This document shows positions 1 to 64,000 of a DNA stretch of 64,000 nucleotides, one piece after another (positions within the stretch are counted from its first letter, which is position 1; each line of letters opens with the position of its first letter). Below the pieces are notes generated by a model. The model saw only the letters and a program-made list of their open reading frames with translations. It ran no database searches and was not told the DNA's origin. Source of the stretch: Bacteroidota bacterium. GTDB lineage: Bacteria > Bacteroidota > Ignavibacteria > Palsa-1295. The position numbers and the translations under genes are program-made. Location of the stretch: assembly GCA_018266755.1 (NCBI GenBank), contig JAFDZW010000007.1, positions 1 to 64,000 on the forward strand, written 5' to 3'.

Positions 1-144
1 GGAGTAGACAATCTTCCACCCGCTCGTAGTATCCCCCTGAGGTGTGATTTGTGAATTCGACTGTTGGCCCGGTGTCGTCTGCCCGGCAGCGGTGCTGCCG
101 ATTGCGAGGCCGACAACGAGAAATAATATGATTGTGCGTTTCAT
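1..144 (-). CDS. Secreted protein, N-terminal fragment (cut by window start)
   Basis: The 48 visible codons start with MKRTIILFLVVGLAIGSTAA, a clear Sec signal peptide (Lys/Arg n-region, hydrophobic core, small residues before the likely cut). A Gln/Thr/Ser-rich stretch follows, which looks like a flexible linker after cleavage. The rest of the gene lies outside the window, so no function can be given. The frame is open to base 1. The start is the only ATG in frame that places the signal peptide at the N-terminus. It is divergent from the XRE gene, with about 205 bp between them. Confidence 0.7.
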   Translation of the reverse strand, partial: MKRTIILFLVVGLAIGSTAAGQTTPGQQSNSQITPQGDTTSGWKIVYS

Positions 145-183
145 TGTCTCTGTCTTTCGTTGAAATGGGAGTCCAATCCCGTT

Positions 184-196
184 GTACTAATAGTAC
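184..196. promoter_or_regulatory. Short perfect palindrome, possible operator
   Basis: GTACTA-A-TAGTAC has two 6-bp arms around one base. It lies between the divergent partial secreted gene and the XRE-family regulator, where an autoregulator would bind. Only position and symmetry support this; there is no second copy nearby to confirm a site. Confidence 0.25.
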
Positions 197-336
197 CCTC
201 GACCGTGATAAGCGGCGGGGGAAGCATCGCAGTATGTAGGGCAGAATTTACTACCCTGATTCAAACAGCAGGGGTGGTAAACTATTCCCATATATAATCC
301 GACTCATGAGTCGTACTGCTATACTGCAAATATAGG

Positions 337-344
337 TACGTTTG
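337..344 (+). promoter_or_regulatory. Candidate -7 element (TACGTTTG) for the XRE gene
   Basis: TACGTTTG matches the Bacteroidota sigma-factor -7 consensus TAnnTTTG. It ends 5 nt before the GTG start at 350, so a transcript begun here would have almost no leader. A reverse-strand match (CAAATATA, 327-334) overlaps it closely and could serve the divergent gene. No clear -33 TTG was seen. Confidence 0.3.
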
Positions 345-349
345 CCCCC

Positions 350-577
350 GTGAATATAAAAAGGATCATCGGGGACAACATCAGGGGGTATCGAAATCGA
401 CTGGATTGGAGCCAGGAAAAACTTGCCGTGCGAGCAAAAATGCACAACGATTATCTTGGTCGGCTCGAACGAGGTGTACAGAATGCCAGCATTGACAGCC
501 TTTTCAAAATCGCCAAAGCATTAGGCGTTGCTCCCTATAAATTGTGGATCGAGGATTCTTACAAGCGGGAGAAGTAA
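350..577 (+). CDS. XRE-family helix-turn-helix regulator (75 aa)
   Basis: This is a compact single-domain Cro/C1-type DNA-binding protein. The HTH covers roughly residues 7-62: a first helix (IGDNIRGYRNRLDWSQEKLA), then a recognition region around HNDYLGRLERG and the family-typical end IDSLFKIAKALGV. Nothing is attached, so it resembles the small controllers of transposons, restriction-modification systems and phages. The GTG start is the only plausible one. It precedes the transposition genes on the same strand and probably regulates them or itself; that role is inferred from position. Confidence 0.85.
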   Translation: MNIKRIIGDNIRGYRNRLDWSQEKLAVRAKMHNDYLGRLERGVQNASIDSLFKIAKALGVAPYKLWIEDSYKREK

Positions 578-770
578 TACCTCCCATACCTATTGCACAT
601 GCATTCCTGTCTTCCCGAACCATCAGTTCGGATCGAGATCCTCGATAACGGCCGCAATCATATTGGTATTCAGATAACCCGAACCAAAGGTCCAAAAAGC
701 GCTTGTGTGAGCCACAATTTGGGCGATTCGGCACCCCCGAACCCCCAGTTTTCACTACACAACCGCTATC
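578..770. other. Gap between XRE and the ATPase-like gene
   Basis: No convincing gene is seen here. An open frame from 593 runs through the gap and overlaps the ATPase-like gene, but it is Pro/Arg/His/Thr-rich in a way typical of an off-frame translation. The gap could hold a promoter for the downstream pair. Confidence 0.4.
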
Positions 771-1592
771 ATGACAGCACACCAACGATCACATCAGCCG
801 CCTCACCAACTACAACACCACCCTTCGGTCTCCTCGTTACTCTCCACGGAGATCCGCACGGCCCTGAAGAACCGCCAGAACGTCGAACTGCGAGGCCGAT
901 CCGCCGCCATCCGTGCACTCCTCGACTCCCTCATCCGTTTCGAACGAGGGACGAACATCGTCGCGCCAACCCACGCCGAAGATCATACCCTGCATATCCT
1001 GCCGAACATCACCTTCCCGGTCAGCGATAAAATGACCCCGGAGAACGTCATGCGACAAGTCCTGCAGGAGTTCGGCTGGCCGACCACCCCGAACCTGTCC
1101 CATGTACAGTTCTACTTCGGAAAGCTCCTCAAGGAGCTCCATCACGACCGGATCGTCCCGGTCTTGTTGTTCGAACATACCGAGATCCTCAGAAGGAAGG
1201 CATTCAAGATCCTCTCGATCCTCTCCGAGCATACGGTAGACCGCCGGCCTTTGGGCGTTCCCTCGATCCTCTGCATCACCGAACGGGGAACCCCGGTTTC
1301 CTCGCTCCAGACGACCTCGATCGTGATCGAGGTAACGAGCCCCCTCACTAGGGACGACATCGAGCGGATCATCGAGTCCGCCGCTGCGGGATCATACGGG
1401 ATCTTCGATCCGCCGGTCATCCATGCACTCGAGCAACTCCCATCCTCGGCCCAGATCGTCACCACCGTGAAGGAGCTCCACCGCTTCGGCAGACGACTCG
1501 GACTCGAACGGATCACGAGTGAGGTCTACGATCAATGGAAGCAGGAACGAACCGTCAGCCACAGGAAGCGCTATGCCACGACGAACGATTGA
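771..1592 (+). CDS. TniB/TnsC/MuB-like transposition AAA protein lacking Walker A
   Basis: The 273-aa protein directly precedes and overlaps a DDE transposase, the usual partner of an AAA+ target-selection ATPase. It has a Walker-B-like strand (VPVLLFEHTE, residues 129-138) and a sensor-1-like segment after GVPSILCITERGTP (about 163-175), similar to the 'GVP...GTP' stretch of TniB proteins. No GxxGxGK[ST] P-loop exists; the place where it would be expected reads LRGRSAAIRALL (40-51). It may be a non-hydrolysing helper or a decayed gene. The frame is intact and the overlap with the transposase is tight, which argues for a maintained protein. The family call is by pattern and context. Confidence 0.6.
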   Translation: MTAHQRSHQPPHQLQHHPSVSSLLSTEIRTALKNRQNVELRGRSAAIRALLDSLIRFERGTNIVAPTHAEDHTLHILPNITFPVSDKMTPENVMRQVLQEFGWPTTPNLSHVQFYFGKLLKELHHDRIVPVLLFEHTEILRRKAFKILSILSEHTVDRRPLGVPSILCITERGTPVSSLQTTSIVIEVTSPLTRDDIERIIESAAAGSYGIFDPPVIHALEQLPSSAQIVTTVKELHRFGRRLGLERITSEVYDQWKQERTVSHRKRYATTND

Positions 1593-3132
1593 TCCCATCC
1601 AGATCGAGCGTATCCGTAGCGCCTATCTGGGAGCGCAGACCGTCCCCGAACGCAAACGGGTCATCGAACGAGCCTGTCGGTCGACCGGATACACCTACGG
1701 AGCCCTCATGCGGGTGTTGAACCTACACCTGCGGCCTCGCTCGCTCAGTGGGAAAGAACAAACGAGGATCGACTATTTCAATACGCTCGGGAAGCTCGTC
1801 TGGGACTATCAGATCGAACATGCCTCCAATACACGGATGGCATCCACCTCGGTAGCGATACGAGTGCTCAAGGAGGGGAAACAGCTCCCCGAGGATGTCA
1901 CCTACCACCAGATCTCGGCCTCGATCCGACGTCAGCGGCTCAAGAACAAGGCGCAGAGCTATTTTACCCGATTCGAACGAACGGAACCCCTGGCCATGAT
2001 CCAGATGGATTTTTCACGAAGTGTGTATCTGGAGCATTTCATCAACGACGGGGTATCGTATCTCAGGACGGCAACGGCAAAAGGAGCCAATGCGAGATCG
2101 GAGCGGGTCTGGATCGCGGTATCCGTCGATGACGCGTCGAGAGTCACCTATGCCCGGTATTACCTCGTCAAGGGGGAAAGTGCCGCATTAGCACGGCATT
2201 TCCTCTTACAGACCTGTATGCAGAAAACTCGGGTGGATACCGCTACGGGAGAGATCGAATCCCTCCCTCTACTGCAGGGGCAACCGGGGACACTCTACAC
2301 CGACCGGGGGTCTGCGTTTCGCAATGCCTCGTTCCGCTCGGGGATACGCAAACTCGGGATTCGTCATGTGCTCGGTTCGACGATCCGCGATACCGAGGGG
2401 AACAAGCTATCGGGGTCGAATAAACAGGCGCGTGGGAAAGTAGAGAGAATGATCCGCTATATCAAGGAGGACTTCGAGACGGAGTTGTTCTTATCCTACA
2501 AGCGAGGGACGATCTTTACACTGAAGCAGATCAACCGGTTACTCGCACAATGGCTCATGAAGGTCAATACGTCCCGTCATCCGGAGCATGCAAGCGAGAA
2601 GCGGTGGGAGATGTTTACACCAGCATTGGAACAGGCCGTGTATCCCCCGAAGGAGGCGGAGTTGCTTTTCAGTAGCTCGGTCTGGCGGAAGGTGAACCGG
2701 CGGCAGGTACGGATCACAGACGGGGTATACTGTAAAGTCCCGGTCGAGATCAACCTTGGGACGACGATGGAGATCGTTACGATCGCGGGAAGTCACTATA
2801 CGATCATCGACGGGAAGCGGGTACTGCTGGAGCCGGTGCCGCTGAGGAAGAGGCTGCATCCTCGGGCGGAGTCACCGAAGGAGTTCGAGGGTGACTATCT
2901 CGAGGGGATGGCACTGCGGCTGCGGCTCAACCGGGAGATCGAGGAGCGCACGAGGCAACAGCAGAATCTGGGGACCATGATCGAATCTCTGCCGGATGAG
3001 GTGGGTGAGTTCTTGGGAGATAGAAGATCCGTCAGCGATATTCAGCGGGTAACGACAACATTCTTACTTGCGGCAGAGGCGGTATCGGAAATTGCCCCAC
3101 ATTATGATGAAGAACATGTAAGTGTGAGATAA
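1573..3132 (+). CDS. DDE transposase, Mu/TniA/TnsB/IstA superfamily
   Basis: This 519-aa protein has an N-terminal helical DNA-binding part, an rve-type RNase-H catalytic core and a beta-rich Mu C-terminal-like domain. Probable catalytic residues are D146 (IQMDFS), D244 (LYTDRGSAF) and E291 (GKVERMIRYIKE). The start ATG at 1573 lies inside the end of the preceding gene (20-bp overlap) with AGGAAG just upstream, implying translational coupling; an in-frame extension to 1519 is less likely. It catalyses DNA strand transfer at element ends. The last third of the gene has a decayed second copy at 11622-11894, so related elements have been active here. Confidence 0.85.
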   Translation: MPRRTIDPIQIERIRSAYLGAQTVPERKRVIERACRSTGYTYGALMRVLNLHLRPRSLSGKEQTRIDYFNTLGKLVWDYQIEHASNTRMASTSVAIRVLKEGKQLPEDVTYHQISASIRRQRLKNKAQSYFTRFERTEPLAMIQMDFSRSVYLEHFINDGVSYLRTATAKGANARSERVWIAVSVDDASRVTYARYYLVKGESAALARHFLLQTCMQKTRVDTATGEIESLPLLQGQPGTLYTDRGSAFRNASFRSGIRKLGIRHVLGSTIRDTEGNKLSGSNKQARGKVERMIRYIKEDFETELFLSYKRGTIFTLKQINRLLAQWLMKVNTSRHPEHASEKRWEMFTPALEQAVYPPKEAELLFSSSVWRKVNRRQVRITDGVYCKVPVEINLGTTMEIVTIAGSHYTIIDGKRVLLEPVPLRKRLHPRAESPKEFEGDYLEGMALRLRLNREIEERTRQQQNLGTMIESLPDEVGEFLGDRRSVSDIQRVTTTFLLAAEAVSEIAPHYDEEHVSVR

Positions 3133-3329
3133 TCAACCTAAGGAATAATCATGGGGGTCGTTGCTAATAATATTTATATGGCTATCCAGAGGAGTCATCA
3201 TACTCTATTGTTTCATAAGACATAAGCGAGCAATTCATTCGGGTTGCACTTAGTAGACGCAAGCAAGAGAAAGAAGCAGTTAGTGTCGGAGATTCTTAAT
3301 GCACCACGTTCCTGTCATTAGAGTACTGT
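3133..3329. other. Gap after the transposase; element end not resolved
   Basis: AT-rich non-coding DNA separates the transposase from the convergent TPR-LuxR gene. A transposon right end would be expected here. I found no terminal inverted repeat that I could match to the 145-349 region by eye, so the element boundary stays open. Confidence 0.3.
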
Positions 3330-5030
3330 TCAACTTAGACTAACAGGGTTCTTAGAAGCGAAGAAGGATTCCAAATATGCATGTAGTTCTGTGTCGTTTG
3401 GGATTCGCATTTTTTTTCGAATATTGGAGCGATGCCAATCGACCGTCCGTTTGGAACAGAAGAGCAGGTCTGCGATTTGCTCAGAACCAAGATTGAGTCG
3501 CACAAGACCACAGATTTTTTCTTCCGTGTCGGACAACAGAGGATATGCCCTTCGAAGTTTTTGTTGGAAGGTAGTATCGAGCATTTCTAAGGATTTTTTA
3601 TCTCGGTATCGTGCATGGTGATTCGATAGATTCTTTTTGATCTTGCGTACAATCGCTTGCACGGACTTCTGTAGATCCACTGTGTCGGACGAATGGGTCA
3701 GGGCCTCAATGTGCGGGATTATCTCCTGTAAATAGCGATTCATCTCCGCAAGTTGGTCGTCGAAGACAAGCAGTTTATGTGCTTGGATACTGTTCTTAGC
3801 TTCAAGACTTTCTGATTTTCGTTGGTAGTATTGTTTGTCGGTACTTGCCATTTGCAGCGCCATTTTTGTGTCAGCGATTTGGCGTTCGTGTTTCAGTTTT
3901 TCAGCAAATAACGATTCCTTTGCTGCATCTAATAATTTGAAGTACTTAAGTGCTTCCGGGATGTCTCCAATGCCTTCATACCCTACAGAAAGGGCATAGA
4001 GGAGAGTACATCTTTCCTTGTTTTGCATGCCGTTCTCAAGCATTTGTTGTACCTGCAACAGGCAGTCTACACCTTCTTCGTATCGCTTGACATTTACTAA
4101 GTGAGACCCTTTTGCGAACAACACCATCCCCTTTGTATAGTAATCATTTGATGTTGTGGCCAATTCTACCGAAATTTCTATCTGAGACAAGGCTTCATCT
4201 GTTTTACCTTGCATCGCGAAAATATTGGCGATGTTTGCATGAGTCAAGGCTTGATAGTTGGAATGCCCCATTTGGATTTGAATATTCAGCGATCGTTCAA
4301 AGTATTCCAATGAAGTATCGAGTTCATTTTGCCTGCCATACAACTGACCAAGATTGCCTAGCGCTGCAGCCTGACGCTGTAAATTACCGAGTTCGGTACT
4401 GATATCCAGGTCGATAGTATGCGCCTCGGTGGCACTGTGGAATTCTTGTAAATCACTATAGATCCACCCAAGAGATGAATATACTTCTGCCTCCAATAAT
4501 TTATCCGGCAAAGTCTCTAATAAGCGGAGCGCTGTTATGTTGAAGTCTTTTGCCCGAATATTGTCGGCGAGCAATTGGTATATACTGCCCAGATAATGAT
4601 ATGTCCTTGCAAGATGACTCGAAGGCTTATCCTCTTGCTGGTTCGCTAATGATATCTCCAGGCATTCAATCGCTTTTCTATATTCCCCTAATGATTTTAG
4701 GGGCTGCGACATTTCAGACAATGCTACAGCAAGACCGCAACGATCATTCAATGTTCGGTACGTATCACATATGATTTCATACGTTGCGACGGAGGCTTCG
4801 TGGTCGGAAAGTAAGTACTGTGATTTGGCAATGATTGAAAGTGCCGACAGTTTGAATGAATAATCTTTGGACTCTTGGATAAGTTGTACTGCGCTTTTAC
4901 CATACTCCAGTGCCCGTACAGGATCAAGGGGAAGATGGAATTCACCTAGTTCAATGAGTGCAGATATTCGCTTTGAAGCAGATTTGACTTTCGATAGTCT
5001 TCGACGCAGGCTCTCTAGTGTTAATGCCAT
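3330..5030 (-). CDS. TPR-LuxR transcriptional regulator (566 aa)
   Basis: About residues 20-370 form a run of tetratricopeptide-like helix pairs (repeated A-LG-IY / ALEY-KLL patterns). A coiled coil follows around 375-450, then a C-terminal LuxR-type HTH near 500-545 (LSDTEEKICGLVRLNLGSEQ, then IADLLFCSKRTVDWHRSNIR). There is no signal peptide or membrane segment, so it is cytoplasmic. This TPR-plus-LuxR build is common in Bacteroidota regulators. It diverges from the giant T9SS gene across 179 bp and is the obvious candidate to control it. Base composition is AT-richer than the genes after 16 kb, consistent with transfer. The signal it senses is unknown. Confidence 0.85.
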   Translation of the reverse strand: MALTLESLRRRLSKVKSASKRISALIELGEFHLPLDPVRALEYGKSAVQLIQESKDYSFKLSALSIIAKSQYLLSDHEASVATYEIICDTYRTLNDRCGLAVALSEMSQPLKSLGEYRKAIECLEISLANQQEDKPSSHLARTYHYLGSIYQLLADNIRAKDFNITALRLLETLPDKLLEAEVYSSLGWIYSDLQEFHSATEAHTIDLDISTELGNLQRQAAALGNLGQLYGRQNELDTSLEYFERSLNIQIQMGHSNYQALTHANIANIFAMQGKTDEALSQIEISVELATTSNDYYTKGMVLFAKGSHLVNVKRYEEGVDCLLQVQQMLENGMQNKERCTLLYALSVGYEGIGDIPEALKYFKLLDAAKESLFAEKLKHERQIADTKMALQMASTDKQYYQRKSESLEAKNSIQAHKLLVFDDQLAEMNRYLQEIIPHIEALTHSSDTVDLQKSVQAIVRKIKKNLSNHHARYRDKKSLEMLDTTFQQKLRRAYPLLSDTEEKICGLVRLNLGSEQIADLLFCSKRTVDWHRSNIRKKMRIPNDTELHAYLESFFASKNPVSLS

Positions 5031-5074
5031 AGGAGATCAATGGGTGTTTTGTCTATTCCAATTCAGAACACTTC

Positions 5075-5082
5075 CAAATATA
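5075..5082 (-). promoter_or_regulatory. Candidate -7 element (TATATTTG) for the TPR-LuxR gene
   Basis: On the minus strand the octamer is TATATTTG, matching TAnnTTTG, 44 nt ahead of the ATG at 5030. The same octamer occurs ahead of the minus-strand gene starting at 57914. Confidence 0.45.
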
Positions 5083-5124
5083 AAACCAGTATCCTCCCAG
5101 TAGAGAACAGGATTCAATAGAAAG

Positions 5125-5132
5125 TATTTTTG
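5125..5132 (+). promoter_or_regulatory. Candidate -7 element (TATTTTTG) for the giant secreted protein
   Basis: TATTTTTG matches TAnnTTTG and would give a leader of about 70 nt before the ATG at 5210. It lies 42 bp from the divergent minus-strand element at 5075-5082, as expected for a divergent promoter pair. Confidence 0.35.
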
Positions 5133-5209
5133 CCGGTGTACACAATGGCACAGCCAGCATCGCTCGTTAGTATGTGCCGGGTATATCGTCTCAACTATCA
5201 CTATCGGTC

Positions 5210-8200
5210 ATGAAAACTCGTATTGTATTTCTGCTCATTGCTTTACCACTCCTATTTTCAAATGTGGTTGCACAAAGTCAGCTACAGACAAACAACTTCC
5301 CAATTGGAGGGTTTGTCTTCGGTCTCGATCTTCAGCCAAATAGCTACATGACTCCGGCTGAGACGCAAGAACGCGACGTATTGCGCACAAGCAAACTGGT
5401 CAACAAATACTTGCTTGCGGGCTTTAATACGAATTACTTTATTGACGGTTCCGAATGGGGTAGTAGTACGCATATTGATCTTGCACATCAGATGCAATTT
5501 CGACGCCCCTTCACGAACACCTCACAGTATAACAATACGTTGCATTATTATGAAGGTCTAAAGGATAGTTGGTTCCAAACCTACTTGGGAGGAAAAGGTA
5601 TTAACCCCTGCGTAGAACAACGATATTTCGTATCAACCTATCTCACGCTTGGAGCTGAGTTCGATCCATATAATCAGATAAAAACACCAAGCGAGTATGA
5701 TTTTGAAACATTTGAACGACTGCTTACAAAGGCCGGCAATGGAGATGAAGCTCAAACATCTTATAAGTGGTATGAAACAGTCGTAGATAACAATGGCACC
5801 CCCCAACGGAAGTTGGTAGATCATCGAATGGGGATGCGTCAACTTAATGGTGAATGGTGGATACGTCGATCCGATGTTCAATCTGGAACAGATGCAATCA
5901 CATTTAAAGAGTGGCCAACATACATTGGTGATCCTGTTCCCGATCAGCCGTTGGGTTATTATTGGCCTCGTCATGTAAGCGGACCTGATCAAAAATTGAG
6001 TAAAAAGAATCCGACAAATAAAGATGAAGCAGGCTATCCTTTCCAGATCCAGCCAACACAAGCTCAGATTAATCAGCAGTTGTCCCATGAAAGTGCGGGC
6101 CTTCCTGATGAGTGGGAATTCATAACTGACGTTAATGGCCACAAAGTTATTGCAGACCATCAATTTTCAAACGACTCACTCAGGATGTATTTTATTTACC
6201 GTCTTGATGAAAATGAGTATTTTGATGATGACGACAGGACTGAAGCACCTCTCAAGGATAATTTGTATGGGAATATTCCACTCTATACAATAAAAGTGGA
6301 GTTGACGTATATTAAAAAACTAAACACATTTCCTGTGTCGTATCAAACATTAAGTCAACAGCCGTCATGGAATGTTTCGCGAACTTTTGATTTGACGTGG
6401 GACGATTATCGATATTTCCATCAGGATAATAATTCTCCGAGCAATACACATCTGACATCCTTTGCAGGTCGTCAATATGCAATGTTTCCATGTCCTTTTC
6501 AAACACCGGAACATGAACATCCACAACCATACATGGAGATTCCGCTCACACACACTGACGGTGACGATTTATATGTAGCTAATAGCATACAAGTCCACTT
6601 GATTTCCAAGGGACATGTCGGTATCTATCCGCGTGGGTTTATTTTGCGATCAAAAATTGCAGATGAGATCGTTACAGGTTACTTAGATAATATATTGAGT
6701 AAATTAGTTCAAAACACGGTTGCCAACACTTCAGACCCTGATACACATCTTCCTCCACCGTCTCTGGCTGCGCTAACCACTGCTGGTGAAAGTATTTGGC
6801 CTTCGTACAGAGCATTAGCTTACATAGACAACATGTTTAATAACCAGCCAACAGTGGATGGGAAGAAATTTGGACGGCATTTATTATCATTTCAATCATC
6901 TCCTGTTGGGGCAAACTATCATTTTCTCAGAAGTATATTCTACGATCAGAACGGCGCTTCCTATCCTGCCCCTGTTATTGTGCAAGAGATATTCGACATG
7001 TACCAAAAAGGTCTTGTAGATAAAGTTGGCAATGATATTCGACCATTATTCCCCAGTGACGGCTTATCGGCACAAATGCGGCATTTCCAAGGAACAAGCC
7101 CATCTCTCAGCTTTCTCGATCTTGGGTTCGGTGTTGCAGGCTGGAGCAATTGGCCGCACTTGACCGACTGGCGAAGCGACATAGGCTTATTGACTTCCAC
7201 TACCGATGCGAATGCGTTACCAGCCTTTAAACAGTCAGAATACTCAAAGTATGTAGATACAATGCATGCCCATCTTATGACATCCGATAGGGACCATGCA
7301 GAGGCCTCGCATGCGGCATATACTGTTAAACAAAACCTTGCAGCCGATGCAACATCCGGGACATGGTATTCTCTTCTGTCTACAATTGGTGGTGTACGAC
7401 TACCTCGTCCAGATGCATTCACCTTATCAACTGTTTACAGTGCACTAACGAGTTTTACTGGGACTCCTAGTCAGAATGCTCAAAACTATATTGACAATAT
7501 TTGGAATCCATTATTTGAATATCAGCAGCAATTTCGGCTATTCCACGACCCAAATCATCCCCCTCAATATCCCGGTCCATTTCGCTTTGACCAATTATAT
7601 CCGGCATCAGTATTTGATCTCTATAATCCTAAATGGGGAGGTAGTGACAAATTTGTATTTTCTGCGCGTTCACCAATATCGACAGAGATTCGAGCAGAAG
7701 GGTGGAATGCGTTATGTTGGGGTGCAAAGGGTATTTTCTTTAATACATTGGGAAGCGACGGCATCGAGCAAATGGGAATCTGCGATAATCACATGAATAC
7801 GGATTTTGACGGATGGGAATATCAGGATGACCACGGACAGCTCAAGAAGGCTCGCTTTGTCGATACCTATCCAACAGCTCAGGTGTGTAATGCGAATACA
7901 GATCCCAATACAAACGACATCTTAAATACATATCTGTTGCCGAGACAACCAACAAACGTGTCAAAAAGGATCAGTTATCCCTATCGTCCGATCCATTTCG
8001 CCGATGACCCCAGTGCCGACCACATATGCGATAACCCCACAACTGTATTAGCAACAAGCGATGGGATGCTATTGTCGCCTATACAATGGATCCCATCCAG
8101 TGTCCCTGAAGATAAGATTACGGACTATATGAATAAGCAGTTTACTGTAGGTTCTACAGACGTTCAACTCATGCTTAAATCCAAAGGAACCTCGAACGGA

Positions 8201-11200
8201 GATGAACAGATGTTTCATATTGTAGCAGAAGATGGTAGTTTGATTCGGACGGATTCACGTAACCCTAATACCAATGACACCTGGGGGGGGCACTGGAAAC
8301 CCTTGTATGAATTTACATCAGAAACCCACGCCTGTCAAGGTATTCCGCTTTGTTCAAGCAGTACAGTGCCTGGGCATAAGGAATGGCTTGCTACATTCTT
8401 TGGGAATGTACTAAAAGATCCGTCTAACCCTAACGATATCGAATATCATGACCCAGATGGGTGGTTTGACTTGCTTACATGGAAGCCTCACGATGTTACC
8501 GATGCAGGCACTCAAACACTAACAATACAACCAATTCGCCATACAAATGATGACGCGCCTTCAATCGATGCTTGGATTCCAACGTATTATGGCTATAAAC
8601 AAAAATGGGCAGGTGCAACTCAACTTACAAAGGATATTAATGCAATCTCCACGTACCTCACTCGTTTTCAATGGCAGCGTGCGTTTACGGCTTCCGATTT
8701 GGGGAGTTTTGATGAACTAGACAGTAAACTAAATCAAGAACCTAAGTTTCCGATCAAGTCGATAAGGACCAACCCCGTACTTCCTTACGCATATAATATC
8801 GAATTTACATCACCGCAACATACATCGTTTGAGTACCACTTTGTTAAGGATGACCAAGCTCCGTTTGATGATATTAAGAAGACCCACCTTCAACTGGCGT
8901 TGTTTAAAGATCCTGTAATCCGCGATCCATTTAGCTTCTCATTTATTTTAGCAAACCAACGTACCTGGCCTATTCAATTCAAGCCAAACACAGACCCGGA
9001 CCACGATGGTATTTGGCGCGATTTCATCTTAACGCAAGATAACACTGATTATCCCAATACGGAGACGTTACTTGGCGCTGTGGATGCACGCATCTGTAGC
9101 TTCACGATTAATCCAGATGCATATACAAATGTATCTCCCGCATTCCGACATGGGGATAAAGGTATATCGATGAGACTTTTAAACTTAGGGACAAAAAAAC
9201 ATACAGACTTTTTCTCAAATATTGATGCATCTACCCTGACAACGGTTCCTGTCGAATTCGCCCCCGGCCAGGGTAATCTATTCCGTCTGTATCCAGTCTT
9301 CAGTTTTATGACTACAGGTCGCGGTACAAGCGCGATTGCCTATAATAATGCCGGACATCTGAGCTCAAGTGAAAATAACACGCAACAACCCTCCATTACG
9401 TATGCGACAGAAGATCGAAATGGAATAGCAGTATCATACCCACAAAAAGATACTACAGATCCGAATATTCATAAGATGCTCCAATTGGCAGATTCACAAA
9501 TTGTAGTGATCGACAGTTCTGGTCTATCTCATACACCAGCAGTGTGCGTATACCCAGGCGGACCTGGGGTTGGACTCGTCTACACCCTTGATAATGCGGG
9601 ACCATCGAAGGATTCAACGTATGTCATATTCCGCTATGGGCCGGGTGCTTCCCCGTTGAATTATCCGGTTTCCGATACGCTCGATCGGTACAAAACATTT
9701 TCTGAATTGAAAGCAGCTCCGGCTATTGTGCCATCAAAGAGCCAAGGGCTATCCTTTTGGGTTTCATGGCGCCACCCAACTATGGGAGCGAAAATTGCAA
9801 TTGTAAATAGCCTTGGACAAATTGTTGCACAGAATTCATTTTGGGCTGCAAATAAATTTGAGACTAAGTTTATATCACTGGCTTCCCACATGCAACAGAT
9901 TGACTCTGGTGTGGTTGGAATTCCAGTCGATACATGCTATATTGCCTTTGAGGAAGGACAAGGTATTTCGTCAGATATTTACTTCGTTAAAGCATTTCAC
10001 AGTGATAATGTAAATCCCACGCAAATAGGAACCGTTGGGATGAAAAACATCTCAAATGGGATGCCCTACTGCGAACATCATTTCCCGTGTATCAGCGTAA
10101 CTCAAAAACGACATGTATATGTTGTTTGGGAGTCAACTCCGCCAGCAGTAATGCATGACAACCTCGATAGTGGTTTATTTAGGAGGCACTACACTGTATT
10201 GCGTGATCGGCCGGTTCAAGGGAAATGGTCACAGTTTACCTCATTCTTTGGTTTCGAGAGTAATTTCTACCCAATTCCACTGCTCGATACACTAAGTGTA
10301 TCCCCAGTGATAACTGCGGCGGATCCTATCCCTGGTCCACCGCAAGCAGTGGAAGGAAGTAATTCTATCTGGCAGGACGAAGTACGAATGGCATGGAACA
10401 GCCCTATTGATAATACTATACGATTAGCACATTTTGGGAATTATGGTTTGAATACCATCCCCAAGTGGCAAATCGTGCCGATGCCCGAAACATCGCTTGA
10501 ACCAGCAATGGCACCTCGTACAAGATTTAATGGCGTACTTCAGCCGTTGCTATTTAGAGACGATCTTCTTATGGACGATAGTAACTCTTATGCGGTTCAT
10601 TTGACGCAATACAGTTTTCCGTTAAATAACATAGTTGATACTGTCAAACGCTTTCAGACCTTGATCGTCAAACCTATATTCTGTGCTTGCCCGAGTGTCT
10701 TTGTCGCTAAGACGACAAGTGTAGACATTCGACGGTACTTGGGATTCTCAGCCTTAACATTGGATTGGCATGGCTGGGACTGGGAAGATACGATCCGCGA
10801 TGGGAATGGCGGTCTGAGTGCGGGCGGATATCGATCGGATGGCACTGTATTTATGCCATTTGATACGCTTAATTTCAGTGCGCTCTTTCGGGTCGGAAGC
10901 TTTCACCAAGGTGATACGATGTATGCAATGCCATGTGTTCAATCGGTTGCGGATACACTTGGGTTCAGACTTGTGGTTCGAAAGAAGTCTACAAATGATC
11001 TCGTTTGGACATTGGACTCGGCTGAATACGCGATGGGGCAATTCCATTCATCCGTACCGTACAGTAAATCCGAGAAGCGCACTCAGGTTGTTCCCCCAGT
11101 ATTTACAAACGATTCTGTATATCTCTCTCTGGAGAGTTATACAATTGGACATGGCTTTAATCAAGCAGCCCCGAATGACAATCTGGATATATCACACCAG

Positions 11201-11566
11201 TTGGTATATGATACAACCATCTTTGATATTCCGGCGCCCCTTGATTCGACACAGACCAGTTATAAAAAGGAGGTTCCAAGTACCAAACCATCGCTGGTAA
11301 GTATTGTGCCAATGAGTATAGATATTTACCCTAACCCGTATCGAGACTTCACTACAGTAAATATCTTTGCACCTCTGAATACATCGATGAAAGTAGCCAT
11401 CTTCGATGTACTAGGTAGGGTAATACAGACTCTCTTCGACGGGGCCAACGACAAACCTATGCAGTCATTTCAAGTTGGGAACAGTGGCCTTGACGACGGG
11501 CTGTACTTTATAAGAGCCCAAGCCGGATCGCAAGTCGTTACAAAGAAACTCGAACTTCGCCGATGA
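5210..11566 (+). CDS. Giant T9SS-secreted protein (2118 aa)
   Basis: The chosen start, MKTRIVFLLIALPLLFSNVVA, gives a textbook signal peptide; an earlier in-frame start at 5174 would bury it. The C-terminus carries a type IX sorting domain of about 85 residues (YPNP, then VAIFDVLGRVIQTL, DGLYFIRA and a final KKLELRR), so the protein should cross the outer membrane and be anchored or released. The middle is rich in Asn, Thr, Asp, Tyr and Trp with no family I recognise; a glycan-related role is possible but not shown. The gene is markedly AT-richer than the window's core genes and lies between two copies of a transposase 3' end. It is divergent from the TPR-LuxR regulator. Confidence 0.85.
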   Translation: MKTRIVFLLIALPLLFSNVVAQSQLQTNNFPIGGFVFGLDLQPNSYMTPAETQERDVLRTSKLVNKYLLAGFNTNYFIDGSEWGSSTHIDLAHQMQFRRPFTNTSQYNNTLHYYEGLKDSWFQTYLGGKGINPCVEQRYFVSTYLTLGAEFDPYNQIKTPSEYDFETFERLLTKAGNGDEAQTSYKWYETVVDNNGTPQRKLVDHRMGMRQLNGEWWIRRSDVQSGTDAITFKEWPTYIGDPVPDQPLGYYWPRHVSGPDQKLSKKNPTNKDEAGYPFQIQPTQAQINQQLSHESAGLPDEWEFITDVNGHKVIADHQFSNDSLRMYFIYRLDENEYFDDDDRTEAPLKDNLYGNIPLYTIKVELTYIKKLNTFPVSYQTLSQQPSWNVSRTFDLTWDDYRYFHQDNNSPSNTHLTSFAGRQYAMFPCPFQTPEHEHPQPYMEIPLTHTDGDDLYVANSIQVHLISKGHVGIYPRGFILRSKIADEIVTGYLDNILSKLVQNTVANTSDPDTHLPPPSLAALTTAGESIWPSYRALAYIDNMFNNQPTVDGKKFGRHLLSFQSSPVGANYHFLRSIFYDQNGASYPAPVIVQEIFDMYQKGLVDKVGNDIRPLFPSDGLSAQMRHFQGTSPSLSFLDLGFGVAGWSNWPHLTDWRSDIGLLTSTTDANALPAFKQSEYSKYVDTMHAHLMTSDRDHAEASHAAYTVKQNLAADATSGTWYSLLSTIGGVRLPRPDAFTLSTVYSALTSFTGTPSQNAQNYIDNIWNPLFEYQQQFRLFHDPNHPPQYPGPFRFDQLYPASVFDLYNPKWGGSDKFVFSARSPISTEIRAEGWNALCWGAKGIFFNTLGSDGIEQMGICDNHMNTDFDGWEYQDDHGQLKKARFVDTYPTAQVCNANTDPNTNDILNTYLLPRQPTNVSKRISYPYRPIHFADDPSADHICDNPTTVLATSDGMLLSPIQWIPSSVPEDKITDYMNKQFTVGSTDVQLMLKSKGTSNGDEQMFHIVAEDGSLIRTDSRNPNTNDTWGGHWKPLYEFTSETHACQGIPLCSSSTVPGHKEWLATFFGNVLKDPSNPNDIEYHDPDGWFDLLTWKPHDVTDAGTQTLTIQPIRHTNDDAPSIDAWIPTYYGYKQKWAGATQLTKDINAISTYLTRFQWQRAFTASDLGSFDELDSKLNQEPKFPIKSIRTNPVLPYAYNIEFTSPQHTSFEYHFVKDDQAPFDDIKKTHLQLALFKDPVIRDPFSFSFILANQRTWPIQFKPNTDPDHDGIWRDFILTQDNTDYPNTETLLGAVDARICSFTINPDAYTNVSPAFRHGDKGISMRLLNLGTKKHTDFFSNIDASTLTTVPVEFAPGQGNLFRLYPVFSFMTTGRGTSAIAYNNAGHLSSSENNTQQPSITYATEDRNGIAVSYPQKDTTDPNIHKMLQLADSQIVVIDSSGLSHTPAVCVYPGGPGVGLVYTLDNAGPSKDSTYVIFRYGPGASPLNYPVSDTLDRYKTFSELKAAPAIVPSKSQGLSFWVSWRHPTMGAKIAIVNSLGQIVAQNSFWAANKFETKFISLASHMQQIDSGVVGIPVDTCYIAFEEGQGISSDIYFVKAFHSDNVNPTQIGTVGMKNISNGMPYCEHHFPCISVTQKRHVYVVWESTPPAVMHDNLDSGLFRRHYTVLRDRPVQGKWSQFTSFFGFESNFYPIPLLDTLSVSPVITAADPIPGPPQAVEGSNSIWQDEVRMAWNSPIDNTIRLAHFGNYGLNTIPKWQIVPMPETSLEPAMAPRTRFNGVLQPLLFRDDLLMDDSNSYAVHLTQYSFPLNNIVDTVKRFQTLIVKPIFCACPSVFVAKTTSVDIRRYLGFSALTLDWHGWDWEDTIRDGNGGLSAGGYRSDGTVFMPFDTLNFSALFRVGSFHQGDTMYAMPCVQSVADTLGFRLVVRKKSTNDLVWTLDSAEYAMGQFHSSVPYSKSEKRTQVVPPVFTNDSVYLSLESYTIGHGFNQAAPNDNLDISHQLVYDTTIFDIPAPLDSTQTSYKKEVPSTKPSLVSIVPMSIDIYPNPYRDFTTVNIFAPLNTSMKVAIFDVLGRVIQTLFDGANDKPMQSFQVGNSGLDDGLYFIRAQAGSQVVTKKLELRR

Positions 11567-11582
11567 TAGAATCACATTCGAG

Positions 11583-11636
11583 ATAATCACCTCCGATGCG
11601 ATATACATAGGACAGAATACGTTCGGAGGCGATTAT
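11583..11636 (+). terminator. Inverted repeat after the giant gene, terminator-like
   Basis: ATAATCACCTCCGA (11583-11596) pairs with TCGGAGGCGATTAT (11623-11636) at 13 of 14 positions around a 26-nt loop, and TTTG follows. The hairpin begins 16 nt after the giant gene's stop codon, so it could end that transcript. Its right arm lies inside the decayed transposase copy, so the hairpin spans the junction between the AT-rich block and that remnant. Confidence 0.45.
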
Positions 11637-11894
11637 TTTGAAGGGATTGGATTGCGTCTGTGGCTCAACTGGGAGATCGAGGAGTGCACGAGACAACAGC
11701 AGAATCTCGGGGCCATGATTGAATCCCTGCCGAATAAGGTTTGCGAGTTCTTGGCTTCGAGAAGATTCGTCAGCTATATTCCGAGGGGAACTACAACACT
11801 CTTACTTGCAGCAGATGCGGTGTCGGAAATACCTTCAGGTAGTAAAGCGACGTATGTGCACATCGATAACCGAAACACCTATGATTTGTACTAG
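11622..11894 (+). pseudogene. Decayed 3' fragment of a second transposase copy
   Basis: The translation aligns collinearly with the last ~80 residues of the transposase at 1573-3132: EIEECTRQQQNLGAMIESLP here against EIEERTRQQQNLGTMIESLP there, and TTTLLLAADAVSEI against TTTFLLAAEAVSEI. The catalytic core and N-terminus are missing. Many substitutions and a divergent tail show this copy has been drifting. It has the same orientation as the intact gene, so the two copies form a direct repeat about 8.7 kb apart. Confidence 0.85.
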
Positions 11895-11998
11895 TCGATC
11901 CGGTGTCGTATATTCGTGCGCAGCAGACTGATATCCCTATTGTACTGTTACATAGAGTGCGAGCGGCTAACTCTTACCGGCCGTTCTCTGCAAGTCAC

Positions 11999-12037
11999 GC
12001 CACAAGTGCCGTATGGGTCACTTGTGGCTTTTTTTTT
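11999..12037 (+). terminator. Rho-independent terminator
   Basis: GCCACAAGTG (11999-12008) and CACTTGTGGC (12019-12028) form a perfect 10-bp stem followed by nine T residues. It lies after the transposase remnant and before the fibre-like pseudogene, which means the open frame running through it from 11903 is not a real gene start. Confidence 0.8.
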
Positions 12038-12059
12038 GAGACCTCAAGTCATTTTACGA

Positions 12060-12882
12060 GCTTAGGGGTTACTCCGAGCCCCGTTGGAGAAGAAATCCAG
12101 ACCAGTGAACGCCGCGTAAGGCCACGAGTCTCTTCAGTGCCGTCGACACCGAATGCTTCGGCATTACTCGATCTGAGTTCGTCGTCGCAGGGAGTGCTTG
12201 CTCCACGGATGACGCAATCGAACCCCGATGCGATTGCGTCACCTGCAACGGGCTTACTGATCTACCAAACTGATAATTCACTGGATTTTATTCTTACAAC
12301 GGAAGCCAGTGGGCATATCTCGTCCTATCGAGTGGTGGGCTCGGAGCCATCGTCTTCAGACGCAAAACCGCAACACAGTCGATAACGGTCAATACCCTTG
12401 CACTTGCCTCAGTAAGTTCGACAGTAAGCGATAACAATCTCGTGTTTACTGTCGGTGCGAATGAGACATGGGAGTTTGAAATTGTCGGATACTTGAGTAT
12501 TTCGAGCAACGGCATACTCGGTGCCAGCGTGACAACATCTGGAGGAATCAATCTCTCAAGTGCCGTTTCGGATGCAGGATTTATTTTTGAGAACCTAAAC
12601 GTCAGTGCGCTTGGTGTGCTTGGAGTTGGAATGGAAGGCGCTCGTACGCAGGATGCAAGTGCGGTAGGCGACCATGTAAATACTACCGTCAATCTCAATA
12701 TTTCCGTGTTGGGTGCTCAGGTGTCGAACACATTTGTGAAAATGAAGGGATTTGTTCATGTAGGTTCGTCAGCGACGACGGTTACCGCCCGCTGGCAGCA
12801 AGTCATTGGAGCTGGTCTCGGCTCGTCAGTGACCCTCAATATTCAACCGAACTCGTATCTTAAAGCAACAAGAGTAGAGTAA
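12060..12882 (+). pseudogene. Fibre/tail-like surface protein, 5'-truncated and frameshifted
   Basis: One frame holds NASALLDLSSSSQGVLAPRM followed by SPATGLLIYQTDNS, a signature of secreted and phage-tail-like proteins in this group. At about 12281 the reading frame changes: after TDNSL the expected continuation GFYSYNGSQWAYLV lies one frame over and runs on through KTATQSITVNT and LVFTVGANETWEF to the stop at 12882. One missing G (CTGGGA reduced to CTGGA) explains it. No signal peptide or start is visible; the 5' end was probably lost at the mobile-element boundary. The C-terminal ~190 residues look well preserved, so inactivation is recent or the frameshift is a sequencing error. Confidence 0.7.
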
Positions 12883-13131
12883 CGGGCTTCCTCATTGTTG
12901 CACCATTAGCCCTGCGAGCATAGTAATCGTCAAGAAGAGCGCACATTGAACCCTCCATACAAGAACACCAAATTAGTGCTTGATTTAGCAATACCATATT
13001 TCGCTCAGTGGCGAATTAGACTGTCTCTGAAAGAGCACAGTTACAATTTCTGATCGTTCCTCTCTATTACATTTGGGATGTGTTTACCCTTCGCCTTCGG
13101 AAGATTTTTTGAATTTGGTCCCAGTGCTTGA
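12883..13131. other. Gap after the fibre-like pseudogene
   Basis: No gene, strong hairpin or clear repeat was seen. An open frame at 13041-13295 on the minus strand overlaps the 3' part of the next gene in another frame and has no features of its own. Confidence 0.4.
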
Positions 13132-13770
13132 TTAGTTTTCTTCGACGATAAGCAGCTTTCGAAAAATCTCTTCAACTTGCGACTTGATGGAGGTTGCATC
13201 CTCGTCAAATATTCGCTGGGCTTCAATCCAGAAATCCAACTTCTCTTTCGGGTGGAGATCGGCCTCTTTTGAAAGTTTCCGTTTAAGAATGGCACTATAG
13301 AGCTTCTTGTTCAGCTCATCTGAATGTTCGCAGATGGTTTGTGGTAGAAAAATGCGATGTGTGAAGAAGTATTGACGGAACTCGTTAAATACTTTCGCGA
13401 AGTCTTCTACTTGTTTGGCTAATGTTTCATTTTGGCTCCCGGGGCTGACGGCGTCAGCCGCATAACTGAACGCAATCGCAAGTCGGGAGTAGAACTCTGC
13501 AATGATCGCGATCTGTTGTCTTTTTACTTCTGATAACAGAATCTCACGATCTTTGCCAAGACGTTGTAACTCTGCCTTAAGCCGCTCAAGCTCTTCATCG
13601 GCAGATACTTTGAGTCTATGCCTGTATTCTTCGACTCCTCGGTCGGATGCCGCCTGAATTAGTGTCTCAATATATTTCTTGCCAGCAAATTGATATATTA
13701 CCCATAGGACCAGAAGGACGACAGCAGTTGTAATTGAAATCTGCATCGGGGTGCCAGTGATCTCAAACAT
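13132..13770 (-). CDS. Membrane-anchored coiled-coil protein of unknown function (212 aa)
   Basis: One hydrophobic helix near residues 12-28 (TTAVVLLVLWVIYQFAG) is followed by a charged helical region (about 30-85, rich in Glu, Lys and Leu) that should form a coiled coil, then a soluble helical C-terminal part. It is probably an inner-membrane protein with its bulk in the cytoplasm. I do not recognise a named family. It stands alone on the minus strand between a pseudogene and small orphan genes, as in accessory defence or phage neighbourhoods, but nothing in the sequence indicates such a role. Confidence 0.65.
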   Translation of the reverse strand: MFEITGTPMQISITTAVVLLVLWVIYQFAGKKYIETLIQAASDRGVEEYRHRLKVSADEELERLKAELQRLGKDREILLSEVKRQQIAIIAEFYSRLAIAFSYAADAVSPGSQNETLAKQVEDFAKVFNEFRQYFFTHRIFLPQTICEHSDELNKKLYSAILKRKLSKEADLHPKEKLDFWIEAQRIFDEDATSIKSQVEEIFRKLLIVEEN

Positions 13771-13815
13771 TGCAATGTATGTGATAGTAGAACCAATCTA
13801 ACACGGAGGGGCGTG

Positions 13816-13849
13816 AAAAAAGATGCCACGCTTTGGCGAGCGTGGCATC
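13816..13849 (-). terminator. Strong minus-strand terminator
   Basis: GATGCCACGCT (13822-13832) pairs perfectly with AGCGTGGCATC (13839-13849) around a 6-nt loop, and on the minus strand the stem is followed by six T residues. A minus-strand transcript must therefore end here, although no large gene lies upstream on that strand. Confidence 0.75.
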
Positions 13850-14052
13850 AAAATTACTGGTTCCCCGCGTACGTCTTTCCGTGAGCACGTCGGCAATTCA
13901 CCAAACTTAGGATTACTGATGAATGATTTCATTGCACCAGCCAGCCCACGCCATGTTCCCGTGTTTGTTGTCATGCGCAACGGCGAGGAAATCTTTGCCT
14001 TATTCGCGGATGGTTCGACAAGAGGAGGTGAACGGCTATTCCAGCAACAGGA

Positions 14053-14160
14053 CTACATGATTAACTTCTTGCCTTCGTTGAGGTCTTCTTCTGTGAATGC
14101 AATCATGCCACCTTCGCTGAACACAAACCAACCCTCGGTAGGCTTAGCGACTGCTACCAT
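14053..14160 (-). CDS. Possible 35-aa protein on a short minus-strand transcript
   Basis: The frame starts MVAVAKPTEGWFVFSEGGMI and stops after 35 codons, with an amphipathic, acidic C-terminal half. It lies upstream of, and on the same strand as, the perfect terminator at 13816-13849, which shows something is transcribed in this direction. No Shine-Dalgarno sequence is seen. A second short frame on the same strand (13798-13980) reads through the terminator and is less likely. The overlapping plus-strand frame (13823-14164) starts within the hairpin. The coding status of all three is uncertain. Confidence 0.3.
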   Translation of the reverse strand: MVAVAKPTEGWFVFSEGGMIAFTEEDLNEGKKLIM

Positions 14161-14616
14161 GTGATACTAATAATAATTTGTTTAATGAAACGGGTACACT
14201 GATCGACTGCATCTATTACAAGAAGTTTGCATACAAGGAAGTAGAATTGAATCGTAGCCTGAGGTCACGCATGTGATTTGTACGGCCCGAGGCAGAGGAT
14301 CAGGGAGCTGATTCGCCACGGGGTGATACAGTTCTGTTCATAATGGACCATTTTCTCCCTGACCTCTGCTCTGGTTGCAATTGGTGCCGTTGCTAATCTC
14401 TACGAACATACGTCATTTCTGTCCTGATTGTGCAAGATATTTATGCATTCCTCATTATTTCAATAGTATAGTATCGTTAGCAGTATCATTTATAATCAGT
14501 TACGGTCTGACAATTTCTCCTATTTCGCACGAACGGACAGCGACACACCTTGTTGTGTGTGTCAGAAGTTGCAAACAGGCTAACGCCATTAAATTAACGA
14601 TTTAGAAGGACAACAC
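14161..14616. other. Non-coding stretch with two inverted repeats
   Basis: GCAGAGGATCAGGGAG (14292-14307) pairs with CTCCCTGACCTCTGC (14355-14369), a 15-bp stem with one bulged A and a 47-nt loop. A smaller hairpin is GACACAC (14542-14548) with GTGTGTC (14557-14563). No T-run follows the large one, so it is not a simple terminator. A 76-aa open frame at 14375-14605 has no protein-like features. Confidence 0.45.
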
Positions 14617-14865
14617 ATGACACTGAACATTCAAATTTCGACCCCGGTCATCCCGAACGATTCGATGAAAGCAACACTCACCGAATGCATCGTTTCCCTC
14701 TTTCCTGAAGATACGGTGAAGGTATCATTCCATACATCCGGTTTCGACTCCTACGGCCAGAATAGCTTCGATGTTCTTGCGATGGATGCTGCCCGTCATG
14801 AACTCACCGACGTTCGGAACAGCGTCATGGTTGCCCTCTTCACGAAGATGTTTCAGAACAACTAA
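14617..14865 (+). CDS. Small protein of unknown function (82 aa)
   Basis: The sequence begins MTLNIQISTPVIPNDSMKAT and has an alternating hydrophobic pattern that suggests a small alpha/beta domain. There is no signal peptide, membrane segment or Cys motif, so it is cytoplasmic. AGAAGGA sits 6 nt before the ATG, a convincing ribosome site. It forms an operon with the basic protein starting 11 nt after its stop, and the pair ends in a perfect terminator. I do not recognise the family. Confidence 0.6.
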   Translation: MTLNIQISTPVIPNDSMKATLTECIVSLFPEDTVKVSFHTSGFDSYGQNSFDVLAMDAARHELTDVRNSVMVALFTKMFQNN

Positions 14866-14876
14866 TACGATCCCCG

Positions 14877-15110
14877 ATGAGAAACTACTGGAGCAAACAA
14901 ATCGCCTACGGAATCCGAACCTTGAAGATTGCAGGGCGCATCCTTGAGAAGGAGAAACTCAGCCTCAAGCGCAAGCGCACAGTCGAAGCTATTATCTGCT
15001 CGACGCTTGAAACGCTTCGCTGGATGCATGACGGATCGAAGAGAGCCGTCCGAGACGAACTCAGGAAACATGGTCTGGTTCACCTCCTCGATACCTACCG
15101 CCAACTGTAA
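14877..15110 (+). CDS. Small basic helical protein (77 aa)
   Basis: It is rich in Lys, Arg and Leu and almost entirely predicted helix (LKIAGRILEKEKLSLKRKRT, then ETLRWMHDGSKRAV), which suits nucleic-acid or protein binding. It follows the 82-aa gene in the same operon. Its stop codon overlaps the start of the terminator stem at 15109. No named family was recognised. The acidic-leaning first gene followed by a basic second gene resembles the layout of small two-gene accessory modules, but there is no motif evidence for a toxin-antitoxin pair. Confidence 0.6.
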   Translation: MRNYWSKQIAYGIRTLKIAGRILEKEKLSLKRKRTVEAIICSTLETLRWMHDGSKRAVRDELRKHGLVHLLDTYRQL

Positions 15111-15138
15111 AAAGCCCGCAGAACTCTGCGGGCTTTTT
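15109..15138 (+). terminator. Perfect rho-independent terminator
   Basis: AAAAAGCCCGCAG (15109-15121) and CTGCGGGCTTTTT (15126-15138) form a 13-bp perfect stem with a 4-nt loop, directly at the stop codon of the 77-aa gene. Confidence 0.92.
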
Positions 15139-15160
15139 CATACCACCACGGGACAAGCAC

Positions 15161-15193
15161 ACGACCCCCGGCTTCATGGCCGGGGGTTGTCGT
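15161..15193. repeat. GC-rich hairpin after the terminator
   Basis: CCCCCGGC (15165-15172) pairs with GCCGGGGG (15179-15186) around TTCATG, and the flanking CGA / TCG can extend the stem past a bulge. It lies 23 nt beyond a complete terminator, so it is not needed for termination. Such hairpins are often dispersed palindromic units. Confidence 0.5.
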
Positions 15194-16007
15194 TTATGAT
15201 CAACAACATTGAATAAGCCTCCCTAAGAATAGGTTGTCAGATTAGTAATAGCGCCGTAACACGTTTGTTTTATATTCGTTGGAGATCTTTGCCTGTTGAA
15301 CGGAGCCGGATTATTTTCACTTGGAAGTACATTCCATGCATTATTTGAAGCATTAGCTTGGGATGCGATAGCCATCGGTCGGATTAAATCGGATAATCCG
15401 GTATATGAATCGCGCAAATAAAGGACTTAGTCGCGCACTTTTACATTGTCTTTGCTTACGCTGAAGTCAAGATACCGCCAGTATCTTCAAGCCGGCGCAA
15501 GCAAGGAAAAACAGTTGCCCCTCCTTTACAAGGAGGGGGTGGGGTGGTTGCCTCGGGCGGTGCGAATCTTTCAGAAAGCAAGAACAGGCCGACAGCGGAG
15601 ACGCGCATATGCGCGTCTCTACAATAAGCCCAGGTGCTCGGAATATTAATTCGTTCATAGGCACCTTGACACTGGCTCTTGAATGACGTATCTTGTCCTT
15701 GAAGTGACGGGCACCAGATGTCACTGATTCAAAATGTACATTGAAATGCAGATCACACACACCTATATCCCAAGACACCATAGTTCCGGACGAGGTACTC
15801 AGATGGGTTTGTGTGTGCACAATTATGTTGTTGATGGTCTATGTACTTACAGACCGAATCCCCCAAATTGGCACCTCACTGGTGACTGTGCGATGGGCCG
15901 TGGTGTAACCTTGGGTGTCTGCACTCGTTTCATGTGATGAAGGGCTGCCCTCTGGGGTGGAGGCCGAACGGGTGTTCATGGCTCAGTTTGAAACGGTGTA
16001 AGGAGCT
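15194..16007. other. Gene-poor stretch with dispersed repeats and remnants
   Basis: A short minus-strand frame (15223-15417, 64 aa) looks like a protein remnant but matches nothing I know. Near 15519-15545 is a hairpin unit built on CCCCTCCTT...AAGGAGGGG. At 15598-15619 is a perfect 22-bp palindrome centred on GCGCATATGCGC. From 15750 to 15820 CACACACACCTA and TGGGTTTGTGTGTG can pair imperfectly. No protein-like frame fills the region. Confidence 0.5.
15598..15619. repeat. Perfect 22-bp palindrome
   Basis: GAGACGCGCAT is followed by its exact reverse complement. Units of this type occur as dispersed extragenic palindromes in many bacterial genomes. Confidence 0.7.
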
Positions 16008-16090
16008 GTCATTCTGAGTAAAGCAAAGAAACCCTGCGGCGGAGCCTCACAGGGATTCCTCAAGGGATTCTTCGCTTCGCTCAGAATGAC
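16008..16090. repeat. REP-like palindromic repeat, copy A
   Basis: The element opens with GTCATTCTGAG and closes with CTCAGAATGAC, with internal GATTCCTCA and GGGATTCTTCGC segments. It shares ends and layout with copies at 43374, 44271, 47389 and 48842. Its position ahead of the DUF1573 gene is intergenic. Confidence 0.75.
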
Positions 16091-16206
16091 GTCTGTGTAA
16101 AGCGTTCAAACTCTGCTACGACCGAAAGGGCTGTGGGTGAACCTTTTTCGGCCTGTGGATATTTACACTGAGTACCCAAAAAATCACATTGAACTCGCTG
16201 AAAACT

Positions 16207-17055
16207 ATGAATCGTACACGTACTCTCATTACCTCCGCCATTGTCGGAGTTGCCGGTCTGTTGACTATCATTCTTGCATCGGGTAGTGTTACTATTTCTC
16301 CGGCATTCGCGTCGTTCTTCGCGCCGGTCGATACGGCCAAAGGCCCCAAGATCGAGGTCAACGAGATCGACCATGACTTCGGGAAGGTCGAACAGCAGAC
16401 GAACGCCGAAACAAACTTTACGATCACGAACCGCGGTACCGATACGCTACAAATCATGAGCGCGAATCCGTCGTGCGGTTGTACGGCAGCGGTGCTTGGC
16501 GACAAGAAGCTCGCTCCGGGTAAGTCGACGGCGTTAAAGGTCACGTTCGACCCGCATAACAAGGCTGAGGGTCCGTTCACGAAGGTGATCACGATCGTCT
16601 CGAACTCGGTGGTCGAGCCGCAGAAGCAGATCCGCATTCATGGCATGATCTATCGCTCCAAGTTGGCCCATAAAGAGTCGATGCACCTCGACGGTGTGTT
16701 CCAGGGCAATTGCGCAACCTGCCATGTCGATAAAGGCAAAGGCGAGCTTGGTGCAAAACTCTACGAAGCCGATTGTGCGATTTGCCACGGCTCGAAGTCG
16801 GACAACAAGCCGGGTCCGGATATTACGGCAGACGAGATGATGAACCATACGCCGGAACAATGGAAGACAGTGATCGCCAACGGCCGTGCGAACACGAACA
16901 TGCCGGCATTCCACACGAAGAATAAAGGCCCGCTCAACGACGAAGAGATCGCTTCGCTCGTCGACTACATGGGTGCGTTCAAAAAGAACTTGATGCGCGA
17001 GCGTTCGATGAAGAGCAGCTCGACCGGCGCTTCAACCAACACCCCGAAGCACTAA
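16207..17055 (+). CDS. DUF1573 domain fused to c-type cytochrome with two CxxCH motifs
   Basis: The start at MNRTRTLITSAIVGVAGLLT gives an N-terminal signal anchor. Residues about 48-147 are a DUF1573 (Ig-like, ASH-type) domain with the typical DFGKVEQQ opening and NPSCGCTAA Cys pair. A cytochrome c part follows, with CATCH at 169-173 and CAICH at 190-194 and a likely axial Met in NMPAF (M232). The second motif fits an ordinary monoheme fold; the first is extra, 21 residues upstream. It is probably periplasmic and carries electrons. The fusion suggests that a Cys-containing scaffold domain was joined to a redox module. A perfect terminator follows. Confidence 0.85.
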   Translation: MNRTRTLITSAIVGVAGLLTIILASGSVTISPAFASFFAPVDTAKGPKIEVNEIDHDFGKVEQQTNAETNFTITNRGTDTLQIMSANPSCGCTAAVLGDKKLAPGKSTALKVTFDPHNKAEGPFTKVITIVSNSVVEPQKQIRIHGMIYRSKLAHKESMHLDGVFQGNCATCHVDKGKGELGAKLYEADCAICHGSKSDNKPGPDITADEMMNHTPEQWKTVIANGRANTNMPAFHTKNKGPLNDEEIASLVDYMGAFKKNLMRERSMKSSSTGASTNTPKH

Positions 17056-17073
17056 GCAGATCGTTTCATTGCT

Positions 17074-17117
17074 GAAGCTTCCGGGTGCACACTGTGCCCG
17101 GAAGCTTCGTCGTTTTT
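17074..17117 (+). terminator. Terminator of the DUF1573-cytochrome gene
   Basis: GAAGCTTCCGGG (17074-17085) and CCCGGAAGCTTC (17097-17108) form a perfect 12-bp stem, followed by GTCG and five T residues. The only good start codons of the next gene lie inside this hairpin. Confidence 0.85.
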
Positions 17118-17978
17118 GCCGCTCAACTGGTTCGTCTATCATTCATCATCGCCCTCTTCCTTGGCGCCCGGCAGATATGCTCGGCCCAGGTGCTGCATTT
17201 GGAATCCGCCGAATCCAGAGGGCTCGGATCGTCGTCGATCACCTATGCATCATCGGCCGCCCTAACGCTGAACCCCGCACTCGCGGCCGGTGACGGAACG
17301 CACGATATCGAAGTAGGGATAGCACTGACGCCGAACGAGCAAGGACTAAGCGACGCATACACGGCGGCGGTAGAAGGAGTCTATACTGCACGCCCCATCG
17401 GACTGTCGTTTTCCGTCGGAGCATCTCGGTTGGCATATTCCACCGTCTATTCCGATGTCGATGCGATCGCCGGTCTCGCGAAACGGTTCGATCTGGCCCA
17501 AGGACGTAGTGCCGCGATCGGAGCCAGGTTCCGATACGAGTCGCTGACAACAACGCCAGACTATGCTCCCGTGAAGTTCTATCTTCTCGATCTGGGCTTT
17601 ACGTTCGGGATTTCCTCGGAATTCTCGGTCGCTGCAACGGCACTCAACCTCTTCGGAAGCGGGACACGCGACGGGGCCGGAACGGTCGAGGAACGCCCCG
17701 TCGATCTACTCTTTGGAGCCGGATATCGGCCAAGCGACACACCGATCACCCTCAGCGCGACGCTCGAATCGGAGGAGTCGTTCGGAACGACGGTTCATCT
17801 CGGGATATCGTATGCGTTAGTCGATGCACTATCACTGAGCGCAGCAACGACAACCAACTCCGGGACGATCAGCGTCGGAGCCCATTTCAAATACGATCCT
17901 GCATTGATCGACCTCGGTGTTCGCTTCGACCATGCATTCGGATCGATCCTCACGTTCGGTCTGACCGGGCAATGGTAA
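17085..17978 (+). CDS. Outer-membrane beta-barrel protein, PorV/FadL-like (start uncertain)
   Basis: After a signal peptide (core LSFIIALFLGARQICSA) the protein begins with a segment on the pattern ESRGLGSSSITYASSAALTL, then NPALAAG, like the N-termini of PorV/PorQ-type barrels. Alternating beta-strand patterns follow to the end, finishing in FGLTGQW with a terminal aromatic residue. It should be an outer-membrane protein. No ATG exists ahead of the signal core: the GTGs at 17085 and 17094 both sit in the preceding terminator stem-loop, and a CTG lies at 17127. Its stop overlaps the start of the next gene by 7 nt. A T9SS role is possible, given many T9SS cargos here, but is not shown. Confidence 0.7.
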   Translation: MHTVPGSFVVFAAQLVRLSFIIALFLGARQICSAQVLHLESAESRGLGSSSITYASSAALTLNPALAAGDGTHDIEVGIALTPNEQGLSDAYTAAVEGVYTARPIGLSFSVGASRLAYSTVYSDVDAIAGLAKRFDLAQGRSAAIGARFRYESLTTTPDYAPVKFYLLDLGFTFGISSEFSVAATALNLFGSGTRDGAGTVEERPVDLLFGAGYRPSDTPITLSATLESEESFGTTVHLGISYALVDALSLSAATTTNSGTISVGAHFKYDPALIDLGVRFDHAFGSILTFGLTGQW

Positions 17979-19732
17979 CCACTATCTCCATATTGGTCTG
18001 CATTACCGTCTGTATGAGCAGCACGGCAATCGCGCAAGTGATCGATACAACAGACGATGGAAGCAGGCTCATTGAGCTAATCGACCGTCTCGACGATGTC
18101 CCCGATCCAGATGCTATCGCATCCCGCGGTCAGGAGTTGATGGATGAACATCGAACATTCGAGCAAGGAGGGCCGAGTCGGGTCACAGTTCATACACAGA
18201 TGCAACTCAATCCGGCACTGGCCGACAGCAGTGAGTATGTTCGCCACTACTACCGCGGCTCCCCGATCAAGACATCTTCCAGTATCGTCGCGAGAACGGC
18301 TGATGTCGAATTGTCACTTGTCGAAGCAAAGGACCCGGGCGAACCACTGTATTTTGATCATCTCGTCGGCTCACTATCGATCCGAAAACCGATCGATGCG
18401 GGTCCATTTAGCGTCGAACATTTCATCATCGGCAGTTACGGATTGAACTACGGCGAGGGACTTGTATTCGGGAAAGGGTATCCGATCTTTCCCTCGGTAT
18501 CGAATATTTCGGTACGTCGATCCGCAGCAACCATCACGCCGTATCGTTCGACGAGTTCGTACCGGTATTTCAATGGTGCAGCAACAACCGTAGAAGCAGG
18601 TTCATTCTCAATCGATGGATTCTATAGCGATCGAAGTATCGATGCGACGATCGATTCGGGAAGTATCGCATACGTCAGTACGTCAGGCTATCATCGAACA
18701 ACAACCGAATTAGATAGGATGGGAACGACGCAACAAACCGTAGCAGGAGGAGCGCTACGATGGCATTCGCCCGAGGATGTATCGCTTCATCTCCAGCTTG
18801 GAATCGTGGGCTGCGACACGCGGTACGATCTTCCGTTGACGGTCGATACAACTTCCCCGCAGTTCGGCCATGACAATACAAGAGTCCTCTCCGCCTTTTG
18901 TACAGTCCATGACAGCATATTCTACCTCAGTACGGAGATCGGCGCGTCGTTCGTACCGTCGAGAACGACAACTTCGTTCGCCTTGAGTAGTACGATCCGG
19001 CTCGCCAGCCCCTTACTTCTATCGGCCAACGTGCACATCATCCCGCCGGAATACTACTCGCCGTTTCTAGGTACGTTCGGCGCAGCAAGCGATAACGATC
19101 TGCATGAACGAGGCTGCTACCTCGGAGTATCGTATGCTATGTCAAATGTTCTTCAATTGAGGGCGTACTCAACCCTCTCGTTCGAGCACATCGGATCGCC
19201 GGACGTCGGAGCAACGACGCGTTCCGTGGAATCGGCTCTTGGCCTACTCTATGACAACAGCAAACGATCGGTCGATGCCCGGATCCGTTACTCCGTAGCT
19301 ACCGAAACTCCACGCACCTTCAGCGATGGACGGATTCGATACGAAGAACGGCTATCGGGCACAGTGCTGCTTACGCTCCTCGGGCGTATCCGTTCACTCA
19401 GCATTGATGGTGAACGAACAGTTGCATATACAGCCGGTATCGGTGCTACGCTTCGCCCGATGCACGTGCTTTCGTGTTCGGCGTTTATCGAACCATACAC
19501 CGTTCCAACATTCGATGTGCGATTGTACAGTATCGAGCCGGAGATCGGTGACATATTGCCGTTCGTTCCACTGTATGGCAGCGGCACCAGAGTCAAGTTT
19601 GTAGCTGCGCTGAACCTCGACGATCGAATTCACGTCGAGGCAAGTTTCGGTCAATCGGTCTTTTCCTATCCGGCCAATACACCGACTCGTCGTACAACGA
19701 CGATCGCATGCTCGGCCACCGCCCGGCTTTGA
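17972..19732 (+). CDS. Secreted/outer-membrane protein, barrel-like (586 aa)
   Basis: The signal peptide MVTTISILVCITVCMSSTAIA is followed by a short helical segment (LIELIDRLDDVPDPDAIA) and then about 480 residues of alternating polar/hydrophobic strands with many Tyr, Ser and Thr residues, ending in ACSATARL. The layout resembles the Chlorobiota outer-membrane proteins that carry an N-terminal helical or helix-hairpin-helix region before a barrel, but no clear hairpin-helix motif is present. It overlaps the preceding barrel gene by 7 nt and is probably co-translated with it. Function unknown. Confidence 0.7.
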   Translation: MVTTISILVCITVCMSSTAIAQVIDTTDDGSRLIELIDRLDDVPDPDAIASRGQELMDEHRTFEQGGPSRVTVHTQMQLNPALADSSEYVRHYYRGSPIKTSSSIVARTADVELSLVEAKDPGEPLYFDHLVGSLSIRKPIDAGPFSVEHFIIGSYGLNYGEGLVFGKGYPIFPSVSNISVRRSAATITPYRSTSSYRYFNGAATTVEAGSFSIDGFYSDRSIDATIDSGSIAYVSTSGYHRTTTELDRMGTTQQTVAGGALRWHSPEDVSLHLQLGIVGCDTRYDLPLTVDTTSPQFGHDNTRVLSAFCTVHDSIFYLSTEIGASFVPSRTTTSFALSSTIRLASPLLLSANVHIIPPEYYSPFLGTFGAASDNDLHERGCYLGVSYAMSNVLQLRAYSTLSFEHIGSPDVGATTRSVESALGLLYDNSKRSVDARIRYSVATETPRTFSDGRIRYEERLSGTVLLTLLGRIRSLSIDGERTVAYTAGIGATLRPMHVLSCSAFIEPYTVPTFDVRLYSIEPEIGDILPFVPLYGSGTRVKFVAALNLDDRIHVEASFGQSVFSYPANTPTRRTTTIACSATARL

Positions 19733-19803
19733 ATCCGGCACTTCTGCCCGAACGCTTTGGCAGATGCCAACTGTTACTTGCAAGTTATACATCAGAACAC
19801 CCG

Positions 19804-20562
19804 ATGACTTCATACCGCAACAGCACCATACTGCTCATACTGCTTCTGGCCTCGATCAGCGCCTCGGCTCAACCGATGTCCCCGGTTCCACCGCCGCGCG
19901 AGCCGATGTATCATGGTGCCCCGCCCATTCCTCCGTTCGCGTTCAATTTGTCAGAAATGAAGTTCGGTGCGCAAGGTATTGGCGTTCAGTCGTGCATGTA
20001 CGTACAGATCACAAATACGGCCGCCGTACCACAAGTCATCAAGAAATTATATGTCGTCGACGGTAAGGATTACTCAATCCCATCGCCGTCACAGCAAATG
20101 CTGCCAATCACTGTTCCGCAGACGAGCAACGTCACGATCAGTGTCTGTTTTAAGCCGACAACACCTGGAGATCATAACACGAACCTCACGATGGTGACCG
20201 ATAGAGACTCGATCGTCCTACCGATTCAGGGAAAGGGCCTTAAAGCGGAGGATCTTGCAAAGATGCCGAAAGTGGGGTTGACCATCGAAGAACCGAAGAA
20301 GCACTCGAAGCAATGGGTGTTCCGACTTCGTCTCCTTGCGCAGTCCCGCGTGACCATGCAGGTCTTCGATGCGCTTGGAATGTTGGTCCAAACGTATTCG
20401 ATGAACGATATCAAACAGGAAGGCGTCTTCGAACAGACTTTTGAAGGACTTGATAAAGGCCGCTTGCCGCTCCCGTCAGGAACGTATTATGTTCGTTGTG
20501 TCGTGGACGAAGTAGCACGCAACAATCCGCAGATCTATACAAAGACCATCACCATCAAGTAA
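19804..20562 (+). CDS. Secreted protein with ASH/DUF1573-like Ig domain and T9SS-like tail
   Basis: The start giving MTSYRNSTILLILLLASISA as signal peptide is preferred over the upstream in-frame ATG at 19708, which overlaps the previous gene. Residues about 48-145 form a choice-of-anchor/ASH-like Ig domain (FNLSEMKFG, VCFKPTTPGDH, IVLPIQGKGL). The last ~90 residues (VTMQVFDALGMLVQTYSM, LPSGTYYVRC, TKTITIK) resemble a type IX sorting domain. It is exported. It follows the two barrel genes on the same strand and ends only 8 bp from the convergent der gene. Confidence 0.75.
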   Translation: MTSYRNSTILLILLLASISASAQPMSPVPPPREPMYHGAPPIPPFAFNLSEMKFGAQGIGVQSCMYVQITNTAAVPQVIKKLYVVDGKDYSIPSPSQQMLPITVPQTSNVTISVCFKPTTPGDHNTNLTMVTDRDSIVLPIQGKGLKAEDLAKMPKVGLTIEEPKKHSKQWVFRLRLLAQSRVTMQVFDALGMLVQTYSMNDIKQEGVFEQTFEGLDKGRLPLPSGTYYVRCVVDEVARNNPQIYTKTITIK

Positions 20563-20570
20563 TCCTGTAG

Positions 20571-21878
20571 CTACTTCCGACGGAAGATTAGCGAGACGGG
20601 CACGCCCGAAAACCCGTAATGTTCGCGAAGCTGTCGCTCGACAAAACGTTTGTAGCTTTCAGGAATCAGATCGGGAAAATTCGAGAACAGCGCAAAGACC
20701 GGCGGTTCCGTTTTTACTTGCGTAATATAATTGATACGAAGATCGTGCCCCTGTACTGCAGGCGGCGGCGTTCGTTCAATATCCGCCAACAAATCTGTGT
20801 TCAGCGCCGAAGTACCGATACGCTTCTTCCGATCTTCATACACTTTGAGCGCTAACTCCAGTGGTTTTGTGTGACGTTGATGCGTCACGGCGCTGATAAA
20901 GACGACAGGGACGAAGTCCGCAGTCTTCAGCATTTCGTGGACCGACTTCTCAAATTGTGCAGCCGTGTTCGTCTCCTTTTCGACAAGATCCCATTTATTC
21001 ACGACAAGAATGACTCCCTTGCGAGCATCGATCACGTCGTTGAGAATACGCGCATCCTGCTTCGTGACACCCTGTGTCGCGTCGACAAGCACGAGCGCGA
21101 CGTCGCATTCTTCGATCGCTTTCATTGTACGTACGATCGAATAGAGCTCGAGAGCATCGTCGACATACTTCTTGCGTCGGATACCTGCCGTGTCGATTAA
21201 CGTAATCGACTGCCCATAATACGTGTACGTCGTATGGATCGAATCTCGTGTCGTACCGGCAATCGGCGTAACGATCGCACGTTCTTCGCCGATGAGTGCA
21301 TTCAGATAGCTGGACTTCCCGACATTCGGCTTCCCGACAATCGCCAGTTTCATATTAGCCGATTCCGTCTCCGCTTCTTGTGGGGGAAGCAGTTTCAGTA
21401 ACTCGTCAAGGAAATCGCCGACACCGCGGCCATTGATGGCACTCGACGTATACGGTTCGCCCAGTCCGAGTTCGTAAAATTCCGTACGGAAACTTTCTCG
21501 TTCGGCATTATCGGCCTTGTTCGTGATGAGCATTACGGGTTTGCCCGAACGACGGAGAATATTGGCAACTTCGGAATCGAGCGGGTGTACGCCGGCCGTC
21601 ACATCGACCACGAAGAGAATGACAGCCGCCTCCGTGATGGCGATCTCGGCCTGCTTGCGGATGCCGCGTTCAAAAATGTCTTCTGACTCCGGCACAATAC
21701 CACCGGTATCGACGATCAAAAAATCTCGTCCGGCCCAATCGGCTTTGGAGTAGATGCGGTCGCGCGTCACGCCGGAAATGGATTCCGTAATAGCGCGGCG
21801 TTCGCCGACAAGGCGGTTAAAGAGCGTCGATTTGCCCACATTTGGGCGTCCGACGATCGCGACTAAGGGTAGCGGCAT
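20571..21878 (-). CDS. der: GTPase Der (EngA), 50S ribosome assembly
   Basis: Two tandem Era-like GTPase domains are present. The first has GRPNVGKS at residues 10-17, DTGG and NKAD; the second has GKPNVGKS near residue 180, DTAG and NKWD. A KH-like C-terminal domain follows and ends in a basic FRRK. At 435 aa it has the normal length of Der, which acts in maturation of the large ribosomal subunit. It is a single core gene on the minus strand with conventional composition, convergent with the secreted-protein gene. Confidence 0.97.
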   Translation of the reverse strand: MPLPLVAIVGRPNVGKSTLFNRLVGERRAITESISGVTRDRIYSKADWAGRDFLIVDTGGIVPESEDIFERGIRKQAEIAITEAAVILFVVDVTAGVHPLDSEVANILRRSGKPVMLITNKADNAERESFRTEFYELGLGEPYTSSAINGRGVGDFLDELLKLLPPQEAETESANMKLAIVGKPNVGKSSYLNALIGEERAIVTPIAGTTRDSIHTTYTYYGQSITLIDTAGIRRKKYVDDALELYSIVRTMKAIEECDVALVLVDATQGVTKQDARILNDVIDARKGVILVVNKWDLVEKETNTAAQFEKSVHEMLKTADFVPVVFISAVTHQRHTKPLELALKVYEDRKKRIGTSALNTDLLADIERTPPPAVQGHDLRINYITQVKTEPPVFALFSNFPDLIPESYKRFVERQLREHYGFSGVPVSLIFRRK

Positions 21879-22004
21879 CGTTCGTTTTGTCTCGTGAGCC
21901 TGTAGAACGCCGAAATCAGGCTTCCGATTACCACGAATGTTCTCCCCTACCCCAATTGTTCTGAACGTATATTATCATAGAAGTTCAGGAGCACCACCGA
22001 CCAC

Positions 22005-23357
22005 ATGATCATTCTGTACATACTCCTTGGCGTCGCATTAGGGTTGGCCATTGGCTATTTCGCGTTTCAATCGAAAGAAACTGGCGATGTCACTGCCGCA
22101 CTTCGCGATACCGAGACAAAGCTCGCCCAAGCCCAAGGTCAACTCGCGGAATCGGAGAAGATGCGTGCCGTCGCCGCCGATCGTCTGCAGCAACTCGAAC
22201 GCGACCGCACCGAATTGCGAACGGAACTGGAGCATGAACGCGGACAACTGCGTACCCATGCAGCAGACATTGCTCGACTGCAAGAAACGCTTCGTGCCAG
22301 CGAGGATAGCTTTCAAAAACTCGAGCAATCGAGCGAGCAAATGCGGGATCAGTTACGCTCTCAATTCGAGAACCTCGCCAATCGCATCCTCGAAGAGAAG
22401 ACCGACAAGTTTACCAAGCTCAATCAATCGCAGCTCGAAACAATCCTCAACCCGCTGCAATCGAAGCTTAAGGAGTTCGAGGCCAAAGTTGACCAGACCT
22501 ATCGCATCGAAGCGGCCGAACGCAACTCACTTAAAGGTGAGATCCTGAAGCTTACCGAACTCAACAAGCAGATCAGCGACGAAGCAGCGAACTTGACGCG
22601 AGCACTCAAAGGCGATACGAAGAAGCAAGGCAACTGGGGTGAGCTGATTCTTGAGAAGGTGCTGGAGTATTCCGGGCTTCGCAAGGACGAGGAGTACGTG
22701 CTGCAAGAGAGTCATACCTCCGACGATGGCCGCAGGCAACAGCCCGATGTGATCGTCAAACTACCCGAAGGCAAGCACATCATCATCGACTCGAAGGTCT
22801 CGCTCATCGCATACGATCGCTTCGTCGCCGCCGAAACCGACACCGACCGCGACAGTGCGATCGCCGAGCACGTCGCATCGGTGCGCTCACATATCAAAGG
22901 CTTATCGGAAAAGAACTACCCTGGCCTTGGCTCGCTCAACGCCCCAGACTTCACGCTGCTGTTCATGCCGATAGAATCCTCCTTCGGCCTTGCAGTGCAG
23001 GCAGATGCCGACTTGTTCACCTATGCCTGGGAGCGCAAGATTGTGATCGTCAGTCCGTCAACGCTGCTCGCAACGCTTCGCACGATCGCTTCAATTTGGA
23101 AGCAAGAGCGACAAACGAAGAACGCGCTCGATATCGCAGACCAGGCCGGCAAGATGTACGACAAGCTCGTCGGTTTCGTCGAAGACCTCATCGCCGTCGG
23201 TAAGAAGATGGACGATGCAAAGAAGAGCTACACCGACGCAATGGGCAAACTCCACAGCGGCACCGGCAACCTCGTCCGCCGCGCAGAACAAATGAAAGAG
23301 CTCGGCATCAAAGCCTCGAAGCAACTTCCGCCGTCGCTGCTGGACCGAGCGGAGTAA
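22005..23357 (+). CDS. rmuC: RmuC family protein (DNA recombination limiting factor)
   Basis: An N-terminal transmembrane helix (MIILYILLGVALGLAIGYFA) is followed by a long coiled coil (about 30-190) and the RmuC nuclease-like domain. Family landmarks are KQGNWGELILEKVLE, then the PDVIV / IIIDSKVSL stretch (conserved Asp and Lys as in restriction-endonuclease folds) and PSTLLATLRTIA. The length of 450 aa is typical. RmuC limits inversions between short inverted repeats in E. coli; its biochemical activity is less certain. It is transcribed away from der. Confidence 0.95.
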   Translation: MIILYILLGVALGLAIGYFAFQSKETGDVTAALRDTETKLAQAQGQLAESEKMRAVAADRLQQLERDRTELRTELEHERGQLRTHAADIARLQETLRASEDSFQKLEQSSEQMRDQLRSQFENLANRILEEKTDKFTKLNQSQLETILNPLQSKLKEFEAKVDQTYRIEAAERNSLKGEILKLTELNKQISDEAANLTRALKGDTKKQGNWGELILEKVLEYSGLRKDEEYVLQESHTSDDGRRQQPDVIVKLPEGKHIIIDSKVSLIAYDRFVAAETDTDRDSAIAEHVASVRSHIKGLSEKNYPGLGSLNAPDFTLLFMPIESSFGLAVQADADLFTYAWERKIVIVSPSTLLATLRTIASIWKQERQTKNALDIADQAGKMYDKLVGFVEDLIAVGKKMDDAKKSYTDAMGKLHSGTGNLVRRAEQMKELGIKASKQLPPSLLDRAE

Positions 23358-23375
23358 GTTGGTGAGATCGAGGGA

Positions 23376-25187
23376 CTATCGAACCAACACCTGCTTTTTG
23401 ACGCGCATGGTCTCACCCATCGATACTTCGATCAAGTAAACACCGTCGGCGATCTGACCAGTGTTGACCTCCGCTACAGTCTCGCCGGCAGACGCATCGA
23501 CCTCTGACGTTGCTACGATCGCACCAAGAATATTGCGAAGCCGAATGCTGCAATGACCACTCTTCGGACTGACGAACGAGACTCGCACATTTGAACCGTC
23601 AGGTATAACCGAAATGCTCATATCGCCGTCTTCGATCGTTGGGTGCTCATGCACCGCTGCCGGTGGTACCTTCTTCGAACCGTAGATCACGCCGACCAGA
23701 CCATGGTAGTCACCACTCGCAACTTCCGCGTTGCTCACGAACGACGGAACACTAAAAATGATATCGCTCAGGCCATCTTGGTTCGCATCCAAGCTGCTGA
23801 CTCCCCAAATAGCTCGTGAGTTGCCGATGCCAAGATACATATCTACCTTGTCATCAAGCGCCGTACCCATCTCGTAGACGAACGCAAGCGAGGCGGCATT
23901 GCCGAGACTGGCATCGACGAACAGCGCGTGATTCCCCGTCCCATTGATGTCACCGACATCGACGTATTGCTGTGGGAAATCGGCAGGGCCGAAGAGAAAG
24001 TCGTCGTAGTAACCGGGTGGGTGCAGTTCAAAGTCTGAGCTATCGAGATAGATACGATGCTTCCCAAAGTCTTTCCCTCCTCGGAAGAAGTAGATCGACG
24101 GCGTTCCGGGACGACTCTTACGTTGCAGCGCCGCAAGCAGATCAACGCTGTGATCGCTGCTGTCACGCGGAAATGCGACTGCCGTATGGACTCCGTCGAA
24201 ATAGAACGGTACGTATCGAACCCCATACGCGGAGTCCTCCAAATCCGGATTCTGCCATCTGGTGAACACTGTATCTTCTCGCAACGCCCGTGCGAAGCCT
24301 GCGAGGGAAAAGTGTCCATCATTCGCGTAGAAAAACGCGTTGCCTGCACGGTTGAAAGCTATGTAGTCGTCTCGTCCCGTGCCTCGATAATCGGCTTGGA
24401 CACCCCAGAACCCTTCCCCCTCTTCCAAAGCAGTGACAGCATCCACGACGCAGAATGAATCCACGTACTTATACTTATACGGATCTTTCATCGCACTGTC
24501 AACTATCCACGGACTACCATGAATGATGCCAAGGTAGACGGAGTCATGTGATGATGTATGAGTCCCGGTAAGCCTCACTCCGATCACAATATCATCTAAA
24601 GAGTCCGTTGAAAAATGACCGATGTAGGGAGTTAACATCCTGTCCGGCGCATAGACCATCGAGTCCCGAACAATTGCGTGAGTAAACCCAAGAGTAATCA
24701 CCCGACTCGTATCATACTCCCCAACTGAGTCGGCGAGATAGAGAAAGATGGATTGACCACCAAGCACAACGGCATCCGTCAGCGTTCGTGAACGGAAATG
24801 CCCAAATTGTAAGAAGTCAACTCCGTTGAAATCCAGCCGCTCCGTGCGATGGGAGAGCTTGTGCATGTTTAGCTTCCCAACGATATCAACTGCATCGGCG
24901 AAGATCGGATCGAGGAGCTTTACGGTATCAGGTGGCGGGTTCATTCCCCCGATCAACAGTCGACGAGGCGATCCGCTGCGGCCCTCTGGAATACCCATCA
25001 AGATACGCCCAAGCATCTGGCCGGGGTTGCTCGTATAGAGTGTGTCGATCTCTTTTGGGTTACCGAGCCTCGGTTGGTAGCACTCTGCATCGAAGGCTGG
25101 AGATTGAACTTGTGCATGAGTCGGCATAGCCGAGATCGTACCCAGCAGCAACAATACGCAGACTCGGAGGAGATGACGATGGCTCAT
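23376..25187 (-). CDS. Secreted FG-GAP/VCBS-like protein with T9SS sorting domain
   Basis: The start giving MSHRHLLRVCVLLLLGTISA is chosen because it yields a signal peptide. The body (603 aa in all) has integrin-like FG-GAP features: repeated short Asp/Gly-rich calcium-loop-like segments such as DINGTGNHALF and DANQDGLSDIIFS. The C-terminal ~75 residues (CSIRLRNILGAIVATS, ADGVYLIEVS, KKQVLVR) are a type IX sorting domain. It is probably a surface or released protein binding ligands or matrix. The ATG lies 3 nt behind the 3' end of tRNA-Leu on the same strand, so no room is left for a separate leader. Confidence 0.85.
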   Translation of the reverse strand: MSHRHLLRVCVLLLLGTISAMPTHAQVQSPAFDAECYQPRLGNPKEIDTLYTSNPGQMLGRILMGIPEGRSGSPRRLLIGGMNPPPDTVKLLDPIFADAVDIVGKLNMHKLSHRTERLDFNGVDFLQFGHFRSRTLTDAVVLGGQSIFLYLADSVGEYDTSRVITLGFTHAIVRDSMVYAPDRMLTPYIGHFSTDSLDDIVIGVRLTGTHTSSHDSVYLGIIHGSPWIVDSAMKDPYKYKYVDSFCVVDAVTALEEGEGFWGVQADYRGTGRDDYIAFNRAGNAFFYANDGHFSLAGFARALREDTVFTRWQNPDLEDSAYGVRYVPFYFDGVHTAVAFPRDSSDHSVDLLAALQRKSRPGTPSIYFFRGGKDFGKHRIYLDSSDFELHPPGYYDDFLFGPADFPQQYVDVGDINGTGNHALFVDASLGNAASLAFVYEMGTALDDKVDMYLGIGNSRAIWGVSSLDANQDGLSDIIFSVPSFVSNAEVASGDYHGLVGVIYGSKKVPPAAVHEHPTIEDGDMSISVIPDGSNVRVSFVSPKSGHCSIRLRNILGAIVATSEVDASAGETVAEVNTGQIADGVYLIEVSMGETMRVKKQVLVR

Positions 25188-25190
25188 GCG

Positions 25191-25276
25191 TACCGATGGC
25201 CGGACTCGAACCGGCACGTCCTTTACAGGACAACGGATTTTAAGTCCGTTGCGTCTACCTATTCCGCCACATCGGC
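25191..25276 (-). tRNA. tRNA-Leu (anticodon TAA)
   Basis: Read on the minus strand, the acceptor arm GCCGATG pairs with CATCGGT (one G-U), with discriminator A. The D-arm, the anticodon stem-loop ACGGACTTAAAATCCGT, a long variable arm (TGTCCTGTAAAGGACG) and the T-arm GCCGGTTCGAGTCCGGC are all present. The long variable arm and the TAA anticodon fit leucine. The CCA end is not encoded. Confidence 0.95.
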
Positions 25277-25405
25277 GCCTGCTGCTTGCGTAGGCGTCAG
25301 TCTAACCGACCTGCGTAGGGGGGCGTTCCCCCACCTACTGCACATACGTGCAACTTTCGATCACGAATTCGTAGAGCACTTATCGTAGCGCAACTAAACA
25401 CTATC

Positions 25406-25945
25406 ATGGCGTCACCACGCAACACCATTCTCTATATTGCCGCCAGCCTTGATGGCTTCATCGCCCCGCCAGATGATAGTCTTGATTGGCTTTCCGCCGT
25501 CGCCCGCGAGGGCGAGGACTACGGATACTTCTCGTTCTACGAAACGGTGGACACGCTCATCGTCGGCCGACGAACGTATGATATCGCCTCGCGCTTCGAG
25601 GGCGGCTTCCCCCATGCGAAGAAGGAGTGCTACGTCATTACGTCCAAGCCGCAGCCCGCACAGGGGTCGGTACAGTTCTATTCCGGCGATCTTCGGGCGC
25701 TCGTTGCTTCGCTGAAGTCGCACGAAGGCGGGACGATCTTCATCGACGGCGGTGCAGGCGTGGTGAACTCCATGCTCAAAGACGATCTCATCGATGAGTT
25801 CGTGATCTCGACGATACCGGTGCTGCTCGGCAGCGGCATACGGCTCTTCGGCGAAGATAATCCGAAGTTGCCGTTGCGACTGGTCTCGAGCAAGGCGTAC
25901 GAGTCGGGGTTGGTACAATCACGGTATCAACGTGTAAGAGGATGA
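25406..25945 (+). CDS. Dihydrofolate-reductase-fold protein (RibD C-terminal-like)
   Basis: The 179-aa protein matches the stand-alone RibD-C/DHFR-like family (YyaP/YwjB type). It has an N-terminal ILYIAASLDGFIAPPDDSLD, a VDTLIVGRRTYD strand-helix that would contact NADPH, IFIDGGAGVVNSML and DEFVISTIPVLLGSGIRLF. It is cytoplasmic and predicted to be an NAD(P)H-dependent reductase; the substrate is unknown. It stands alone after the tRNA, with a palindromic repeat behind it. Confidence 0.9.
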   Translation: MASPRNTILYIAASLDGFIAPPDDSLDWLSAVAREGEDYGYFSFYETVDTLIVGRRTYDIASRFEGGFPHAKKECYVITSKPQPAQGSVQFYSGDLRALVASLKSHEGGTIFIDGGAGVVNSMLKDDLIDEFVISTIPVLLGSGIRLFGEDNPKLPLRLVSSKAYESGLVQSRYQRVRG

Positions 25946-25954
25946 ATTACCCTA

Positions 25955-26070
25955 TGTCATTGCGAGGAAGCCGCATTGGCGGCGACGAAGCAATCTGAGA
26001 ACTTAATTGGGAGACCAACCTCGAGTGTTTAGATTGCTTCGTCGTTGCTGCGCAACTCCTCGCAATGACA
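25955..26070. repeat. Palindromic repeat, second family
   Basis: The ends TGTCATTGCGAGG and CCTCGCAATGACA are perfect inverted repeats, with inner GCGACGAAGCAATCT and AGATTGCTTCGTCG arms. It is an intergenic element of about 116 bp that can fold over its full length. Its internal sequence differs from the GTCATTCTGA family, though both open with GTCATT. Confidence 0.8.
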
Positions 26071-26091
26071 TTGGTAGTATGACGGCATAAT

Positions 26092-26733
26092 ATGGACGCT
26101 ACGGAACAACAGTTTGTTCTACCTTTTGCGATGGACATCGAACCGAAGTACCACGTCGAGCGGCGCCGCGTGCGCTATGCACGCATTAGTGTCGATCACG
26201 AACTAAATGTGAAGATCGTGATCCCGATGCGCTACACACGCGCGCATCTCGACGTCCTGCTTGAAGAGAAGAAGCGGTGGATCGCAAAACAGGTCGCGCA
26301 TTTCGTCCTTGCTCGCGAACGGGCGGTCAAGCTCGGTCAGGATGAATTGCTCTATTTCGGCGAGCCGTTTCGGGTTGACTTCGACGCCACGAACGCGAAG
26401 CTTGCAGAAGCATGGTATCGTGACCGGGCGAAGGAGCATGTGTTCACGCGCGTCGCAGAACTGGCGGGGCAGTTCGGGTATGCCTATAATCGTCTCTTTA
26501 TCCGAGGATCAAAGACCCGCTGGGGCAGTTGTTCGCGGCAAAAGAATCTCTCGTTCAACTGGCGACTGATGAAAACGCCGCCGCACGTTGTCGATTATCT
26601 CATCCTCCACGAGCTCGCGCACACGGTGCACTTCAACCACTCCAAACGCTTCTGGGCACGCGTCGAAGCGACGTGTCCGGACTACCGCCTTGCCGAACGC
26701 TGGCTCAAAGAGAACGGATCAGCATTGCACTAA
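26092..26733 (+). CDS. YgjP-like metallopeptidase-domain protein (DUF45/M48-type)
   Basis: This 213-aa protein carries the zinc motif HELAH near residue 172, in LILHELAHTVHFNHSKRFW, and the family-specific TRWGSCSRQKNLSFNWRLM just before it. These features define the YgjP/DUF45 group. It has no signal peptide, so it is cytoplasmic. Known relatives are putative zinc metalloproteins without a settled substrate. Its last 4 bp overlap the convergent cusA N-terminal gene. Confidence 0.9.
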   Translation: MDATEQQFVLPFAMDIEPKYHVERRRVRYARISVDHELNVKIVIPMRYTRAHLDVLLEEKKRWIAKQVAHFVLARERAVKLGQDELLYFGEPFRVDFDATNAKLAEAWYRDRAKEHVFTRVAELAGQFGYAYNRLFIRGSKTRWGSCSRQKNLSFNWRLMKTPPHVVDYLILHELAHTVHFNHSKRFWARVEATCPDYRLAERWLKENGSALH

Positions 26734-27995
26734 CTCGATCGCGTGAGCGCGAGGTGCCGGTAGGCGTTCTCCACCATCACGATTGCATCGTCCACGATCA
26801 CTCCGATCGCAAGCGCAATGCCCGTCAGCGACATGATGTTCGACGAGAATCCGAACGCATTGAGCAGAATGAAGCTCGCCGCTACCGAGATCGGGATCTG
26901 AATGAGAATGATCATCGCGCTACGTGCATGCAACAGGAAGATCAGCACCATGATCGACACGCTGAGAAACACTTCGAACAAGGTCCCCTTCACCGACGCG
27001 ATCGCTTCTTCGATGAGTGTTGAGCGGTCATACGCCGCATGGAACGTCACTCCTTTCGGTAGTCCCTTTGTGACATCCGCGATCTTGGTCTTCACCGCTT
27101 TGATCACGGCATCGGCGTTCTCACCGTAGCGCATCACGACGATGCCACCGACTCGTTCACCGTTGCCGTTCTCGTCGAACACGCCATAGCGAATGTCACC
27201 GCCCATCTGCACGTCGGCCACGTCCTTCACGCGGATCGGAGTGCTGCCCCGTGTCGCGATCGTGATGTTCTCGATATCCGGCACGCCGTGGACGTATCCG
27301 AGGCCGCGGATGATGTACGAGCGTTCGCTCATCTCGAACTTGCGTCCGCCGACGTCATTGTTGTTCGCGCGCACCGCACGCTGGACATCCATCATCGTCA
27401 GGTCGTACGAATTGAGCTTGATCGGGTCGATCGTGATCTGATACTGTTTCTGGAATCCACCGAATGATGCGACCTCGCTCACTCCCGCGACCGTCTGCAG
27501 CGCCGGCTTCACGAACCAGTCTTGCAGCGCACGCAGATCGCCGAGGTCGTACCCCGGCGCCTCGAGCGTGTACCAATAGATGTGACCGACACCGGTGCCA
27601 TCCGGTCCCAGCGTCGGGACGATGCCTTCGGGCAGGAGCCGTTGCGCGAAGTTCAGCCGCTCGGTCACACGCGTACGCGCCCAGTAGATGTCGGCATCGT
27701 CATCGAACGTGACATACACGAAGCTCATGCCGAACATCGACGAGCCGCGGATGTTGCGCACCTTCGGGATGCCTTGCAGATTCGACACGAGCGGATACGT
27801 CACCTGGTCTTCGATCACCTGCGGGCTGCGACCCATCCATTCGGTGAAGACGATCACCTGATTCTCCGAGAGATCCGGAATGGCATCCACCGGATTATTG
27901 CCGACAGCATACACACCCCACGCAAACATCCCTACTGCAACAAGCAACACAAGGAGGCGATTGCGAAGCGCGAACGATATGAGTGCTCCTACCAT
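26730..27995 (-). CDS. cusA-N: CusA/CzcA RND copper pump, N-terminal half as a separate gene
   Basis: The 421-aa protein covers RND TM1 (about 12-31), the first periplasmic porter half (NPVDAIPDLSENQVIVFTEW is typical heavy-metal RND), and TM2-TM4. It keeps the proton-relay acidic pair in TM4 (VDDAIVMVEN, D402/D403) and stops 18 residues later in the TM4-TM5 loop. A strong ribosome site, GGAAGGAG, lies 7 nt before the ATG. It is the last gene of the operon, whereas the remaining 637 residues of the pump are encoded about 3.6 kb upstream (31561-33474). Together the halves total 1058 residues, close to a full CusA. Both halves should be needed for pumping. Confidence 0.93.
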   Translation of the reverse strand: MVGALISFALRNRLLVLLVAVGMFAWGVYAVGNNPVDAIPDLSENQVIVFTEWMGRSPQVIEDQVTYPLVSNLQGIPKVRNIRGSSMFGMSFVYVTFDDDADIYWARTRVTERLNFAQRLLPEGIVPTLGPDGTGVGHIYWYTLEAPGYDLGDLRALQDWFVKPALQTVAGVSEVASFGGFQKQYQITIDPIKLNSYDLTMMDVQRAVRANNNDVGGRKFEMSERSYIIRGLGYVHGVPDIENITIATRGSTPIRVKDVADVQMGGDIRYGVFDENGNGERVGGIVVMRYGENADAVIKAVKTKIADVTKGLPKGVTFHAAYDRSTLIEEAIASVKGTLFEVFLSVSIMVLIFLLHARSAMIILIQIPISVAASFILLNAFGFSSNIMSLTGIALAIGVIVDDAIVMVENAYRHLALTRSS

Positions 27996-28010
27996 AGTCT
28001 GCTCCTTCCG

Positions 28011-29189
28011 TTACATCTGCATGCCCGCCATCGGCGAAGCACCATTCTTGAATGTGTACTCGCTTGTAAGCAAGTACGCCCCGGAAATGACGACCTTATC
28101 GCCGTCACTGAGTCCTGACGTGATCTCGACTCCGTTCGGATTTTCGATGCCGAGCGTGACCATCTTGATCTCGAACACGCCGTCCGAGCGCAACACCCAT
28201 ACGCTTGCACCGTGGCTGTCCTGTTCAACGGCTCCGTGCGGCAGCGTGAGCGCGATATGCGGCTCTTTGCGAAGCGAAATGTTCGCAAGCATGCCGGGGC
28301 GAAGATCAGTGGGCGGATGATCGAGTCGGAAGCGAACGCTCACGTAGTGCTCATTCTGCTGCAAATGCGGCTGAATGAAGATCACCGATCCGCGCTGTTC
28401 GGGTAGTTGGCTACCGGGGATGGTGAACGTGGCTTCATCGCCCTCGTGCAGACCCGTCAAGAACGCGACCGGCACCTGCGCTTCGACCCACAGCGAGCCA
28501 AGGTCGGCAAGCTCGAAGAGCGTGCTGCCCTCGCTGACGTAATCGCCTTCGCTGACAGTTGCACCGGTCACATACCCGCTTGACGTTGCAGTGAACGGCA
28601 CTTCGTTCATGATCTTCCCGCTGCGTGCGATCTCAGCGATCATCTCATCGCTCATCCCATAGAGTCGAAGCCGCTGCTTTGCCGCGGCGGCTACGTCGCC
28701 CGATGCAGAGCGTCTGCTCGCGGCGAGATACTCGGCCTGCGCTGCATTGAGTTCTTCACTATAAATAGAATAGAGAACTGCACCACGGGCAACCGGCTCC
28801 GCACCGGAGCGCACAGCAAGTCGAGTGATGCGACCGGCAACGCGTGACGAGATGGCCGACGCGCGTTCCTGGTCGATCGTCACCGTTCCTTCGAGCGTCA
28901 GCTCCGTCGCCGTCGGCTGCAAACCGATCGTCTCGAGCTTGATGTTCGCCAGTTGCTGCTGTTGCGTGCTCAGACGGATCTCGCCGGCCTTCAGCTGATG
29001 CTTCTTGACCTTGATCATCTCCATGTGGCAGATCGGGCAACGGCCGGCATGGTATTCGGTGACCTGCGGATCCATCGAACACGTGTAGTATTCATCCGGC
29101 GCAAGACCGTCCTCTTTCTGTTTCTCACTCTTGCACGAAACGAACGCCACCAGCAAGACTAGTGCGAGGAGTGTGGTGATGGTTCTCAT
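28011..29189 (-). CDS. cusB: CusB-type periplasmic adaptor lipoprotein with heavy-metal-binding domain
   Basis: The start MRTITTLLALVLLVAFVSC is a lipoprotein signal with its lipobox Cys at 19. Residues about 34-61 form a heavy-metal-binding domain (YYTCSMDPQV, CPICHMEM). RND adaptor elements follow: barrel-sandwich parts (ISSRVAGRITRL, TATSSGYVTG), a helical hairpin (about 145-190) and membrane-proximal strands. The end GASPMAGMQM is Met-rich, suiting Cu(I)/Ag(I). Its start overlaps the stop of the other adaptor by ATGA. It should link the pump to the outer-membrane factor and hand over metal. Confidence 0.92.
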   Translation of the reverse strand: MRTITTLLALVLLVAFVSCKSEKQKEDGLAPDEYYTCSMDPQVTEYHAGRCPICHMEMIKVKKHQLKAGEIRLSTQQQQLANIKLETIGLQPTATELTLEGTVTIDQERASAISSRVAGRITRLAVRSGAEPVARGAVLYSIYSEELNAAQAEYLAASRRSASGDVAAAAKQRLRLYGMSDEMIAEIARSGKIMNEVPFTATSSGYVTGATVSEGDYVSEGSTLFELADLGSLWVEAQVPVAFLTGLHEGDEATFTIPGSQLPEQRGSVIFIQPHLQQNEHYVSVRFRLDHPPTDLRPGMLANISLRKEPHIALTLPHGAVEQDSHGASVWVLRSDGVFEIKMVTLGIENPNGVEITSGLSDGDKVVISGAYLLTSEYTFKNGASPMAGMQM

Positions 29190-30370
29190 TGTGCGGCCTC
29201 CGTTCTAATGAAGCTGTCGCTATCGACAAAGTAATGCGCTTCGAGCGCAACCTCGTCGCTATCGTCGACTCCGCTTGATATTTGCACCAGCGAATCGGTT
29301 GCGATGCCTGTCCTGATCTCTACGGCAGCGAAGCGGCCGTCGCGTTTGACGAAGACGACATCCCGTTTGCCAAGACTGACGACCGCTGACTTCGGCAGCC
29401 ACGCACCATCTACTGCGCTCGGTTCGATCATTGCATCCACCAGTGCGCCGATCTTGAGCGATGACTCGTGCGATACACCTTCGAGATATACCCGAGCACG
29501 CAAGGACGATGACGATGCATCGAGGATGGGCTCGATGTAGTCGATCTTCGCAGTGATGGGATGCTCCCGGTCCGTCTCCGGTCTGATCGTCACTGCATCG
29601 CCATGATGCACCAGCGCTGCTTCGCTTCGCGGAATGTTCAGGGCGATCCAGACACGTGAGGCATCGTACACCGACACCAGCGCCTGCCCTGCACGCACGT
29701 ACATCCCTTCTTTCAGCGAGAGTTCGCTCGAAGCGAGGTTCGTTGCGTAGTCGGACGGCGCGGCGCTCGTGCTACTGGTGCCGCCAATCATCGAGGCCAT
29801 GCCATCGCCTCCCGACGCATTCATCTTGGTTGAGGTTGTGCGCGAAACGACATCGTGGATATGTCCGCCGTAGGGCGAGTACACGGGCAGCGGGTTGATC
29901 GGCTGTCTGGATGAGACGATGCGAGCGATCTGCGCATCGGTGAGTCCGAGATTCGCCAGCTTCTGCTTCGCAGCTTCGGCAAGCTCCGAGGCCTGTGCAT
30001 TACCACGGGTCAGGGCGATGAGCCGCTCCTGCTCGGCGAGGATCGCTGGGCTATAGATCGCAAGGATCTCTGCGCCCGTACCGATCGGTTGGAAGTTGTA
30101 ATGCAAGGCCAGCCGTTCGATGCGGCCGTCGAAGCGCGAGCTGATCGTGTTCACCGAACGCGGATCGACGGTCACCACACCAGTTGCACGCACGAGCGGC
30201 GTAACACTGGAGTGGGTGAGCTTCACGGTCGCACCGGCCGCTTTGACGATGCGGTTCGGCGATGCCGTTACATCCGTCAGCGATGCCTCTGCCGACGGTG
30301 GCGGCGCCGCCTCGCGTTTGGAGCATGCCGCGAGCGATAGCGCCAGCAGCAGCATTGGCGTCTTAGTCAT
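29186..30370 (-). CDS. Second RND adaptor lipoprotein (membrane fusion protein)
   Basis: The start at 30370 (MTKTPMLLLALSLAACSKRE) is favoured because it gives a clean lipobox and an 8-nt overlap with the preceding gene, as at the previous junction in this operon. The body (394 aa) shows adaptor hallmarks: ISSRFDGRIERLALHY, a helical hairpin region (AILAEQERLIALTRGN), SPYGGHIHDVV and KEGMYVRAGQAL. It lacks the N-terminal Cys/His metal domain of the other adaptor but has a Met/Gly/Ser-rich insert (about 185-210). Two unlike adaptors in one operon suggest a mixed adaptor ring or division of labour. Confidence 0.88.
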   Translation of the reverse strand: MTKTPMLLLALSLAACSKREAAPPPSAEASLTDVTASPNRIVKAAGATVKLTHSSVTPLVRATGVVTVDPRSVNTISSRFDGRIERLALHYNFQPIGTGAEILAIYSPAILAEQERLIALTRGNAQASELAEAAKQKLANLGLTDAQIARIVSSRQPINPLPVYSPYGGHIHDVVSRTTSTKMNASGGDGMASMIGGTSSTSAAPSDYATNLASSELSLKEGMYVRAGQALVSVYDASRVWIALNIPRSEAALVHHGDAVTIRPETDREHPITAKIDYIEPILDASSSSLRARVYLEGVSHESSLKIGALVDAMIEPSAVDGAWLPKSAVVSLGKRDVVFVKRDGRFAAVEIRTGIATDSLVQISSGVDDSDEVALEAHYFVDSDSFIRTEAAQ

Positions 30371-31568
30371 TGGAAAGAGCGTCTTCATACGAGATCTGAG
30401 CGTTGATAAGTGATTTAAGGAGATCGAGACGATTCATCTCGGCCATCCTCAGCATCTGCCATGCGTCGATGACACGAAAGAGATCGCCGGCATTCTGTTG
30501 GTATGCACGCAACGATGCATCGAACGATCGCTGATAGGCGGGCAGAACGACTGTCGTGATGTTCTCGAGTTGCGTACGACTGCCGTCAACTTGCGCACGG
30601 AGTATTTCGATCTTGGCCGCACGTTCGCGGATCGTTGCATCGCGCTTGAGCTGCATGCTTTCGATCTCGCGATCGACACCGGCGCTCATCGCATCGGCTT
30701 CGGTGCGAGACCACGGTGCGATCGGCAGTGAGACCATGCCCATGACCGAGAACTGGTTTGGCATCATGGTATTGAGCGCTTGCATGTGGTTGACCGATAC
30801 GCCGAACTCCGGATACAGCGCCGATCGCTCCACGTCGCGGCGCGAGCGCATCATCGTGATCTCGGCATCGATGCTCCGTACTTCCGGGATACTATCGGTG
30901 AGCATCCGATCGGAAGCGGTGCCAGAAACCGGCAGTGTGGTGTCGATCTGGAATGTAGCTGTCGCGGCGCCGAGGAAGTTTCGCAGCTCTGCATTGTTCA
31001 TGCCGATGTCTGCTGTCGTCATCGTTCGCATCGAAGAGAGCTCCGCGCGGGCAGCCTGCGCTTTATAGATGTTCTCGAGCGACTCCTTCCCGGTCGGGTA
31101 GCGATCGGTTGCGAGCGCGATCACGAATGCAAGCAGCGAATCGGTCTCGTCGATCGCTCGAAGCTTGCGCTCGAGCACTGAGCGGCCGTAATAGGCTCGC
31201 TTCGCCATCGTGTGCATGTCGCGAAGAGCGACAGACTGCGATGCGCGGTCGAGCGCCGCTTCGCTGAGCATCATCCGCTCTTTTGCATTCACCTTCGCGG
31301 GGTTTGGGATCATCTGCTCGACGCCGACCATGAACATCCCGTCGCCGATCGCATTGTATGGCGTCTGCCACAACCCTGCAGTGATCTTCGGCGGCATCCA
31401 GCTCGATGCACTGCGAGCGTACTCTGAGCGTGCATCCGCCATCACCTCATACATCTTGATCATCGGATACGACCGATCGATCGCATGGAGCACCGAATCG
31501 AGCGTGATGACCTGTGCCTCGGTCTGCACCGCCACAAGCAACAGCACAAAGAGTAGTAGCTTACTCAT
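30363..31568 (-). CDS. cusC: TolC-family outer-membrane factor of the copper pump
   Basis: The start at 31568 gives the signal peptide MSKLLLFVLLLVAVQTEA and an 8-nt overlap (ATGAGTAA) with the CusA C-half gene. The 401-aa protein is mainly long helices and contains two outer-membrane-efflux repeats, with Met-rich stretches (GMFMVGVEQMIPNP, QALNTMMPNQFSVMGMV). Proteins of this kind form the trimeric outer-membrane channel. It is somewhat shorter than proteobacterial CusC, as is usual for Bacteroidota heavy-metal efflux factors. Confidence 0.87.
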   Translation of the reverse strand: MSKLLLFVLLLVAVQTEAQVITLDSVLHAIDRSYPMIKMYEVMADARSEYARSASSWMPPKITAGLWQTPYNAIGDGMFMVGVEQMIPNPAKVNAKERMMLSEAALDRASQSVALRDMHTMAKRAYYGRSVLERKLRAIDETDSLLAFVIALATDRYPTGKESLENIYKAQAARAELSSMRTMTTADIGMNNAELRNFLGAATATFQIDTTLPVSGTASDRMLTDSIPEVRSIDAEITMMRSRRDVERSALYPEFGVSVNHMQALNTMMPNQFSVMGMVSLPIAPWSRTEADAMSAGVDREIESMQLKRDATIRERAAKIEILRAQVDGSRTQLENITTVVLPAYQRSFDASLRAYQQNAGDLFRVIDAWQMLRMAEMNRLDLLKSLINAQISYEDALSND

Positions 31569-33474
31569 GGTGTCCTCCCGGAATGGTGATCTTGCCGTGT
31601 TTACGCAATTCGCGTTCCTTGGCCATTTCATAGACGACTGGCGTGACGAGCAGCACATACACGGTCGAAGTGATGAGCCCGCCAAGCATCGGCAAGGTGA
31701 TCGGTCGCATGACGTCGCTGCCCGTGCCGCTAGCCCAGAGGATCGGCAAGAGTCCGAAGAGGGAGACGGAGACCGTCATTAGTTTGGGTCGCAGGCGTTG
31801 GATGGCTCCGTCGGTCACGTACTTGCGCAAGTCCGCCGACGAGATCGTCTCGCTCGAGTTGCCTTTGTCGTGCACGAGCTTCTCCATGTACTCATTCAGA
31901 TAGATCGTCATGAGCATCGCCGTTTCGATCGCAACACCGAAGAGCGCGATAAACCCGACCGCCACAGCGACCGACACGTTGACATGGTAGAGTGCAAGGA
32001 TATAGACACCACCCGAAAGCGCGAACGGCACGGTGATCATCGTCAGCATTGCTTCTTTGAGCGACTTGTACGTGAAGTACAACACGAAGAAGATGATGAC
32101 GATCACGATCGGCATGATGATCTGCAGCGTCTTGCGCGAGCGGATCTGGTTCTCCCACTGTCCGCTCCACTCGAAGCTGTAGCCCGTGGGCAGCTTCTTG
32201 AAGGCGGAGTCGAGTGTGCGCTGTGCATCGCGGACCGTCGAGCCGAGGTCGCGGTCGCGCACGTTGAAGAGCACCGTCCCGCGAAGCATCGCTCCTTCGG
32301 AAGTGATCATCGGCGGACCGTCGGCAAGACGAACATCGGCGACGGCAGCGAGCGGCACAGTGCCTGCGGGTGAGCGAAGTGGTAACTGACGAATGGCATC
32401 GATGCTGTTGCGATAGTCCTGTGCGAATCGTGCGTTCACCGCGAAGCGTTCGCGGCCCTCGACCGTGGTCGTGAGGTTCATCCCGCCAAGGGCGGTCTCG
32501 ATGAACATGTTCACATCGTCCACACTCAGACCGAACTTGCCGATCTCATCGCGTTTGATCGCGATGTCGAGATAGCGACCACCGGTGATGGGTTCGACAT
32601 ACAAGTCCTTCACACCGTCGCGCCCTTCGAGCGCTGCACGCACACGCTCGGCGAGCGCACCGATCGTATCGAGGTCGCGACCGTAGATCTTCAGACCGAC
32701 ATCCGTTCGGATACCTGTCGAAAGCATGTTGATGCGATTGATGATCGGTTGCGTGAAGCCGTTGACTACGCCCGGGATCTGCAACTTCGAGTTGAGTTCT
32801 TCGACGAGGCGTTCTTTCGTCATGCCGGGTCTCCACTCGGCGCGAGGCTTCAGCAGGACGATCGTCTCGATCATGCTGATCGGCGAGTTATCCGTCGCAG
32901 TGTTCGCGCGCCCTGCCTTCCCCAGCACGCTCTCGACCTCGGGCACGCCCGCGATGATCTTGTCCTGTATCTGCAGAATGCGCTTCGCCTCGGTGTTCGA
33001 GACGTCGGGCATGGTCACAGGCATGAACAGGATCGACCCCTCGTCGAGCGGCGGCATGAACTCGGAGCCGAGTTGTGTGTAGAGGAACGCACCGCCGGCG
33101 AGGAGCACGATGTTGATCGCGATCACCGTCTTGCGCCACTCCAGACACCAGTGCAGGATCGGTGTGTAGAGCCGCTCGAGCAGCCGCGTGATCGGGTTCG
33201 ATTCTTCGTGTTTGAGCTTGCCGCGAAGGAAGAACGAGATCAGCACGGGCGTGAGCGTGATCGCGAGAAATGCATCAATCACGAGGATGAACGTCTTCGT
33301 CCAAGCGAGCGGGTGAAAGAGCTTCCCTTCGGTGCCCGTCAAAAGAAAGACGGGCAGGAAGGAAGCGATTACCACTACTGTGGAGAAGAATACACCCGGG
33401 CCGACCTGACGGCTCGATCGTTCGATCGTCTCGAGATCGGCTGCAGAGCTTCGGAAGCGGTCGAAGAACTTCAT
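31561..33474 (-). CDS. cusA-C: CusA/CzcA RND copper pump, C-terminal half as a separate gene
   Basis: The 637-aa protein starts in the TM4-TM5 cytoplasmic loop (MKFFDRFRSSAADLETIERS) and contains TM5-TM7, the second porter half and TM8-TM12. The metal-site Met equivalents are visible in SPISMIETIV and NRINMLSTGIR, as is the TM10 acidic relay residue (FGVAIETAMLM). The sequence opening matches the point where the N-half gene (26730-27995) ends, so nothing essential is missing. The start lies 8 nt behind the CusF-like gene's stop, and the end overlaps the outer-membrane-factor gene by 8 nt: a settled operon position, not a broken fragment. Confidence 0.93.
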   Translation of the reverse strand: MKFFDRFRSSAADLETIERSSRQVGPGVFFSTVVVIASFLPVFLLTGTEGKLFHPLAWTKTFILVIDAFLAITLTPVLISFFLRGKLKHEESNPITRLLERLYTPILHWCLEWRKTVIAINIVLLAGGAFLYTQLGSEFMPPLDEGSILFMPVTMPDVSNTEAKRILQIQDKIIAGVPEVESVLGKAGRANTATDNSPISMIETIVLLKPRAEWRPGMTKERLVEELNSKLQIPGVVNGFTQPIINRINMLSTGIRTDVGLKIYGRDLDTIGALAERVRAALEGRDGVKDLYVEPITGGRYLDIAIKRDEIGKFGLSVDDVNMFIETALGGMNLTTTVEGRERFAVNARFAQDYRNSIDAIRQLPLRSPAGTVPLAAVADVRLADGPPMITSEGAMLRGTVLFNVRDRDLGSTVRDAQRTLDSAFKKLPTGYSFEWSGQWENQIRSRKTLQIIMPIVIVIIFFVLYFTYKSLKEAMLTMITVPFALSGGVYILALYHVNVSVAVAVGFIALFGVAIETAMLMTIYLNEYMEKLVHDKGNSSETISSADLRKYVTDGAIQRLRPKLMTVSVSLFGLLPILWASGTGSDVMRPITLPMLGGLITSTVYVLLVTPVVYEMAKERELRKHGKITIPGGHHE

Positions 33475-33482
33475 TGTTCGTG

Positions 33483-33884
33483 CTATTTCTTGATAAGGTC
33501 CATCCCGCACTTCTTGCACGTGCCGGGTTTGTCGGAGTGCTGGTCGGGATGCATCGGGCAGACATACATCGCTGCACTCGTGCTCGTGACCTTCACACCG
33601 GTGATGACTGGAAAGCCCTTGACGACTTTCATCGTAAAGAGCCCCTTTGTGCCTTCACTCACTGTATCGAAGAGCTTTGCATCGTCGACGGCGAAGGTCA
33701 TGGTCATGGCCTTCATGTATCCTTTGATCTCCTTGTGGTCGAGCGTGATCTTCTTGTCGTCACGATAGATCTTCTTGACGGTCGCTTTGACCTTGTACAC
33801 TTTACCGTCCTTCACGGGTGCGGCGGCAACTGACGATAGGGCGAAATATGACAAGAGTATGGCGATAGATAAAATGTACTTCAT
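33483..33884 (-). CDS. CusF-like periplasmic copper-binding protein with metal-binding tail
   Basis: The start MKYILSIAILLSYFALSSVA gives a signal peptide; the longer in-frame start at 33941 would bury it. Residues about 28-100 form a CusF_Ec-type beta barrel with Met ligands in GYMKAMTMTF (M57, M60, M62). The C-terminus adds a second site, a heavy-metal-binding motif with C109, H112, C123 and C126. It should carry periplasmic Cu(I)/Ag(I) to the efflux complex. The fusion of the CusF fold with a Cys/His tail is common in Bacteroidota. It precedes the CusA C-half by 8 nt. Confidence 0.9.
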   Translation of the reverse strand: MKYILSIAILLSYFALSSVAAAPVKDGKVYKVKATVKKIYRDDKKITLDHKEIKGYMKAMTMTFAVDDAKLFDTVSEGTKGLFTMKVVKGFPVITGVKVTSTSAAMYVCPMHPDQHSDKPGTCKKCGMDLIKK

Positions 33885-33986
33885 GATCGAATTGAAATGA
33901 ATAAGAAAAATGATAGAATACAACGGAACATCCGCACGCATGGCAGCTTAGCGGCCACGAGTCGGATTAGTAGGAGATCTAAGAGA

Positions 33987-34382
33987 TCAGATGACGAAGG
34001 TCGAGAGCATCGCACGCGCAGTGGATGCATCGGGAGGCAATGGAACGGTTCGTTGTCCGGGTATGGGCTCGACAGTGCCGAAGAGATCGAGGTCGTTCGA
34101 AACGACGATCATCGGTTGCGGTAACACGGCGGCTATTACCTGCACCGACTGTGAGTCCTGCGAACGTAGGCTGTCGGTGTGGACCACTTTATGCTCGACG
34201 ATCGGCTTGCAGCAATCCTTCGTCTTGGTGGATGCCTTCTCCGACTTGTTGCACATCGAGCACTGCTGGGTCTGCTTCGTCGACATTTTCGGGCATGCGA
34301 ACGAGACTGCCGTGTATCCGATCGAGGAGATCATGATACACGTTACGAGCACTGCCGATATAACGCGACGAAGACGCTTCAT
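33987..34382 (-). CDS. Cys-rich secreted protein heading the copper operon
   Basis: The 131-aa protein has a signal peptide (MKRLRRVISAVLVTCIMISS) and a cluster of Cys with Lys between residues about 30 and 60 (ACPKM, QQCSMCNKSEK, KDCCKPIVEHKVVH). A Val/Pro-rich tail follows. The Cys-Met-His content and its place as first gene of the copper operon suggest a periplasmic metal buffer or sensor. Small proteins of this build accompany heavy-metal efflux loci in Bacteroidota, but the family has no established function that I know. The overlapping plus-strand frame is a shadow. Confidence 0.7.
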   Translation of the reverse strand: MKRLRRVISAVLVTCIMISSIGYTAVSFACPKMSTKQTQQCSMCNKSEKASTKTKDCCKPIVEHKVVHTDSLRSQDSQSVQVIAAVLPQPMIVVSNDLDLFGTVEPIPGQRTVPLPPDASTARAMLSTFVI

Positions 34383-34787
34383 ACTATTAGTTCAAGCGAA
34401 CAGTTTAGCGAAAAGGTTCGCTCTGAGTTTCACACTCCAACTTCCGTGCCCTGTACTTGAAGTTACGAAAACGCCGTAAACAGCGATAGTTTCTGAATTC
34501 ATTACCGTCAAATTCTTTTACGTCATCAAAATACTCTTACACGAAAAATACAAAATAAGACTGCATAAACGGCACAACACCAACGATCGCAGGGAGAGAT
34601 AGAAGAAACGAACGCTCGTTAGTTTAAATTAGACCAAATTCTTTCTCTTCTGTAAGAATATGTATTCACAGATAGTTACGAACAGAGACGTGAGGGCATG
34701 CCATATATACGACAAAAAGCGTCCTTGTTCAAAGGGTATCGTGGTCCTAATTTTGTAAGGTGTGCTTGAAAATTTTTCTATTGAACC
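34383..34787. promoter_or_regulatory. Divergent control region between copper efflux and cbb3 operons
   Basis: This is 405 bp of AT-rich, gene-free DNA. It holds the start region of both divergent operons. AACGA-ACGC-TCGTT (34605-34618) is an imperfect palindrome with 5-bp arms that could be an operator. No protein-like frame fills the gap, and no copper regulator gene lies in either operon, so control must come from elsewhere or through an unrecognised site here. Confidence 0.5.
34748..34755 (+). promoter_or_regulatory. Candidate -7 element (TAATTTTG) for the cbb3 operon
   Basis: TAATTTTG fits TAnnTTTG, with a TTG 21 bp further upstream, giving a leader of roughly 26 nt. The identical octamer, at nearly the same distance from the start codon, precedes purD (47479-47486). 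Confidence 0.55.
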
Positions 34788-35657
34788 ATGATGCGAAGAG
34801 CCACCCTATTTACATTGTGTGGGATAGCTATTGCACTTTCCGCATGTAAGCAGACGCCGTTCGAGGAACAGGCGACGGCAAAGAAGATCAATACCCTTAA
34901 GCGTGCCGGTACTCCGGAAGCCGAGTGGCAAAAGGTCTGGGCCGGCAAGCAGGTATATGAAACGTATTGCTCCGGTTGCCATGGCGTAAAAGGCGACGGC
35001 AAAGGTCCGGCCGCGGCGATGCTCGAAACGAAGCCCCGCAACTTCACGCGCGGGATGTTCAAGTTTATTTCTTCCGCTCCAGGTTCGCTTCCGACCGATG
35101 CCGATCTGCTTCGCACGATCAATCGCGGTGTTCCGCGTTCGTCGATGCCGAGTTGGATTATGCTCTCGGATGCAGATAAACTCAATGTGATCGAGTATAT
35201 TAAAACGTTCTCCGAGCGTTGGCAGACATCGCAGCCTCCGGTCGCACTTTCATTCGGTAGTACCCCGCAATGGCTTGGCAGCGCAGCTTCCGTTGTGAAG
35301 GGCAAAGCCGTGTACGCGCGGATGGGGTGTGCGAATTGTCATGGTGAACTCGGTCTCGGCGATGGCAAGTCCGCTGCTGCACTGAAGGACGCGGAAGACA
35401 ATCCGATCAAACCGTTTAACTTCCGCGAGGGTGTGCTTAAGGGCGGCACGCGAGTGGAAGACGTCTATCGTACCTTCTATACCGGTCTCGCCGGAACGCC
35501 AATGCCTGCGTTCGGCGGCATCCTCAGCGACGAGGAAAACTGGCATCTCGTCTCCTATATCACGTATTTGATGGGGAAGACGAATGTCACAGAAGCCGCG
35601 ATGGCGGCTGCGGCAACAGCGGCGCCAACTGCTGATTCTACGAAGACCGCGAAATAA
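34788..35657 (+). CDS. Diheme cytochrome c lipoprotein, likely CcoP replacement
   Basis: The start MMRRATLFTLCGIAIALSAC gives a lipoprotein signal with Cys20. Two heme motifs follow, CSGCH at 61-65 and CANCH at 181-185, each in a cytochrome c fold with a plausible Met ligand (SSMPSW; TPMPAF). The Ala/Thr-rich tail is probably disordered. It heads the cbb3 gene cluster, which has CcoN and CcoO but no normal CcoP; this protein has the two hemes expected of CcoP, anchored by lipid rather than a membrane helix. That equivalence is inferred from position and heme count. Confidence 0.85.
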   Translation: MMRRATLFTLCGIAIALSACKQTPFEEQATAKKINTLKRAGTPEAEWQKVWAGKQVYETYCSGCHGVKGDGKGPAAAMLETKPRNFTRGMFKFISSAPGSLPTDADLLRTINRGVPRSSMPSWIMLSDADKLNVIEYIKTFSERWQTSQPPVALSFGSTPQWLGSAASVVKGKAVYARMGCANCHGELGLGDGKSAAALKDAEDNPIKPFNFREGVLKGGTRVEDVYRTFYTGLAGTPMPAFGGILSDEENWHLVSYITYLMGKTNVTEAAMAAAATAAPTADSTKTAK

Positions 35658-35752
35658 CACGCGGTGGATCGGTCCGTGGCGGGAGCTTCCCGATACGGAC
35701 CGATCGTACACGAACGAACCGAACTCGCAATTTTATTTCTTCTGCTACGACT

Positions 35753-37210
35753 ATGGCTCTAGTAAATGCAGCAACGTTACCTGCAACGGAATCGAACCAG
35801 GGGTTGGTCGATAAGTGGGTGGTCAAAGCCCACTTCATCGCCGGCATCACGGCGTTCTTCGTTGCACTGCTTGCCGGACTGGTATTCAGCACGCAATTTT
35901 TGAGAAGCTACCTCTTCCCGGGGATCGAACTGCTCTCTCCGGGTCGCGTGCGTATGGTGCATACGAACATGGCAGCCTATGGCTTCCTCGCAAACCTCTT
36001 CTTCGGAATGCTCTATTGGGCAGTGCCGCGTCTGACCGGTCTGCGCGTCTGGAAGCGGGGGGTATCGCTCTTCCTATTCTGGGCATGGCAAGCGATCTTG
36101 CTGGCGACGTTCGTCGGTCAGCTCTATGGGCTTGCACAAGGTGTCGAATGGGCCGAGACCCCGATCTTCATCGACCCGGTCGTCGTCATCGGCGTGTTAC
36201 TCATGACGGTGAATTTCTATGTGCCGATAATCAAGACGAAGGAAAAACCGCTGTACGTTTCGCTCTGGTACTTCACAGCGGCCTTCGTCTGGACCGGCCT
36301 TGTCTATATCATGGGTAACTACCTGCCGCAGTTCTTCGCCCCGGGCGTTGCAGGTGCAGCCATCGGCGGACTCTACATCCATGATCTCGTCGGCCTGTTC
36401 GTGACGCCGCTCGGTTGGGGCATGATGTACTACTTCGTGCCGCTGATCATGAAGAAACCGATTTATTCTCATGCCCTCTCGCTCGTTGGCTTCTGGGGTC
36501 TCGCCTTCTTCTACCCCTTGCAAGGCGTACACCACTTCCTCTGGAGCCCGATCCCGATGTTCGTACAATATGGAGCCGTGACTTCGACGATCGCCGTCGA
36601 GATCGTCGTCACTACCGTCGTCGTGAACTTCTTCCTGACGCTTCGCGGCTCGGGTTCAATGCTCAAGACGAATCTGCCGTTGCGCTGGTATTACACGGGC
36701 ATGGTGCTCTACTTCACGACGTGCTTGCAGTGCGCCTTCCAAGTCACACTGACATTGCAGCAGGTCATCCACTTCACCGATTGGGTCGTTGCACACGCCC
36801 ACCTCGTGATGCTTGGCGTGTTCGGTTTCTGGCTGCTCGGTACGGTGACGCATTTGTGGCCGCGTGTCACGGGCCGCGAGTGGTATAGCCTGCGCCTGAA
36901 CACTTGGCACTACTGGCTCTCGACGATCGGCCTCGTCATCATGTTCGGTGACCTGACGATCGCCGGCCTGGTGCAGGGCTTTAGCTGGCGTTCACTACAG
37001 ATCTGGGAACAGTCGCTCATCGCTTCGTTCCCGTTCTGGCTGGTACGTACGTTCGCCGGCGTATTGATTGTCCTGGGTCAGATGATCTGGGCCTACAATC
37101 TCTATCGCACTGCGAAGAACCCGATCCGCTTCGGCGAATCGCAGAAGGAGTTCGACCGCGAACATGAACTGGCACCGGCGTCGTACCCGCGTCCGGCTGT
37201 CGTATCCTAA
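35753..37210 (+). CDS. ccoN: cbb3-type cytochrome c oxidase subunit I
   Basis: This is a 12-helix heme-copper oxidase catalytic subunit (485 aa). Conserved His segments are visible: VRMVHTNMAAYGF (low-spin heme), YIHDLVGLFVTPLGWGMMYY (CuB and helix VII Tyr region), GVHHFLWSPIP (CuB His pair) and DWVVAHAHLVMLG (heme His pair). It reduces O2 to water and pumps protons. C-type oxidases normally serve low-oxygen respiration. The gene follows the diheme cytochrome by 95 nt and starts the CcoN-unknown-CcoO run. Confidence 0.96.
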   Translation: MALVNAATLPATESNQGLVDKWVVKAHFIAGITAFFVALLAGLVFSTQFLRSYLFPGIELLSPGRVRMVHTNMAAYGFLANLFFGMLYWAVPRLTGLRVWKRGVSLFLFWAWQAILLATFVGQLYGLAQGVEWAETPIFIDPVVVIGVLLMTVNFYVPIIKTKEKPLYVSLWYFTAAFVWTGLVYIMGNYLPQFFAPGVAGAAIGGLYIHDLVGLFVTPLGWGMMYYFVPLIMKKPIYSHALSLVGFWGLAFFYPLQGVHHFLWSPIPMFVQYGAVTSTIAVEIVVTTVVVNFFLTLRGSGSMLKTNLPLRWYYTGMVLYFTTCLQCAFQVTLTLQQVIHFTDWVVAHAHLVMLGVFGFWLLGTVTHLWPRVTGREWYSLRLNTWHYWLSTIGLVIMFGDLTIAGLVQGFSWRSLQIWEQSLIASFPFWLVRTFAGVLIVLGQMIWAYNLYRTAKNPIRFGESQKEFDREHELAPASYPRPAVVS

Positions 37211-37234
37211 ACACCCAGCAAAGGAGACCACGCG

Positions 37235-37879
37235 ATGAATCGAGAAGAAAAAATCAGGCGGATACAGGAGTTGCAGGCCGAAACCTCGGCGCTCATCTCC
37301 GCGCTCGAGGAAGAGAAGCCGCATAAATATCCTGACGAAACGTGGCCGCCAAAGACGTTCTACTTATGGTATCACATCATGACGGGCAGCATCCTTGGTG
37401 GCTTCGGCGCCATCGGTAGTCTGCTCTTCAATGTGGTCGGCTCGGTGATCTTCGATAAAAATCCATTCGAGCTCATTCGGGTCTTCATGACCTTTCCGAT
37501 GGGTCAGAATGCGATGACGAGCGATTCGGCGACGATGTTGATCGTCGGCGTAATCCTCTATGTGTTCACCGGTGCGCTCTATGGCATCGTGTTCGAAGTG
37601 ATCATGGCAAAGTATTTTAAGCAGTCATCACGCGGACAACGTGTGGTGGCGGCAATCGTGCTCGGCCTCGTGATCTGGATCGTGAATTTCTACGGGATCC
37701 TCTCGTGGCTGCAGCCGATGCTCTTCGGTGGCGACTGGATCATCTCGTCAATCCCATTCTGGGTCGCAGCGCTGACACATATCGTCTTTGCGCTCACGAT
37801 GGTGCTCATCGGCGAGTGGGGCCACTTCGAGGCCACCGATTATAAGCGCCAGGCAATGGTGCGGGCAGAACAACTTTGA
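37235..37879 (+). CDS. Multi-TM protein between ccoN and ccoO, unknown function
   Basis: An N-terminal charged helix (about 1-30, EEKIRRIQELQAETSALISA) is followed by four hydrophobic stretches (approximately 50-72, 98-126, 138-160 and 170-192) and a short charged end. AAAGGAG 9 nt before the ATG is a good ribosome site. It sits 24 nt after ccoN and 12 nt before ccoO, so it is made with the oxidase core. I do not recognise the family; an assembly factor or an extra oxidase subunit is the natural guess from context. No heme or metal motif is visible. Confidence 0.75.
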   Translation: MNREEKIRRIQELQAETSALISALEEEKPHKYPDETWPPKTFYLWYHIMTGSILGGFGAIGSLLFNVVGSVIFDKNPFELIRVFMTFPMGQNAMTSDSATMLIVGVILYVFTGALYGIVFEVIMAKYFKQSSRGQRVVAAIVLGLVIWIVNFYGILSWLQPMLFGGDWIISSIPFWVAALTHIVFALTMVLIGEWGHFEATDYKRQAMVRAEQL

Positions 37880-37891
37880 TCGTATACGACA

Positions 37892-38554
37892 ATGGCAAAA
37901 TCACCTATTGAACGGTTTAGCACGGTATTTCTCGTTGCCGGCATCTCTTTCTTCGCGTTCAGCTTCATTTCATCGGGACTCATCCCGTGGTTGATGATGA
38001 ACAAGATCCCGACGCAATCGCTCGACGATCTGGCAAAGAATCCGCCAGCTACGTTCGCGCAACTTGCCGCAGACTATCCGCAGGAATTCAAGAAATACTA
38101 CGGCGAGCCGAACAGCGCCAGCTATAAAAAGGCGCTCTCGCTCGGTCGCGACGTCTATATCGCAGAAGCGTGCTGGCACTGCCATTCACAGCAGGTCCGC
38201 CCGATCTCGAACGAGCCGGCTCGCTGGGGCAAAGTCTCGACAGCAGACGAGTACCAGAATGTGCTGCAAATGCCGCAGATGATGGGAACACGCCGTGTCG
38301 GACCGGACCTGTTCCGCGAAGCAGGCCGCCGCACCAACGATTGGCAAATGGCGCACTTCTATAAGCCGACGAACGTCGTGCCGTCGTCTGTCATGCCGGA
38401 GTTCACGTGGTTCTTCGACAAGGACAAGCGTCCGAACGAACGCGGCCTTGCGATCGTCACGTATGTCAATTGGCTCGGCAGTTGGAATAAGGATTCCACC
38501 GACGAAATGAAGATGAGCATCCCGAAAGCGAATCGCGCCGGGATGGGACAATAA
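37892..38554 (+). CDS. ccoO: cbb3-type oxidase monoheme cytochrome c subunit
   Basis: One N-terminal transmembrane anchor (FSTVFLVAGISFFAFSFISS) precedes a periplasmic cytochrome domain with the single heme motif CWHCH at 94-98, followed by SQQVRPISNE and the RVGPDL / SVMPEFTWFF segments typical of CcoO (axial Met in the latter). At 220 aa it is of normal length. It feeds electrons from the diheme cytochrome to CcoN. Confidence 0.95.
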   Translation: MAKSPIERFSTVFLVAGISFFAFSFISSGLIPWLMMNKIPTQSLDDLAKNPPATFAQLAADYPQEFKKYYGEPNSASYKKALSLGRDVYIAEACWHCHSQQVRPISNEPARWGKVSTADEYQNVLQMPQMMGTRRVGPDLFREAGRRTNDWQMAHFYKPTNVVPSSVMPEFTWFFDKDKRPNERGLAIVTYVNWLGSWNKDSTDEMKMSIPKANRAGMGQ

Positions 38555-38572
38555 TTACCGGAGGATACGACA

Positions 38573-38986
38573 ATGGTAGAAACGACTACTCAGCAGCCAC
38601 CCGTGGCACATCCCGAGCTTCCTGCACAGTTGCAGTACACACCGAAGCGTCGCAACCGCCCGCTCGTGGTATTCCAGTGGGCAGTGATCATCATTGCGGG
38701 GACAGGCTTCACCTATAAATTCATCGAGTTCACATACTCGATCTTCAAGACAGGCAACGACATCGTGCAATTCGCCGTCACGCCAATCGTGATGTATTCC
38801 TGCGTGGCGATCGGATTTTTCTCGATGTTCATGTGGACCGTCGTGCGCGGTGACTATAAGGATATCGAACGTCCGAAATTCCGGCTCTTCGAACGAGAGC
38901 TCGAACTCGGCAATACGGAATTTCTCGACACCGAGAAGCATGACGCACGCGAAGAAGTGATCTCGATCCCGATCTCAAAGAACTAA
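38573..38986 (+). CDS. Two-TM protein with CcoS-like motif in the cbb3 cluster
   Basis: Two hydrophobic helices (about 31-50 and 65-90) are followed by a charged tail. The segment VVRGDYKDIERPKFRLFE resembles the motif after the helix of CcoS (G-x-F/Y-x-D-L/I-x-x-P-x-x-R). CcoS is needed for cofactor insertion into CcoN; this protein may be its counterpart although it is longer (137 aa). GGAGG lies 9 nt before the ATG. The assignment is an inference from a short motif and the operon position. Confidence 0.6.
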   Translation: MVETTTQQPPVAHPELPAQLQYTPKRRNRPLVVFQWAVIIIAGTGFTYKFIEFTYSIFKTGNDIVQFAVTPIVMYSCVAIGFFSMFMWTVVRGDYKDIERPKFRLFERELELGNTEFLDTEKHDAREEVISIPISKN

Positions 38987-39000
38987 CGACTCGTATAGAT

Positions 39001-39207
39001 ATGGAACCGACGAAAGACATGATGATCGCCGACGACGACTCCAGTACCCCGGATCGCTTTACCTATCTGGGTAGCCGATTCCCCTGGTGGATGCTCGTCA
39101 CGTGGGTCTGCTTCATTATCGGCTCGACGTGGTACTCGATCACGTTCATGCTTCCCAACCTGAGCCGTTGGGTCGACAAGCCGCCGTTCTCGAAGTTTGT
39201 GCCGTGA
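39001..39207 (+). CDS. Single-TM protein resembling a detached CcoP membrane anchor
   Basis: The 68-aa protein has a single helix in the stretch RFPWWMLVTWVCFIIGSTWY, close to the 'P-W-W-hydrophobic' anchor at the N-terminus of CcoP subunits. No heme motif is present. Ahead of the helix is a short acidic segment (ADDDSSTPDRFTY). It is the last gene before a strong terminator. With the diheme lipoprotein at 34788 it may rebuild a CcoP from two pieces. The likeness is short and by eye, so this is a working idea. Confidence 0.6.
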   Translation: MEPTKDMMIADDDSSTPDRFTYLGSRFPWWMLVTWVCFIIGSTWYSITFMLPNLSRWVDKPPFSKFVP

Positions 39208-39242
39208 TGTCTCCTCTGGGGTGGAGAGGAGAATCTGGCACT

Positions 39243-39285
39243 GGAGGCGTGCAGAGCCCGCTCTCTGCGCGCCTCCGACCTTTTT
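39243..39285 (+). terminator. Terminator of the cbb3 structural operon
   Basis: GGAGGCGTGCAGAG (39243-39256) pairs with CTCTGCGCGCCTCC (39263-39276; one G-U), followed by GACC and five T residues. It separates the structural genes from ccoI. Confidence 0.85.
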
Positions 39286-39342
39286 GAATCGAAGAATACC
39301 ACCCATCGGAGCTTGTGACCGGCGCGGGGCACAGGATCCGAA

Positions 39343-41454
39343 ATGCACCACCCATTTGGAATGAATACGTCAGTCGTATCGGTTTGCGAACACTGCGGCC
39401 TCCCGGTATCGGCCCCGCACCGCCATGCGGAAGACTCCCTCTATTGCTGCTACGGTTGTGAAGTCGCCGCACACTTGCTCGGTAAGGGTGACGAAGCCGG
39501 CGCTCGACTCTCGATGTATAAGCTTGCAGCAGGCGTCATCCTTGGCATCAACGTCATGATGTTCTCCATGCCGTTATATGTTGAATCGCTCGGTGCGTTC
39601 TTCCGTCAAGGCCTCGGCTCCGAGGCATACTTCGAGCTGCTGAAGTGGCTCCTGATGGCGCTGTCGCTTCCCGTATACTTCCTGCTCGGCATGCCGTTCA
39701 TCGAATCGGCAATCCGAAACATTCGCGATGGCCTGCGCTCGAACGCCGATCTTCTTATCGCCATCGGCGTCACGGCGGCCATGCTCGTTTCGATGTTCGA
39801 CACCATCTTCACGAACGGCCCCGTCTATTACGAAACGGCCGTGGCCATCCTCGTCATCGTCACCGGCGGCCGGTATCTCGAAGCGAAAGCTCGTGCGAAA
39901 GCATCGCGTGCGGTTGACGATCTTGAAAAGACCGTCCCGAGCATCGTCACCGTCGTCGCATCGGACGGCTCGCTACGCGATGTGCAGGTGAGCTCGCTCA
40001 AGGTCGGTGATGTCATTCTCTCGAAGCCGGGTGAACAGATCCCGGTCGATTGTGTGATCAAGAGCGGCTCCGCCGAGATCAGTGAAGCGATGCTCTCCGG
40101 CGAACCGCATCCCGTGCGTCGCGGCGAAGGCGAACTGTTGCTTGCCGGCGCGATCAATTACGACGGCCTCCTGCATCTCGGCGTCTTGCGCGTCGAAGCC
40201 GAGAGCTACATCATGCGACTAAAGTCGCTGCTGATCGAATCGAAGCAAGGCCGCGCAGAGATCCAAGACACAGCCGACCGGATCGCCGCGACCGCCATCC
40301 CGATCATCATCGCCGTGGCGATCGCAAGCCTCATTTACTGGTCGGGCGCTGTCGATCTGCGGCACGGCCTCTTCGCATTCCTCGGTGTGGTGCTCGTTGC
40401 CTGTCCGTGTGCGATCGGCATCGCGACTCCTGCCGCGCTCTGGGTCGCCGTCACCGAAGCATCGCGCCACGGTATCCTCTTCCGCTCGCTCGGTGTCGTC
40501 GAGCGATTGTCATCGGTCAAGAACCTCTTTTTCGATAAGACGGGTACGCTTACCGTCGGCAAACCTGCCGTTCGCACGTATACAGTTGTAGGTGACGCGA
40601 CGGCAATCGGAAGCGACGAACTCTTGCCGCTTGTCGGCGCAGTGGCATCACTGTCGGCACATCCGCTCTCGCGCGCCATTGCCGATGCATACGCGACCGA
40701 TCGCTCGCTGGCATCGAATGTCCGTAACATGCAGGAGGTGCCCGCCAAAGGAATCGCCGCTTCCATCGGCACCCACACCGTGCGCATCGGTTCGGAAACT
40801 TTCGTCCGTGGCGAGCATCATATCAGTGACGGCGCTCGTCTCGAAACCACCGTTTGGTGCAGCGTTCGCGACGAGGCCGGTCTTGACAATCTCTTCGAGT
40901 TCTCGTTCGCCGATGAGGTGAAGCCGGAGACCAAGCGCGTCTTCGACGAACTCCACTCAGCCGGTTATCGGACGACGATCCTCAGTGGTGACGAGCAATC
41001 GGTCGCAACCCGCATGGGCAGCGATCTGGGCTCCGAAGCGCTCGGCAAGCTCACGCCGAAGCAGAAAGCAGAGATCGTCGCAAACGAACCGGAGTCGGCG
41101 TTCGTCGGCGACGGCTTCAACGATGCAGGTGCGATCGGCGCTGCGCGCGTCGGCATTGCGATGGGCAGCGGCTCGGACCTCGTCAGAAGCGAAGCGGACG
41201 TGATCCTCTTCGATAACGACCTCGAGCGCGTCCCGCAGTTGCTGCGTCTGTCGGCAAGCACGATGCGGATCGTCAAGCAGAATTTGTTTTGGGCGTTCAT
41301 TTACAACGTAATTGGTGTCTTTCTTGCAGCGTTCGGGCTCTTGAACCCGATCATCGCTGCGCTGGCAATGGCGCTTTCGAGCCTTGCGGTCGCGCAGAAC
41401 TCGATGCGCTTGCGTCACCTTCCCCACTTTCAGTCGGAGGGAGCGAATGCCTGA
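39343..41454 (+). CDS. ccoI: CcoI/FixI-type copper P1B ATPase
   Basis: It has the P1B copper-transporter plan: eight predicted membrane helices, CPC metal motif (VVLVACPCAIGIAT), phosphorylation site DKTGTLT, HP motif (LSAHPLSRAI) and hinge GDGFNDAGA. The N-terminus has a Cys-rich segment (CEHCGLPV, then YCCYGCEVA) instead of a standard HMA domain, as in CcoI. It delivers copper to the cbb3 CuB site rather than detoxifying. ATGs at 39343 and 39361 are both possible starts. It overlaps the next gene by 8 nt. Confidence 0.93.
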   Translation: MHHPFGMNTSVVSVCEHCGLPVSAPHRHAEDSLYCCYGCEVAAHLLGKGDEAGARLSMYKLAAGVILGINVMMFSMPLYVESLGAFFRQGLGSEAYFELLKWLLMALSLPVYFLLGMPFIESAIRNIRDGLRSNADLLIAIGVTAAMLVSMFDTIFTNGPVYYETAVAILVIVTGGRYLEAKARAKASRAVDDLEKTVPSIVTVVASDGSLRDVQVSSLKVGDVILSKPGEQIPVDCVIKSGSAEISEAMLSGEPHPVRRGEGELLLAGAINYDGLLHLGVLRVEAESYIMRLKSLLIESKQGRAEIQDTADRIAATAIPIIIAVAIASLIYWSGAVDLRHGLFAFLGVVLVACPCAIGIATPAALWVAVTEASRHGILFRSLGVVERLSSVKNLFFDKTGTLTVGKPAVRTYTVVGDATAIGSDELLPLVGAVASLSAHPLSRAIADAYATDRSLASNVRNMQEVPAKGIAASIGTHTVRIGSETFVRGEHHISDGARLETTVWCSVRDEAGLDNLFEFSFADEVKPETKRVFDELHSAGYRTTILSGDEQSVATRMGSDLGSEALGKLTPKQKAEIVANEPESAFVGDGFNDAGAIGAARVGIAMGSGSDLVRSEADVILFDNDLERVPQLLRLSASTMRIVKQNLFWAFIYNVIGVFLAAFGLLNPIIAALAMALSSLAVAQNSMRLRHLPHFQSEGANA

Positions 41455-42196
41455 ACTCTGGTTAGCGTTCGGCGCCGGACTCTTCGCCAGCCTGCACTGC
41501 GTGGGCATGTGCGGACCGGTCGTGATGGGTTGGCAGTCCGCTTCGTCTGCGCCGGTGCAGATCGACGTCGGCGGCGGTAGTGTCATCGCCGTGCAGCGAT
41601 CGGTGATCGTACCGCAAGTGCTCTACCACGCAGGCCGTGTTATCTCGTACGGGATGATCGGCATGATGGCAGGCTTTGTCGGCGGTGTAACGATGATCTC
41701 GGCATCGGTACAGCAATCGTTCACGATTGCTTTCGGTGCACTGATGATCGTTGCGGCGCTCTTTCAGCTTGATGTGTTCAAGCGTCGTTCGAGCGGACTT
41801 ACGAACTCGAAAGCGTACAAAGCACTGCGAGGTCTCATCTCGTCGAACACCGGTGAGTCGCGCTTTTTGATCGGGCTGCTGACACCGCTCTTGCCCTGTG
41901 GTCTGCTCTATGGCATGGCGCTGCACTCGGCGGCGACGAACTCGCCGGTGCTCGGCGGACTCGAAATGGCTGTCTTTGCGCTCGGCGCGGTACCCGCACT
42001 AATGATCGTTGCTTCGCTTTCGAGCATGTTCGGCGCGAAGCTTCGCAAACACGGCTCGACGTTCGCTGCGGTGTTCATCATGACGATGGGCGTGTTGACC
42101 ATCCTGCGCGGAGCAGGGATCTACACGAACCCGTTCGAAACGAAGACACAGGAGAACTGCTGCAAGGCGCCGACACAAGTTGTACAACCAAAATAA
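41447..42196 (+). CDS. TauE/SafE-family (UreH-like) membrane protein, cbb3-associated
   Basis: Six hydrophobic helices are seen, with HCVGMCGPVVMG at the start of helix 1 and LLPCGLLYGM near the middle; these Cys/His/Met motifs mark the sulfite-exporter TauE/SafE group that is commonly encoded beside ccoG/ccoI. It is probably involved in copper delivery for oxidase assembly. The start at 41447 overlaps ccoI by 8 nt; the earlier in-frame ATG lies deep in ccoI. The end (ENCCKAP) carries a Cys pair. Confidence 0.85.
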   Translation: MPELWLAFGAGLFASLHCVGMCGPVVMGWQSASSAPVQIDVGGGSVIAVQRSVIVPQVLYHAGRVISYGMIGMMAGFVGGVTMISASVQQSFTIAFGALMIVAALFQLDVFKRRSSGLTNSKAYKALRGLISSNTGESRFLIGLLTPLLPCGLLYGMALHSAATNSPVLGGLEMAVFALGAVPALMIVASLSSMFGAKLRKHGSTFAAVFIMTMGVLTILRGAGIYTNPFETKTQENCCKAPTQVVQPK

Positions 42197-42208
42197 TTCT
42201 GAACGACT

Positions 42209-42421
42209 ATGCTGACAAAAGTACTTAGTCTCGTTGCGTTAATAGTGATGATCGGCCTGTTGGCCCTCGCACTTCCGAATTACATCAACCTCTTCAGCAC
42301 GAATCCGTCGGTGACGGCGATCGTGATGACCGGGTTGTTGGTGCTGGTAATCCTCGTTGCTGCTGTCATGCTGCTTGTATTCGGCGTGATCGGCATCAAA
42401 GGAAAATCAGCCAACGCCTAA
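42209..42421 (+). CDS. Small two-helix membrane protein (70 aa)
   Basis: It consists of two hydrophobic helices (about 4-27 and 36-63) joined by NYINLFSTNPSVT, with a lysine-containing tail. It has no motif. It lies 12 nt after the TauE-like gene and 24 nt before ccoG, so it is likely co-expressed with the oxidase maturation genes. Function unknown. Confidence 0.6.
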   Translation: MLTKVLSLVALIVMIGLLALALPNYINLFSTNPSVTAIVMTGLLVLVILVAAVMLLVFGVIGIKGKSANA

Positions 42422-42445
42422 CCGAATGATCATTACCACCCCATC

Positions 42446-43366
42446 ATGAAATCGCGTTTCCGGGCCGGCGTCGTGACGGCGCGCTACTGGGTCAATATCG
42501 TTGTGATATTGATTCTCGTGGTGTTGCCGCTGTTCCATATTATCAAGTTCGACTTCCTCAACGGTGAGTTCTACACCTTTGGGCAATCGACACATTGGAT
42601 CACGACGGCGACGGCGTTTCTCGGCTTCTGGGCCGGATCGTATCTCATCACCCTCACGGCGGATTACATTTATGGCCGCCTGTTCTGCGGATGGATCTGC
42701 TCGTGGGGATCGATGCTCAAAGCACTTCGCTACACGGGTGAAAAAGTGAAGCGGAAAAAGCTCTCACCGTATGTCACTGAAGGCGTGACATTCCTGATGG
42801 CTCTGCTTTCGACGATCGGCCTACTCAACTGGTTCACCGACATCACGGTGCTCTTCCAAACGTCGCATAAGGCGTTCGGACCGTTCCTCGCTATCTTCAC
42901 TGTATCGACGGTCGGCAGCTTCATTATGCTTCGCTACGTCGGGCTGAAGTTCTGCCAGGACTACTGCCCGATCGGCTGGTATCTCGGCGTGCTTTCGCAG
43001 AAGCACATGATGCGCATCGACTTCGAGCCCGCGAACTGCACGCTCGGTGAGGTATGCGTCCATGACTGCCCGATGGCGATGGACCCGCGCCTACTTGCTA
43101 CCGACGGCGACATCAACAACCACGCAACGTGCGTGCTCTGCTTCGATTGCATCTCAAGCTGTAATGCCTGTGCCGCGAAAGTCCCGGGTACGAAACCGCT
43201 GACGGTCGGCATCGGCAAACAGCCGACGCTCGAGATCGACCTCGAAGGCGTGCTGAAGCAAATGGAGATCGATAAAGCCGAAGCCCGCAAAGCCCGCCGC
43301 GCCGCGCCGAAGTCGTCGGCTCCGCTGGTTACGATAAGTGCACAAAGTGATGTGAGCGCGAAGTAA
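42446..43366 (+). CDS. ccoG: CcoG-like membrane polyferredoxin
   Basis: Several N-terminal transmembrane helices contain the pattern LFCGWICSWGSML, and FCQDYCPIGWYLG follows, as in CcoG/RdxA/NapH proteins. Two 4Fe-4S cluster motifs are seen at CTLGEVCVHDCP and CVLCFDCISSCNAC. The protein (306 aa) is shorter than proteobacterial CcoG and lacks its C-terminal periplasmic Ig domain. CcoG is thought to reduce Cu(II) to Cu(I) during cbb3 assembly. It is the last gene of the maturation run and is followed by a palindromic repeat. Confidence 0.88.
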   Translation: MKSRFRAGVVTARYWVNIVVILILVVLPLFHIIKFDFLNGEFYTFGQSTHWITTATAFLGFWAGSYLITLTADYIYGRLFCGWICSWGSMLKALRYTGEKVKRKKLSPYVTEGVTFLMALLSTIGLLNWFTDITVLFQTSHKAFGPFLAIFTVSTVGSFIMLRYVGLKFCQDYCPIGWYLGVLSQKHMMRIDFEPANCTLGEVCVHDCPMAMDPRLLATDGDINNHATCVLCFDCISSCNACAAKVPGTKPLTVGIGKQPTLEIDLEGVLKQMEIDKAEARKARRAAPKSSAPLVTISAQSDVSAK

Positions 43367-43373
43367 GACAACT

Positions 43374-43466
43374 GTCATTCTGAGCAAAGCGAAGAATCCC
43401 TTCGTGACGACCTGACTCTTCAGGCCTTCACGAAGGGATTCTTCAGTTCGGTCGCAACGCGGCCTT
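43374..43466. repeat. REP-like palindromic repeat, copy B
   Basis: It opens GTCATTCTGAGCAAAGCGAA, with GAATCCCTTCGTGA and TCACGAAGGGATTC as inner arms and a CCTGACTCTTCAGG hairpin at the centre. The closing TCAGAATGAC end is missing; the repeat stops at the pirin gene's end. It lies between convergent genes and could end transcription in both directions. Confidence 0.8.
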
Positions 43467-44160
43467 AGTTCAGATCGAACAGTAACAGATGCGAGTCCTC
43501 GTTCGCCGTGATCGAGAGGTTGCTGACACTATCAATGCCTGCCCCATCGCCGGTCGTAAGCGTCTGTCCGTCAATACTGACCGAACCCGCGATCACCTGC
43601 AGCCACGCGCCGCGGTTCGCTCCGAGTTCATGACTCAGCGACATACCCTTGCTTGGCATTGACGCATAGACCCTCGCATCTTGCCCGATCGTGACCGAGC
43701 CATCGGCGCCGTCGGGACTGGCGATCAGTCGCAGCCTATCCTTCTTGTCTGCGTCAGTGAACTGCTTCTGCTCGTAGCTCGGCGTCGAGTCTTTGTACTT
43801 CGGGAATATCCAGATCTGATAGAGATACAGCTCGTCCTCGAAGGGATTCACTTCGGAGTGGAACACGCCCGTGCCGGCCGTCATGCGCTGCACATCACCC
43901 GCACGGATAATGCCGGTATTGCCCATGCTGTCTTGGTGGTGCACGCCGCCGGAAAGGACATACGTGATGATCTCCATGTCGCGGTGCGGGTGCATGCCGA
44001 AGCCCTGCCCTGCGGCGATGCGGTCTTCGTTCATCACGCGCAGCGTGCGAAAGTGCACCCAGCTCGGGTCGTGGTAATCAGCAAAGGAAAACGTGTGATG
44101 AGTGTCGAGCCATCCCCATTGTACATGTCCGCGATCGGCGGAGCGTCTGACGGTAAGCAT
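43465..44160 (-). CDS. Pirin-like bicupin (YhhW/quercetinase type)
   Basis: The 231-aa protein has the pirin N-terminal cupin with metal-ligand pattern HPHRD (about 57-61), GGVHHQDSMG and the downstream FHSE. It also has the short C-terminal cupin typical of YhhW-like pirins. Members bind Fe(II) or other divalent metals, and some have quercetin 2,3-dioxygenase activity in vitro; the physiological role is unclear. It is cytoplasmic and stands alone between two palindromic repeats. Confidence 0.93.
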   Translation of the reverse strand: MLTVRRSADRGHVQWGWLDTHHTFSFADYHDPSWVHFRTLRVMNEDRIAAGQGFGMHPHRDMEIITYVLSGGVHHQDSMGNTGIIRAGDVQRMTAGTGVFHSEVNPFEDELYLYQIWIFPKYKDSTPSYEQKQFTDADKKDRLRLIASPDGADGSVTIGQDARVYASMPSKGMSLSHELGANRGAWLQVIAGSVSIDGQTLTTGDGAGIDSVSNLSITANEDSHLLLFDLN

Positions 44161-44270
44161 ACGTATCGGTAGGTTTGTTAATGAAGGCTAATACGGATTC
44201 GGGAGGTGATTGTTCCCAGGGGCTGTCTGAACTCGGATTCGTCGGATTCTGGGATTCGTCGGATGAAGCT

Positions 44271-44376
44271 GTCATTCTGAGCAAAGCGAAGAATCCCTTC
44301 GTAACGACCTGACTCTTCGGGCCTTCACGAAGGGATTCTTCACTTCGGTCGCTACGCGGCCTCCGTTCAGAATGAC
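44271..44376. repeat. REP-like palindromic repeat, copy C (complete)
   Basis: It runs from GTCATTCTGAGC to TCAGAATGAC with inner GAATCCCTTCGT / ACGAAGGGATTC arms and is almost identical to copy B, including the CCTGACTCTTC centre. It lies upstream of pirin, so copies B and C bracket that gene. Confidence 0.85.
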
Positions 44377-44465
44377 AGCGAGATTTCAGGAGACTCCTCC
44401 CTTCGGTCGGAATGGCTTTCCTAATCCACTGAATCCCTGAATCCGACGAATCCAAATTCAGACAA

Positions 44466-44556
44466 AAAAAGAAGCCTGTGGAGGTCACTCTTTCGAGCAT
44501 TACTCAACACAGGCTATCCGCGTTGTTCATATCAATAATGATTGTGGTTTACGCGG
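44466..44556 (-). ncRNA. Candidate structured minus-strand RNA ending in a terminator
   Basis: Read on the minus strand, CCGCGT...ACGCGG forms a first stem (44551-44556 with 44518-44523). A second stem AGCCTGTG/CACAGGCT (44508-44515 with 44473-44480) encloses GAG-taatg-CTC-GAAA-GAG-tgac-CTC, a GNRA-capped helix with an internal loop. Seven T residues follow directly after TTC. No gene on that strand ends here, so either a small RNA is made or an unannotated short transcript ends here. It does not match tRNA, SRP RNA or other families I can recall. The gap 44161-44617 otherwise holds copy C and no gene. Confidence 0.4.
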
Positions 44557-44617
44557 TACACAAATAAGAACTTCGCACCATCGGAATTGTTACACCTTGC
44601 CTATGTACTTTTCGCAC

Positions 44618-45430
44618 ATGACCAAGGCTATACGAGTGCTCGTGGTGCTACTCCCGATAGCACTGCTGACAAGCTGTTCGAAGAAGGAGGCAGAACCGCC
44701 AAGGACAGAGACTTCCGCGCCGAAGCAGGCTTCGACGCCGACGTATTCCTACGAAATTGTCGCCACCTATCCCCACGATACAAAAGCTTTCACGGAGGGA
44801 CTTCAATATTATAACGGGGAGCTATATGAAAGCACCGGCATCAACGGTCATTCGTCGCTGCGTCGCGTCGAGCTCAAGAGCGGGAAGGTTCTGCAGAGCA
44901 TAGATCTTCCTAATCAATACTTCGGCGAAGGAATCGTGATCGTTGGGTCAAAGCTCTATCAACTGACGTATACGTCGCAGATCGGCTTCGTCTATGACCT
45001 CAAGACCTTCAAACAAATCTCGACATGGAGTTACAACGGCGAAGGCTGGGCGCTGACGACCGACGGCACGAGCCTCATCATGTCGAACGGCACCGACAAG
45101 CTGCAATTCCTCGATCCGAACACGCTCTCGGTCACGCGGACTGTGAGCGTGCAGGAGTCGGGCATGCCGCTGACGTATGTCAACGAGCTTGAATACATCA
45201 AAGGCGAGGTGTGGGCGAACATCTGGCAGACGAATCGCATCGTTCGCATCGATCCGGCCACCGGCGATGTGAAGGGATGGATCGATCTGAGCGGACTGCT
45301 TTCGCCGGCTGAAGCACAGGGCGTTGACGTACTCAACGGCATTGCCTACGACGCCGAGCACGACCGCATCTTCGTCACCGGCAAGAACTGGCCCAAGCTC
45401 TTCGAGATCAAGATCAAATCTATCAGTTGA
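44618..45430 (+). CDS. Glutaminyl-peptide cyclotransferase lipoprotein
   Basis: A lipoprotein signal (TKAIRVLVVLLPIALLTSC) precedes a five-bladed beta-propeller typical of plant/bacterial-type glutamine cyclotransferases. Landmarks are YPHDTKAFTEGLQYYNGELY, ESTGINGHSSLRR, GEGWALTTDG, YVNELEYIKGEVWANIWQT and NGIAYDAEHDRIFVTGKNWP. The enzyme converts N-terminal Gln of proteins to pyroglutamate, useful for exported proteins whose signal-cut N-terminus is Gln; many T9SS and Sec cargos in this window have Gln just after the cut. The ATG at 44618 is preferred; 44603 is possible. Confidence 0.92.
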   Translation: MTKAIRVLVVLLPIALLTSCSKKEAEPPRTETSAPKQASTPTYSYEIVATYPHDTKAFTEGLQYYNGELYESTGINGHSSLRRVELKSGKVLQSIDLPNQYFGEGIVIVGSKLYQLTYTSQIGFVYDLKTFKQISTWSYNGEGWALTTDGTSLIMSNGTDKLQFLDPNTLSVTRTVSVQESGMPLTYVNELEYIKGEVWANIWQTNRIVRIDPATGDVKGWIDLSGLLSPAEAQGVDVLNGIAYDAEHDRIFVTGKNWPKLFEIKIKSIS

Positions 45431-45433
45431 TGC

Positions 45434-45538
45434 GAATCTCTCTGTGAACCTCTGTGCATCCTCTGTGTACCTCTGCGGTTAGAACAGGATCTTAACCACA
45501 GAGGTACACAGAGGGCACACAGAGTAACACAGAGGGTA
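45434..45538. repeat. Inverted repeat of CTCTGTG units
   Basis: A 22-bp arm (45460-45481, containing CCTCTGTGTACCTCTG) is matched at 21 of 22 positions by its inverse (45493-45514) across an 11-nt loop. Further ACACAGAG units flank it. It fills the gap between the cyclotransferase and prmA and is of dispersed-repeat type. Confidence 0.8.
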
Positions 45539-45556
45539 AGCCCGGAGCACTGAGTT

Positions 45557-46432
45557 ATGCAGGATACAGAATTTCTCTCGTTAGTATTTAGTGTACCGCT
45601 CGAGTTCGAGGATGCACTGCAAGGGTATTTTCTCGTCAACCACGAACCGCAAGGCTTCGAGGAGGCCGCGAACGGCACATTCCTCGTTCATATCCTCAAA
45701 GCGGAATGGACACCGGAAGCAGAAGCGTCCTTCGATGAGTTCGTCAAGTCCCTCGGCACGAACGATGTGAAGCTCGAAGAGATCAAGACATACCAGAACA
45801 AAGATTGGAACGAGCAATGGGAAGCAGGCATAGAACCGCTTCGCATCTCTGACGATCTGGTGATCGCGCCAAGCTGGCGCCTCACCGAAGCCGCAGCCAT
45901 GGGAGCAACGCATCTGATCAAGATCGATCCGAAAATGAGCTTCGGCACCGGTCATCACGAGACGACACGGCTGTGCCTGCGCATGATCGAGCACCTCGAT
46001 TGCAGAGGCAAGCGAGTGATGGACCTGGGCTCCGGCACCGGCATCCTCGCGATGTACACCATGATGCGCGGCGCTACCCACGCCGTCGCGATCGATACCG
46101 ATGAGTGGGCGTTCAGCAACGCAAAGGAGAATTGCGAACGCAACGGGTTCTCATCGGAGACGATCGATCTGAGACTTGGCGATCTTGCTTCCACGACCAA
46201 GCCGGATGAGAAGTTCGATCTGATCATCGCGAACATTCACCGCAATGTCCTGCTTGTGATCGCCGACCAGATCGCGGCGCATCAATCGCCAGGCGGTGCG
46301 CTCGTGCTCTCGGGCATCCTCGAGTACGATGCCGATGAGATCATGACGCCCTACATTGCAGCCGGCTATGCGTTCATCGATCGGGCGCAGGAGAACGAGT
46401 GGGTGTGCCTTCGATTCGCATATACGAAGTAG
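45557..46432 (+). CDS. prmA: Ribosomal protein L11 methyltransferase
   Basis: An N-terminal substrate-recognition domain (about 1-95) is linked to a class I SAM methyltransferase domain. Family motifs are DPKMSFGTGHHETTRLCL, VMDLGSGTGILAM (SAM loop), AIDTDEWAFSNAKENCERNG and the catalytic-region IIANIHRNVLL, where N-I-H stands in place of the more usual N-I-L/N-P. The length of 291 aa is typical. It trimethylates ribosomal protein L11. Its stop codon overlaps the GTG of the next gene (TAGTG). Confidence 0.95.
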   Translation: MQDTEFLSLVFSVPLEFEDALQGYFLVNHEPQGFEEAANGTFLVHILKAEWTPEAEASFDEFVKSLGTNDVKLEEIKTYQNKDWNEQWEAGIEPLRISDDLVIAPSWRLTEAAAMGATHLIKIDPKMSFGTGHHETTRLCLRMIEHLDCRGKRVMDLGSGTGILAMYTMMRGATHAVAIDTDEWAFSNAKENCERNGFSSETIDLRLGDLASTTKPDEKFDLIIANIHRNVLLVIADQIAAHQSPGGALVLSGILEYDADEIMTPYIAAGYAFIDRAQENEWVCLRFAYTK

Positions 46433-47334
46433 TGCGAGTCGCCGTCATCGATATTGGGACGAACACCGTCCTCATGACCATCGCCGACGCAGCGAGCGGC
46501 GCCATCCTCCGTGACGAACACGCGATCGCACGTTTGGGTGAAGGCGTTGACAAGACCCGCCGTATCTCGGACGAAGCATACAAGCGATTCGCCGAGATCA
46601 TGCGTCGCTACCGCGGTATCATCGACGAGCTCGCAGTTGAACGCGTCGTCCCGTTCGCGACAAGCGCAATGCGTGATGCAACGAATCGAGATGAGGTCAT
46701 CACACGCACAGCGCGAGAGCTTGGCTACAACATCGAGCTGCTTAGCGGCGCCGAGGAAGCACGCTGGAGCTTTGTGGGTTCTCTCTATGGCATCGACAAG
46801 CTTGAGGGGGTCGTCGCAACGATCGACATCGGCGGCGGGAGTACGGAGGTTTCTGTGGGTCACGGACAGACGTTCGATCGCGGCACGAGCATTGACATCG
46901 GCGCAGTCCGCATCAAAGAACGCTTCTTTCATCCGATGAACGATTCGAATGCAGATGCTGCGCGCGCATTCATCCGCGAACAACTTCTCGCCGCAACATC
47001 ATCGATCGAATCGCCGTCGGATCTGATCGCCGTTGCCGGCACACCGACATCACTCGCGGCAATGAAGCACAAGCTGGCATCTTTCGATGCTTCGATCGTC
47101 GATGGCACTGTACTCACACACGAAGAGGTAGTGACGCTGACGCACGAGATCCTCCACATCTCAAGCGAAGAACTCACGCGCCGCTACCCTGCTGTCCTCG
47201 CCTCGCGAGCAGATATTCTTCCGGCGGGAGCGCTGATCCTTGAGGAGGCGATGAAGGCGTTGAATGTTTCAAGTGTCCGAGTGAGCACGAAGGGTTTGAG
47301 GTATGGGGTGCTGGTGAGAGAGTTGGATCGATAG
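46432..47334 (+). CDS. Ppx/GppA exopolyphosphatase-family phosphatase
   Basis: The GTG at 46432, overlapping the prmA stop by one base, gives MRVAVIDIGTNTVLMTIADA, the ASKHA phosphate-1 loop directly at the N-terminus; an upstream in-frame start would extend into prmA. Other motifs are VPFATSAMRDATNRDEV, LSGAEEARWSF and TIDIGGGSTEVSVG (phosphate-2). The 300-aa length corresponds to the short, two-domain form without the C-terminal HD-like part. It hydrolyses polyphosphate and/or pppGpp. The overlap implies translational coupling. Confidence 0.93.
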   Translation: MRVAVIDIGTNTVLMTIADAASGAILRDEHAIARLGEGVDKTRRISDEAYKRFAEIMRRYRGIIDELAVERVVPFATSAMRDATNRDEVITRTARELGYNIELLSGAEEARWSFVGSLYGIDKLEGVVATIDIGGGSTEVSVGHGQTFDRGTSIDIGAVRIKERFFHPMNDSNADAARAFIREQLLAATSSIESPSDLIAVAGTPTSLAAMKHKLASFDASIVDGTVLTHEEVVTLTHEILHISSEELTRRYPAVLASRADILPAGALILEEAMKALNVSSVRVSTKGLRYGVLVRELDR

Positions 47335-47388
47335 ACTGCCGAGACGGAAGAATCCAGTCACCTGCTTGGATATTTGAGTATGCCTGTA

Positions 47389-47415
47389 GGGATTCTTCGC
47401 TTCGCTCAGAATGAC
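47389..47415. repeat. REP-like palindromic repeat, half copy D
   Basis: Only the right half of the family is clear, GGGATTCTTCGC to CTCAGAATGACG. A GAAGAATCC match at about 47347 may be the eroded left half. It lies behind the Ppx/GppA gene. Confidence 0.6.
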
Positions 47416-47478
47416 GTGAGGGGTATTGCCCCTCCCACAAAAACCCATATCTTTTCCTCACGAGGACCGGTAATGTCG

Positions 47479-47486
47479 TAATTTTG
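47479..47486 (+). promoter_or_regulatory. Candidate -7 element (TAATTTTG) for purD
   Basis: The octamer equals the one upstream of the cbb3 operon and sits 31 nt ahead of the purD ATG, against 32 nt there. The repeat of both sequence and spacing before two unrelated genes supports a real promoter element. Confidence 0.55.
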
Positions 47487-47517
47487 TACTTTCAGCTTCG
47501 CCTATACCCTCGACCTA

Positions 47518-48834
47518 ATGCGGATTCTTGTACTTGGCTCCGGCGCCCGCGAGCATGTGATCTGTTGGAAGCTCAAGCAGTCGCCTGTCGTCTCGAAGAT
47601 CTTTTGTGCACCCGGCAACGCCGGCATTTCGCAAGCGGCTGAGCTCGTGCCGGATGTAGTGCCGACCGATGTGAAGTCCGTCGTCGGCTTCGCGATGCGC
47701 GAGCGGATCGATCTGGTCGTCGTCGGCCCGGAAGCGCCGCTGGCCGCAGGTGTGGTAGACGCGCTTGAGCAGGAGCGCATTCCGGTCTTCGGCCCGCAAC
47801 GCTCGGCCGCGGCACTCGAGTACTCGAAGGCGTTCTCCAAAGAGTTCATGCATCGGCACAATGTGCCGACCGCGCGGTATGCCGTCTTCACGGCGAGCGA
47901 ACAGCTCGAAGCCCGCGCCTTTCTGCGTCATCTCAACTATCCTGCTGTCGTCAAGGCCGACGGACTCGCGGCCGGTAAGGGTGTGATCATCGTCGAAACA
48001 GAGGCCGAGGCGCTCATGACGATGGACGATATCTTCGGCCGTCGAATCTTCGGCGAAGCCGGGACGCGGATCGTCATCGAAGAATTCATGGAAGGCGAAG
48101 AAGCAAGCGTCTTCGTGATGACCGACGGCACGGACTACGACGTCCTCGCCCCGGCACAAGATCACAAGCGCATCCTCGACGGCGACCGAGGCAAGAACAC
48201 CGGCGGCATGGGCGCCTACGCACCGGCGCCGGTAGTGACGCCCGAGGTCATGCAGCAGGTCCGCTCCGAGATCATCGAGCCGATGCTGCGCGGACTTCGC
48301 GAAGAGAATCGTACGTACAAAGGCGTGCTCTATGTCGGTCTGATGATCCGCGGCAACCGCGCGCGTGTCGTCGAGTTCAATGTTCGCTTCGGCGACCCGG
48401 AAGCGCAAGTTGTCATTCCATTGATGCAGGGCGACTTCGCAGAGATCCTGCTTGCCTGCGCGACGGGCAAGCTCAAGGAGCATCTACCGCTGAAGTCGTT
48501 CGATGCATGCGCGGTTACGATCGTGATGGCGTCGCAAGGATACCCGGATTCATACGAGACGGGCAAGGTCATCGAAGGACTCGATCACTTCACGCAACAG
48601 CGCGAGATCGACTCGGGCGTCGCCGTCTTCCACGCTGCGACCAAATTTGACGAACACGGCGCCGTGCTTACTTCCGGCGGCCGCGTGCTATCGGTCACGG
48701 CCGTCGGCTACGGCGACGAGCTCAAGCAAACGATCACTACAGCCTACAATGCCGTACACGAGATCTCGTTCGACGGCGCATACTACCGGAGCGATATCGG
48801 TCACAAGGCGCTCAAGTCGGTCCCGGCGGCGTAA
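47518..48834 (+). CDS. purD: Phosphoribosylamine-glycine ligase
   Basis: The 438-aa ATP-grasp enzyme opens MRILVLGSGAREHVICWKL and shows VVGPEAPLAAGVVD, VVKADGLAAGKGVIIV, the metal/ATP segment DHKRILDGDRGKNTGGMGAY and FNVRFGDPEAQVV. It catalyses the second step of purine synthesis, joining glycine to phosphoribosylamine in the cytoplasm. It is complete and of normal length. A palindromic repeat follows 8 nt behind the stop. Confidence 0.98.
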   Translation: MRILVLGSGAREHVICWKLKQSPVVSKIFCAPGNAGISQAAELVPDVVPTDVKSVVGFAMRERIDLVVVGPEAPLAAGVVDALEQERIPVFGPQRSAAALEYSKAFSKEFMHRHNVPTARYAVFTASEQLEARAFLRHLNYPAVVKADGLAAGKGVIIVETEAEALMTMDDIFGRRIFGEAGTRIVIEEFMEGEEASVFVMTDGTDYDVLAPAQDHKRILDGDRGKNTGGMGAYAPAPVVTPEVMQQVRSEIIEPMLRGLREENRTYKGVLYVGLMIRGNRARVVEFNVRFGDPEAQVVIPLMQGDFAEILLACATGKLKEHLPLKSFDACAVTIVMASQGYPDSYETGKVIEGLDHFTQQREIDSGVAVFHAATKFDEHGAVLTSGGRVLSVTAVGYGDELKQTITTAYNAVHEISFDGAYYRSDIGHKALKSVPAA

Positions 48835-48841
48835 CAACAAT

Positions 48842-48947
48842 GTCATTCTGAACTGAGGCTGCGAAGCGGCCGTAGTGAAGAATCCCTTTCGTTTGGCCTG
48901 AATCGTCAGGCAAACCGAAAGGGATTCTTCGCGTTGCTCTGAATGAC
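48842..48947. repeat. REP-like palindromic repeat, copy E (complete)
   Basis: The ends GTCATTCTGA and TCTGAATGAC enclose GAATCCCTTTCGTTTGG and CCGAAAGGGATTC arms around a GCCTGAATCGTCAGGC-type centre. It lies between the convergent purD and M16 genes, another convergent junction carrying a copy. Confidence 0.85.
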
Positions 48948-49024
48948 GTGTAAAGCAGAACGAGTAACGAATAGGGCCTCGCCCCACTCGTTACTCGTTA
49001 CTTTAGACTCGTTACTACTTCAGA

Positions 49025-51961
49025 TCAATATCCGAAGATATCCTCCAGCTTCAACTCCGTGACCGGTCCCCACTTCTCGAGCGTCTTGAAGTCAACCTTG
49101 TCGCGCTTGCCGAGCACCATGATGGTGTAGTGGTGATCTTTGATATTTTGCTTCTGGAAGTCTGAGATCTTCGAGAAGTCCATCGTCGGGACGGCATTAT
49201 ACACATCCTGACGCAGATCGTGATCGAGCCCGCGCTTGACAGCACTCTCATAGTTGAAGAGAATGCCTTCGCGCGTGATGCGCTCTGTCGAGATCGTGTT
49301 GCGGATCGCATCTTTCGCCTGCTCGAAGAGCTTGTCGGTCTTCGGCATGTTGTTGAAGAGATCGAACATGGCGTCCATCGTCTCGGGCAGTTTGTCCGCC
49401 TGCGTGCCGACATACGCGTAGAAGTAGTTCGGCTTGTCCTTCTTCGCCGGCGTCTGGTAGTTCGACCACACGGCATACGCAAGCGCTTTCGACTCGCGAA
49501 TGTTCTGGAACACGACACTCGACATGCCGCCGCCGAAGTATTCGTTATACAGACTCTGCACCGGGACCTTCGCCGGATCGTAGGTGTAGGATTTCGACAG
49601 GAAGACAACTTCCGCCTGCTGCATATCGAAGTCAACGAAGTACACCTTGTTCTGGTCGGTTGCCTGGTACTGATAATCAGCCGCAACGGGCGCCGCCTTC
49701 AGCGACGAAGGCGTCTTGTGCATCTTCTGCAGCATCGCCGTCACGTCATCGAGCTTCTGCGGTCCGTAGTAGAGCACGCGGTGCTTGTAGGTCGGGATAG
49801 AGGTGATCTTCGCGACCAGCTCCTGCGGCGTCAGCGCCTTGAGCTCTGCTTCGGAAAGGATGTTTGTGAACGGATTGTACTTGCCGTACTTGCCGAAATT
49901 ACCCATTGCCTGACGCAAGATCACGTCCTTATCCTGTTTCGCATCGGCGCGGCTCTTGAGTGTACGGGCGACGAGTTTCTGCAGCGCTTCGCCATCCGGC
50001 TTCGGAGCGGCGAGCAACTCTTCGAGCAGCTTCACTCCTTCACCGAAGCTCTTCTGCAAGCCGGTCAGCGACACATAGATCTGATCATCGGCCGTCGAGA
50101 CGTTGAGGCTCAGGCCAAGCGCATAGAGCTTCTTCTTGAGCTCTTCGGCGCTCATGGTGTTCGTGCCGAGGTAATTCAGATAGTCGGTCGCAAACGCAAG
50201 CTTTTTATCTTCATGTGCACCGAAGTCGAGCAGGTAGTACATTGAGAAGAGTTGATTCTCGTCGTTGTGCAGGTAGTGTACCGGCACGCCGCTCGGCAAA
50301 TCGCGGAATTGGATATCCTTCTTGTAGTCGATGAACTTCGGGGAGATCTTGTCAGCCGGCGTATTGAGAATATGTGTGAGGAACGGCGACTCCGCTTCGC
50401 GATTGACCGGTACCGCCGTGATCGACGGCTTCTCTACCTTCGGCGAGTTGCGCTGCCCTACGCGCTTGTACACGACGACATAATTATTGCCGTAGTACTT
50501 CTTCGCGACCGCCATAATCTCCTGCTTCGTCACCTTCTGCATCTCGTCGATCTCGGCAACGATATTCTTCCAGTCGAGGTGGTGGATGAATGCCTCCATC
50601 ATCTCGTTGGTGCGCGTACCGTTCGACTGCGCGCCACGGATACGCTCGAGCTCCGCGTTGTTCACGACAGCTTTAATGAGGCCTTCGTCGAAGTCGCCCT
50701 TCTTAATCTTCTCGATCTCGCCGAGCATCAGGTTCTCGACGTCTTCGAGCTTCTGCCCTTCGAGCGGACTGCCCTGCATCATATGCATCGAGTAGTCCAT
50801 CTGCTGTAGCATCCACGTGCCCGCATTGAGCACCTTCTGGCTCTGGTTCAGATCAAGGTCGAACAGACCTGCCACGTTATTTGAAAGCATGCGGTCGATC
50901 ATCCGTAGCACGAGTGCGTCGTGCGTTGCCATGCCGGGCAAACGGAAACCGATGGCGACATTCTCGGGATCGGGTCCCATGACCTCGCGACGAATGGGTG
51001 AGGTGATCGGATCCTCCGGTGCAAATGTGAATGGCGGCACCGGCTTCGGTGTCAGGACGCTGAAATCCTTGTCGATCATCTCGATCGTCTTGTCCGGATC
51101 GAGATCGCCCGAGAGCACGACAGCCATATTATTCGGGATGTAGTACTTCGAGAAGTACTCCTCGATCTTCTTGATCGACGGATTCTTCAGATGCTCCACC
51201 GTACCGATCGTAGTTTGCGTACCGTACGTATGGTGCTTGAAGATCTCGCGCATCATCGTCTCGAACTGTTCTTCACCATCATTGTCGATATTGCGGTTCT
51301 TTTCTTCATAGACCGCTTCGAGTTCGGTATGGAATAAGCGAAGCACCGGATGGCGGAAACGCTCCGACTCGATCTCAAGCCACTTCGCAAGCTGGTTCGA
51401 CGGAATGTCGTTCACATAGACCGTCTGTTCGAGCCAGGTAAAGGCGTTCGTCCCCTTCGCACCGATCGCGCCAAGCATTTTATCATACTCGTTGGCGATA
51501 GCCCACTTCGCTGCAAGCCCGGATACCGAGTCGATCTCATGATACTTCTGCTTGCGCGCAGCCGGATCTGTCGTCTTGCGATAATCCTCAAAACGGTTCT
51601 CGATCTCATCGAGATACGGCTTTTCCTTCGAGTAATCCAGGGAGCCAAACTTGTCGGTACCCTTAAAGAGCAGGTGCTCGAGGTAATGAGCAAGGCCGGT
51701 CGCATCCGGCGGATCGTTCTTGGAGCCAGCCCGCACGGCGATCATCGTCTGGATACGGGGCTCATTCTTGTTCACGGACAAATAGACCGTCAACCCATTG
51801 GAAAGCGTATAGATACGCGCTCCGTACGGATCACCTTTAACGGTGGTATAGTTGTACTTCCCGTTCGCAGACGTATGTGTCTCGAGGGAATGTTCGTTCT
51901 TGGCGGAACCGGATGAAACAGCGAGTGCCGCGACAACCAGCGCAATGAAGAGTGTTCTCAT
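49025..51961 (-). CDS. M16-family zinc peptidase, two-repeat form (978 aa)
   Basis: The start MRTLFIALVVAALAVSSGSA gives a signal peptide, so the enzyme is periplasmic or exported. The inverted zinc motif HYLEH (H92-H96) is followed by the downstream Glu in ELEAVYEEKNR, as in pitrilysin-type peptidases. A second, inactive M16 repeat fills the C-terminal half (LLDFGAHEDKKLAFATDYLN and FGGGMSSVVFQNIRESKALA). Such proteins degrade peptides inside a closed chamber; the natural substrate is unknown. An upstream in-frame start at 52003 is less likely. Confidence 0.93.
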   Translation of the reverse strand: MRTLFIALVVAALAVSSGSAKNEHSLETHTSANGKYNYTTVKGDPYGARIYTLSNGLTVYLSVNKNEPRIQTMIAVRAGSKNDPPDATGLAHYLEHLLFKGTDKFGSLDYSKEKPYLDEIENRFEDYRKTTDPAARKQKYHEIDSVSGLAAKWAIANEYDKMLGAIGAKGTNAFTWLEQTVYVNDIPSNQLAKWLEIESERFRHPVLRLFHTELEAVYEEKNRNIDNDGEEQFETMMREIFKHHTYGTQTTIGTVEHLKNPSIKKIEEYFSKYYIPNNMAVVLSGDLDPDKTIEMIDKDFSVLTPKPVPPFTFAPEDPITSPIRREVMGPDPENVAIGFRLPGMATHDALVLRMIDRMLSNNVAGLFDLDLNQSQKVLNAGTWMLQQMDYSMHMMQGSPLEGQKLEDVENLMLGEIEKIKKGDFDEGLIKAVVNNAELERIRGAQSNGTRTNEMMEAFIHHLDWKNIVAEIDEMQKVTKQEIMAVAKKYYGNNYVVVYKRVGQRNSPKVEKPSITAVPVNREAESPFLTHILNTPADKISPKFIDYKKDIQFRDLPSGVPVHYLHNDENQLFSMYYLLDFGAHEDKKLAFATDYLNYLGTNTMSAEELKKKLYALGLSLNVSTADDQIYVSLTGLQKSFGEGVKLLEELLAAPKPDGEALQKLVARTLKSRADAKQDKDVILRQAMGNFGKYGKYNPFTNILSEAELKALTPQELVAKITSIPTYKHRVLYYGPQKLDDVTAMLQKMHKTPSSLKAAPVAADYQYQATDQNKVYFVDFDMQQAEVVFLSKSYTYDPAKVPVQSLYNEYFGGGMSSVVFQNIRESKALAYAVWSNYQTPAKKDKPNYFYAYVGTQADKLPETMDAMFDLFNNMPKTDKLFEQAKDAIRNTISTERITREGILFNYESAVKRGLDHDLRQDVYNAVPTMDFSKISDFQKQNIKDHHYTIMVLGKRDKVDFKTLEKWGPVTELKLEDIFGY

Positions 51962-52091
51962 GGTGTAGTGATCGATGAATGACGACACTGCGCTACGAGG
52001 CACAGGTCAGCATTGTTTCTTCAGCCATGGCGTGGGTGCCACACAGGAGAAGAACGGAAATTAGCGGTATGATAGGCTTCGCGGGAAACGA

Positions 52092-54581
52092 TTAGTTCCG
52101 AACCAGCACGCGAGCTGTTTCTCGGAATCCCGCAACATCGACATTAAGGAAGTAGATACCGGATACCACATTCGTAAGCAAGAACGACCCAAGCGTATCG
52201 GTTTCATCCGTTGTCAGTCCCGAAAATTGTGCCACTGTGTGTCCCAGCACATCACTGACAGTTACACGATACGAGCCCTTCGGCAGGATACGGTCGAAGT
52301 GCAGATCGATTCGGCCAGAAGTGGGATTCGGAACAATGCGCTTGAGCGAGAGCGGGATGTGCTGCAAGTATTCGCGAAGGATCGGTGTCGAACATGTATC
52401 AAGCAGCGTAAATGTCGCGCTGCTGGCAGGCGCAACGATCGTCAGCGGGCAGGGTCTGTCGTTCGAAAGATTCGTCGTGCAGGTCACCAGTGTCGATGCA
52501 CTATCTGCAACAAATACGTCGAAGTGAAGCAGCAGTAATTCGCCCGGCTGCGTGAGTTGGGGCGAGAACGAGACCGTCACCTCGTCGGTCGAATCATCCA
52601 AGCGTCGGATCGGAGACGGGAGTATGTTCGAACCAACCAACGCCCCACCACTAATCGAAGTGAGATAGAGCACATCGTGGTCGTACCGAACGAACAGTTC
52701 TACCGAGCGGATCGGGTCGGCAGCAGGGCTCACGAGTGAAAAGACACCCGTGGTTTGTACTCCTGCATGGGAGGATACGATCTGAAATGCAAACGCCGCC
52801 TGTTCGATCTGATTTACAGCGATGATGCCAAGATCAGAGCGATAGAATCGTGTTGCGGTTTCACAGATCGGTTCGGACTTTGTCAACGTCGAATTCATCG
52901 ACATCGGTGATGATCCGGGGAGAGTCGCACAGTGAAAATGCAGAATGCAGATAGTGTCGCTGACTGCGGAGATCGGTGTTGCAGAGAGGTCGATCGTGAT
53001 CGTGTTCGTCGCGGCACTCAGCGTAAATGCATTAGCATCGGCAAGCGGACCGTTGCGATATCCGACATAAGTGAAGTATGTCGGATCGAACGTTAGGACC
53101 GAGTGCACCGTCTCGATCGGATCGGCTCCCGGACGAATAAGACGAACGGCGACATCAAAATCCTGACACATGGTCGGCTCTTGCAGTGTATCGAATACGA
53201 CGGTCGAGCGGATAGAATCGACAGGACCCGGAACAGCGGTCGGTAACCGTTCGCCGACATTGAAGGAATATGCATCGGCAATGCTAAACCCCGATGCGAA
53301 CGCATACATCGGCTCCGGCGAGGTCATATGATGACGCCCGGCGGGAATCTCGATAACCATGTTCGAATACGGTGTCCCTGCGATCGGCTGCGGGGTTGCC
53401 AGCGTCAGCGCTGGGACATCGTCGATCATGATCTTCGACTCCGCTGTCTGCGGATACACCACGGAGATATAGTTTGGAAACGGCGTACCGAACACCGGAT
53501 CCGCGAGGTCCGGGCTAAACCATTCGACAGAATCGAGCCATTGAGAGCGAGGCAGAACGGTAATCATCGACGGATCGCTCATACCGTCACGCGTTCGGTC
53601 ATACCCACTCGAGAGCTGGTAGCACTGTGCAGGTGAAGTGGTCAAATACTCTTGAGATCCAAGAGTGAACGGAACTACTGCAACGCCATTAACAGAAGTA
53701 TATGTGAATCCGCCGGGCTGGACAACAAAGAAATTCGGGTCGTCGGAAACGAAGATCAGGCTATACCCTTCGAACGTGCTGAACGGTGCAGTAAGAAATA
53801 CCGTGTCGGTGTATCCTCGCGGTAACGGCATATTCAAAAGCTCGTTGCAAGCTTCATCTCCAAGCGGTGCGTATCCGCAGGTAAGAGCAGTAATGACACT
53901 CACAGGTTTTGACGCTTGTACGAACGAACCGGAAAGTGACGTCGCCGTAGGTGCAGCGGTGATGTCTGCTTTGACAATGTAGCACTCGCCCGCATTCAGC
54001 GTGAACGTAAACGGCGATGCGTCGGGACGGCCGATCGGACGAACGGACGGCGTCACGGTAACGGAAGTATTATCGTATGGTGCCGTGATCACAAATTCCG
54101 TTTTGTTATCTTCACCGGGGTCGTTATACAATCCCCATGTCGCGATCCGGTAGTCGGTGCCAAGCGAAGAATCCGGATAGATCTGTGTCATTTCGCCGCC
54201 GGCATTGAACTTATCGAGCAATTCAACCTGAACCGGACTCGTAGTACGGAGCACGAGTCCTTTCTGGCTCTTGCCTTGGCCGGGGATCAGCATGAGCCAA
54301 TGCGGTAGTACGATGTCAGCGCCAAGCGTCGAATCGTAGCAGAACTTGGTGGAATATCCAGACGGCGAAGTGATTGTTGCGCTTCCCGGGGCTCGGCTGA
54401 TCAGGTGCAGTATAAGCGTTGATGAATCGCCGTTGCCGAACGGATCGACCAATCCATCGGCTCCTTCCGGAAATGCAAATGTGAACTTCGTGCCGTACGT
54501 CACAACCGGAGGCTGTGCGGCAGCAGGCACACAGGCGAGTGCAAGGAGGAGACAGACGATGTATGGAATTAGTCGGGTCAC
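52092..54581 (-). CDS. T9SS-secreted protein with IgGFc-binding-like N-terminal domain
   Basis: A GTG at 54581 gives MTRLIPYIVCLLLALACVPA as signal peptide; a GTG at 54617 is also possible. Residues about 30-440 resemble the IgGFc-binding N-terminal domain (KFTFAFPEG, VELLDKFNAGGEMTQIYPDS, TEFVITAPYDNTSVTV). A cohesin-like section (about 490-740) and a C-terminal type IX sorting domain (IVPNPTSGRIDL, VTVSDVLGHTVAQF, SGIYFLNV, ARVLVRN) follow. It should be surface-exposed and adhesive. The gene follows the terminator of the 54684-57914 gene on the same strand. Confidence 0.85.
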   Translation of the reverse strand: MTRLIPYIVCLLLALACVPAAAQPPVVTYGTKFTFAFPEGADGLVDPFGNGDSSTLILHLISRAPGSATITSPSGYSTKFCYDSTLGADIVLPHWLMLIPGQGKSQKGLVLRTTSPVQVELLDKFNAGGEMTQIYPDSSLGTDYRIATWGLYNDPGEDNKTEFVITAPYDNTSVTVTPSVRPIGRPDASPFTFTLNAGECYIVKADITAAPTATSLSGSFVQASKPVSVITALTCGYAPLGDEACNELLNMPLPRGYTDTVFLTAPFSTFEGYSLIFVSDDPNFFVVQPGGFTYTSVNGVAVVPFTLGSQEYLTTSPAQCYQLSSGYDRTRDGMSDPSMITVLPRSQWLDSVEWFSPDLADPVFGTPFPNYISVVYPQTAESKIMIDDVPALTLATPQPIAGTPYSNMVIEIPAGRHHMTSPEPMYAFASGFSIADAYSFNVGERLPTAVPGPVDSIRSTVVFDTLQEPTMCQDFDVAVRLIRPGADPIETVHSVLTFDPTYFTYVGYRNGPLADANAFTLSAATNTITIDLSATPISAVSDTICILHFHCATLPGSSPMSMNSTLTKSEPICETATRFYRSDLGIIAVNQIEQAAFAFQIVSSHAGVQTTGVFSLVSPAADPIRSVELFVRYDHDVLYLTSISGGALVGSNILPSPIRRLDDSTDEVTVSFSPQLTQPGELLLLHFDVFVADSASTLVTCTTNLSNDRPCPLTIVAPASSATFTLLDTCSTPILREYLQHIPLSLKRIVPNPTSGRIDLHFDRILPKGSYRVTVSDVLGHTVAQFSGLTTDETDTLGSFLLTNVVSGIYFLNVDVAGFRETARVLVRN

Positions 54582-54625
54582 TATTCTACTAACACGTACG
54601 AACCCAGAATGTAACACCTATTGTG

Positions 54626-54660
54626 AAAAAAGCACGGGGCGGTCTGTTCCGCCCCGTGCT
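54626..54660 (-). terminator. Terminator of the 1076-aa secreted-protein gene
   Basis: AGCACGGGGCGG (54631-54642) and CCGCCCCGTGCT (54649-54660) form a perfect 12-bp stem with a 6-nt loop. On the minus strand six T residues follow. It sits between the two tandem T9SS-cargo genes. Confidence 0.92.
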
Positions 54661-54683
54661 TCGAACGATTGAACAAATCGCCG

Positions 54684-57600
54684 TTACTTCTGAACGACGA
54701 ACGTGGCGCGGTGCTCTTCGCCGCCCGAGAGTGTTTGCAGCGTGTAGGTACCCGCTGCAAGAGTCGATACATCGAGATCGGTGGAGCTTCCCTGTCCGTC
54801 GGATGCCAGGACGACCTTCCCGAGCATATCGTACACACGAAGTTCGACGCGATCGGTCACACCCGTGAGCGACACGTGTAAACGGTTCGACGCCGGATTC
54901 GGCGACACGGTCAGCTCCATCGGGCTCGAACTACCGAACGGACTTGCCGTCGCATAGCCTGCAACCTTCTGCGAACCGTCAAGATCCACCTCGCTCAAAC
55001 GATAGGTCTGCGACGAGAACGGAGCGGTTGCATCGAGTGCCGAATATGTCGAACCGAGCGCGGCGTTGGTTGCCGCAAGTGTGGCAACATTCTGCCAGCC
55101 GTTCTGTGTCTCTCGTTCGAGTTCGAACTGACGAACATCCTGCTCTTTCGCGGTTGCGAAATCGAGGAGTACCTGGCCGGTCGATGTACGGCGAGCCGTG
55201 AAGCTCGCAAGCTCAATCGGCAGATAGGTCGACGAACCGGTGAACACCAACCGCACCATCGGCAGAATCGGGCCGCCACCGCTGGCATTGCGGGCAGTCG
55301 AGTTACTGTCGACCAGATACTGATTGCTGTTCACATCACGGAATTTCGCAAGCAACTTCGGATACAGGCCAGAGTAGTATGGCGTCGACCCGGTACGAAT
55401 CTTCCATACGAGTCCGCGGGCAGCATCTCCGCCCAAGCCGGTGCCCGAAGTCATATTGAACTCGATGCGATAGACCGAATCTCTGCTGAGATAGATCGGC
55501 GAGAATGTGCCTCGCATAAACCCGCGTTCGAGCGTATTATATGAGAAGGTACGTGCCCCAACGACCTGATTGCCGCTTCCGCGAACTGTCAGCGCCCAGT
55601 TGGTCGTCCCGTTCGCATCGAGCATAAAGAAATCGGCAGCGCGCAGCGAATCCGACGCAAGCGGCGTGAAGTCCATATAGAAGTGCGGATCGGCAACCAC
55701 CATGGTGCCGGCTGTATCGGGCACGCCGTCATCGTACGCATATCGATCGTCGATCGCGAAGTTGCGATACATCGTGATCGTATCGTTCGGACGACGAATT
55801 TCCTGGAAGTTCAACTCGATCTGGATCTTCGCCGTGAACGTCCCACCCTGGCTACCGCTGACATCCCATGCGGGCATCGACATAACAGTATCGTTATGTG
55901 ACAGTGGCGAATAGAGCGTCTGCAATTTGTGATAGACCTGACGATTGAGCGCGTCCCAAATGATCAAGCGAACATTATACGACGCAAGATTTGTCTGGAG
56001 CGCATTGCTCGAGATCGTGATGCGCGGAGTAATATTCTTAACCGAGCGCGGGATATGCGTGAAGAGCCCGTTGCCGAGGTCGAGCTGATATGGGCTGAGC
56101 TCCGTCTGGCCGTTTGTGGCAAGATTCACCTGGAAGCCATCGACCAACCAACTATCGTCATCGTCGAACGGCGGCGAATTGAACAGACCGACATCATTCT
56201 GCGATTTCAGACGCAGACGGAAGCGGCTGTGATCGTGGATAAGCGCTGACGGCACCTGAATACGGTACATCTGCGTCTTAAGATCCAATCCACCGGCAAT
56301 CGCACCAACACGCGTCCAGTTCGAATCATTGATTGCATTCCACTTCGGAGCGGTAGATTTGGTCCCTTCGATAATGAGGCTATCGCCCGCGATGATCGCA
56401 CCCGTCGTGTCTTTGAGAATCGGCTCCGGTCCCGGCAGCGTACGAAGGTTCACACCCGCCTGGAGGGAATCGGTCGCTTTGCCGCGCTGGTAAGCGAATG
56501 CCAGCCAGACGTTCGACTTGCCCGAAAGATTAATCGGCGCCGTTACCACGGTATCGGCAGCGGTACGAACCTGGTACAGATTGCCCGAGGACGACGGCCA
56601 CGCATCGTCGCGACGATTGAGCAGCAACGAGTTGGTGGAAACCGGCCCTGGCTGGTCGTACATCAAGCCGCTGGCTGCAGATCCGCCAAAGATGTGCCAT
56701 GAGCACGGATCGAGCGTATTATAGTCGTCATACAACGGCGCAGACAGTCCGTTCAGGAACACAAAGTCGCGCGTCATGATATTATCCGGTACCCAGTTAT
56801 CGGTTCCGAGACGCGGAACGGAGACGGTCGTCGTCATTCGATAATGGCCGCAGGTAAGGCCGCCAAAGAGCGAGCCTGTGTACTGATAGCTGGAGTTGTT
56901 TCCAACATCGACGCTGTCGGTTCGGCTATAGACGCCGTTACCGGTCGTGAGATTAATGACCTGCGTACGGATATACAACTTGTAGTTGAAGTTCGTGAGA
57001 TTCTCGAACGTCATCACCGGCTGGAACTGGTTGTTCGACATCTCATAGCCGTTGTACGGAGGGAAATTGATCGAGTTCATGCGAACATAATTGTTGTTCG
57101 CAAACCGGATGAACTTCACTGCCAATTGGTTATGCAGATCTTTTGCGTAGATCGCAGAGCTGTAACTCTTCGCATAATACGTACCCCGGTCGAGGTAGGT
57201 CGTCCCGTACACGCTCTGATAGTTTTGCGAACCGATCGTACAGGTTTGCTGAAAGAGCATCGCCGCCGGAACCCCGGCAAAGCTTCCGTCGAATGACCTG
57301 TAGTTGAACTGCATCGACGAATCTGTCCGTGAAAATGCGACCTGGCAGGTCACACGCGCCTGTCCGTTCGTCCCCTTGAGGAAGAGATTATAGTACGTGA
57401 CATAGCACGAGTCCGTCGTCATGCGATAAAAGACTTTCGACGAATCGCCCGTCGTACGGAATTCAAGGTCGCCCCACATCGGGCAGACGATCGCCTCGTG
57501 CCCGCCATTATTGAAGTTGATCGGCATTGCGGCATTTGCAGCACTCAAGTCTGCCCCCATCATAAAGGTGTCGATCGTTAGTTTCATCAGACCGTTTGTC

Positions 57601-57914
57601 GTGATGTAGCGCGGTGGCAGACGAAGGAAACGATTGAAATGGTTGAAGGTGATCGAGTCCGTCGCAATGGTTTCGACGTAGCCGTCATCGGTACCGCTTA
57701 CGAGAGTGTTGACGCGGTGCCAGTTGTTCGCATCGTAGGTCGTATCGACGAAGAAGTAGCCTGGGGCGCGAGAATCGTCGTCGTCACTGTCGATACAATA
57801 GATTTGTGAGCCTGGATTGCTCGTAGGTGCAGGATTGCCGCGACGTGCCATGGCGCTGTGGGTTGCGCTGAGGACAAGAAGCAGAAAAAATAATCCAGTA
57901 ACTATACATTTCAT
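54684..57914 (-). CDS. T9SS-secreted multidomain protein (1076 aa)
   Basis: The signal peptide MKCIVTGLFFLLLVLSATHS is followed by a long Asn/Thr/Tyr-rich beta region. It starts with a segment with a DSDDDDSRAPGYFFVDTTYD acidic patch and includes lectin-like sections (about 380-600, with LAFAYQRGKATDSL and DDDSWLVDGFQVN). The C-terminal ~90 residues (LTVSPNPASNRLHV, LRVYDMLGKVVL, AAGTYTLQTL, TFVVQK) are a type IX sorting domain. It is a predicted cell-surface or released protein of unknown ligand. A strong terminator follows, and a -7-like element precedes it. Confidence 0.88.
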   Translation of the reverse strand: MKCIVTGLFFLLLVLSATHSAMARRGNPAPTSNPGSQIYCIDSDDDDSRAPGYFFVDTTYDANNWHRVNTLVSGTDDGYVETIATDSITFNHFNRFLRLPPRYITTNGLMKLTIDTFMMGADLSAANAAMPINFNNGGHEAIVCPMWGDLEFRTTGDSSKVFYRMTTDSCYVTYYNLFLKGTNGQARVTCQVAFSRTDSSMQFNYRSFDGSFAGVPAAMLFQQTCTIGSQNYQSVYGTTYLDRGTYYAKSYSSAIYAKDLHNQLAVKFIRFANNNYVRMNSINFPPYNGYEMSNNQFQPVMTFENLTNFNYKLYIRTQVINLTTGNGVYSRTDSVDVGNNSSYQYTGSLFGGLTCGHYRMTTTVSVPRLGTDNWVPDNIMTRDFVFLNGLSAPLYDDYNTLDPCSWHIFGGSAASGLMYDQPGPVSTNSLLLNRRDDAWPSSSGNLYQVRTAADTVVTAPINLSGKSNVWLAFAYQRGKATDSLQAGVNLRTLPGPEPILKDTTGAIIAGDSLIIEGTKSTAPKWNAINDSNWTRVGAIAGGLDLKTQMYRIQVPSALIHDHSRFRLRLKSQNDVGLFNSPPFDDDDSWLVDGFQVNLATNGQTELSPYQLDLGNGLFTHIPRSVKNITPRITISSNALQTNLASYNVRLIIWDALNRQVYHKLQTLYSPLSHNDTVMSMPAWDVSGSQGGTFTAKIQIELNFQEIRRPNDTITMYRNFAIDDRYAYDDGVPDTAGTMVVADPHFYMDFTPLASDSLRAADFFMLDANGTTNWALTVRGSGNQVVGARTFSYNTLERGFMRGTFSPIYLSRDSVYRIEFNMTSGTGLGGDAARGLVWKIRTGSTPYYSGLYPKLLAKFRDVNSNQYLVDSNSTARNASGGGPILPMVRLVFTGSSTYLPIELASFTARRTSTGQVLLDFATAKEQDVRQFELERETQNGWQNVATLAATNAALGSTYSALDATAPFSSQTYRLSEVDLDGSQKVAGYATASPFGSSSPMELTVSPNPASNRLHVSLTGVTDRVELRVYDMLGKVVLASDGQGSSTDLDVSTLAAGTYTLQTLSGGEEHRATFVVQK

Positions 57915-57967
57915 AAGCGTTTCCTTTCAGAGTGGAACAATGTCCTCCGGGGGGTTGGGGATACCTA

Positions 57968-57975
57968 CAAATATA
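57968..57975 (-). promoter_or_regulatory. Candidate -7 element (TATATTTG) for the 1076-aa secreted protein
   Basis: The minus-strand octamer TATATTTG lies 53 nt ahead of the ATG at 57914, with a TTGTGTTG stretch about 10-20 nt further upstream that could supply the -33 TTG. It matches the element ahead of the TPR-LuxR gene. Confidence 0.5.
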
Positions 57976-58038
57976 CGGAAAACAACACAAGACCCGGATA
58001 ATGAAAACCGCCTCCTACGGGATTTCGTTACTATAAAT

Positions 58039-59166
58039 GTGAATACCACCTACAGCCGTTGGATCGAAGGAAAAAGCAAGCGCGATGAGGATCGCTTGCA
58101 AGAACTGGTAAACCTCTTCCATGAACTCCTGCTTCGAACGTCGGGCGATGCAAACGAGGCACTGCAATGGATGCAATACCTGGACGAACAGTATAATATC
58201 TTCGGTCCGGAGATGACCTTCGATATGTTCCTCGACGAGCTAAAGCGTCAGGGCATCGTCGAAGACGACGAGAACAACCTCCTGAAGCCTACAAACAAAG
58301 CCGTTGGCAACATTAAGCGTTCTGCCCTGCTCGAGATTTTCCGCGGCATGAAGAAATCACCGGGCGGCATGCACGACACGCCGCATTCCGGTGCAGGTGT
58401 CGAACGCACCAGCGGGACGAAAGGCTATACGTTCGGCGACCAGTCAACGAACATCGACTTCACCCGTACACTGCAAAATGCGCTCCGGCGTTCGCTCCGT
58501 GACGAGAAGAATATTGGCGATTCCCCGCTCGAGAATCTCTCGATGGACGAAGAAGACATCGAAGTCTATGAGACCGAGCATGCAGCAAGTTGCTCGACCG
58601 CGCTCTTGATCGATGTTTCTCATTCGATGATCCTCTACGGCGAGGACCGCATCACGCCTGCGAAGAAGGTGGCAATGGCGCTTGCCGAACTCATCCGTAC
58701 CAAATTTCCGAAAGACCAGCTCTATGTTATTTCCTTCGGCGACGAGGCGGAGCTGATCTCCGATAGCGAGCTCCCGTTTCTCGAGGTTGGCCCATATCAT
58801 ACCAACACCCGCGACGGTCTGCGACTGGCGCGGCGCATGCTGCGTCGCAGCGGCAATGCGAACAAGCAGATCTTCATGGTCACTGATGGCAAACCGTCTG
58901 CGATGTTCGATGACAACGGAAAGCTCTATAAGAACTCGTGGGGGCTCGACCCGAAGATCATCAACAAGACGCTCGATGAAGCGGTAGCATTGCGCCGCGA
59001 GCACATCCCGATCACCACGTTCATGATCGCGCATGATCCGTACCTCATCGACTTCGTCGAGGAAATGACCAAGGCCAACCACGGCCGCGCCTATTACTCC
59101 GGCCTCAACGACCTCGGCCAGTTTGTGCTGGTGGACTACGTACGAAATCGTCGGCGGAAGGTGTAA
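58039..59166 (+). CDS. VWA-domain protein (CoxE/VWA-MoxR type)
   Basis: An N-terminal helical region (about 1-175) is followed by a von Willebrand A domain with an intact MIDAS start DVSHSM (DxSxS) and FMVTDGKPS downstream, ending in a basic RNRRRKV. There is no signal peptide, so it is cytoplasmic. Proteins of this build work with MoxR-type AAA ATPases as metal-dependent chaperone partners, but no MoxR gene is next to it. The GTG at 58039 leaves room for the divergent promoter at 57968; an ATG at 57940 would add 33 residues and overlap it, so the start is uncertain. Confidence 0.82.
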   Translation: MNTTYSRWIEGKSKRDEDRLQELVNLFHELLLRTSGDANEALQWMQYLDEQYNIFGPEMTFDMFLDELKRQGIVEDDENNLLKPTNKAVGNIKRSALLEIFRGMKKSPGGMHDTPHSGAGVERTSGTKGYTFGDQSTNIDFTRTLQNALRRSLRDEKNIGDSPLENLSMDEEDIEVYETEHAASCSTALLIDVSHSMILYGEDRITPAKKVAMALAELIRTKFPKDQLYVISFGDEAELISDSELPFLEVGPYHTNTRDGLRLARRMLRRSGNANKQIFMVTDGKPSAMFDDNGKLYKNSWGLDPKIINKTLDEAVALRREHIPITTFMIAHDPYLIDFVEEMTKANHGRAYYSGLNDLGQFVLVDYVRNRRRKV

Positions 59167-59255
59167 TCGTAGCCGGCCTCGCCGTGCCAGTTCGGAAACA
59201 AATCGTTGGCTTGCACGTGTATCGGTAGAAATTCACTTCCATCCATACAGTAGCA

Positions 59256-60443
59256 ATGCGTCGATTCGTACCCGTCATTATTGCAGTCCTGCTTTCTATA
59301 CCCGTTGTCCTGCTCGCACAGAAACCCGAACGCCAAATTTCGTTCGCCCGTGAAATGCGGCCGCATAGCTATTACGTGCAACAGGCTGAACTGTGGGCTC
59401 GAGAGCTTGCAAAAGATTCGACCTCCGAGGATAACTGGTACAACTACTTCCGTGCCTGTCGGAACGCGTATGGATCGGCGAACTGGAAGTCCGATTTCGT
59501 CAACGAGTCGCGTGCACTCAAGATGGGGCCGGACATTCTTGCGGTGATGAAGCGGTTCATTCCGAGCTCATTTACATACCACTATCTGCTGTATCTCGAT
59601 GGTGGCATTATCCCGGACCTTGCTTCGCACCTGCTAACGGCCTATGCAATCAATCCCGACTTCGAAGGAATCTGCTCGAGCATGATCTCCTACGCCGTGA
59701 CCAGTGGCGACGGGGCGCTGCGTAAAGAAGTGAACAAGCACTGGTACCCGAAAAACGAGATCGCGACCGGGCTCATGACATATGCTTATAATGTTTTGAT
59801 GTCACTCGATACGAATGCGATCCTGCTGACACAAAGCGATAACGATACCTACCCGCTCTGGATGCTGCAGGATGCACTGGGTATTCGAACGGACGTGCGA
59901 GTCATCAATGTGGATTTCATGCTGATCGAGTCTTACCGCGACAGCATCCTTCACAGCCTCGATCTGCCAAACATGCCGAAGATCGTCGCCGACCCAAACG
60001 TGTATCAGGAGAACTGGCACGACATCGTTGCCCATTGTCTGAAGCACTATAACGGCAAAGCGCCGCTGTATGTCGGGATGACGCTGTTTCCGTCGCTGAT
60101 CAAAGATTTTCAGGACCAATTAACGATCTCCGGGCTCGCGTACCGCCTGACACGAACGCCGCTGGACCTCTCGAAGTGGAACGTGCAACTCTATGAGAAG
60201 CAGTTTCTGCTCGATAATATCCGGCACCCGCTCATCCGCGAGCAGAACCAGGGGAACGTGGATATGCAGAACCTCAACTATATCGACTTCTTCACTGCGA
60301 TCTACGCCGACTCGATGAAGCAAAAGAACAAGGCGCGCGCCGACGAGCTCCGCTCCCTATCCATCTCGCTCGTTACCCGCATGGGGCACCCGGAATGGGA
60401 AGAACAAGTGGAGGCTGAATTCGACAAAGTCACGCCGCATTAA
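59256..60443 (+). CDS. Secreted protein resembling the soluble C-terminal part of DUF2723 proteins
   Basis: The signal peptide MRRFVPVIIAVLLSIPVVLL is followed by about 370 soluble residues. The segment AILLTQSDNDTYPLWMLQDA, then LGIRTDVRVINVDFMLIESY, closely resembles the motif found after the membrane helices in DUF2723 (TMEM260-like) proteins of Bacteroidota, here without any polytopic membrane part. It is therefore a stand-alone periplasmic version. DUF2723 proteins are linked to protein O-glycosylation; whether this piece shares the role is unknown. It is 89 nt behind the VWA gene. Confidence 0.75.
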   Translation: MRRFVPVIIAVLLSIPVVLLAQKPERQISFAREMRPHSYYVQQAELWARELAKDSTSEDNWYNYFRACRNAYGSANWKSDFVNESRALKMGPDILAVMKRFIPSSFTYHYLLYLDGGIIPDLASHLLTAYAINPDFEGICSSMISYAVTSGDGALRKEVNKHWYPKNEIATGLMTYAYNVLMSLDTNAILLTQSDNDTYPLWMLQDALGIRTDVRVINVDFMLIESYRDSILHSLDLPNMPKIVADPNVYQENWHDIVAHCLKHYNGKAPLYVGMTLFPSLIKDFQDQLTISGLAYRLTRTPLDLSKWNVQLYEKQFLLDNIRHPLIREQNQGNVDMQNLNYIDFFTAIYADSMKQKNKARADELRSLSISLVTRMGHPEWEEQVEAEFDKVTPH

Positions 60444-60471
60444 GCAGGGATTCCATAGGATCTGCTACCCG

Positions 60472-61236
60472 ATGCGAGAACAACGATCGTACGACTACGA
60501 GCAGCACGGTGCCCCGTATTCATCGACGCGCCGAAGCGATCCGCGCATCGCGTTGGTCATACACCGTGCGCTCGGCAACGATGCACATACAGTTCTGAAC
60601 GTTGGCGCAGGAACAGGTTCGTACGAGCCGACCAATCGTATCGTCACTGCCGTCGAGCCATCTGCAACGATGCGCGCACAACGACCTGCACATCTCGCAC
60701 AAGCCATCGCAGCGTCGGCTGAAGCGTTGCCGTTCGCTGACGACTCGTTCGATGCTTCGATGGCGGTGCTTACGATCCATCACTGGTCCGACCCGCAGGC
60801 CGGACTCCGGGAGATGCGACGCGTCACGTGCGGACCGGTCGTCATCGTGACGTTCGACACATCCGAACTGCACAACTTCTGGCTCACACATTATGCACCG
60901 GAATTTATCGAAGTCGACAAGCTGCGCTTCCCCACGATCGATGAGGTCGTCAGCACTCTAGGCGGAAAGGCGTCGGTCGAGCCCGTCGCGATCCCTGCCG
61001 ACTGCATCGATGGCATACAGGAAGCATTTTTCGCGCGACCCGAAGCATTTCTCGATGCGAACGTCCGTGCATCGCAATCGGTATGGGGCTGCCTTGCCGA
61101 CGGAGTCGAAGAGCGCATCGTCGAAGCATTGCGACGCGACCTCGAGAGCGGCGACTGGGACAAGAGATACGGCCATCTTCGCACACAATCGTCGTTCGAG
61201 TCCGCACTGCGCGTGATCGCTGCGCGACCCCACTGA
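60472..61236 (+). CDS. Class I SAM-dependent methyltransferase (UbiE/type 11-like)
   Basis: The SAM loop VLNVGAGTGSYEP (about residues 41-53), the acidic strand end VTAVEPS, ALPFADDSFDASMAVLTIHH and LREMRRVTCGPVVIVTFD are the usual motifs I, II and post-motif segments of Methyltransf_11. It has 254 aa and no signal peptide. The substrate cannot be told; relatives act on small molecules. It is 28 nt behind the DUF2723-like gene and 35 nt ahead of the beta-lactamase. Confidence 0.9.
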   Translation: MREQRSYDYEQHGAPYSSTRRSDPRIALVIHRALGNDAHTVLNVGAGTGSYEPTNRIVTAVEPSATMRAQRPAHLAQAIAASAEALPFADDSFDASMAVLTIHHWSDPQAGLREMRRVTCGPVVIVTFDTSELHNFWLTHYAPEFIEVDKLRFPTIDEVVSTLGGKASVEPVAIPADCIDGIQEAFFARPEAFLDANVRASQSVWGCLADGVEERIVEALRRDLESGDWDKRYGHLRTQSSFESALRVIAARPH

Positions 61237-61271
61237 ACCTAACCCAATCACTCTTCGTATTTTGTGCTTCA

Positions 61272-62177
61272 ATGAAGAAGCACCTATCATGGACCCCTCT
61301 ACTTTGCTTGCTCTGTCTGTTCGCCCGCGTGTCGCTTGCGACGGGGAACGAGGACCTGCGACAAGCTATATCGAAGATCGCCGCCGACCTGCACGGTACG
61401 CTCGGCGTTGCGACCGAGCTTATCGAGACCGGCGACACGCTGACGCTCAATGGCAGCTATCATTCGCCGATGCAGAGCACATACAAGTTTCCGCTCGCCC
61501 TGCATATCCTCCACGCGGTTGACGAAGGACGCCTCTCGCTCGACTCGGTTCTGAAGCTCGGACCGAAGGACTTGGACAATGAAACGTGGAGCCCGATCGT
61601 GGACGAGCATCCGAAGCGCCGCGTTTCGCTCACGGTGCGCGACCTGCTGCGCTACATGGTCTCGGGCAGCGACAACAACGCCTGTGATATTCTCTTCAAG
61701 ATCGGCGGTGGCGTGTCGGCATGTAACAAGTACATTCACTCGCTTGGCGTGAACGAGATCCGGATCGCACGCACCGAACGACAAATGCACGCCGACTGGA
61801 ATGCACAGTTCAAGAACTGGTGCGAACCACGGGCGATGCTCGCACTCCTGAAGTTGCTCTATCATGGTTCAGTCCTTTCGAAGGCGAGCAACGATCTTCT
61901 GCTGAAGTTCATGACCAAGAGCTCCAATAGCCCGAAACGACTCAAAGGCTTGTTGCCTGCAGATGCCGTGGTGGCACACAAGACGGGTTCGTCGGACTAT
62001 AGCAAACAGCACAAGATCTCGGCGGCAACAAACGACATTGGCATCATCACGTTGCCGAACGGCAAGCACATCGCCATCGTCGTATTTGTTTCGATGGCTG
62101 AAGGCGACTACGACACGCTCGAAACGATCATCGCGCGCGTCGGCAAAGCCGCGTGGGACCATTACTCTCAACAATGA
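61272..62177 (+). CDS. Class A serine beta-lactamase, subclass A2-like
   Basis: The start MKKHLSWTPLLCLLCLFARV gives a signal peptide; the longer in-frame start at 61083 runs inside the methyltransferase gene. Catalytic motifs are complete: STYK (S69-K72), SDN (133-135), Glu169 in TERQMH and KTG (237-239). The TE-x-x-MH form of the omega loop and the following NWCEPRAM are typical of the CblA/CfxA/PER-like A2 group of Bacteroidota. It should hydrolyse penicillins or cephalosporins in the periplasm; the spectrum cannot be read from sequence. No mobile-element genes are nearby, so it looks chromosomal. Confidence 0.93.
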   Translation: MKKHLSWTPLLCLLCLFARVSLATGNEDLRQAISKIAADLHGTLGVATELIETGDTLTLNGSYHSPMQSTYKFPLALHILHAVDEGRLSLDSVLKLGPKDLDNETWSPIVDEHPKRRVSLTVRDLLRYMVSGSDNNACDILFKIGGGVSACNKYIHSLGVNEIRIARTERQMHADWNAQFKNWCEPRAMLALLKLLYHGSVLSKASNDLLLKFMTKSSNSPKRLKGLLPADAVVAHKTGSSDYSKQHKISAATNDIGIITLPNGKHIAIVVFVSMAEGDYDTLETIIARVGKAAWDHYSQQ

Positions 62178-62698
62178 CACCGATGAAGCATTCACCGCTG
62201 ACGGCAAAAGATGTAATCGAACTCCTGGAGCTCGAGCCCCTCGAGCCCGAGGGCGGGTATTTCCGCGAGACGTATCGCACGCATGAGACCATTGCGAAGA
62301 GCGGACTGCCGGTGCGCTACAAGAGCAACCGCGCGTTTTCGACGGCGATCTATTATCTGCTCACGCCGGATACATTCTCCGCGCTGCATACCGTCGCGAG
62401 CGACGAGATCTTTCACTTCTATCTCGGCGATACCGTCGAGATGCTGCAGTTATTGCCGAACGGCTTCGGTCGTATCGTGAAGATCGGCACGGACCTTGCC
62501 GCCGGCGAGCGGCCGCAAGTGATCGTCCCGCACGGCACGATGCAAGGCTGCCGGTTGGCCAACGGCGGATCGTTCGCATTGATGGGCTGCACCGTCGCAC
62601 CGGGCTTCGACTACGAAGACTTCGCACTCGGCAACCGCGACCGACTCATCGAAGCATATCCCGCATTCTCCGCACAGATCGAACGTCTGACCACGTGA
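62174..62698 (+). CDS. DUF985-family cupin
   Basis: The ATG at 62174 overlaps the beta-lactamase stop as ATGA. The 174-aa protein has the family features LEPLEPEGGYFRETYRT, STAIYYLLTPDTFSALHTV, SDEIFHFYLGDTVEMLQLLP and GCTVAPGFDYEDFALG. Relatives are cupin-fold sugar-epimerase-like proteins of unsettled function. It is cytoplasmic. Confidence 0.93.
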   Translation: MTPMKHSPLTAKDVIELLELEPLEPEGGYFRETYRTHETIAKSGLPVRYKSNRAFSTAIYYLLTPDTFSALHTVASDEIFHFYLGDTVEMLQLLPNGFGRIVKIGTDLAAGERPQVIVPHGTMQGCRLANGGSFALMGCTVAPGFDYEDFALGNRDRLIEAYPAFSAQIERLTT

Positions 62699-63765
62699 CA
62701 CGCACCGAGATCATCGAGCGGCGTCTCGCGGCGCATCTGCTCGTGAGCGAGCGAGGGCGCAGTATCGCCGATGTCGTTGCGTGGTTCGGCGCAACGCAAG
62801 CGCAGGACCAGCATCAGGCAAAGTGGGCGCTCGGCGCCAGGGTGCCGGATTCGACGATGGCACTCGTCGAAGAAGCGCAGCACGAGCGGCACTACGTCCG
62901 GACCTGGACGATGCGCGGCACGTTGCATCACATGGCGCCGAACGATGTGTCGTGGATCAACGGCTACCTCGGCAAGCGTGTCCTCTCGATCCGCGGTTCG
63001 CTCTACCGCGAGTATGGGTTCGATGCGAAAACGCTGGCGAAGATCGAGGCTATCGTACTTGGTGCGCTCGCGAAAGGTCCGCACACCCGCATCGAGCTCA
63101 AAGTACTGCTCGAAGCAAGGAAGCAACGAACCGACGGCTTCCGCTTTGCACACATGATGTATCACCTTGCGCTCAGCGGTTACGTCTGCTGCGGCACCCC
63201 GAGAGGCAAGCAGGACACCTATGTCTTGCTCAAGGATTGGGTCGGGCAGACTGCAGCTCGCACGAGCGACGAATCGCTTGCTGGGCTTGCCTCGCTCTAC
63301 TTCCGTTCGCACGGGCCCGCGACGATGCGCGACTTTGCATGGTGGTCCGGCATTCCGCAACGCGATGCGATCCGTGGCATCGAGCTCATTCGTGATGAAC
63401 TCACGTCTGCGACAAGCGACGCCGCCGAGTACTTCATGATGCGTGCAAGCGAACGCGCGGAGATCCCAAAGGCCCTGCTGCTTTCGGGCTTCGATGAGTA
63501 CTTGCTCGGATATGGTGACCGTTCGGTGGTGCTCGACGAGCCACGCTCGCGCGAGGTCGTGACGGTCAACGGGCTGTTTCGTCCGACGATCGTCATCGGT
63601 GGGCGTGTGGTGGGTATGTGGAGCCGTGAGATCGGTGCTAGGCAAGTAGATGTGACACTCACGCCGTTTCGTGCGTTGAAACCTGCGGAACGTCGGGCCG
63701 CCGAATCCGAAGCGGCCCGTGTTGCCGCATTCATTGGAAAAGAATTGACACTGAGTTATGAGTGA
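62695..63765 (+). CDS. Winged-helix DNA-binding domain protein (HTH_42/AlkX type)
   Basis: The GTG at 62695 overlaps the preceding stop by 4 nt. The 356-aa protein shows the family pattern RLAAHLLVSERGRSIADVVA, GATQAQDQHQAKWALGAR, RTWTMRGTLHHMAPND, SHGPATMRDFAWWSGIP and LLSGFDEYLLGYGDRSVVL. Some relatives are interstrand-crosslink glycosylases (YcaQ/AlkX clade), so a DNA-repair role is possible. It is cytoplasmic and overlaps the next gene by 8 nt. Confidence 0.88.
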   Translation: MTRTEIIERRLAAHLLVSERGRSIADVVAWFGATQAQDQHQAKWALGARVPDSTMALVEEAQHERHYVRTWTMRGTLHHMAPNDVSWINGYLGKRVLSIRGSLYREYGFDAKTLAKIEAIVLGALAKGPHTRIELKVLLEARKQRTDGFRFAHMMYHLALSGYVCCGTPRGKQDTYVLLKDWVGQTAARTSDESLAGLASLYFRSHGPATMRDFAWWSGIPQRDAIRGIELIRDELTSATSDAAEYFMMRASERAEIPKALLLSGFDEYLLGYGDRSVVLDEPRSREVVTVNGLFRPTIVIGGRVVGMWSREIGARQVDVTLTPFRALKPAERRAAESEAARVAAFIGKELTLSYE

Positions 63766-64000
63766 AGAACAACGCAGCCGCAAAGAGCTGATCGCGGAGT
63801 ACAAAGAGCAAAAGCAGCCGATGGGCGTCTATCAGATCCGTAATCTCGTCAACGGCAAGATACTCGTTGCGAGCACACCGAACCTGCGCGCGGCCTGGAA
63901 CGCCGAGCAGTTCAAGCTCGAGCTCGGCGCACACCTCAACGAATCGCTCCAGCGCGACTGGCGCGAGTACGGCGAGAAGCAATTCGTCTTCGAAGTGTTG
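63758..64000 (+). CDS. GIY-YIG-like nuclease-family protein (cut by window end)
   Basis: The 81 visible codons start MSEEQRSRKELIAEYKEQKQ, with a GVYQIRN segment matching the 'GVYxI' start of GIY-YIG-like domains, then VNGKILVASTPNL and a YGEKQFVFEVL stretch like the middle of that fold. The frame is open to the window end. The start overlaps the previous gene by 8 nt. Members of this short clade in Bacteroidota often lack some catalytic residues; the remainder lies outside the window. Confidence 0.8.
   Translation, partial: MSEEQRSRKELIAEYKEQKQPMGVYQIRNLVNGKILVASTPNLRAAWNAEQFKLELGAHLNESLQRDWREYGEKQFVFEVL

Follow-up and report, generated by a model that had tools for sequence, protein, structure and literature searches.

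The window analysed here, a stretch of 64,000 nucleotides from the draft genome of a Bacteroidota bacterium, very probably carries a working copper/silver efflux operon in which two genes together encode the RND pump, the halves assembling into one CusA-like protomer; this reading is drawn from sequence comparison. Heavy-metal RND pumps have been studied as single polypeptides with 12 transmembrane (TM) helices. In the window, one tight operon on the reverse strand (26730-33474) consists, in the order of transcription, of genes for the C-terminal half of CusA, CusC, CusB1, CusB2 and the N-terminal half of CusA. A sequence-only reading of this region had proposed that one CusA is divided between two genes in permuted order, the C-half being upstream and the N-half last, with three genes between them. 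The open reading frames, their coverage of the family models and the gene order in related genomes bear this out, and the three intervening genes are those for CusC, CusB1 and CusB2.

The C-half gene (31561..33474, reverse strand) encodes 637 aa with TM5-TM12 and carries the methionine triad and the equivalents of E939 and K984. The ATG of the gene for the cusC-like outer membrane channel (OEP in the family search; 30363..31568, reverse strand) overlaps its stop codon, the listed TTG start at 31685 being too long. The family search identified the next two genes, cusB1 (29186..30388, reverse strand; 400 aa) and cusB2 (28011..29189, reverse strand; 392 aa, with a heavy-metal-binding domain at the N-terminus), as periplasmic adaptors of the HlyD_D23/CusB type located between the halves. 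The N-half gene (26730..27995, reverse strand) encodes 421 aa with TM1-TM4 and carries the D405 equivalent. An outer membrane channel and a periplasmic adaptor are expected in the operon of a CusA-type pump, and both are present. All five genes lie on the same strand, neighbours either overlapping or being separated by a 15-nt gap; both half genes are open over the coordinates given, and the sequence GGAAGGAG (28002..28009, reverse strand), situated 6 nt 5' of the N-half ATG, was read as the likely ribosome-binding site of that gene. The sizes of the two proteins, and the presence in each gene of its own start and stop with tight spacing or a strong ribosome site, are as originally described.

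A gene for a protein with a CusF-like domain and a heavy-metal-binding domain (33483..33941, reverse strand) is located 8 nt upstream of the C-half gene, and is preceded by a gene for a small protein with a Cys-rich stretch (33987..34382, reverse strand), which has no family match and is possibly a member of the operon. At the other end, the stop codon of the N-half gene overlaps that of a convergent gene for a YgjP-like metallopeptidase (26092-26733, forward strand) at 26730-26733. Recent acquisition of the operon, as judged by base composition, was unsupported, its GC content (0.54-0.59) being that of the surroundings. Elsewhere in the window, the secreted protein encoded at 5174-11566 (2130 aa) ends in a sorting-type C-terminal tail, and the GC content around it is 0.43-0.47, lower than the 0.52-0.59 of most of the window. 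At 771-3132, a 273-aa gene, possibly for an ATPase-type transposition protein, is followed by a 537-aa integrase-type transposase gene, a pair that by eye resembles TniB/TniA.

The two proteins match consecutive parts of the same family models. The N-half covers positions 2-415 and the C-half positions 419-1019 of PF00873 (ACR_tran), and in TIGR00914 they cover positions 1-422 and 437-1042, respectively. Together the halves thus span the whole family model and, as had been read from the sequence, add up to a full-length CusA, the sole gap being the loop between TM4 and TM5. In the alignment with Escherichia coli CusA the N-half ends at about position 419 and the C-half starts at about position 436, which confirms that the cut lies in the cytoplasmic TM4-TM5 loop. 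The Pfam scores of the halves (374 and 437 bits) rule out a chance pair of open reading frames. CusA/CzcA proteins are single polypeptides of ~1050 aa scoring above the curated cut-off of the TIGR00914 model; here there are two separate open reading frames, scoring 469.5 and 605.1 bits, both below the cut-off of 701.45. The two halves were modelled singly with AlphaFold (mean pLDDT 76.5 for the N-half and 82.9 for the C-half); the models contain four and eight membrane helices, respectively, in agreement with the proposed division into TM1-TM4 and TM5-TM12. CusA was the best PDB match of both models, with query TM-scores of the top matches of 0.78 and 0.81. The N-half model superposes at an rmsd of 9.6 Å, and its domain arrangement without the partner is therefore unreliable.

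Across 47 split pairs, the window included, residues D405, M391, K482, E567, M573, M623, E625, M672, E939, K984, T987 and M1009 do not vary. All of these pairs accordingly possess the proton relay (D405/E939/K984) and a metal site of the Cu(I)/Ag(I) type (M573, M623 and M672 with E625). In E. coli CusA, point mutation of D405, E939 or K984 each stops transport, and a role in coupling proton import to metal export via D405, M391, M403 and M410 has been proposed for TM4 (PMC8092243). In the split pump the N chain contributes TM4 with D405, and the C chain E939 and K984. Of the transmembrane and exit methionine pairs, M391-M1009 is kept; M410 is also kept, but M501 is replaced by isoleucine. The window has other residues in place of M403, M486, M501 and the M271-M755 pair, at positions where one-piece relatives vary too. 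Because these residues are not kept, the cytosolic methionine route of E. coli CusA may be inapplicable here. The earlier expectation that the functional residues are retained holds for D405, E939 and the methionine triad; the triad, however, lies wholly in the C-half, and the transmembrane methionine pairs are kept only in part. Where dS was measurable, dN/dS was 0.01-0.07 in both halves, and both are under strong purifying selection.

Related genomes and the window's own genome were searched. In the latter, a draft of 11 contigs, the halves are separate loci, and the genome-wide search revealed neither a close full-length CusA, which would have spoken against the two-gene reading, nor a joined N-C copy. 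The other PF00873 genes of this genome are three full-length ones and one weak partial match, the best one-piece relative being ~39% identical to the N-half and 36% to the C-half. In the scan of GTDB genomes, the nearest matches, loci L067 and L145/L223, proved to have the order C, cusC, cusB1, cusB2, N, at 75-78% identity. Locus L145 belongs to the metagenome-assembled genome (MAG) SZAS-91 (G235) and L067 to a 2.1-Mb MAG whose label, Chitinophaga pinensis, is doubtful; both loci differ from the window in flanks and base composition. The order suggested from the window alone thus recurs in two independent metagenome genomes. A fourth permuted operon is located on a short broken contig of genome G435 (L207), which contains the end of cusC, cusB1, cusB2, an unrelated 414-aa gene (1766-3010) between cusB2 and the N-half, a metal-binding-domain gene and the N-half gene; no C gene follows the N gene on this contig, and none was found in the G435 assembly.

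The split itself turned out to have a much broader distribution. CusA is encoded by separate N and C genes with the same TM4-TM5 cut in 23 of the 395 Bacteroidota genomes sampled. A CusA close to the N-half (E <= 1e-160) is present in 31 of the 395; the N frame is 425-475 aa long in 23 of these 31 (28 genes) and is part of a one-piece gene, with 56-59% identity, in the remaining eight. The 22 split genomes besides that of the window, which include genomes in 1-3 contigs, contain 27 N and 27 C genes. N and C almost always lie side by side, N first; C is downstream of N, on the same strand, in all of these genomes except G235. In the complete type-strain plasmids pRUNSL02 of Runella slithyformis and pHALHY01 of Haliscomenobacter hydrossis, two intact neighbouring RND permease genes are followed by TolC and two adaptors, and both halves are named 'efflux RND transporter permease subunit' in the plasmid records, without comment. 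The record of the Spirosoma linguale plasmid pSLIN01 has no CDS annotated at its N and C genes (L219:7882-11353). Some annotations may drop split pumps as pseudogenes. Several genomes contain more than one pair: G191, G296 and G303 have two or three N-C pairs each, and in L069, L085 and L097 two pairs occur at one locus, in tandem in L069 and L097, where one set of adaptor genes was seen beside them. Within the window's own class the split type is found in only three of 391 sampled genomes, the third of which (G656) has adjacent N-C genes, and other close relatives of the window's genome use a one-piece CusA. Patchy occurrence and carriage on plasmids suggest that the split CusA has been spread by horizontal transfer. 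The split is an old trait of a Bacteroidota CusA clade and is widespread in the phylum, and the relocation of N would be a rarer, later event. The sequence-only reading took RND pumps to be almost always one polypeptide or an internal duplication, with no permuted two-gene CusA known; the split, however, is not unique, and only relocation of the N-half is limited to the small group to which the window belongs.

Phylogenetic analysis supports this order of events. In a tree of the concatenated halves, all split sequences form one clade (SH-aLRT 100), which includes a single one-piece gene (L084), and the three permuted sequences form a clade of their own (100) nested within it. In separate trees the permuted clade has a support of 97 (N) and 99 (C), and the window falls into the same group on both. 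Pairwise N and C distances are correlated (r = 0.93; Mantel p <= 0.001), although linkage alone would also give a correlation. That N and C come from different lineages is ruled out by the agreement of the two trees; halves of one lineage are what had been anticipated. An apparent difference in the best relatives of N and C was caused by an insertion in the one-piece relatives at C position ~370, which broke the alignments, and disappeared when closer relatives were used.

Since the permuted clade nests within the split clade for each half separately, we infer that fission probably came first and relocation of N later. One Bacteroidota CusA clade would descend from a gene that broke at the cytoplasmic TM4-TM5 loop, with N and C left as neighbours; in the common ancestor of the group that includes the window, N would then have been shifted from its place in front of C to the last position in the operon. 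The one-piece CusA of L084 (8699-11866) is 63% and 58% identical to the N- and C-halves, respectively, and its linker can be aligned with the beginning of the C genes of relatives, so that it looks like a re-fusion. Because this gene lies inside the split clade, fission may have occurred more than once, or may have been reversed; the simplest history would have a single event each of fission, re-fusion (L084) and relocation of N. The relocation itself would most simply be explained by a tandem duplication of the operon in which one of the N genes and one of the C genes were later lost. Loci with N-C N-C in tandem do occur, and in L145 and L207 a metal-binding-domain gene still precedes N, both of which fit duplication and loss; N may alternatively have moved as a single gene. 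A junction signature, in which the N gene ends in ...CGATCGAGTTAG and the C gene holds ...CGATCGAGCC, was considered and rejected, as the split predates the permutation and the other N tails are unrelated. The 8-bp match between CGATCGAGTTAG at the N end and CGATCGAGCC in C is probably due to chance.

Could the two genes be something other than parts of one pump? The window's genome, a draft, consists of 11 contigs, and an assembly error or a mixture of strains might have produced the permuted order. Such an origin is scarcely conceivable, because L067 and L145, independent assemblies with different flanks and base composition, show the same order at 75-78% identity, N also lies after CusC, CusB1 and CusB2 in L207, and there is no joined N-C copy anywhere in the window's genome. 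Remains of a broken pump gene might be suspected as well, given that RND pumps are normally one polypeptide, that neither half reaches the TIGR00914 cut-off and that one plasmid record has no CDS over the pair. Decay of this kind is very improbable: the same split site is kept across many genera, the catalytic residues are invariant, N and C genes occur in equal numbers and have their own start signals, and the low dN/dS applies to both halves. Hardly more credible is a merely apparent split, with programmed frameshifting or stop readthrough joining N and C in the adjacent-gene members. Most members do have N and C adjacent in the right order, some with overlapping ends (ATGA overlaps among them). 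However, in 35 split loci the frame of C relative to N is 0, 1 or 2 in 6, 16 and 13 cases, respectively, and the spacing ranges from overlap to more than 600 nt (one locus), with no fixed slippery-site or readthrough geometry and with C having its own start codon. These variable frame relations argue that neither process is the link, and in the permuted operons, with three genes in between and N last, joining is impossible.

It is also unlikely, albeit less remotely so, that the halves have separate jobs, C working without N, or N acting as a regulator or exchanging partners. The methionine triad is contained wholly in C, and in genomes with two or three pairs mixing of partners is possible. 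Nevertheless, the proton relay needs D405 from N together with E939 and K984 from C (PMC8092243), and both halves are strongly conserved and equal in number. Since these relay residues are divided between the chains and are all invariant, co-assembly into one protomer is the most likely arrangement. The N-half (4 TM) and the C-half (8 TM) would be made separately and inserted with all ends cytoplasmic, and would then join as one CusA-like protomer; the trimer that docks CusB and CusC would consist of three of these pairs and would export Cu(I)/Ag(I). More generally, the split clade is likely to consist of obligate two-chain protomers, (N+C)x3, in which the relay and a methionine pair are each shared between the chains and gene order has been rearranged with function kept; the apparent one-piece form nested in the clade suggests that split and fused forms can interconvert.

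The closest characterized system is CusA of the E. coli CusCFBA pump (HME-RND, TIGR00914; PDB 3K07, 7KF5-7KF8), which is alike in full-length sequence, in D405/E939/K984, in the methionine triad and in M391-M1009; CusC, CusB and a CusF-like protein of the cus operon also have counterparts here. E. coli CusA is, however, one 1047-aa polypeptide, whereas here there are two, cut at ~419/~436 and encoded in the order C, CusC, CusB1, CusB2, N. The adjacent-gene pumps of Runella (pRUNSL02), Haliscomenobacter (pHALHY01), Hymenobacter, Chryseolinea, Niastella and Saprospiraceae have the same cut and make the same pair of proteins, with CusC and two adaptor genes usually following, but N and then C stand at the front of the operon, whereas in the window C is first and N last. 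SecD/SecF likewise form a 12-TM RND unit that consists of two polypeptides in some organisms and one in others (PMC8277102); by comparison with the literature, that cut falls between the 6-TM repeats (6+6), and the one in the window inside the first repeat (4+8). MdtB and MdtC also amount to two RND genes per pump, but each is a permease of its own and they combine in a heterotrimer (PMC8277102), instead of being two parts of one protomer. Our literature search, which covered mainly openly available papers, returned no description of a split or permuted CusA; a paper on copper in Bizionia describes CusA-like proteins and, in the passages retrieved, makes no mention of a split. The split pump is thus a new form within the CusA/HME-RND family, sharing its sequence, catalytic and operon features and departing from it in not being one polypeptide.

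A natural, stable 4+8 split means that the D405 side and the E939/K984 side of the pump can be separately expressed, labelled and mutated, and a two-chain system opens the assembly of the RND protomer to study. The group further provides an ordered history, fission and then relocation, for a membrane protein gene. Since neither half from the window reaches the TIGR00914 cut-off, many copper pumps of Bacteroidota may be under-called.
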